From: a virus
Reading direction: 5' to 3' (one strand)
Virus record (IMG/VR): IMGVR_UViG_3300025168_000700
Location: 1-23,312 of that record
DNA: 23,312 nucleotides
Shown here: positions 1-23,312 of the stretch, in pieces
How the letters are laid out: each line of letters begins with the position of its first letter
How positions within the stretch are numbered: the first letter of the stretch is position 1
Made by a program: the position numbers and the translations under genes
The notes under the pieces: model-generated
The model's input: only the letters and a program-made list of their open reading frames with translations
Told to the model about the DNA's origin: nothing
Database searches by the model: none

Positions 1-1
1 A

Positions 2-496
2 CCAGCATTAAATGACACTTCTATTGTTCCGACTCACAACAGAGCAAGTTTTAATACAAATTACTTTATGACTGATTATGACTCTGGTGCATCAAATGGA
101 TTAATTACTATTGCAGGACTTACAGGTTGTGTATTAAAATCATTTAGCTTAACGATCGAAAACGATGTTGCTTTTAGTGGTTATGATACTGCTGGAAATT
201 ATCAACAAATGCACAGAGCTATTCCAGAAGCAGCAGTAACATTTGACGCTGTAGTAAAATATGACGCAGAAACTGACAATTTAATACAAGCTTTTGGAGA
301 GCAATCAACAGGTACAGTAGTCAACACCCTTACGGCATCAGATAGTGTTACAAGGAATATTGATATATCTTTACCTACTTGTATTATGACAGATGTTAGT
401 TTTTCAGAAGAAGATGCAATGTTCTTATCTATGAGTAGTAAAGCTGTTGCTTCTACATCAGGAAATATATTATTAATTACATTACAAGCTGATTAA
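2..496 (+). CDS. Major tail tube protein, 5' truncated by window edge
   Basis: The reading frame is already open at base 2 and runs through the first internal Met at 68, so the true start lies outside the window. The visible 164 or so residues are rich in Thr, Ser and beta-prone segments and end in a short hydrophobic strand. This fits a tail tube protein, which polymerises into the hollow tube through which DNA passes. No catalytic motif is visible. The main support is position: it sits directly before the tail assembly chaperone pair and the tape measure gene, the standard order in siphoviruses. Another minor tail protein is possible, but the tube is the best fit. Confidence 0.6.
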   Translation, partial: PALNDTSIVPTHNRASFNTNYFMTDYDSGASNGLITIAGLTGCVLKSFSLTIENDVAFSGYDTAGNYQQMHRAIPEAAVTFDAVVKYDAETDNLIQAFGEQSTGTVVNTLTASDSVTRNIDISLPTCIMTDVSFSEEDAMFLSMSSKAVASTSGNILLITLQAD

Positions 497-516
497 TCAA
501 AAACGAGGAATAAATA

Positions 517-780
517 ATGACTAAAAAAATAACGCTTAAGAGTGGCAAGAAAGCTACGCTTATAGAAATGTCCGTAGATAAATTTGACGAATGTATGGAT
601 TACATACGATACGATCAAAAAGACGGAGAAATTACAATTAAAAATCAATTTTCGTTAAGCACTATGTGGATTAGAAGTGGAGTAGAAAAAGCAAATGATA
701 AATTTATTAAAGCTCTCTCTATGGAAGATAGAGCAGAACTTCAACTTGCTATTCAGGAACATAATAGCCTGGGGGAATAG
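517..780 (+). CDS. Tail assembly chaperone, short form (lambda gpG analogue)
   Basis: An 87-residue, mostly helical and acidic protein with a good ribosome site (GAGGA, 10 bases before ATG). It lies between the tail tube and tape measure genes, where siphoviruses encode the G/GT chaperones that coat the tape measure protein during tail assembly and are absent from the finished particle. It starts with a Lys/Thr-rich beta-like segment and ends in a helix (residues about 66-82) followed by Ser-Leu-Gly-Glu and TAG. The role comes from position and from the frameshift at its end. No family-specific motif was recognised. Confidence 0.7.
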   Translation: MTKKITLKSGKKATLIEMSVDKFDECMDYIRYDQKDGEITIKNQFSLSTMWIRSGVEKANDKFIKALSMEDRAELQLAIQEHNSLGE

Positions 781-1229
781 AAACCCTCTCACTTGAACTA
801 AACATTTTAATAGATGGTTGGTGTGAGGGTTGTCAGTATTCTGCCTTTCCCTACAAAGCTAAGTTACCTCTTAAAAAGAATACCAGCATTCACACCTTTA
901 CATCTATGGACGACATTTGGTATGTCATAGGCTTACTTAAAGAAGAATTGAACGAGCATAATGCTACGAATAAAAAGCAATTTACTTTACATCAAACGAT
1001 TAAATCACATCTACCTTTTTTTGCTTGTCCTAATCATTTTTTAAGCAAAGAATATCAGCGAGATATACAGCGATATACATATTGCCAAAAAATGAAAGTA
1101 CCTCCATTTGAAGGTTCTTTTGGAAAACACCCAAAAAAATGGATTGATAAGTGCAATGTTGTAGAAAAAATGCTAAATTACATACAATCAGAACAATATA
1201 ATAAGATAGAAAATGGCACAAAACTTTAA
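517..1229 (+). CDS. Tail assembly chaperone, long form by -1 frameshift (gpGT analogue)
   Basis: This is the predicted fusion product of about 237 residues. Ribosomes slip back one base on the G run at 771-775 and bypass the TAG at 778. The -1 frame is then open without interruption to the TAA ending at 1229. The downstream part has an ATG at 906, but no ribosome site precedes it, and about 43 in-frame codons lie between the slip and that ATG, as expected of a fused domain. The extension has Cys pairs (Trp-Cys-Glu-Gly-Cys near codon 821) and a basic, helical C-terminal half. Its 3' end overlaps the tape measure start at 1213. In lambda the T part recruits the tape measure protein and G binds the tube subunit. 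That division is known for lambda and inferred here. Confidence 0.72.
768..780 (+). promoter_or_regulatory. Programmed -1 frameshift site (GGGGG run)
   Basis: The zero frame reads CTG GGG GAA TAG. The -1 frame has a stop at 765-767, so slippage must occur between 768 and the zero-frame stop at 778-780. That window holds one slippery run, GGGGG at 771-775, which allows perfect P-site re-pairing GGG to GGG. The A-site pairing after the slip is imperfect, so this is not a textbook X-XXY-YYZ heptamer. Confidence 0.7.
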
Positions 1230-3336
1230 CGTAGAAGTAGAATTTAAAGCATCTGGACACGCAGAGCTTGAAAGAGCAATCAATGGTCTAGTCAAAGCAC
1301 AGCGTAATTTACGTAATGGGCAAGTAGCATATAATAAAACCTTAACTAAGAGTAATTCTGCAATAGCACACTTAGAGAAAAGGAATAAAGCCTTAACAAA
1401 ATCTATCGTTTCTACAAATAATGCTTTTGTCATAAATCAAAAAACTGGTGCAGTTGTTACAAAAAACACTCGTTTGATGTCAAACACTTTCGCAACTTTA
1501 AGAAGTCAGTTGCTTTTAATTTCATTTGGTTTTGGGCTTGTATCTGCAAGTATAGGTAGGTTTGTTAAACTACAAGCTGAACAAGAATTATCAGAAAAAA
1601 AATTATCTTCTGCGTTAGGATTCACATCGCAGAGCTTATTAGACTACGCATCTTCATTACAGTCGGTAACTTCTTTTGGAGATGAAGCGATTATATCTGC
1701 ACAAGCATTACTTGCTGCGTTTATTAAAGACGAAGATCAATTAAAGAAAGCAACACAGGCGACTGTAGATTTAGCTGCTGCCAAAGGAATGGACTTAACT
1801 GCTGCTGCTGATTTAGTAGGTAAATCTATTGGATCGTCTACGAATGCTTTATCAAGATATGGTATTGAAATAATAGGTGCTGTTGGCTCAACTACGAGAT
1901 TGGAATCTGCTACAGATTCTATTGCAAAGCTGTATGGTGGACAAGCTGCTGCACAGACGTTAACACTTTCTGGTTCAATGCGTCAACTATCAAACACTTT
2001 TGGAGATTTTCAGGAAGCAATCGGTTCGGAGTTTACAGGCGATATTAAAGTATTGGTTATATCTTTAAATTTATTTCTTGAAAATTTAAAAGAGAATGAA
2101 GAAGCTATTAAAAAAACTGCGAAAGCTATAAAGATATTAGCTATAGTTGGTGTTAGTTTATTGTTGCCTTTTGGTAAATTAGTAAAATTGATTCAATTTT
2201 TAGGCACTAGGTTTGCAGCTGTGAGGACTGCAACCATTTCTTGGGGTAATGCACTTAAGGGTTTAACGGGACTTCTAAAGACTACAGGATTTTGGGTTTT
2301 AGGATTAAGGGGTTTAACAGTAAAATTAGGAAATGCCTATGAAACCACATCGAGAGAATTAACAAATTATCAAACCATATTAAACAAAAATATAATAGGA
2401 CAGAAACTTTTACACGATGCAAGTTTAATAGCAGTTGCAGACAAAAGAGAAGATATTACATTTACTGAAAAATTGATTGAAGCTATTAAAGGATTAATTG
2501 AAAAAAGAAATAAAGTTATAGAAGATGGAAAGCTTCAAAATCAGGTAAATCAAGAAACGATTGCACAAGAGAAATTATTACAAGCTCAAACGCTTAAACT
2601 TGCAGAAGCAAAGGCTAAAGAAGGCGTAACTAATAAAATGGTTATAGCAGGTATTCAAGCAGGTGTTACTGTAAGAGATGCTTTAATGAAAGCAACTGAT
2701 GGACAAATAGTATTAAACGAAGAATTTTTGACTACCTTAGATTTAAGTAAGCTAAAAATAGAAGAATTGACTGGATTTGAATTAGCATACGCAGAAGCGT
2801 TGATTGCCACTCAGGCACAATTAACAACTAACAAGCAACTTATGGAAGATGATACTCAGTTTAAATTACAAATGCAGGGATTGGCAACACTTGGACAGGC
2901 ATTACAACAATTTGGTTCGAAAAGCAAAGGATTGACTATCGTAGCAATACGCTTACAACAAATTGCTGCTGTTGCAAGTGCTTGGAAAGCGTTCGGTACT
3001 TTCAATGCAGAGGGTAAAACACTTCAAGCGTATGCTGCATTAGCACAAGGTTTAATGGCAGCCGACAATATAGAAAAGCAATTAGGTAAAGCAAAATCTG
3101 CTGCGTTTGGTACTGATTTTATAGCCGATAGTCCACAATTTATTAAAGTTGGAGATAATCCTCAGATGAGAGAACGAGTAACTGTTACTCCTATTGGCTC
3201 TCCTAATGTAAGAGGTGGAGAAGGTGCATCGGAAGTAGTTATAAATCTAAATGGAAACATATTAGGAACACAAGAATTTGTAAGAGATACGTTAATTCCA
3301 CAGCTAGAAGATAGCTTGGGTAGAAATCTTGCGTAA
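1213..3336 (+). CDS. Tail tape measure protein
   Basis: A 707-residue protein that sets tail length and is ejected with the DNA. The N-terminal 80 residues are basic and coiled-coil-like. A hydrophobic segment follows at about 94-118, then a TP901-like region at about 125-220 rich in Ala/Ser/Leu. Further hydrophobic stretches lie at about 305-325 and 355-372, then long amphipathic helices to about 600. The C-terminus is a Gly/Pro-containing tail. The start overlaps the end of the chaperone fusion frame by 17 bases and lacks a strong ribosome site, so it is probably translationally coupled. At the usual relation of about 1.5 angstrom per residue, the tail would be roughly 100 nm (inference). 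The stop overlaps the next gene as TAATG. Confidence 0.9.
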   Translation: MAQNFNVEVEFKASGHAELERAINGLVKAQRNLRNGQVAYNKTLTKSNSAIAHLEKRNKALTKSIVSTNNAFVINQKTGAVVTKNTRLMSNTFATLRSQLLLISFGFGLVSASIGRFVKLQAEQELSEKKLSSALGFTSQSLLDYASSLQSVTSFGDEAIISAQALLAAFIKDEDQLKKATQATVDLAAAKGMDLTAAADLVGKSIGSSTNALSRYGIEIIGAVGSTTRLESATDSIAKLYGGQAAAQTLTLSGSMRQLSNTFGDFQEAIGSEFTGDIKVLVISLNLFLENLKENEEAIKKTAKAIKILAIVGVSLLLPFGKLVKLIQFLGTRFAAVRTATISWGNALKGLTGLLKTTGFWVLGLRGLTVKLGNAYETTSRELTNYQTILNKNIIGQKLLHDASLIAVADKREDITFTEKLIEAIKGLIEKRNKVIEDGKLQNQVNQETIAQEKLLQAQTLKLAEAKAKEGVTNKMVIAGIQAGVTVRDALMKATDGQIVLNEEFLTTLDLSKLKIEELTGFELAYAEALIATQAQLTTNKQLMEDDTQFKLQMQGLATLGQALQQFGSKSKGLTIVAIRLQQIAAVASAWKAFGTFNAEGKTLQAYAALAQGLMAADNIEKQLGKAKSAAFGTDFIADSPQFIKVGDNPQMRERVTVTPIGSPNVRGGEGASEVVINLNGNILGTQEFVRDTLIPQLEDSLGRNLA

Positions 3337-5864
3337 TGGCTTTAACTTTAGAAGATAATTATAAGTCAGCAGTAGGAACTGCTTTTCAAGAATCGTGGTT
3401 ATTTGAACTAAGAAACGATACTTATACAAATGGATCTGTTGACACCCAATATATTAGACTGGGAACAGAAGAAGTTGGTAGTGGCGACACAAAATACAAT
3501 TCTTTTATTATAAATAAACCACAGATTAGAGAGTCAATCGATTTAGAAAAAGGAACATCTAAAACAGGTAATATGACTATTACTTGTACTAATGGAACTT
3601 TATCAAATCATAGTGCTAAGTTAGCAGCAGAGATATTTAATGGAACACGATTCTATATGAATCATCAAGTAGTTGTCTATTCGAAGGTTGGCTCTATTGG
3701 CTCTGGAGATTATTTAAAAATATTTACAGGTAGGGTTAAAGATATAAAACTAAACGACAAGCAAGAAGTTTTTATTACTATCGCTTCTGCTACTCCGATA
3801 GACTTTATCAAGATACCACAATATCAATCTAATTCTGGTAATTATTATCCTATTATCTATGGAGATTATAAAAATGCTGCTACTTCAACAGACGATGTTC
3901 CTGTATTAATTGATACAGACATAGCTGTAAAAGTCTACCCATTGGAGGTGGATACTATTAATAGTGGAAAATATAATTGCTTAACACATAAAGCACTAAC
4001 AAATGAATTTTTACACTACCCAGTTAAAGATGCTTTTAGAAATTTAGATGATTATCCTATATTTGCACCGATAGAACAATTACTTTATAGTGGTTCTTTA
4101 TTAAATGAAGCTTTAACCACATCTGAAACTGGTATAAATGTAGACGATGGAACAGATTTTTCTTCTGGAAATATAATACAAGTAGATAAAGAAAAAATGA
4201 AAGTTACTGGAATAACAAGCAACACATTAACAGTAACGAGAGCATATCTTGGAACAAGTGCGACGACACATACTGAAGATTCTGCTGTTTATATAATAAC
4301 GAATAATGTTACCTCTATTAACACATACGAAACAGTTAGTGCAGATACTAATAGAAACGTAATGCAATCAGAATTAAATTTATTAAGAGAATATATATAT
4401 CGACCTAAAACACTATCTACCTCAGAAATAATAGATAGCGACAATGTTCACGCAGATCCATTCTTATTAGAAGGACTAAAACCTTTATCTAATGCAGTCG
4501 ATACAAGCACTACGAGTTTTTTCCAAATTCAACATAGAGTTACATCTGCTGCAAATAATGCAGATAAAGACGCACAAGATTATTTTAAAATAAAATTTAC
4601 CCCAACAAAAGAACAACATAAGATTACAGCTTACTCTGTTTATGTATCTTATGATATAGCTGATTATACGAATGGATTTGGAGGTTCAGATAGCCAAGAC
4701 TTGTACGAAGTTACAGCTCAATGTATCGCAACATTCGATACAGATGTTACACCAGAGGTCGAAAGCGATGACGCTAAAGACGCAAATGGTTCATATAGCC
4801 ATATTTTTAATTTCCTTACAGATTACTCAAAATCAGATGGTAACGCACCAGCAAGTTTTGAAATAGCTTTGTTTTTTAGTAGTGCAAATATGCACAACGC
4901 AGAATCATCGTCTATGACTGTAAAAATAAAAGATATACAAATAACATCTAAAGCAGAAATTATTCCAGAGGGAACTGCTGATACAAATTCCAACTCGTTA
5001 GAACATCAATCTGCTGTTACAGGAATAAAAGAATTATATTGTGGTGGAGATGGTCTTACAAAATCTTTCTCGAGTGGAGTAGTAACGAATATGGTTGATA
5101 TGCACAGAGATATATTATCACGCTTTGCTGGGAGGGGTGGAAGTTCAGAAACACCAGATACTAACACATCTGATTATGCAGGATTGGTAACAGCAAGAAG
5201 TGATTGGAAGTGTGAATATTGGACAACAAAAGAAGTAGAAGTAGATAGTCTATTGCAGAAGTGTCAATTTGAAGGTGCGTTTGTATTTAGGTTTAGAACT
5301 TCAGATGAATCTCCTCAATACATTTATATACCAAATACAATAAGTGCAGATCATACAATAGGATTATCTGACATTGGCTCTTTCTCATTAGGGATAACGC
5401 CAATAGACAAATTAATTACTAAGCGTATTATTAAATATCAACGCAATCCAATTAACGATAAACATCTATTTGAGCAAACATCGGAAGATACAACTAATGA
5501 AGTAAGGGATAATTATAATATACTCACTAACGAGAATATCGAAACAAATAAACTTGATATATTGGTTGATGGCATTGGAGCAGAAAATACTGGCTCTGGC
5601 AACAGGAATGATGGGTTTGCTAATTATTATAGAAATATAAATGGAGTGCCAAAATTAATAGCAACTATAGAGCTACTAGATCCAGCGAGTTCTGGTGGTA
5701 GTGATTATTTCTATGGTATGGAAGTAGGCGACTTCTGTGTATTTAATTCTACGGTTTCTGCTGTATTACCAATGTTTGGTGGAACATTTACAAATAGCAA
5801 ATTTATAGCAACAAGTATAACTAGAACGGCAGGAAGTTTAAAAGTAACTTTGAGGGAAGTTTAA
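3336..5864 (+). CDS. Large distal tail / tail tip protein
   Basis: An 842-residue virion protein directly after the tape measure, where siphoviruses encode the distal tail and hub proteins that close the tube and hold receptor-binding proteins. It is almost entirely beta-prone and Asn/Thr/Ser-rich, with no transmembrane segment or catalytic motif that I recognise. Residues about 265-325 form a compact module (Asp-Gly-Thr ... Ile-x-Val-Asp-x-Glu ... Leu-Thr-Val-x-Arg-Ala ... His) that recurs in the next gene. The C-terminal 250 residues read like a beta-rich hub domain. It starts with a TAATG overlap to the tape measure gene, indicating coupled expression. The exact structural role (hub versus fibre) is undecided. 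Confidence 0.6.
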   Translation: MALTLEDNYKSAVGTAFQESWLFELRNDTYTNGSVDTQYIRLGTEEVGSGDTKYNSFIINKPQIRESIDLEKGTSKTGNMTITCTNGTLSNHSAKLAAEIFNGTRFYMNHQVVVYSKVGSIGSGDYLKIFTGRVKDIKLNDKQEVFITIASATPIDFIKIPQYQSNSGNYYPIIYGDYKNAATSTDDVPVLIDTDIAVKVYPLEVDTINSGKYNCLTHKALTNEFLHYPVKDAFRNLDDYPIFAPIEQLLYSGSLLNEALTTSETGINVDDGTDFSSGNIIQVDKEKMKVTGITSNTLTVTRAYLGTSATTHTEDSAVYIITNNVTSINTYETVSADTNRNVMQSELNLLREYIYRPKTLSTSEIIDSDNVHADPFLLEGLKPLSNAVDTSTTSFFQIQHRVTSAANNADKDAQDYFKIKFTPTKEQHKITAYSVYVSYDIADYTNGFGGSDSQDLYEVTAQCIATFDTDVTPEVESDDAKDANGSYSHIFNFLTDYSKSDGNAPASFEIALFFSSANMHNAESSSMTVKIKDIQITSKAEIIPEGTADTNSNSLEHQSAVTGIKELYCGGDGLTKSFSSGVVTNMVDMHRDILSRFAGRGGSSETPDTNTSDYAGLVTARSDWKCEYWTTKEVEVDSLLQKCQFEGAFVFRFRTSDESPQYIYIPNTISADHTIGLSDIGSFSLGITPIDKLITKRIIKYQRNPINDKHLFEQTSEDTTNEVRDNYNILTNENIETNKLDILVDGIGAENTGSGNRNDGFANYYRNINGVPKLIATIELLDPASSGGSDYFYGMEVGDFCVFNSTVSAVLPMFGGTFTNSKFIATSITRTAGSLKVTLREV

Positions 5865-5886
5865 TAATTTATAAATTAGGAACATT

Positions 5887-6510
5887 ATGGCAATCACAAG
5901 AGCAAGATTCAGAGTAGATACAAATCCAGATACGGATAGTGGATCTAATTTAACAGGAGCTATTAATACATCAGTTACAACTGTTCCTATTACTAACGGA
6001 AGCCATTTTGAAATAGGGCAAAATATAAGAATAACAAACAACGCTAGTCAAATTGAAGAAATGACAGTTACCGATATATCCTCTAATAACCTTACGGTTG
6101 TTAGGGCAGCTAACAGCACAACTGCGAGATCGCACGAATCTGGTAAAGATGTTTTTAAAGATGATAGTATTTTATATACACCTACAAATAATCCACAGAT
6201 TGGAACAGAGCTTACAAAATCCTACGATGGAGTTATTTCCAGAAAAACTTTAGGTGGAACAACTTTCTCTGTTGCAAATTATAGCACATCAAGAATTGCA
6301 AGAACATTGACTTATGAAAATTTAAGTGAATCTAATAAAAGTAGGATAGTAGCATTGTTCGATTATGCCAAAGGGCAATTAAATTCTTTCCAATATAGTG
6401 AAGATGGCGATACTTGGTATGAAGTTCGATTCACAAATAATACACTTCCTTTATCAGAAACGGCTTATAACTCCTATGTGGTGGATATTGAAATTGAAGA
6501 ACAATTATAA
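5887..6510 (+). CDS. Minor tail protein sharing a module with the upstream tail tip protein
   Basis: A 207-residue protein, the last gene of the rightward tail block, with TTAGGA before its ATG as ribosome site. Residues about 29-92 carry the same module as residues 265-325 of the preceding protein: threonine-rich strands, a conserved glutamate-containing strand, then Asn-Leu-Thr-Val-x-Arg-Ala and a late His. The C-terminal part (about 140-207) resembles the beta-rich ends of minor tail proteins (aromatic Phe-Gln-Tyr-Ser near a Trp-Tyr pair). I assign it to the tail tip by neighbourhood. A baseplate-wedge or fibre-attachment role is possible. Confidence 0.55.
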   Translation: MAITRARFRVDTNPDTDSGSNLTGAINTSVTTVPITNGSHFEIGQNIRITNNASQIEEMTVTDISSNNLTVVRAANSTTARSHESGKDVFKDDSILYTPTNNPQIGTELTKSYDGVISRKTLGGTTFSVANYSTSRIARTLTYENLSESNKSRIVALFDYAKGQLNSFQYSEDGDTWYEVRFTNNTLPLSETAYNSYVVDIEIEEQL

Positions 6511-6614
6511 GAAATTTTTCTCGTTAGAATACCTCAAGATTAGATTTAAATTGATGTTGATAGGTTGTCGTAAGCAAAAACAAACAAAGTGGCGTATACC
6601 ACGCAAATAGTGCG

Positions 6615-6809
6615 TTATTTGTCCTCTTTGTATTTTTCGTGCAGTTCTAACATCACACCAGCTAAATAGACACATAAATCAAGAACTTCTTCAATACTTT
6701 CCTTTAAATTATCCCTAGATCCATCGATTGGCACTTGTTCGCCATACTTTACTGCACCAATATCTAATCGCTGTTTTATAAGGCATAATATTTTATCGTT
6801 ATTTTTCAT
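6615..6809 (-). CDS. Small MazG-like protein (putative nucleotide pyrophosphohydrolase fragment)
   Basis: A 64-residue protein, last in the leftward early operon. Residues 20-50 contain Lys-Tyr-Gly-Glu and then Asp-Asn-Leu-Lys-Glu-Ser-Ile-Glu-Glu-Val-Leu-Asp. The Glu-x-x-Glu-Glu-x-x-Asp spacing matches the metal-binding helix of all-alpha NTP pyrophosphohydrolases (MazG/dUTPase-like). The full MazG four-helix core is around 100 residues, so this is either a compact obligate dimer or half a domain. MazG-type phage enzymes hydrolyse dNTPs or alarmone-related nucleotides. Activity here is inference. It overlaps the methyltransferase gene upstream by 11 bases and has AAAGGG as ribosome site. Confidence 0.5.
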   Translation of the reverse strand: MKNNDKILCLIKQRLDIGAVKYGEQVPIDGSRDNLKESIEEVLDLCVYLAGVMLELHEKYKEDK

Positions 6810-7284
6810 TTTTCCCTTTGTAAAGTTTATCTTCCATTGTTAAAAATTCTTTTTCTGTAAAACCCCAACCTACAAGCATACTTGGAAAAGGTGCTGGTGC
6901 TAACTTATCTGCACCTTCGAATTTCAATCTACCTTTAATAAATATAATAGGAGCTTCTGTATATATATAACTATGAAACCACTTAGTATCTGTTCTTGCT
7001 GGGAGGAGTCCAATAGTTCTATTGCCTAGCATATCGTACTGATGATGTGCTTTGCTTACAAAATCAATAATACTCCTACCGTACGGAGGGTTCATAAAAT
7101 TGGTATAATGCCAATCTGCTGTTAAACAACTTCTTTCTCTGGTAAAATAATTTTCACACAAAGCATTATTTTCATCGGCACATACATCACAATCAAATAA
7201 AAATTCTTTGTTAAGCACTTCAAACAACCAATTTGGAGTTCTCCAGTCTGGTTTGTTTGACGTAAACATTCCTTTGTTTATCAT
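6799..7284 (-). CDS. DNA N6-adenine methyltransferase (phage Dam type)
   Basis: A 161-residue protein with the phage Dam-family layout. A Trp-Arg-Thr-Pro entry motif lies at residues 14-17, a Phe-Asp-x-Asp-x-Cys-Ala strand near 30-36, and the catalytic motif Asn-Pro-Pro-Tyr at 65-68 followed by Gly. It would transfer a methyl group from S-adenosylmethionine to adenine N6 in DNA. No restriction nuclease lies beside it, so protection of phage DNA from host restriction, or a packaging or replication mark, is more likely than a restriction-modification system. AAGGA before the ATG at 7284 supports this start. It sits 3 bases downstream of the cytosine methylase gene. The target site cannot be read from the sequence. 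Confidence 0.82.
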   Translation of the reverse strand: MINKGMFTSNKPDWRTPNWLFEVLNKEFLFDCDVCADENNALCENYFTRERSCLTADWHYTNFMNPPYGRSIIDFVSKAHHQYDMLGNRTIGLLPARTDTKWFHSYIYTEAPIIFIKGRLKFEGADKLAPAPFPSMLVGWGFTEKEFLTMEDKLYKGKNEK

Positions 7285-7287
7285 TTA

Positions 7288-7932
7288 TTAATCCTTTGCA
7301 ATTTCATTAAATAGTTCTTTAAATAATTCTGGAGGTATCTGACTTTTCAGTAATTGATTTATATGCCACAAGGGCAACCCCAGTCCCTGTGTTCCTGTAT
7401 TACTCCCTCTTGGTGCAGATTGATGATGACAGTTTTTATTTCCATTCTTGCACATTTTTCTTGGTTTCCAATCTAGGTTAGTCCAGATGTCCGTTGGTTT
7501 CATTCTCATATCTCCGTAAGAACAGTAGGTTACTGTTTTTCTTGGAAAACAATTCATCATTTCTTGTTTTCTTAATAATCCTCTGGGATTTTCTATAAAG
7601 TAGAACATAGGTTTTACTTCTTTTATAATCTCAATAGTTTTTTTTATGATCTTAATACTATTTTTGCATCTTTTAGTTTTTGGCGTTTTATCCTTATTCC
7701 AATGATACCCACTACTTGCAATAGAAAAAGTTGTACAGGGTGGACTTGCCCATATTATATCAGGTTTTCCACCAAGTTGATCTATTGCTGTGCTAATATC
7801 AAAATCAAAAATATCGCATACCTGATCTATTTTGCTAAAGTCTTGATTGTCGGTGGTATATGTTTTAAACCCTTGTCTTTCAGCAACCTTGCTAAAACTT
7901 CTGCTACCTGCAAATAATTCTAATGTTTTCAT
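7288..7932 (-). CDS. Compact DNA cytosine-C5 methyltransferase
   Basis: A 214-residue protein. Motif I is Leu-Phe-Ala-Gly-Ser at residues 6-10. Motif IV is Ser-Pro-Pro-Cys-Thr, with catalytic Cys66 in a Pro-Pro-Cys. The motif VI position reads Glu114-Asn-Pro instead of the usual Glu-Asn-Val. A motif VIII-like Met-Arg-Met-Lys segment lies near 155. Conventional enzymes of this family exceed 300 residues with a distinct target-recognition domain. Here only about 50 residues remain between motif VIII and the C-terminus, so recognition must be very reduced. It has a weak AAAGAA ribosome site and is co-transcribed with the adenine methylase. An anti-restriction role is inferred. Confidence 0.78.
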   Translation of the reverse strand: MKTLELFAGSRSFSKVAERQGFKTYTTDNQDFSKIDQVCDIFDFDISTAIDQLGGKPDIIWASPPCTTFSIASSGYHWNKDKTPKTKRCKNSIKIIKKTIEIIKEVKPMFYFIENPRGLLRKQEMMNCFPRKTVTYCSYGDMRMKPTDIWTNLDWKPRKMCKNGNKNCHHQSAPRGSNTGTQGLGLPLWHINQLLKSQIPPELFKELFNEIAKD

Positions 7933-7965
7933 AATATTCTTTATTTATTGATTCCCCTCATCGAC

Positions 7966-8268
7966 TTACCACTTTAATCTTGAGACTTTTCTTTTTTTAA
8001 AATTATAATGACACCCATAAGAATCTCTTGGTTCTTTACCTATAGCAACATCTCGCAATCTTGATATGTCCCCCAATCTTAAAATTCTAGTTTTAGGATA
8101 TTTAATATGCCAAGACCAAACCTCCTCAAATCTTTTATTAAATTCTTTTTTATATTGTTTATTAAATTTTTGCATAGAGTATTTAGCAACCTTTTTACAT
8201 CTTTTGCAACTATGGGTATCTATCTTAATTGCTTGAAAGAAAAAATCATAACACTCTTGTTTCGTCAT
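7966..8268 (-). CDS. Hypothetical basic protein with a Cys-x-x-Cys pair
   Basis: A 100-residue protein of unknown function. I place the start at the ATG at 8268 because AAGGA sits 9 bases upstream. A longer in-frame start at 8310 lacks such a site. Residues about 20-24 hold a Cys-Lys-Arg-Cys pair within a lysine-rich helix, and aromatic and basic residues dominate the middle (Trp-Ser-Trp-His near 57-60). The C-terminal 15 residues are strongly basic. Nucleic acid binding is plausible from composition and operon context (between a methylase and an OB-like protein), but no family was recognised. Confidence 0.6.
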   Translation of the reverse strand: MTKQECYDFFFQAIKIDTHSCKRCKKVAKYSMQKFNKQYKKEFNKRFEEVWSWHIKYPKTRILRLGDISRLRDVAIGKEPRDSYGCHYNFKKRKVSRLKW

Positions 8269-8393
8269 TTTATATTCCTTGTTGTTTATGGGGTAATGCT
8301 GCCAAGCCAAGTATTTTCTAACAATCTTTTTTTAGAGAACTAGCTACTATTAAAAAAACAAAAGTTGCAGTATCTCCTTTTAAGTTTTGTGTT

Positions 8394-8405
8394 ATTGTAT
8401 ACAAT
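8394..8405. promoter_or_regulatory. Perfect 12-bp palindrome in an intra-operon gap
   Basis: ATTGTATACAAT reads identically on both strands. It lies in the 218-base gap 8269-8486, the only sizeable noncoding stretch inside the otherwise overlapping early operon. Nearby on the minus strand are a short TACCC/GGGTA hairpin at 8407-8426 and an AAAAG/CTTTT stem followed by a T run (minus strand, near 8350-8380). An operator for a phage repressor is the simplest reading. No open frame with a ribosome site is seen in the gap. Confidence 0.35.
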
Positions 8406-8454
8406 TACCCCAATTTATTAGGGTAGGCGTTAGCGTTATTATTTATGTTAATAT

Positions 8455-8483
8455 ATCATACGGAAAATAACCACCCACCCCAA
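8455..8483 (-). promoter_or_regulatory. Possible internal leftward promoter
   Basis: On the minus strand TTGGGG (8483-8478), a 17-bp spacer and TATGAT (8460-8455) could form a sigma-70 promoter for the 7966-6615 genes. The -10 box is good (5 of 6) and the -35 is poor. The position just after the 79-aa gene and before the 218-base gap supports it. The palindrome at 8394-8405 would then lie in the transcribed leader. Confidence 0.25.
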
Positions 8484-8486
8484 GTA

Positions 8487-8726
8487 TTAAAACGGCATAT
8501 CTGAATTATTGCTTGTTCCAGATCCTGCCCTTTCCTCTCTCTTTAGTGGTAGTTGCACCTGCAACCCAAGATACTTTTTCCCAGATTTTGCTTCATTGTT
8601 CCAAGCAGATATGGTGTATAAAGTTCCTTCTATATTTATCGTTCCTTTATAAACTGGACGATTTTCGTTTCCATCTTGATCGTTTGGGAACATACTCCCT
8701 TTATTTTCTTTATGTTCAAATGCCAT
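8487..8726 (-). CDS. Small conserved phage protein, OB-like, possible ssDNA-binding
   Basis: A 79-residue protein. The ATG at 8726 is chosen because GGAGG lies 8 bases before it and the start overlaps the upstream stop as TAATG. The sequence has Gly-Ser-Met-Phe near residue 11, then Asn-Arg-Pro-x-Tyr-x-Gly, an Ile-Ser-Ala-Trp strand, and Gly-Lys-Lys-Tyr-Leu, a pattern found in small phage and plasmid proteins of unassigned function. It ends in a Gly/Ser linker and Ser-Asp-Met-Pro-Phe, reminiscent of the acidic Pro-Phe tail by which single-stranded DNA-binding proteins recruit partners. Operon context with an annealing protein and nucleases fits, but the SSB role is inference. Confidence 0.5.
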   Translation of the reverse strand: MAFEHKENKGSMFPNDQDGNENRPVYKGTINIEGTLYTISAWNNEAKSGKKYLGLQVQLPLKREERAGSGTSNNSDMPF

Positions 8727-9019
8727 TATTTTAACCTCCAAGTATATGTTTTTCTTCCTGCTCCACCCAAAACTTTCTTATCCGTCTTAACAAGTCTGTC
8801 TTGATTTGTTAAGTCAGTAATTGCTCTACGAATAGATGTTATAGGCGTTTGTTTATCTATTGATTCGTTGTCCATTAAAAATGTCCAAACTTCGTGTGCC
8901 GACAAATAGTCTTTCGGATATGTTTGGAAAACTGCCAATGTTAAATATGTTTGGTTGTTAGCTTTTTCCAAGTTTGCTTTAAGTTGCACACCTACTTCTT
9001 GTGTTGTATTGTAATACAT
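8726..9019 (-). CDS. Winged-helix-like hypothetical protein
   Basis: A 97-residue protein. GGGAG lies just upstream of the ATG at 9019. An in-frame ATG at 9100 would add 27 residues but has no ribosome site, so the shorter form is preferred. Residues 20-90 read as helix - helix - helix - beta hairpin: a Leu-Ser-Ala-His-Glu-Val-Trp helix, then Thr-Ser-Ile-Arg-Arg-Ala-Ile-Thr-Asp-Leu as candidate recognition helix, and a Gly-Gly-Ala-Gly-Arg-Lys turn before the last strand. This matches a winged helix-turn-helix and suggests DNA binding. Target and role are unknown. Confidence 0.5.
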   Translation of the reverse strand: MYYNTTQEVGVQLKANLEKANNQTYLTLAVFQTYPKDYLSAHEVWTFLMDNESIDKQTPITSIRRAITDLTNQDRLVKTDKKVLGGAGRKTYTWRLK

Positions 9020-9106
9020 TACCTCTCCCTTGTTTTTATATTTTAGACACAACGATACTACTGCGTTATAAACGCAACGATATAAACCGATAGTTTTCAT
9101 TATCGT

Positions 9107-9316
9107 TTATTCATCACAATTTTCACAATGCTTCCAAGTAGGATTTAAAGATATATGTTTTTTGTATTCTTCACTAGCTACCTTAGTAGGATTATTGACG
9201 GCTCTCTTAATTTCTAAAGCAACCTCTTTAATCGCTGGGGGTAAGTCGTTAATACGATTTTCTTTAAACATAAACTTTATAACCTGCTCTTCTTCACTAG
9301 TTAGTTTAAGTATCAT
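9107..9316 (-). CDS. Hypothetical protein with C-terminal Cys-x-x-Cys
   Basis: A 69-residue, mostly helical and charged protein. Its ATG overlaps the stop of the upstream phosphoesterase gene as ATGA, so it is probably translated by coupling. The last residues carry His-Cys-Glu-Asn-Cys, a half zinc-binding site that could be completed by dimerisation. The first 50 residues are two amphipathic helices separated by a Pro-Pro. No family recognised. Confidence 0.55.
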   Translation of the reverse strand: MILKLTSEEEQVIKFMFKENRINDLPPAIKEVALEIKRAVNNPTKVASEEYKKHISLNPTWKHCENCDE

Positions 9317-10542
9317 ATTGTTACCTCAAATATGGTTTTCTTTGGTTTTAATTTGTGTGAGGCTTTAGCATTATAACTTTCCAATCTCTCGTCAATGTCA
9401 TAGCTATCTTCTCCCACATATTGTAAATCTATTTTCATAGCGTCTATATTTTTATCTTCGTGGAAAATATAAATATTCTGACTTGCTCGTCCAGATAGAT
9501 TTAATCCTTTTTCGCTATACTCATTAGCACCAACTAATGAACTACTCCTACTAGCGATATCTCCAATTCTTGCAGAGTGTATATGTCCAGATATAATATA
9601 ATCTATTTGAACACCTCTACCAGAAAATCTTCCCTTAATCTGATTAACGCTTTTTTCATATTGCGTTGTAAAACTTCCGTTTCCGTGTAGTAATAATAAG
9701 TTTTGTCCTGCAACATTAACTACTACTTCACTTGGATCGTCTTGAATAAAATTAACATTACTTGTTAAGAACATAGTGCGTAACATCTCAAATATAACAA
9801 AGTCATAATTATCACTTGCCATAAAGTCTGTCCAACCCCACTCTTGCTTTAATCTACTTTCATTACCAGTAACACACGCAACGGTAATTGCATAATCTTC
9901 TCCAATGTCGTGGATTACTTGTTGTAGTAAGTCTACTGCTAGAAATACTGCTTGTGAACGATTAACAGACATATTCAACATTTCGTCTAGTCGTCTATCG
10001 GAATTAATTAAGTCGCCTGTAATAGCGATAAACACATTATTGATGTCGTATGTCTTAAATATACGCTTAGCTTTAGTTACATAATGTTTTAAACGCCTTG
10101 CAGCAACCTTAAAATCGTAGGAATTATGAGGTAGGGAAACAAGTTCGTTAAAGTGTGTATCAGATATTTGAAGAACACCAACAGACTTACCTTGTTTAAC
10201 TTTCTTGAATTTCTTTTTTGAAAAACTACGCTTTTGTAATAACTCGTGTATGTTAAATAATAAGCTAGTAATTGCGTTTTCATATCTGGCGTGTTCCCTG
10301 AATCCTTTTCTTTCAATCCTATTGACATCTTGTGCCGATTGTTTTTGTTTAGCTAACAAAACATTGGATCTGACTATGTCTGCGTCTAGTAGTTGAGGAT
10401 TTACCGTCCTAGAACCACAACCCTTACACATATAGCGTTGTTTATAACTTCCGTCATAGTTCTTTTGTCGTGATTTCTTTATTAAGTCTTTACTATCACA
10501 ACTTGGGCAAGATAAAATATAACCATCTTCATTGATCTTCAT
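9313..10542 (-). CDS. Metallophosphoesterase with N-terminal zinc ribbon (SbcD/Mre11-like)
   Basis: A 409-residue calcineurin-like phosphoesterase. All five metal-site blocks are visible in order from about residue 120: Ser-Asp-Thr-His, Gly-Asp-Leu-Ile, Gly-Asn-Glu-Ser, Leu-Leu-His-Gly-Asn and Gly-His-Ile-His. These coordinate two metals for phosphodiester hydrolysis. In recombination operons such proteins act as SbcD/Mre11-like DNA nucleases. Residues 12-42 form a Cys2...Cys2 ribbon (Cys12, 15, 39, 42) like those of transposase and primase N-termini, an added DNA-contact module. Its ATG has AGGAG 9 bases upstream and overlaps the nuclease gene before it as ATGA. Nuclease activity on DNA is inferred; another phosphatase function cannot be excluded. 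Confidence 0.78.
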   Translation of the reverse strand: MKINEDGYILSCPSCDSKDLIKKSRQKNYDGSYKQRYMCKGCGSRTVNPQLLDADIVRSNVLLAKQKQSAQDVNRIERKGFREHARYENAITSLLFNIHELLQKRSFSKKKFKKVKQGKSVGVLQISDTHFNELVSLPHNSYDFKVAARRLKHYVTKAKRIFKTYDINNVFIAITGDLINSDRRLDEMLNMSVNRSQAVFLAVDLLQQVIHDIGEDYAITVACVTGNESRLKQEWGWTDFMASDNYDFVIFEMLRTMFLTSNVNFIQDDPSEVVVNVAGQNLLLLHGNGSFTTQYEKSVNQIKGRFSGRGVQIDYIISGHIHSARIGDIASRSSSLVGANEYSEKGLNLSGRASQNIYIFHEDKNIDAMKIDLQYVGEDSYDIDERLESYNAKASHKLKPKKTIFEVTI

Positions 10543-10898
10543 TTCGTTAATCTCCTGAATCCGTTACTTTCGTTCACTAAAGATAACAAATGCTTAAATT
10601 CAAAGCAAACTAATATTTCAGAATTGTTCTTAGAGAATATTAACAATGGCTCTAAGTCCTCTGAATTTTCACACGCTTGTTCAAAACACTTCCAAATACT
10701 AATCTTTTCTACTTTTTTACACTCTACGGCATACCCAAACTTCTTTCTCGCAGCACTAGATAGCTTTATATCCATACCACTCTCTCCCATTACTGCTGTC
10801 TTGATATCGTGTTTATTTATATCCAGATACTCCATTATTAGTTCTCTTACTTTGTTCTGGAAATTTCTTCCCTTTGCTTTAGCACTACTTGGTTTCAT
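10539..10898 (-). CDS. PD-(D/E)XK nuclease, Holliday-junction-resolvase-like
   Basis: A 119-residue protein with the minimal PD-(D/E)XK core. An N-terminal helix with Lys-Gly-Arg-Asn-Phe-Gln-Asn leads to Gly-Glu-Ser-Gly-Met-Asp43, then a strand with Glu59-Cys-Lys61, then a helix with Trp and Gln (Ser-Ile-Trp-Lys-Cys-Phe-Glu-Gln-Ala). Asp43, Glu59 and Lys61 would bind the metal and the scissile phosphate. The size and the motif after the active site fit phage resolvase or VRR-like nucleases that trim recombination and replication intermediates before packaging. GGAGGAG precedes the ATG. A role alongside the annealing protein in the same operon is likely. Confidence 0.68.
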   Translation of the reverse strand: MKPSSAKAKGRNFQNKVRELIMEYLDINKHDIKTAVMGESGMDIKLSSAARKKFGYAVECKKVEKISIWKCFEQACENSEDLEPLLIFSKNNSEILVCFEFKHLLSLVNESNGFRRLTK

Positions 10899-11077
10899 TG
10901 CTCCTCCTGTAACTTTTCTAATTTATCTTTAAATCTTTTTAAGGTTAATTCTATATTGACTTCCTTTGATCCATTGCTACTGCAAGTATAATATATCTCT
11001 TGCAATATTCTTGGAACTGCACCTTTTTCCAATATAGGTTTTTCTTGTCTAGGTATTCTAGGTACTCCGTATCTCAT
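10895..11077 (-). CDS. Hypothetical small basic protein
   Basis: A 60-residue protein. The N-terminus is Arg/Pro/Gly-rich (Tyr-Gly-Val-Pro-Arg-Ile-Pro-Arg), and residues 38-60 form a charged helix with heptad-like Leu spacing. ATGA overlaps on both sides and GAGGG before the start show that it is a real gene of the early operon. No family recognised. Confidence 0.6.
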   Translation of the reverse strand: MRYGVPRIPRQEKPILEKGAVPRILQEIYYTCSSNGSKEVNIELTLKRFKDKLEKLQEEQ

Positions 11078-11289
11078 TTATCCCTCGTTCTTGAATAATT
11101 CATCTTAACATACTTGCCAAAAGGTTGTTGTCTTACACTATAATACCAAGAGTAGCCGTGTTCTTTTATACACTCTTGGACAAATTCGTGCCACTTAGGA
11201 TCTTTAGATAGTTCGTCTGTATCTTTGCTCATTAGATAACTTGTATTAACTCTCTCTCTGCTTTTATAGGCTTTATTCTTTTCGCTCAT
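11074..11289 (-). CDS. Hypothetical small basic protein
   Basis: A 71-residue, lysine- and aromatic-rich protein (Tyr-Ser-Trp-Tyr-Tyr near residues 46-50) without recognisable motif. It starts with a TAATG overlap onto the upstream stop and GAGG as ribosome site, and ends in an ATGA overlap with the following gene. Coupled translation in the early operon is clear. The function is unknown. Confidence 0.6.
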   Translation of the reverse strand: MSEKNKAYKSRERVNTSYLMSKDTDELSKDPKWHEFVQECIKEHGYSWYYSVRQQPFGKYVKMNYSRTRDK

Positions 11290-11534
11290 TATTCGTCCTC
11301 GTCTGTTTCATATTCAAACCCTGACCAATCTTTACACTTGCTGCATAAGGCAATAATGTCATCTTCTTTGTTACCATTATCTCCTACTGGCTCACTAGCT
11401 GGACTCCAACCACAACAAGTAGATAATAATTCCCCCTCGTTATAATCTTTTTTTATCTTTTCTTTCTCTTGTTCCATTTGATTATCAATCAAGTGGTCTA
11501 TATTTTCTTCTACATAATCTCTATATGCACTCAT
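11289..11534 (-). CDS. Hypothetical acidic protein with Cys-Cys...Cys-x-x-Cys zinc site
   Basis: An 81-residue protein. The ATG at 11534 is chosen for its strong GGGAGG site and ATGA overlap with the gene before it. The first 35 residues are a charged helix. Then Thr-Cys-Cys-Gly-Trp lies near residue 40 and Cys-Ser-Lys-Cys near 64-67, a four-cysteine zinc ribbon seen in many small phage proteins of unknown role. The C-terminus is strongly acidic (Glu/Asp tail), which argues against simple DNA binding and for a protein partner. Confidence 0.6.
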   Translation of the reverse strand: MSAYRDYVEENIDHLIDNQMEQEKEKIKKDYNEGELLSTCCGWSPASEPVGDNGNKEDDIIALCSKCKDWSGFEYETDEDE

Positions 11535-11758
11535 TTTTCCTCCCTTTCCATTTCTGAATATCCTATGCACTCCATAACAATCTCATCTACAAAAGCTCTA
11601 TATTCTTTCTGTGTATATTTTTTTATAGGTATATCTTTTGACTTATCTATTGCTTTTCTATACATACTATGAACTCTGTTTAGTTCCTCAAAGAAAGAAA
11701 AATATAAATCTCTTTCCTTGTTGTCTTGCAACTCTTTACTATTCTCTACTTTACTCAT
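11531..11758 (-). CDS. Hypothetical helical protein
   Basis: A 75-residue charged, helical protein. The start at 11758 is supported by AAGGA 8 bases upstream and an ATGA overlap with the replication initiator gene. An ATG 13 codons upstream lies wholly inside that gene and has no such site. Tyr/Glu/Lys-rich amphipathic helices run through its length. A role with the initiator (such as a helicase-loader partner) is possible only from adjacency. Confidence 0.5.
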   Translation of the reverse strand: MSKVENSKELQDNKERDLYFSFFEELNRVHSMYRKAIDKSKDIPIKKYTQKEYRAFVDEIVMECIGYSEMEREEK

Positions 11759-12513
11759 TTGTATTCCTTTCTTGCTTGTGTTTGTTTGTCGCAACACGAT
11801 ATATACATATCTCTATATGGCGACTTATCCTTTACTTTATTACAAATATTACACTCGTATATAAATACTGGCTCATCTGGTTTTACTTCCAATATAACTT
11901 CATCTTGCCACCTCTCTTGGTTTAGATAGGTTTCTGGATTAGGTATGTATTGTTGTGTCTGCCATTGATCCGACTGCTTTTGTAATTCTATATTCTTTAA
12001 AATTTTATCAATAGGAAACTCAATAGCATTAAACTTATCTTCTATTTTTTTCTTTCCTATTTTCTTTGGATAAGCGTTCCAAAATAACTCAAAGTCTTTA
12101 TTATTTCTTACCTTCTTTCTTTCTTTCTTTCTTATAATATGGTTAACCCCTTGTTGCTTAGTGGTTATCTCTTGGTTACTCTTAAGAGAATTATAGACAT
12201 TGTACTCGACGATAAAAAGGTGGGTTACTTGTTGGTTAGAATTTGGACTACTTTTTATCATATTGGTTTGTTTTAACTTCTTTAAAAATGTTCTTAATTG
12301 TTGCCTTGACATACCATTTCTTTTAGAAAAGTTCTCCTGAGAAAATACAATCTCTCCACGACTTACATTGATTATATGATTGTTCATCAACATTGACGAG
12401 GGCTTTATACTTGCCCTCATCAACATATCTATCCAACACTTTAGGTAAAGTGGATTATCCCATATCCAATTATCTTGGATTTTGCGATATAGTTTTATGA
12501 AACTATTATGCAC
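11755..12513 (-). CDS. Replication initiator / replisome organiser (lambda O-like layout)
   Basis: A 252-residue protein starting at GTG 12513 inside the end of a tiny membrane ORF, consistent with coupling. Residues about 1-105 form a winged-helix DNA-binding domain (Gly-Glu-Ile-Val-Phe-Ser-Gln, then Ser-Arg-Gln-Gln-Leu-Arg-Thr-Phe-Leu as recognition helix). A Ser/Asn/Gln and Lys/Arg linker spans 105-140. The segment at about 143-205 (Phe-Trp-x-Ala-Tyr-Pro-Lys-Lys ... Tyr-Ile-Pro-Asn-Pro-Glu-Thr-Tyr-Leu) is typical of phage replication proteins that load the host helicase. The C-terminus adds a Cys-x-x-Cys and a Cys-Cys pair. No phage helicase or polymerase is present, so it must recruit host enzymes. 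Confidence 0.75.
   Translation of the reverse strand: MHNSFIKLYRKIQDNWIWDNPLYLKCWIDMLMRASIKPSSMLMNNHIINVSRGEIVFSQENFSKRNGMSRQQLRTFLKKLKQTNMIKSSPNSNQQVTHLFIVEYNVYNSLKSNQEITTKQQGVNHIIRKKERKKVRNNKDFELFWNAYPKKIGKKKIEDKFNAIEFPIDKILKNIELQKQSDQWQTQQYIPNPETYLNQERWQDEVILEVKPDEPVFIYECNICNKVKDKSPYRDMYISCCDKQTQARKEYK
12141..12238. repeat. Iteron-like GGTTA repeats inside the initiator gene (candidate origin)
   Basis: On the plus strand GGTTA occurs at 12141, 12163, 12174, 12223 and 12234. Two identical composite units, GGTTA-N4-TTGGTTA, lie at 12163-12178 and 12223-12238, exactly 60 bp apart, with 11 bp between the two GGTTA copies inside each. A 10-bp palindrome CTCTTAAGAG (12179-12188) follows the first. 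A polypurine/polypyrimidine tract borders them at 12112-12132. They fall in the linker-coding part of the gene, the position of the lambda origin within gene O. Confidence 0.45.
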
Positions 12514-12574
12514 CTGTATTTCTCGTTAGGAATAAAAATAAACCGACTAATCCCCAAATAATATAATCGCTCAT
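12506..12574 (-). CDS. 22-residue membrane micropeptide
   Basis: A short ORF starting at ATG 12574, overlapping the stop of the annealing protein gene as TAATG and ending 8 bases inside the initiator gene. The product has a hydrophobic core Ile-Ile-Trp-Gly-Leu-Val-Gly-Leu-Phe-Leu-Phe-Leu flanked by Asp and Arg, enough for one membrane span. Its placement makes it a translational bridge between the two genes. Whether the peptide itself acts, or only its translation matters, cannot be told. Confidence 0.5.
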   Translation of the reverse strand: MSDYIIWGLVGLFLFLTRNTGA

Positions 12575-13164
12575 TATTTACTCTCTTTCTTTTTGTGCTG
12601 CTCTATCTTATCATCTAACCAAGCGATAGCTTTAATACAATTCTGTTCGTAGAAATCGCTTTGTGCTTTTCTCTTAATTGTAATGTTCCACTCCTCTTGC
12701 GTGATTGCTCCAACTTTTTTAGCTAAGTCGTTCTTAGTTTCAAGTTCTTTAAATTGTTTGAAGCTTGGTGGATCTTGAAAAGGCAAATCCTCGCCTTGAT
12801 AGATATATAGTCCTAATCCAAACAAAGCAAAACATTTGACTAAACATCTAAGAATTGAGCTATTAACGTCAAAAGCATTTGGCTTTGGTATTGCTTTCAT
12901 ATAATGACTTAATATAGGGTGCGTGTGCGTTCTTGTAATTCCCTCTATCGTAACACTTACTTTTACGAAAGCACCTGCGTCTGTTTGTTTATAAGGTGAT
13001 CCATCGTCAAACTCGTGAATATCCCACGTAGTATCTGGATATTTCTTCAATACGATAGCAACTGCGTCACTCCACGATAGATAATCATAATCGCCTTTTT
13101 TATCTTTAAACTCATTGGCATTATAGCTAAACAAGTCATCAAATACACTCATCTCCTTACTCAT
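12574..13164 (-). CDS. Single-strand annealing protein, DUF1071/Sak3 type
   Basis: A 196-residue protein that would anneal complementary single strands in phage recombination. It shows the family's hallmarks in order: Tyr-Leu-Ser-Trp near residue 29, a Trp-Asp-Ile strand, a Gly-Ala-Phe-Val-x-Val-Ser-Val-Thr-Ile hairpin, the Asn-Ala-Phe-Asp-Val-Asn-Ser segment, then Arg-Cys-Leu-Val-Lys-Cys-Phe-Ala-Leu and Gly-Leu-Gly-Leu-Tyr-Ile-Tyr-Gln-Gly-Glu-Asp-Leu. The C-terminal 60 residues are charged and helical. The start at 13164 is fixed by the ATGA overlap with the HTH gene; a longer frame to 13209 lies inside that gene. It is likely to work with the SbcD-like and resolvase-like nucleases downstream. 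Confidence 0.8.
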   Translation of the reverse strand: MSKEMSVFDDLFSYNANEFKDKKGDYDYLSWSDAVAIVLKKYPDTTWDIHEFDDGSPYKQTDAGAFVKVSVTIEGITRTHTHPILSHYMKAIPKPNAFDVNSSILRCLVKCFALFGLGLYIYQGEDLPFQDPPSFKQFKELETKNDLAKKVGAITQEEWNITIKRKAQSDFYEQNCIKAIAWLDDKIEQHKKKESK

Positions 13165-13367
13165 AATTCCCCCCATAATTCTACCATTGTTGCACCTGTT
13201 ACTTGACATATAGCTAACTTTTGTGTGTGTGGTATTTTATTTTCTCTCTTCCAAGTAGAGATTGTCATTGGCGATATTTCAAGTCTTCGTGCAATCCACG
13301 CTTGACTTCTTTCATTAATATTAAGCCATATATTCAATCCATAAAACTGATCTTCATTATTATTCAT
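13161..13367 (-). CDS. Small Cro-like HTH regulator
   Basis: A 68-residue protein. The start at 13367 has GGGAGG 8 bases upstream and an ATGA overlap with the gene before. Residues about 20-45 read as helix-turn-helix: Ser-Gln-Ala-Trp-Ile-Ala-Arg-Arg-Leu, turn, then Ser-Pro-Met-Thr-Ile-Ser-Thr-Trp-Lys as recognition helix, as in small Cro/YdaS-type proteins. It is the only small Cro-like regulator I see in this operon, so it is the first candidate to bind the repeats and dyads around the promoter at 14252-14280. That link is inference. Confidence 0.68.
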   Translation of the reverse strand: MNNNEDQFYGLNIWLNINERSQAWIARRLEISPMTISTWKRENKIPHTQKLAICQVTGATMVELWGEL

Positions 13368-13558
13368 TTGTCCTCCCATTTGGTTTCTATTGCCAAGCTA
13401 CAAATTTGTTGGCGTGTTAAATAAGTTTGTGTCCGATAATCAAAAAAGTTCCTATCAGAATTGTCTTGATTCTCCAAATAATACATCTCTGCAATATTAT
13501 TAAGCCTAAGATGTAGTATCATACTATTAATCTGTTTATCTGTATATTCTTTACTCAT
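13364..13558 (-). CDS. Hypothetical protein
   Basis: A 64-residue polar protein with a start at 13558 supported by GAGGAGG and an ATGA overlap with the preceding gene. It is Asn/Gln/Tyr-rich, with a helical N-terminal half and a C-terminal Leu-Thr-Arg-Gln-Gln-Ile-Cys-Ser helix that could bind nucleic acid. No family recognised. Confidence 0.55.
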   Translation of the reverse strand: MSKEYTDKQINSMILHLRLNNIAEMYYLENQDNSDRNFFDYRTQTYLTRQQICSLAIETKWEDK

Positions 13559-13785
13559 TTTTCCTCCTCGTTCCATTGTTCTACTCTTTTTCCATAATGA
13601 CTATTCTTTGGTACTATCTCCAATATAATATTGCCCTCATCAGTATAAGAGGTTTCATATATAAGGTAATAATCATCTGGATCATTATATTGTGCCAAGT
13701 TCCTTATTATAATTCTTTTTTCAGTATCAACATTAATACCTTGTTCAGATATAGATACTAAATCATCTATGCTTTCATTTGCCAT
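13555..13785 (-). CDS. Hypothetical acidic protein
   Basis: A 76-residue acidic protein with predicted beta strands in the middle (Tyr-Tyr-Leu-Ile-Tyr-Glu, then Ile-Ile-Leu-Glu-Ile-Val). It has a TAATG overlap with the preceding gene and AGAGG before the start. Small acidic early phage proteins sometimes inhibit host enzymes, but nothing specific supports that here. Confidence 0.55.
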   Translation of the reverse strand: MANESIDDLVSISEQGINVDTEKRIIIRNLAQYNDPDDYYLIYETSYTDEGNIILEIVPKNSHYGKRVEQWNEEEK

Positions 13786-13976
13786 TATTTAACCTCTCTA
13801 TGATTAAATACTTGTTGCCTTAATTCTTTGACTATTACCTCAAATTGAACTTGGTTATATTTTCCCATTTCAATTTCTAATATATATTTACATAGAAGAT
13901 CTGCTCTTTTTTGTGCATACTTCTCGCAACTTTCTTCAACTTGTTTTGCTAACTTATTCAGTACCTTACTACTCAT
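13785..13976 (-). CDS. Hypothetical helical protein, first gene of the early operon
   Basis: A 63-residue, highly helical protein with Lys/Glu-rich amphipathic stretches and two Cys (Glu-Ser-Cys-Glu and Leu-Leu-Cys-Lys). It starts at 13976 with AAAGGA as ribosome site and is first after the leftward promoter and a 269-base leader, so it would be the earliest translated product of the operon. It overlaps the next gene as TAATG. Function unknown. Confidence 0.58.
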   Translation of the reverse strand: MSSKVLNKLAKQVEESCEKYAQKRADLLCKYILEIEMGKYNQVQFEVIVKELRQQVFNHREVK

Positions 13977-14009
13977 TGTTTTCCTTTCCTTGTTTGTTTA
14001 TAATAAATT

Positions 14010-14076
14010 TATAGAGGTAACTATTATTTGATTTAACTGATAGGTAAATGAAGCATAAGATCTAGCTACCTCTATA
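14010..14076 (-). promoter_or_regulatory. Long inverted repeat in the early leader
   Basis: TATAGAGGTA (14010-14019) and TACCTCTATA (14067-14076) are perfect complements. After one mismatch the stem continues with CTA/TAG (14021-14023, 14063-14065). The 39-base loop contains a further ATTTA/TAAAT pair. On the minus strand it forms the end of the leader about 35 bases before the first gene. It could be an RNA switch or stability stem, or an operator pair bridged by a looping repressor. Confidence 0.5.
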
Positions 14077-14178
14077 GTATAATTTTTTGTCTTGTTTGTA
14101 ATATAATTCATAAACCTTGTATGTACATAATAACTATTATAATTAGATATAACTAATAAATTCTTCATATTTCGTAAA

Positions 14179-14244
14179 ATAATATAAAATACCCTCTAGA
14201 ATATAATATAATACCCTGTGAGATATAATATAATATACTAGTAT
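14179..14244 (-). repeat. Three imperfect 22-bp tandem repeats just downstream of the early promoter
   Basis: Units at 14179-14200, 14201-14222 and 14223-14244 share an ATATAATATAAT-like block. In the first two a TACCCT box follows, and in the third it has decayed. Together they cover about +1 to +66 of the predicted leftward transcript. Twenty-two bp is two helical turns, so bound proteins would align on one face. Operator array or AT-rich origin element are both possible. Confidence 0.45.
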
Positions 14245-14251
14245 AAATATA

Positions 14252-14280
14252 ATTATAGTGTTAATTTATAGTCCTTTCAA
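14252..14280 (-). promoter_or_regulatory. Early leftward sigma-70 promoter
   Basis: On the minus strand TTGAAA (14280-14275), a 17-bp spacer and a perfect TATAAT (14257-14252). It sits between an intrinsic terminator at 14325-14355 and the long gapless operon starting at 13976, which is where the main early promoter is expected. The transcript would start near 14245. Confidence 0.7.
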
Positions 14281-14285
14281 TGATT

Positions 14286-14302
14286 AATGGATCTAATCCA
14301 TT
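14286..14302. promoter_or_regulatory. Dyad immediately upstream of the early promoter
   Basis: AATGGAT-cta-ATCCATT, 7-bp arms with a 3-bp spacer, lies 5 bp upstream of the -35 box. Six Ts follow on the plus strand (14301-14306, the first two within the arm), so it could also be a weak rightward terminator. Its position fits an activator or repressor site. Confidence 0.4.
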
Positions 14303-14324
14303 TTTTCATAACCTTGTTTGTTAG

Positions 14325-14355
14325 AAAAAAGCCACTTTAACTAGTGGCTTTTTTT
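14325..14355 (-). terminator. Intrinsic terminator (symmetrical, can act both ways)
   Basis: A GCCACT/AGTGGC stem with a 6-base loop is flanked by A6 on one side and T7 on the other, so both strands give a stem plus U run. It begins right at the stop of the 69-residue gene (14354) and insulates the early promoter from the gene block to the right. Confidence 0.85.
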
Positions 14356-14563
14356 ATTGATAGTATCTTTTGTTATATCTTTCTTCAAGTTTTTCCCAAA
14401 CAACAGAAAATCTTTGTAACCATTTATATTGTTCTTGATTTTTATAATTTCCACAAAATTGACTGTCCAAAGCACACATACTTTCCAAGCCATTTTTATT
14501 ATAAAAATTATCTAGTATTTCACACATATAGTCCATTAAATCAAACTTATTATCTTTGCTCAT
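14354..14563 (-). CDS. Hypothetical orphan protein
   Basis: A 69-residue protein, helical, with many Asn, Tyr and Lys and three Cys. It starts at 14563 after AAGGAAACTATAAAATG, the spacer shared by several genes here, and its stop lies in the terminator T run. It has Met-Cys and Phe-Cys-Gly-Asn segments but no regular metal site. No family recognised. It is the last gene of a four-gene unit (15257 to 14354). Confidence 0.6.
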   Translation of the reverse strand: MSKDNKFDLMDYMCEILDNFYNKNGLESMCALDSQFCGNYKNQEQYKWLQRFSVVWEKLEERYNKRYYQ

Positions 14564-14575
14564 TTTATAGTTTCC

Positions 14576-14800
14576 TTATGTTGTTATTTTATATAAATCA
14601 TCATCTATTTTTTCAACATTAGTTGTATTTATATCAATAACGAAATATAAATCATCTAAATTTTTATCATTATTTATTGAATTGATATAAAAACATTGAT
14701 TAGTATTATTTTGATTTTCAATTACTAAACTATTATTATGTCTATATATAGTTAGTTTTATCTCATTATTTTCATTTTCTTTAATTTGTATATCTTTCAT
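14576..14800 (-). CDS. Hypothetical Asn/Ile-rich orphan protein
   Basis: A 74-residue beta-prone protein of extreme composition (Asn, Ile, Asp, Lys). Alternating hydrophobic residues suggest a small beta sandwich or sheet. GAGGG precedes the shared TATAAAATG start context. Codons are almost all A/T-ending. No family recognised, and the AT bias makes homology hard to see. Confidence 0.58.
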   Translation of the reverse strand: MKDIQIKENENNEIKLTIYRHNNSLVIENQNNTNQCFYINSINNDKNLDDLYFVIDINTTNVEKIDDDLYKITT

Positions 14801-14824
14801 TTTATAGCCCTCGTGTTGTTATTA

Positions 14825-15049
14825 TTATAATGTTAATTCATTTATTTGTTCATCTAATAGTTGTTTTATATCTAGTAATACATCTAATTCAAAAACATCT
14901 CTTATTAAATATTTAGTATTGAATATACTATTTATTAAATATTGTCCTTTGTCAGTTATATTATTTTGATCATCAAAAATTGGTAAACCCTCTAAAAAGT
15001 TTAAAGATTTTTGATTTTTAATTAACTCCCTATATTCATCTTTTTTCAT
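14825..15049 (-). CDS. Hypothetical helical orphan protein
   Basis: A 74-residue, Leu/Ile/Asp-rich, mostly helical protein. It begins after the same AAGGAAACTATAAAATG spacer as the gene at 14563. The Leu-spaced C-terminal half (Phe-Glu-Leu-Asp-Val-Leu-Leu-Asp-Ile-Lys) suggests a coiled coil or helical hairpin. No family recognised. Confidence 0.58.
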   Translation of the reverse strand: MKKDEYRELIKNQKSLNFLEGLPIFDDQNNITDKGQYLINSIFNTKYLIRDVFELDVLLDIKQLLDEQINELTL

Positions 15050-15077
15050 TTTATAGTTTCCTTATTGTTTGTTATTA

Positions 15078-15257
15078 TTATATAATTCCATTTTCTTTAA
15101 ATTCATCAAGTAAACCAAACTTTTTACCAAAATATAAAAAGTGTTCAGATATAATAATTAATTCATCTAAACTAAAATTATTATTACTTATTATACTTTG
15201 CGTGTTTATTGCTTGATCTATTGCTTGTTTTTTTGTTTTTGGTATTGTTAGTTTCAT
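15078..15257 (-). CDS. Hypothetical 59-residue orphan protein
   Basis: ATG at 15257, preceded by AAGGGG and the shared TATAAAATG context. Stop TAA at 15078. The product starts Met-Lys-Leu-Thr-Ile-Pro-Lys-Thr-Lys-Lys, then has an Asn/Ser stretch and a helical C-terminus with Phe-Leu-Tyr-Phe-Gly-Lys-Lys-Phe. It fills what would otherwise be a 300-base hole between genes with the same spacing, which supports it as a real gene. It is the first gene after the terminator at 15316-15350, and two TATAAT-like boxes lie upstream. Confidence 0.6.
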   Translation of the reverse strand: MKLTIPKTKKQAIDQAINTQSIISNNNFSLDELIIISEHFLYFGKKFGLLDEFKENGII

Positions 15258-15315
15258 TTTATACCCCTTGTTTATTATTATAACATTATTATTATAATTC
15301 TTTTAATTCTTGTAT

Positions 15316-15350
15316 AAAAAAAGCTACCTATTTATTATAAGTAGCTTTTT
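15316..15350 (-). terminator. Intrinsic terminator after the 66-residue gene
   Basis: AAAAAGCTAC (ending 15327) pairs with GTAGCTTTTT (15341-15350). The A and T tracts extend the GC-containing stem, so it works on either strand. It lies just after the stop of the leftward gene ending at 15355. Confidence 0.75.
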
Positions 15351-15354
15351 ATTA

Positions 15355-15555
15355 TTATTTATTCATTTTAATATAATCTGATCCATTAAATACATATTTA
15401 TCTTCTTCTTCAATATGTTTATTATATTTTTTAATGAATTTTTTTAGATCTTCATATAGTTCATAATCTAGCGTTTTAATATGAATTGGCAGTAAATCAA
15501 CCTCACAACCAACACCAACCATATTTATACTAAATGTTGTAAATTCGTCCTTCAT
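15355..15555 (-). CDS. Hypothetical orphan protein
   Basis: A 66-residue protein with a beta-prone N-terminal half (Phe-Thr-Thr-Phe-Ser-Ile-Asn-Met-Val-Gly-Val-Gly) and a charged helical C-terminal half. AAGGAAACTAATAAAATG precedes the start, one base longer than the common spacer. It is directly followed by a terminator. No family recognised. Confidence 0.57.
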   Translation of the reverse strand: MKDEFTTFSINMVGVGCEVDLLPIHIKTLDYELYEDLKKFIKKYNKHIEEEDKYVFNGSDYIKMNK

Positions 15556-15581
15556 TTTATTAGTTTCCTTATTGTTTATTA

Positions 15582-15809
15582 TTATATAAATAGATCATTA
15601 GTATTTATTATTTCAATATCTCTAATTAATAAATAATTATTCCTATTATCTTTTATTGTAGGATTTACTCCATTACTTTTTGCGTGGTTATATTTATTAA
15701 TCATTTGGCTATAATGTTTTCTAATTTCATTATAATCCAAATTATCATTTTCAAAAAATATAAAAGATTTACTTTTATTTTGCGTGGTTACTTTAACTGC
15801 GTATTTCAT
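15582..15809 (-). CDS. Hypothetical orphan protein
   Basis: A 75-residue protein beginning Met-Lys-Tyr-Ala-Val-Lys-Val-Thr-Thr, a beta start, followed by a Phe-Ile-Phe-Phe-Glu strand and a helix with Tyr-Asn-Glu-Ile-Arg-Lys-His-Tyr. AAAGGG and the shared TATAAAATG lie before it. Only 25 bases separate its ATG from the terminator at 15835-15866, leaving no room for a normal promoter, so it is probably expressed by read-through. Confidence 0.57.
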   Translation of the reverse strand: MKYAVKVTTQNKSKSFIFFENDNLDYNEIRKHYSQMINKYNHAKSNGVNPTIKDNRNNYLLIRDIEIINTNDLFI

Positions 15810-15834
15810 TTTATAGCCCTTTATTTGTTAAGTT

Positions 15835-15866
15835 AAAAAAGCCCCTAAATTAATAAGGGCTTTTTT
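15835..15866 (-). terminator. Intrinsic terminator after the 125-residue gene
   Basis: AAAAAAGCCC and GGGCTTTTTT pair over 10 bp around a loop of about 12 bases, ending in T6 on either strand. It follows the stop of the leftward gene at 15872. Confidence 0.78.
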
Positions 15867-15871
15867 ATTGG

Positions 15872-16249
15872 TTATATTAAATCAAGATCTTGTTTTAATT
15901 TCATATCCAAAACCATATAAGACATAAAATTGAAATAATTATTAGTTATTTTGTCTTTTGTCTTTTGGTTTGGATCTTCTTCAATAGATCCCATTTTTAC
16001 TGCTAAATCTATAACATCTTCATTATAAAATGGAAGATTAATAACACTTGGAAGACCAGATAACCAATAAGAAAATGAATTTTGAAAATGGTCTGTTTTG
16101 TTATTAAACCCAGATTCTTTTTTAAATGTATCAATTAAGTAGTTTAGTTTTTGATCTTCTTTTATTGGTTGATCTTCTTCGTATGGTTTGATACTATCTA
16201 AAATAAATATAGAATAGTTTTTTTTGTATTTGGTGTGGTGTAGTTTCAT
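15872..16249 (-). CDS. Hypothetical protein of the Tyr-Trp-Leu-x-Gly-Leu-Pro-Ser type
   Basis: A 125-residue protein with a conserved-looking core, Ser-Tyr-Trp-Leu-Ser-Gly-Leu-Pro-Ser at about 60-68 followed by Ile-Asn-Leu-Pro-Phe-Tyr-Asn. I recall this pattern in unassigned proteins of aquatic phages and plasmids (recollection, unchecked). The N-terminus is basic and the rest is helical. The start at 16249 overlaps the stop of the 40-residue membrane protein as ATGA, with AGAGG as ribosome site. Function unknown. Confidence 0.6.
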   Translation of the reverse strand: MKLHHTKYKKNYSIFILDSIKPYEEDQPIKEDQKLNYLIDTFKKESGFNNKTDHFQNSFSYWLSGLPSVINLPFYNEDVIDLAVKMGSIEEDPNQKTKDKITNNYFNFMSYMVLDMKLKQDLDLI

Positions 16250-16368
16250 TTTTTAACCTCTTTTTGTTTGTTATGTTGTTTTAATTGTTCTTTGATTGTC
16301 AAGATCCATAGTAATACAATGATGAAGACAATGTAGAACAAAGTAAAATTTAGTATTTGATCAATCAT
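16246..16368 (-). CDS. 40-residue single-span membrane protein
   Basis: ATG at 16368, stop TGA at 16246-16248 overlapping the next start. Residues 5-23 are strongly hydrophobic (Ile-Leu-Asn-Phe-Thr-Leu-Phe-Tyr-Ile-Val-Phe-Ile-Ile-Val-Leu-Leu-Trp), followed by a lysine- and glutamine-rich tail. This is an N-out or signal-anchor topology with a cytoplasmic basic tail. It lies 1 base after the stop of another small membrane protein. Candidate roles are pinholin or holin component, superinfection exclusion, or membrane tether; none is proven. Confidence 0.55.
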   Translation of the reverse strand: MIDQILNFTLFYIVFIIVLLWILTIKEQLKQHNKQKEVKK

Positions 16369-16369
16369 T

Positions 16370-16543
16370 TTAAATTGATCCTATAATTAGCAATAGATAG
16401 AGAGAGCCAAACAAGCCAACCACAAACAATAATTCAGATATATTTGTTTTTAATTGCTTGATCTTATCGGCTCTTTTTTGCTTTTGTTTTAGATCTTGAT
16501 TAATAAAGTATTTATTTAAACTAATCATTTTTTTATTTTGCAT
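16370..16543 (-). CDS. 57-residue single-span membrane protein
   Basis: The start is ATG 16543 with AGAGG 8 bases before it. The first 32 residues are basic (Lys/Arg/Gln) and helical. Residues about 34-55 form a membrane span rich in Leu, Ile, Val, Phe and Gly, with the C-terminus (Gly-Ser-Ile) directly after. The order is opposite to that of the 40-residue partner, which has its span first. Together they look like a two-component membrane unit. No lysin lies nearby, so a lysis role is only one possibility. Confidence 0.58.
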   Translation of the reverse strand: MQNKKMISLNKYFINQDLKQKQKRADKIKQLKTNISELLFVVGLFGSLYLLLIIGSI

Positions 16544-16597
16544 TATTTAACCTCTTTGTTTTTGTTTAAGTTCTTAGGATCTTAAATTATGTATAGT

Positions 16598-16876
16598 TTA
16601 AAGTTGATCTTCGGCTTTTTTGTTTTGTCTTACCTCTTCTCTTGTGTGCGTCTCTTTTGCTAATCCATAACCTCTACCTTCAAGTTCTAGAGGATAGAAA
16701 CTTATTGTAGATCCTCTTTTTGAGCTTTCATCTGTATTAATTCTAATCATCTTTAAGTCTCTCCAAAACTCTACATAGTAATTTTCTGTATTGGAGATCT
16801 TATCTAGTATGATCTTAGCCTCTTTTAAAGTTTCGATCTCTTTGAGAGTGATCTTCATTTCTTTTAATTTGTTCAT
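16598..16876 (-). CDS. Hypothetical protein, first gene of the small-gene block
   Basis: A 92-residue protein starting at 16876 after AAAAGGG and ATG. An N-terminal Lys/Glu-rich helix (1-30) is followed by a beta region with Tyr-Tyr-Val-Glu-Phe-Trp and Ile-Arg-Ile-Asn. The C-terminal 25 residues are polar and charged. It lies first after the divergent noncoding region 16877-17400. A TTGACT box at about 16934-16939 on the minus strand lacks a good -10 partner. Function unknown. Confidence 0.58.
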   Translation of the reverse strand: MNKLKEMKITLKEIETLKEAKIILDKISNTENYYVEFWRDLKMIRINTDESSKRGSTISFYPLELEGRGYGLAKETHTREEVRQNKKAEDQL

Positions 16877-17058
16877 TTTGTAACCCTTTTAATTGTTATC
16901 AATAAAAACAAGTTAAGCCTTTTTCTTCAATAGTCAATGATTTATTTATATTTTGTATATGTTATCCTTATGTATGCTTAGTGGCTATACCTTAGCAACC
17001 CACCCTTACCACTTTTAAACGTCCAACCCTAAAGCTATATGATCTTAATTGGCTTGTA

Positions 17059-17083
17059 GTAGCTTGATTGGTAGCCTTGATTG
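17059..17083. repeat. Tandem 12/13-bp direct repeat in the divergent noncoding region
   Basis: GTAGCTTGATTG (17059-17070) is followed at once by GTAGCCTTGATTG (17071-17083), one base longer. A nearby palindrome, ATGAT-TG-ATCAT, lies at 17118-17129. They look like protein-binding sites at the point where leftward and rightward transcription diverge. The rest of 16877-17172 holds no credible ORF. Confidence 0.4.
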
Positions 17084-17172
17084 AGCAGTAGATCATAGAA
17101 ATATTATTTTTTCTTTGATGATTGATCATATTTTACCCCCCCTAGAAGTGCATTAAACTAAAGGTAGGTTTG

Positions 17173-17240
17173 GTATTAGTATTACTTGCGAGGTAGCAGT
17201 AAACGACTATTGCTAGGTATAAATAGTAATAATTTAATAC
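17173..17240 (+). ncRNA. Hairpin 1 with conserved loop GTAAACGACTA
   Basis: GTATTA (17173-17178) pairs with TAATAC (17235-17240), and TATTACT (17180-17186) with AGTAATA (17225-17231), separated by a small internal loop. An inner stem TAGCA/TGCTA (17194-17198, 17211-17215) closes a loop that starts GTAAACGACTA (17199-17209). It lies upstream of the rightward small-terminase operon. It could be a leader RNA structure or a DNA site. Confidence 0.45.
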
Positions 17241-17263
17241 TCTATATATAAGAATCAAGATTT

Positions 17264-17311
17264 AAAAATATCTCTGTAAACGACTAATATTGCTAGAGAT
17301 AGGGATATTTT
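17264..17311 (+). ncRNA. Hairpin 2 with the same loop GTAAACGACTA
   Basis: TATCTCT (17269-17275) pairs with AGAGATA (17295-17301), and flanking A and T tracts (17264-17268, 17308-17311) can extend the stem. The loop again starts with GTAAACGACTA (17276-17286), and TTGCTAG follows after a 3-base insertion relative to hairpin 1. Stem sequences differ completely from hairpin 1 while the loop is kept, which is the mark of a selected structure. Confidence 0.45.
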
Positions 17312-17346
17312 GAGGCTAGTGTTTTTTAGAGAGTTTCTACTAGACA

Positions 17347-17365
17347 ACCAATCCAAGAAATTGGT
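17347..17365. promoter_or_regulatory. Dyad upstream of the rightward operon
   Basis: ACCAAT (17347-17352) and ATTGGT (17360-17365) form an inverted repeat with a 7-bp spacer, ending 35 bases before the first rightward gene. No convincing -35/-10 pair was found beside it. An operator or small hairpin is possible. Confidence 0.3.
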
Positions 17366-17400
17366 GGTATTTTATTAATATTTACCCCTAAATTGTGTGT

Positions 17401-17604
17401 ATGCCAACATACGATTATAAATGTTTAGAGTGTGATAAAGTGTTTGAACACATACAAGAAATGAGTGAGCCAGACCTGGAAGAATGCTTATGCAAGAAAG
17501 AAAAGTTCCTAGTAAAGAGAATGATCTCAGCTCCAACTTTTGTCATTAACACTAAAAGTTCAATGACAGATACGAAATTATACAAAGAATTAGATATAGA
17601 TTAG
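17401..17604 (+). CDS. FmdB-like zinc-ribbon protein
   Basis: A 67-residue protein. The start Met-Pro-Thr-Tyr-Asp-Tyr-Lys-Cys is the standard beginning of FmdB-type zinc ribbons, so the ATG at 17401 is preferred to an in-frame GTG two codons upstream. Cysteines at 8, 11, 29 and 31 form the metal site (Cys-x2-Cys ... Cys-x-Cys), and the segment Phe-Glu-His follows the first pair as in the family. No ribosome site is visible, so the message may be leaderless or the structure upstream may matter. It heads the rightward terminase operon. A regulatory or nucleic-acid role is inferred. Confidence 0.75.
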   Translation: MPTYDYKCLECDKVFEHIQEMSEPDLEECLCKKEKFLVKRMISAPTFVINTKSSMTDTKLYKELDID

Positions 17605-17609
17605 TATAG

Positions 17610-17771
17610 ATGTTCGACTACTGTTCGCTTATCCAAAAAAACTGCTCATTCGCTGCAAAGCGAGGAGAGTTAACTTATTGTGGGTTACACAAAGGATATA
17701 CACTAGCAGAAAATCGAGTAGATTATATTAAAGTATGCCCAAAAGATAGATTGAAGAAAAAGAGGAGATAG
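17610..17771 (+). CDS. 53-residue Cys/His-rich protein
   Basis: ATG 17610 to TAG 17771, 5 bases after the zinc-ribbon gene. Cys at 5 and 12, then Tyr-Cys-Gly-Leu-His at 24-28 and Val-Cys-Pro-Lys near 43, with a basic Lys/Arg tail. The spacing suggests one small zinc knuckle. There is no clear ribosome site, so coupling to the preceding gene is likely. The last codons contain the AGGAG that serves as ribosome site for the next peptide. Function unknown. Confidence 0.55.
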   Translation: MFDYCSLIQKNCSFAAKRGELTYCGLHKGYTLAENRVDYIKVCPKDRLKKKRR

Positions 17772-17773
17772 TT

Positions 17774-17812
17774 ATGCCGTACGGAAAAAAGAAAAAGAAA
17801 AAGAAGAAGTAA
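17774..17812 (+). CDS. 12-residue polylysine peptide with slippery heptamer
   Basis: Encodes MPYGKKKKKKKK with a strong AGGAG site 6 bases before its ATG, and ends as TAATG on the start of the next gene. Codons 4-6 read GGA AAA AAG, giving A-AAA-AAG at 17785-17791 in the right register for -1 slippage. Slipped ribosomes would continue Glu-Lys-Glu-Lys-Glu-Glu-Val and run in frame into the 90-residue protein at 17812. It may be a functional basic peptide, a coupling leader, or the N-terminus of a frameshifted product. Confidence 0.5.
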   Translation: MPYGKKKKKKKK

Positions 17813-18084
17813 TGGCGATTACTTACAGAGGACAGCGATTCTCGGGTTATAACAAACCCAAGCGAACGCCTAAACACGCAAAAAAATCACACGCTGTACT
17901 AGCGAAGTCTGGCAGTAAGATTAAGCTAATTCGTTTTGGTCAACAAGGCGTAAGTGGTGCTGGTAAGAAACCTAAGACAGCAGCACAGAAAGCAAGACGC
18001 CGATCATTTAAAGCTAGACATAGAAAAAATATAGCAAGAGGAAAGATGTCAGCAGCTTATTGGTCTAATAAAGTTAAATGGTAG
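17812..18084 (+). CDS. Conserved basic phage protein
   Basis: A 90-residue, very basic protein. The central part has Ile-Lys-Leu-Ile-Arg-Phe-Gly-Gln-Gln-Gly-Val, then Arg-Arg-Arg-Ser-Phe-Lys-Ala-Arg-His, and it ends Ser-Ala-Ala-Tyr-Trp-Ser-Asn-Lys-Val-Lys-Trp. This Phe-Gly ... Arg-Ser-Phe-x-Ala-Arg-His ... Tyr-Trp-x-x-Lys pattern occurs in small proteins of many aquatic phages with no proven role (recollection). Composition suggests DNA or RNA contact, perhaps in the capsid or packaging. It begins at the stop of the polylysine peptide, and its end overlaps the next gene by 7 bases. Confidence 0.65.
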   Translation: MAITYRGQRFSGYNKPKRTPKHAKKSHAVLAKSGSKIKLIRFGQQGVSGAGKKPKTAAQKARRRSFKARHRKNIARGKMSAAYWSNKVKW

Positions 18085-18209
18085 AAAAGAGTATATACAA
18101 AAAACCTGATGGTGCTGGTAAAGGCGACAAGCCGAGAATGGGTATTTCCCAGAAAGAGTGGGAGAAGAAGTGGGAAAAGATATTTCGCAAGGATAAGAAG
18201 AAGAAATGA
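18078..18209 (+). CDS. 43-residue lysine-rich protein
   Basis: ATG 18078 lies inside the end of the 90-residue gene; stop TGA 18207-18209 overlaps the next ATG as ATGA. The N-terminal half is Gly/Lys/Pro-rich and flexible. The C-terminal half has Trp-Glu-Lys-Lys-Trp-Glu-Lys and ends in a Lys-rich tail. No ribosome site beyond the coupling overlap. It is one of a run of tiny basic products leading into the small terminase gene. No family recognised. Confidence 0.5.
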   Translation: MVEKSIYKKPDGAGKGDKPRMGISQKEWEKKWEKIFRKDKKKK

Positions 18210-18343
18210 AGAATGTAAAGCGACAAGAACGACGCTCCAATGGAGCAAAAAAAACTCGACAAGGTAATAGCAAAAACACAAAGCGTGGTACAAAGCTATC
18301 TACCAAATACTATAAGAAAAAATACAGAGGACAAGGAAGATGA
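18206..18343 (+). CDS. 45-residue Arg/Lys-rich protein
   Basis: ATG 18206 to TGA 18343, with ATGA overlaps at both ends. About 40 percent of residues are Lys or Arg, with Ser, Asn, Gly and Tyr between, and no hydrophobic core. It looks like an intrinsically disordered nucleic-acid-binding tail, similar in composition to a ribosomal protein extension or protamine-like peptide. GAAGAAG before the start may serve as a weak ribosome site. Function unknown. Confidence 0.5.
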   Translation: MKNVKRQERRSNGAKKTRQGNSKNTKRGTKLSTKYYKKKYRGQGR

Positions 18344-19011
18344 GTAATATAGAATTGAAAAAAGCCAATCAAATGGCTGCTATTGACTTATTGATTAATA
18401 ATCCAGAGCTAAACAAAACCGAACTAGCCAACGAGTTAAGTATGACACCTCAAACAATACATAACTGGTTTTCAGATGATAGATTTATTGAGATGTATTA
18501 TAAGAAGTATATGATTTCATTTAACGCAAAGCTACCTATGGTATTAAATAGTATGGTACGAGAAGCAGTTGAGGGAAATGTCCAGGCAGGGCGACTAGTA
18601 TTAGAGCATTCTGGTAAGCTAGTTAAGAATATCAATGTAACCGTAGATAGTCCATTCGAAAAATTTTTAAAAGCAACTGAAATAGACGCCGTAGAGGTTA
18701 TTGATGTGGAAACCGAAGAAGTAAAGGGAGCTTTAGAAACCCTTCCGAAAAGAAATCCCACAAACGACAAACCTTTAAAAAGAAAACAAGATGAAAAGAA
18801 AGCAGTAGCTAGTATAAAAAAAGGTAAGAAACCTTATAGGCAAAAACGTAGAGAGGATAGAGCAGATAGATATGCGTTATTGCAACGAGCTAAGAAAGTT
18901 GAGTTAGATCCATTACCTGCAAAGCGTCCTACAAATAACGAAAGAAGAAAGTGGCTGGAAGAATTAATCGAGAGGGAAGAATCTATGAAATCCCAAACTC
19001 GTCAGGCATAA
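18340..19011 (+). CDS. terS: Terminase small subunit
   Basis: A 223-residue protein. Residues 25-48 form a helix-turn-helix (Asn-Lys-Thr-Glu-Leu-Ala ... Met-Thr-Pro-Gln-Thr-Ile-His-Asn-Trp-Phe). The segment at 66-92 (Leu-Asn-Ser-Met-Val-Arg-Glu-Ala ... Ala-Gly-Arg-Leu-Val-Leu-Glu-His-Ser-Gly-Lys) is typical of phage small terminase oligomerisation helices. After an acidic linker (about 112-130), the C-terminal 85 residues are strongly basic. Small terminases bind the packaging site and hand DNA to the large subunit. AAGGA precedes the start. The gene points against the large terminase, and its end overlaps a convergent gene by 29 bases. Confidence 0.7.
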   Translation: MSNIELKKANQMAAIDLLINNPELNKTELANELSMTPQTIHNWFSDDRFIEMYYKKYMISFNAKLPMVLNSMVREAVEGNVQAGRLVLEHSGKLVKNINVTVDSPFEKFLKATEIDAVEVIDVETEEVKGALETLPKRNPTNDKPLKRKQDEKKAVASIKKGKKPYRQKRREDRADRYALLQRAKKVELDPLPAKRPTNNERRKWLEELIEREESMKSQTRQA

Positions 19012-19204
19012 TATCGTATTTTTCAAACATCTCAGACATCTCTAAAGAAGTCGTCATAAACTCATCAATATTAATATAGTCTTTTTCTACTGAATCGTTT
19101 GAAGATATTTTTTGGCATATAAAACCGAGAAGCTCGTTATTGGCTTTTGAAACCTCACGAAGCTCTTTTATCATTTTAAATATTTCTTTTATTATACTAT
19201 TCAT
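18983..19204 (-). CDS. Hypothetical helical protein
   Basis: A 73-residue protein, Lys/Glu/Met-rich with a helical N-terminal half and an acidic C-terminus. It starts with a TAATG overlap onto the end of the morphogenesis gene and runs 29 bases into the 3' end of the convergent small terminase gene. Its position as last gene of the terminase-portal unit suggests a small head or neck accessory factor, but nothing in its sequence proves it. Confidence 0.52.
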   Translation of the reverse strand: MNSIIKEIFKMIKELREVSKANNELLGFICQKISSNDSVEKDYINIDEFMTTSLEMSEMFEKYDIMPDEFGIS

Positions 19205-19737
19205 TACTTTGAACTTATTTTTTTACCAATATTTTTAAGACTGGTGCGTAATTTTTCTTTAAATTTATTTAAAAAATTCTTATCTAGGCTCAAAGATGAA
19301 ATTTTAGATAACACCAACTCTCTTACTTCTGCGTTACTAGAAAAAAACCATTTACGCTGAACATTGTTTTTATATTGTCCAGTTACACCTAAATGATAAT
19401 GTCCGTATTTTACATTTGATCCTACTTTTGCTGAAACTTTAGACATATTTGTTTTAACAGCAGATTTGCTATCTATGGATTTTTTTAAATTTCCTTTGCC
19501 TATCATAAAGTCTGTAGCCATACCAGATTCTTTTTTTATTCTAAGCCACTTAGACTTAGGTGTATAGCTAATAAACTTATTTCCTTGTATATCTTGTTGT
19601 TTTTTAAATGTGTCAGAAGATTGCTTTCTAGCTTCTTCTGCTAAAGGAGCTAAGACTTCAAGCACTATCATTTTTTTTAGTTTTGTTTTTTTTAATTTAT
19701 TAAAATCAAAATTAATCTTGTTCTGCATTGAAATCAT
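19204..19737 (-). CDS. Virion morphogenesis / tail-completion protein (Mu gpG-like)
   Basis: A 177-residue basic protein. The start at 19737 has GAGGTGA 9 bases upstream, inside the end of the portal gene, with which it overlaps by 26 bases. Its middle reads Val-Lys-Tyr-Gly-His-Tyr-His-Leu-Gly-Val-Thr-Gly, then Gln-Arg-Lys-Trp-Phe-Phe-Ser-Ser, the pattern of phage morphogenesis proteins where a Tyr-x-x-x-His motif precedes an Arg-x-Phe segment. Such proteins complete the neck or tail end. It is separated from the other tail genes and lies in the inverted terminase-portal unit. Confidence 0.62.
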   Translation of the reverse strand: MISMQNKINFDFNKLKKTKLKKMIVLEVLAPLAEEARKQSSDTFKKQQDIQGNKFISYTPKSKWLRIKKESGMATDFMIGKGNLKKSIDSKSAVKTNMSKVSAKVGSNVKYGHYHLGVTGQYKNNVQRKWFFSSNAEVRELVLSKISSLSLDKNFLNKFKEKLRTSLKNIGKKISSK

Positions 19738-21052
19738 TTTCAATCACCTCAACTGGTTCAAGTTTTTCAACTGGCTGAACTGGCAACGATATACCATTGA
19801 CATCTCTATTTTCTTCAATGATTTTTTGTGCTTCTTCCACACTTAAATCTTTATTTTCTTCTGCCATTATTTTTGCTTCAGTAGTTAAATTGTGTTTCAA
19901 CTTATATTCACTTAGCATAATCTTATCTTGAGCAGTCATAGGATATTCGACTTCAGAGAAATCGACTTTGAAACGCTTAGGATCTGGTAACCCTAAATTA
20001 TTAGATAGAGATAAAGCATACTCTACTTTATAGAAATCTTTTTCATACTGACGATATAATTCTTTATCGTCCATAAAATCTTCGTGGCGTTCTAAGTCTT
20101 TAATCATTAGCGATATACCACTAGGTACTTCTCCACCCGATTGTGCGAAGGTAACAAATAGATGATTATTTAACGCCACTAATTCTATTTGCCATTTAAT
20201 GTTCTCAATAACATCTCTTACATTTCCTTGTGGAGCAACAATATTATAGTTACTTCCTTCTGGCAAAGTTAAAATTTCATCTGAACCTGCTCTAACATTA
20301 CTATTGTCAGAAATGATTCCAGTTACAACTGGCTGTCCAAACATTTGGAAGCGTAGCCCTAATTGCATTTCAGTCATTGTAATATTAATATGCTCATTAG
20401 CAGATACTAAATCTGTAGCTCCTTCAACAAAGAAAGAATCTAATTGTTCTTCTCTATGGCTAAACACAAAAGGTAATACACCTAAGTTATGTTCTATTTC
20501 CTCAAAGACATCTCCGTTATCATCAAACTTGATACATCTTTCTGAATCCCAGTAAGCATATTGTAATTGTTGGGTATCTCCAATTTCTGCGTGTCCGTGC
20601 ATCATTGGATAAACAATAGCTTCTGGCTTATAAGGGTTGTCGCCAAAATAAGGTTCAAAATAATAGATAGAACGATAATCAAATTTTTCTGATTCTTCAT
20701 CATACATAACATAAGTAGCACAAGTACCAATTAGTCTTGTCATTCGTTCCATTTGTTTCATACGAGCATTCTTATTTTCAGTTAGCTCATCATATCTCTT
20801 GGTTACATTTCTCTTAGCACCAATCGTGTATATCTTGGACATACGATTAACAAATTTTTTCACAATATTAGTATTGTAATGAGGAATTTCTTGGAATGCG
20901 TCAGACTTGAAATAATCTTCTATGTACTGGTGTGTTAATGATCCAGAATAATAATCTAATGATTTTCTAACTTCTTCCCTTCTAGCTTTCGCTTGTTCTT
21001 CTTTGAAGTGAGTTAATGAATCCTGTATAATCTCTTGTGGTGTAAAAATCAT
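19712..21052 (-). CDS. Portal protein
   Basis: A 446-residue protein. It follows the large terminase by 11 bases, the usual order for a head-gate module. The N-terminal half is helical and charged, then comes an aromatic, Pro-containing region (Tyr-Phe-Glu-Pro-Tyr-Phe) and the conserved-looking Asn-Leu-Gly-Val-Leu-Pro-Phe-Val-Phe. The centre has Glu-His-Ile-Asn-Ile-Thr ... Ser-Gly-Gly-Glu-Val-Pro-Ser-Gly, and a long helical stem and acidic C-terminal tail follow. This fits SPP1 gp6-type portals, which form the dodecameric DNA gate. AGGAAA precedes the start. Length fits the family. Confidence 0.82.
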   Translation of the reverse strand: MIFTPQEIIQDSLTHFKEEQAKARREEVRKSLDYYSGSLTHQYIEDYFKSDAFQEIPHYNTNIVKKFVNRMSKIYTIGAKRNVTKRYDELTENKNARMKQMERMTRLIGTCATYVMYDEESEKFDYRSIYYFEPYFGDNPYKPEAIVYPMMHGHAEIGDTQQLQYAYWDSERCIKFDDNGDVFEEIEHNLGVLPFVFSHREEQLDSFFVEGATDLVSANEHINITMTEMQLGLRFQMFGQPVVTGIISDNSNVRAGSDEILTLPEGSNYNIVAPQGNVRDVIENIKWQIELVALNNHLFVTFAQSGGEVPSGISLMIKDLERHEDFMDDKELYRQYEKDFYKVEYALSLSNNLGLPDPKRFKVDFSEVEYPMTAQDKIMLSEYKLKHNLTTEAKIMAEENKDLSVEEAQKIIEENRDVNGISLPVQPVEKLEPVEVIENDFNAEQD

Positions 21053-21063
21053 TTGTTTTCCTA

Positions 21064-22383
21064 TTATCGTGATATTCTTCCAATGAAGTTACTTCTAATT
21101 GGAAACCTATTCAATATAAAATATCTAAAAGCATCACAGCCGTGTTCGTTGTATCCATCTTTGATAGGATTGTTAGAAATCGGCTTACCTTCTTGAGCTT
21201 CTGGGAATCTGTAATTCTCAAAATCCTCTGCAATCCCTACACATCTATTATCTACTTTAATTCGTCTTAGTCCGTCTACATTTTCAAAGAACCCACGACA
21301 ATAACTAACACCACCTTGTATATTACGAGATAGTTTGTCCATACGATACTCTACATAAATTCCGTGCTTTCTAAATACGTGAATATCTCCCATTCCAGAT
21401 TGTCCTTGAACGAAACTACCAGCAGGATCGCCGTAGTAAGTAATCACAGGATAATTCTTTTTCTTAATCATTTCTGCTAACTTATCAGTTGCAATATTTC
21501 TTTCGTGAATTATCTCATCTATAATATTAATATGTGGATTACCATTTTCTATATAGGTTTGAAACCACAATACTGATGGCATACGATAACCAAAGTCCAT
21601 TGAACAATATGTTGGCAACTCTGGATTATATGGAACATTACCCATATCTCTTTCTCTATCAAATGGATATACTCGTCCTTCCATTGAAGTAAACTTCGCA
21701 GCAAACTCCTGGTCAAATAACTCTTTGGACATATTACGCTTTCGTTCCAATAAGAACTTATCGTTTTCTCCTTCTGGGAATGCGTGTTCGTTTTCCCAAC
21801 TAGGAGATTGTACACTATACCATTGTTCATCGCTTTGTCCTAATAAGAATAAATCATAAATCCAATTAAACCCTTCAGGCGTAGTAATAAAAATAGCTTT
21901 CCCTTTTCTGTCAATTAGAGTAGGAGATAAATACATATCCCAAATTTTTCTTTGCATCTTTGCTGCTTCATCAATAATTAATAAATCCACACCTTCCCCA
22001 ACTAATGAATCTGGATTCTCACAAGACATACCTTCTACTGTTGTTCCCCATTTGAACTTAATATATTGTTCTTTTTCTGAAGCTCTATCAATATCGTGTC
22101 CTTTACCAGCTACCATATCTTTCCAAATTTCACGAAACATTAATCGTGATTTCTTGTAGGATAAGCCAACTAGCCAGATTTTTTTATTAGGTTGTGCAGC
22201 GTAAAACTCTGCTTCTCGATACGCAGCTGTAGTTTTTCCATATCTTCTACCACAGATATTTACGAAGTAAGATGCAGTTGGCTTCTCAGGGAAATGCAAC
22301 TTTCGCTGTCCTGCGTGTGGCACATAATTCATATAATCGAACCATTGCTGCTTGAAATCAAACTCTTTTAATTTTTTTGACAT
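21064..22383 (-). CDS. terL: Terminase large subunit (ATPase and nuclease)
   Basis: A 439-residue DNA packaging motor. Walker A is Gly-Arg-Arg-Tyr-Gly-Lys-Thr-Thr at residues 45-52. Walker B is Leu-Leu-Ile-Ile-Asp-Glu at 134-139. The coupling motif is Ile-Thr-Thr-Pro soon after. The C-terminal RNase H-like nuclease shows Met-Asp-Phe-Gly-Tyr near 265, Gly-Asp-Pro-Ala-Gly-Ser near 313 and a late Asp417 in Gly-Cys-Asp-Ala-Phe-Arg, all acidic positions being present. The gene is transcribed leftward while the small subunit gene is rightward and about 2 kb away. No strong ribosome site precedes the ATG at 22383. Confidence 0.93.
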   Translation of the reverse strand: MSKKLKEFDFKQQWFDYMNYVPHAGQRKLHFPEKPTASYFVNICGRRYGKTTAAYREAEFYAAQPNKKIWLVGLSYKKSRLMFREIWKDMVAGKGHDIDRASEKEQYIKFKWGTTVEGMSCENPDSLVGEGVDLLIIDEAAKMQRKIWDMYLSPTLIDRKGKAIFITTPEGFNWIYDLFLLGQSDEQWYSVQSPSWENEHAFPEGENDKFLLERKRNMSKELFDQEFAAKFTSMEGRVYPFDRERDMGNVPYNPELPTYCSMDFGYRMPSVLWFQTYIENGNPHINIIDEIIHERNIATDKLAEMIKKKNYPVITYYGDPAGSFVQGQSGMGDIHVFRKHGIYVEYRMDKLSRNIQGGVSYCRGFFENVDGLRRIKVDNRCVGIAEDFENYRFPEAQEGKPISNNPIKDGYNEHGCDAFRYFILNRFPIRSNFIGRISR

Positions 22384-22424
22384 TTGAATTGTTCTTAATT
22401 TAATTCATAATTAACTTAAAGCCA

Positions 22425-22430
22425 TATAAT
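22425..22430 (+). promoter_or_regulatory. -10 element of a probable rightward late promoter
   Basis: A perfect TATAAT lies 21 bases before the scaffold start in the 67-base divergent gap between terL and the scaffold gene. No good -35 box stands 16-18 bases upstream, so an activator or alternative sigma may be needed. Confidence 0.4.
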
Positions 22431-22450
22431 AATCCACTAAAGGAGTTAAA

Positions 22451-23005
22451 ATGTCTGAAGAAATGCAGAATACAGCAATAGAGGAAGCTGTAAAAGAACC
22501 TCAAGTCAATAAAGACGAAAAAAAGTTAGATCAAGCTGTTCCATACTCTCGATTTAATGAAGTTGTGAAAGAACGCAACCAATTAAAATCGAAAATGGAA
22601 AATATAAATCTCGAACAGGAAGAGCAGCGTAAAAATAGTTTAGCAGAGCAAGGGGAATATAAAACCCTACTTACTGAAGAACAGAACAAGAATGTAGAAC
22701 TTTCGAAGCAATTCGAAGAAATATCAACTGCATTTAATGGGTATGTTACAGAAGAAAGAAACGCACTACTAAACCAGATTCCTGAAGGTAAGCGAGAGAA
22801 ATTTGAGAAGGTAGAGGATTTAACACTCCTTCGAACGATTACTGAAGAATTTAACCAGAAAGCTGGAGTTAATGTTGGCAATGTAGAAAACCAAGTCAAT
22901 GTTCAAAAGTTTAAAGGAAACCCTTTCGAGGGATTAGCTTCTAGTAAAGAACGAAGAAAAAGTCATACTGACTTGTTAAGCCACTATCTTAAGAAAAAAA
23001 GATAA
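22451..23005 (+). CDS. Capsid scaffolding protein
   Basis: A 184-residue, highly charged protein lying right before the major capsid gene. Residues about 35-115 are Glu/Lys/Gln-rich heptad helices (coiled coil). The start of this part, Val-Pro-Tyr-Ser-Arg-Phe-Asn-Glu-Val, is common in phage scaffold proteins. The last 25 residues are basic (Lys-Glu-Arg-Arg-Lys ... Lys-Lys-Lys-Arg), which is the part that usually contacts coat protein. It would guide head assembly and leave the shell before DNA fills it. AAGGAG is 6 bases before the ATG. Confidence 0.75.
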   Translation: MSEEMQNTAIEEAVKEPQVNKDEKKLDQAVPYSRFNEVVKERNQLKSKMENINLEQEEQRKNSLAEQGEYKTLLTEEQNKNVELSKQFEEISTAFNGYVTEERNALLNQIPEGKREKFEKVEDLTLLRTITEEFNQKAGVNVGNVENQVNVQKFKGNPFEGLASSKERRKSHTDLLSHYLKKKR

Positions 23006-23032
23006 ATTTAAATTCCTGAGGAGGAAAATAAA

Positions 23033-23312
23033 ATGGCAAATGTAACAGTAACAACAGCCGCAAATTTTATACCTGAGATGTGGAGAGATGCAATTCTTGA
23101 CTATGCTGAAAGAAAATTTCAGTTAAGAAATCAAGTAACAGATTTCTCATCTATGGTATCAAGTGGTGGCGACATTCTTAATATCCCTAAAGTAGCTGAA
23201 GAAGCAGCTGCTGCTAAATCTGCTGGAACAGCAGTAACATACTCAGCTCAGACTGATGGTGTTAGACAACTAGCAATCGATCAACATCACTACGAAGCTA
23301 AAAGAATTGACG
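23033..23312 (+). CDS. Major capsid protein, 3' truncated by window edge
   Basis: ATG 23033 with GAGGAGG 7 bases upstream. The frame is open to the window end (about 93 residues). The N-terminus (Thr-Thr-Ala-Ala-Asn-Phe-Ile-Pro-Glu-Met-Trp, then Asp-Tyr-Ala-Glu-Arg-Lys-Phe and Gly-Gly-Asp-Ile-Leu-Asn-Ile-Pro) is typical of marine-phage capsid proteins whose first helix anchors the shell. The strong ribosome site and position after the scaffold match the most abundant late product. The C-terminal part lies outside. Confidence 0.82.
   Translation, partial: MANVTVTTAANFIPEMWRDAILDYAERKFQLRNQVTDFSSMVSSGGDILNIPKVAEEAAAAKSAGTAVTYSAQTDGVRQLAIDQHHYEAKRID

Follow-up and report, generated by a model that had tools for sequence, protein, structure and literature searches.

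To our knowledge, the terminase recognition site has been mapped for no more than a handful of phages, all of them cultured. In phage lambda, cosB has the order R3 – I1/IHF – R2 – R1, in which an IHF bend lies between the TerS repeats R3 and R2, and a spacing-critical segment, the spacer I2, strongly conserved among lambda-like phages, leads to cosN (PMC4856287). The pacL and pacR sequences of SPP1 share no identity with each other, and the pac site of P22 lies inside terS (PMC4856287, PMC9611059). The literature on P1 pac yielded nothing usable for comparison.

The locus described here lies in a window of 23.3 kb (the whole stretch of DNA analysed, which is the entire IMG/VR record). It resembles lambda cos in its direct repeats, placed on both sides of a putative IHF-type bend and upstream of terS, in a stretch of fixed length leading to a GC-containing block, and in a TerS with an N-terminal helix-turn-helix (HTH). 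Several differences with respect to lambda could also be seen: only two repeats were found and their sequence is unrelated, an FmdB-like gene and others are placed between the element and terS, fixed cohesive ends have no support, and the stretch before the GC block is constant in length but has 12 freely varying nucleotides, unlike I2. As in SPP1 pac and other headful sites, several candidate contact points lie within the terS region or beside it, and permuted genomes would fit the circular maps seen among the ~34 kb relatives; in contrast to pacL and pacR, the two sites share sequence identity.

The phages of the group to which the window belongs have genomes of ~34.2 kb and lack close relatives in GenBank: among the GenBank phages searched, TerS and the FmdB-like protein had no match and TerL reached ~31% at best. 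A TerS search returned 80 loci, to which DNA patterns contributed more, and 59 distinct elements were extracted from these loci, 57 of them being aligned (alignment A1, 57 rows). No prophage or host was found in the GTDB genomes searched, and a Sak-based search for left-side contigs gave one distant match only. One record, IMGVR_UViG_3300030102_002442 (L336 and L340), has 51.4 kb, against the ~34.2 kb of the group, carries the DnaD-like gene twice and may be either a concatemer or a chimeric assembly. In the window itself, G+C drops to 21% over ~2 kb of small leftward genes (14001–16250), compared with ~33% elsewhere.

Arrangement and distribution of the conserved element

The two copies of GTAAACGACTA to which the initial annotation had drawn attention are exact (17199–17209 and 17276–17286) and, as reported, 77 nt apart from start to start. 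No third copy with one mismatch or fewer is present in the window, that is, in the whole record. Taken from the window alone the repeat does not exceed chance, with three exact 11-mer repeats within 120 nt compared with 0–4 in 40 shuffles; its conservation was established by comparison alone (A1 and the 59 extracted site pairs), and the proposal that the 11-mer common to both loops is under selection finds support. The sequence TTGCTAG, said to follow both copies, directly follows the first and is placed after ATA at the second, and this tail is not conserved in relatives.

The pattern of conservation indicates that the conserved unit is a double-stranded DNA element of roughly 150 bp and not an RNA or a cruciform. 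Its parts appear in the order CCCC or GGGG tract, RRGNGNAT, TCCTTGC, RTWAAYGACTA, AT-rich 21-mer, AATCAA and GTAAACGAC[TG]A. The tract (17136–17142, no strand assigned; C in the window) contains the position S4 (17138–17141), placed at a fixed distance in the ungapped conservation anchored at TCCTTGC, where CCCC is seen in some relatives, GGGG in others and A/T rarely (21–26 C and 16–20 G of 49 at offsets −45 to −42). The RRGNGNAT block (17146–17153, + strand; AAGTGCAT in the window) lies a fixed 30–37 nt before TCCTTGC, with G at −35 in 42/49, G at −33 in 44/49 and A at −31 in 43/49. It is followed by about 12 unconserved positions of fixed length (−28 to −17), conservation resuming at −16 in the same ungapped frame. 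Continuous conservation starts on the left at about the TCCTTGC block (17183–17189, + strand; TACTTGC in the window), and TCCTTGCAAA precedes repeat 1 in the conserved order.

Repeat site 1 (17199–17209, + strand; consensus RTWAAYGACTA) forms the loop of the first reported hairpin and is separated from the core by a variable spacer, the core being found 16–30 nt after the start of the repeat. The near-invariant AT-rich 21-mer TAAATAGTAATAATTTAATAC (17220–17240, no strand assigned) encloses the invariant 13-mer core TAATAATTTAATA (17227–17239). AATCAA (17253–17258, + strand) is also near-invariant and IHF-like (WATCAANNNNTTR with one mismatch); such matches are common by chance (88 in the window, 76.5 expected) and this match alone is not significant. 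Repeat site 2 (17276–17286, + strand; GTAAACGAC[TG]A), the loop of the second reported hairpin, begins exactly 49 nt from the core start in 59/59 elements, and the repeat copies are 65–79 nt apart (n = 59). In a few TerS relatives (L004, L056, L058 and L060) the second site is degenerate. The locus L063, which lacks the element, was set aside: its upstream sequence matches nothing else compared, and the contig is possibly chimeric. Many relatives also carry a C-rich block (GCAACCCACCC at 16995–17005 in the window, CAACCTTACGCCC and similar in relatives) in an AT-rich gap some 200 nt before the element, possibly part of a leftward early promoter or operator.

An exact 25-base pattern representing the core-ATCAA-TAAAYGAC arrangement was searched in IMG/VR and GTDB; it matched 70 IMG/VR records (uncultured viruses) and none of the 84,980 GTDB prokaryote genomes. 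The arrangement is unique in each genome and intergenic. The first gene after it is the FmdB-like gene in 70/70 records, starting 168–184 nt past the core; each of the 62 records of sufficient length has terS further on. In the window these genes are placed at 17401–17604 (+ strand; FmdB-like zinc-ribbon protein, ATG start, a GTG at 17395 being also possible) and at 18340–19011 (+ strand; small terminase with N-terminal HTH, assigned by the PHROG terminase small subunit and PF13022), the latter 1.1 kb downstream of the repeats. The predicted TerS model is closest to 2AO9, a protein of prophage phBC6A51 (moderate confidence, pLDDT 65). The position of the element is constant while the left-hand genes change (no close relative of the window's Sak occurs in the group), and it stays before fmdB-terS in both orientations of the terL-portal module. 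In relatives, the motif also matches within terS and ~223 nt ahead of it; these matches fall in coding frames (VNDYI, NPVNDKP) and were set aside.

A candidate docking site for the terminase

The position and architecture of the element (unique, rigid, AT-rich, flanked by repeats and close to terS) resemble those of lambda cosB, and because of this resemblance we tentatively favour its interpretation as a terminase recognition site, at which the phage DNA packaging machine would dock. Of the three functions offered by the initial annotation, this is the leading explanation; a replication signal remains as a rival and a tandem leader RNA is disfavoured (see below). We infer that the two GTAAACGACTA copies would be direct repeats bound by a phage protein, with TerS the most likely candidate, and that the AT-rich segment with AATCAA between them would be bent, probably by IHF, bringing the sites together. 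Docking of TerS on both repeats would then position TerL on the concatemer and packaging would start. The participation of IHF, weak as a sequence match, is suggested by the invariance and the place of AATCAA. This interpretation is in agreement with the retention of both repeats in 59 relatives, the second at its constant distance from the AT core, and with a TerS that has the expected DNA-binding HTH and a phage protein as fold relative. Against it stand the two repeats found here, compared with three in lambda, and the linkage to terS, which fits operon regulation equally well. No co-variation of the repeats with the TerS recognition helix was visible by eye in the range compared.

The C/G tract together with RRGNGNAT, at their fixed distance, is a candidate cleavage or contact site. 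Since CCCC and GGGG interchange at one fixed position between relatives, what defines this block might be the strength of its base pairs rather than its sequence, read at a constant distance from a bent, repeat-anchored TerS; we regard this proposal as doubtful. If the terminase interpretation is true, comparison alone has sufficed to place the site of an uncultured group with single-base precision, and 70 natural variants of the element are ready for a direct binding test.

A closer inspection of the contig ends bears on the kind of packaging. Right-hand contig starts scatter over the variable stretch upstream of the element with no pile-up at one nucleotide, and none of the 15 early-gene-side records inspected ends inside the element. 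Starts near the C-rich block at ~16995–17005 (L008, L012, L018 and L213) were considered as proof of cos and rejected, as they differ in their exact nucleotide and none of the left-side contigs stops at this place. A fixed-distance GC block is present as a candidate counterpart of cosN, with no clustering of contig ends at it. Fixed cohesive (cos) ends are not supported by the contig ends, and because no contig ends at a fixed terminus, headful (pac) use of the site fits better than cos. Three ~34 kb records open at three different places, and in one of them (G003) an end overlap of 127 bp corresponds to a circular map opened away from the element; circular maps opened elsewhere would fit headful packaging if this DNA came from virions.

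Alternative roles of the locus

The repeats could instead be operators of the rightward fmdB-terS operon, recognized by a phage regulator such as the FmdB-like or a CI/Cro-like protein, with the AT/AATCAA stretch bent by IHF or similar and the promoter nearer the gene. We consider this unlikely, although several features point to it. The element invariably comes immediately before this operon, the window encodes a CI-like HTH protein (13161–13379), and between the element and the ATG there are a TAAATTG hexamer-like stretch and a further conserved block, AATCCNA...GGTATTTTATTNNTATTT (17350–17383, + strand; the only copy in the window), also given as AATCC..GGTATTTTATT. This block is likely the promoter/activator region of the operon, and its presence, distinct and placed between the element and the gene, suggests that the element is not the core promoter. 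In addition, the repeat arrangement occurs once per genome and is absent from other late operons, no promoter-like or terminator-like excess was found in the region, and the conserved parts extend, rigidly spaced, to ~260 nt upstream of the ATG, all of which weigh against operators. The TAAATTG-N5-ATG stretch directly before the FmdB-like gene (17389–17403) is conserved and has no clear ribosome-binding site; TAAATTG is possibly the −10 element of a leaderless message, and upstream of it some relatives have an 11-nt insertion that others lack.

Iteron origins of phages and plasmids combine direct repeats, AT-rich DNA and a possible bending protein site, features also found at this locus. At such an origin the repeats would be initiator sites beside an AT-rich unwinding element, where the early leftward genes meet the late rightward ones. 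The invariant core, made only of A and T and placed beside direct repeats, fits this idea, as do the cumulative GC-skew trend, which levels off and turns near 16–17 kb, and the lack of iterons inside the DnaD-like initiator gene. However, iteron origins have three or more closely spaced repeats, whereas only two copies, 65–79 nt apart and not in tandem, are present here. The region has no DnaA-box match, the skew turns where the genes switch strand, and the element stays with terS and not with the initiator gene, so that we judge an origin improbable.

The initial annotation had placed the two 11-mers in the loops of two hairpins with unrelated stems, compatible with a tandem leader RNA presenting the same loop twice. 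The stems do exist as letters in the window: TAGCA (17194–17198) with TGCTA (17211–17215) as the inner stem of hairpin 1, 17173–17178/17235–17240 plus 17180–17186/17225–17231 (6 + 7 bp) as its outer stem, and TATCTCT (17269–17275) with AGAGATA (17295–17301) in hairpin 2. Both hairpins fold in the window itself, but the 181-nt region folds no better than expected by chance when the window is taken alone (z = −1.27; 22 of 200 shuffles equally good), and comparison gave no conserved pairing. RNAalifold predicted zero base pairs on A1 (57 rows). Among 56 relatives, all pairs were kept in none for the inner stem of hairpin 1, in one for the stem of hairpin 2, and in four and three for the two parts of the outer stem, whose left arm lies in a varying stretch and whose right arm belongs to the near-invariant 21-mer. 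Covariation in the stem pair counts was no better than in slid controls. Across 48 relatives the folding of the region matched that of shuffled sequence (mean z +0.16), the window being among the better folders by chance, and Rfam gave nothing credible at gathering and permissive thresholds, with no family above threshold. The conserved pairing with compensatory change that marks a structured cis-acting RNA was not seen.

The hairpin reading was rejected because the relatives show no consensus fold, covariation or folding excess, and a leader RNA is highly improbable since neither stems nor fold are conserved. Different stems around a kept loop had been taken as a sign of selection on structure plus loop; this was mistaken, because two protein-binding sites in DNA likewise give a kept 11-mer with differing flanks. 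Stems varying randomly in homologues, named beforehand as the outcome that would speak against the reading, are what was found for the stems. The reported hairpins are chance folds around conserved DNA sites, a trap into which hairpins convincing in one genome may lead.

A phage attachment site is the least probable role, despite the resemblance of direct repeats around an IHF-like site to the integrase arm sites plus IHF of attP, where direct repeats likewise surround an IHF site, since no integrase gene was found (no tyrosine recombinase in 14 records searched, no serine recombinase in 5, four of them ~34 kb) and prokaryote genomes hold no copy of the element.

Beyond terS, the terL-portal-neck module (19204–22383) points the opposite way to terS in the window, as in most relatives, and is on the terS strand in 7 of 78 TerS rows (L044, L308, L309, L049, L108, L062 and L079). 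On the TerS tree its orientation has changed at least twice, so the packaging and head module has been turned round repeatedly.
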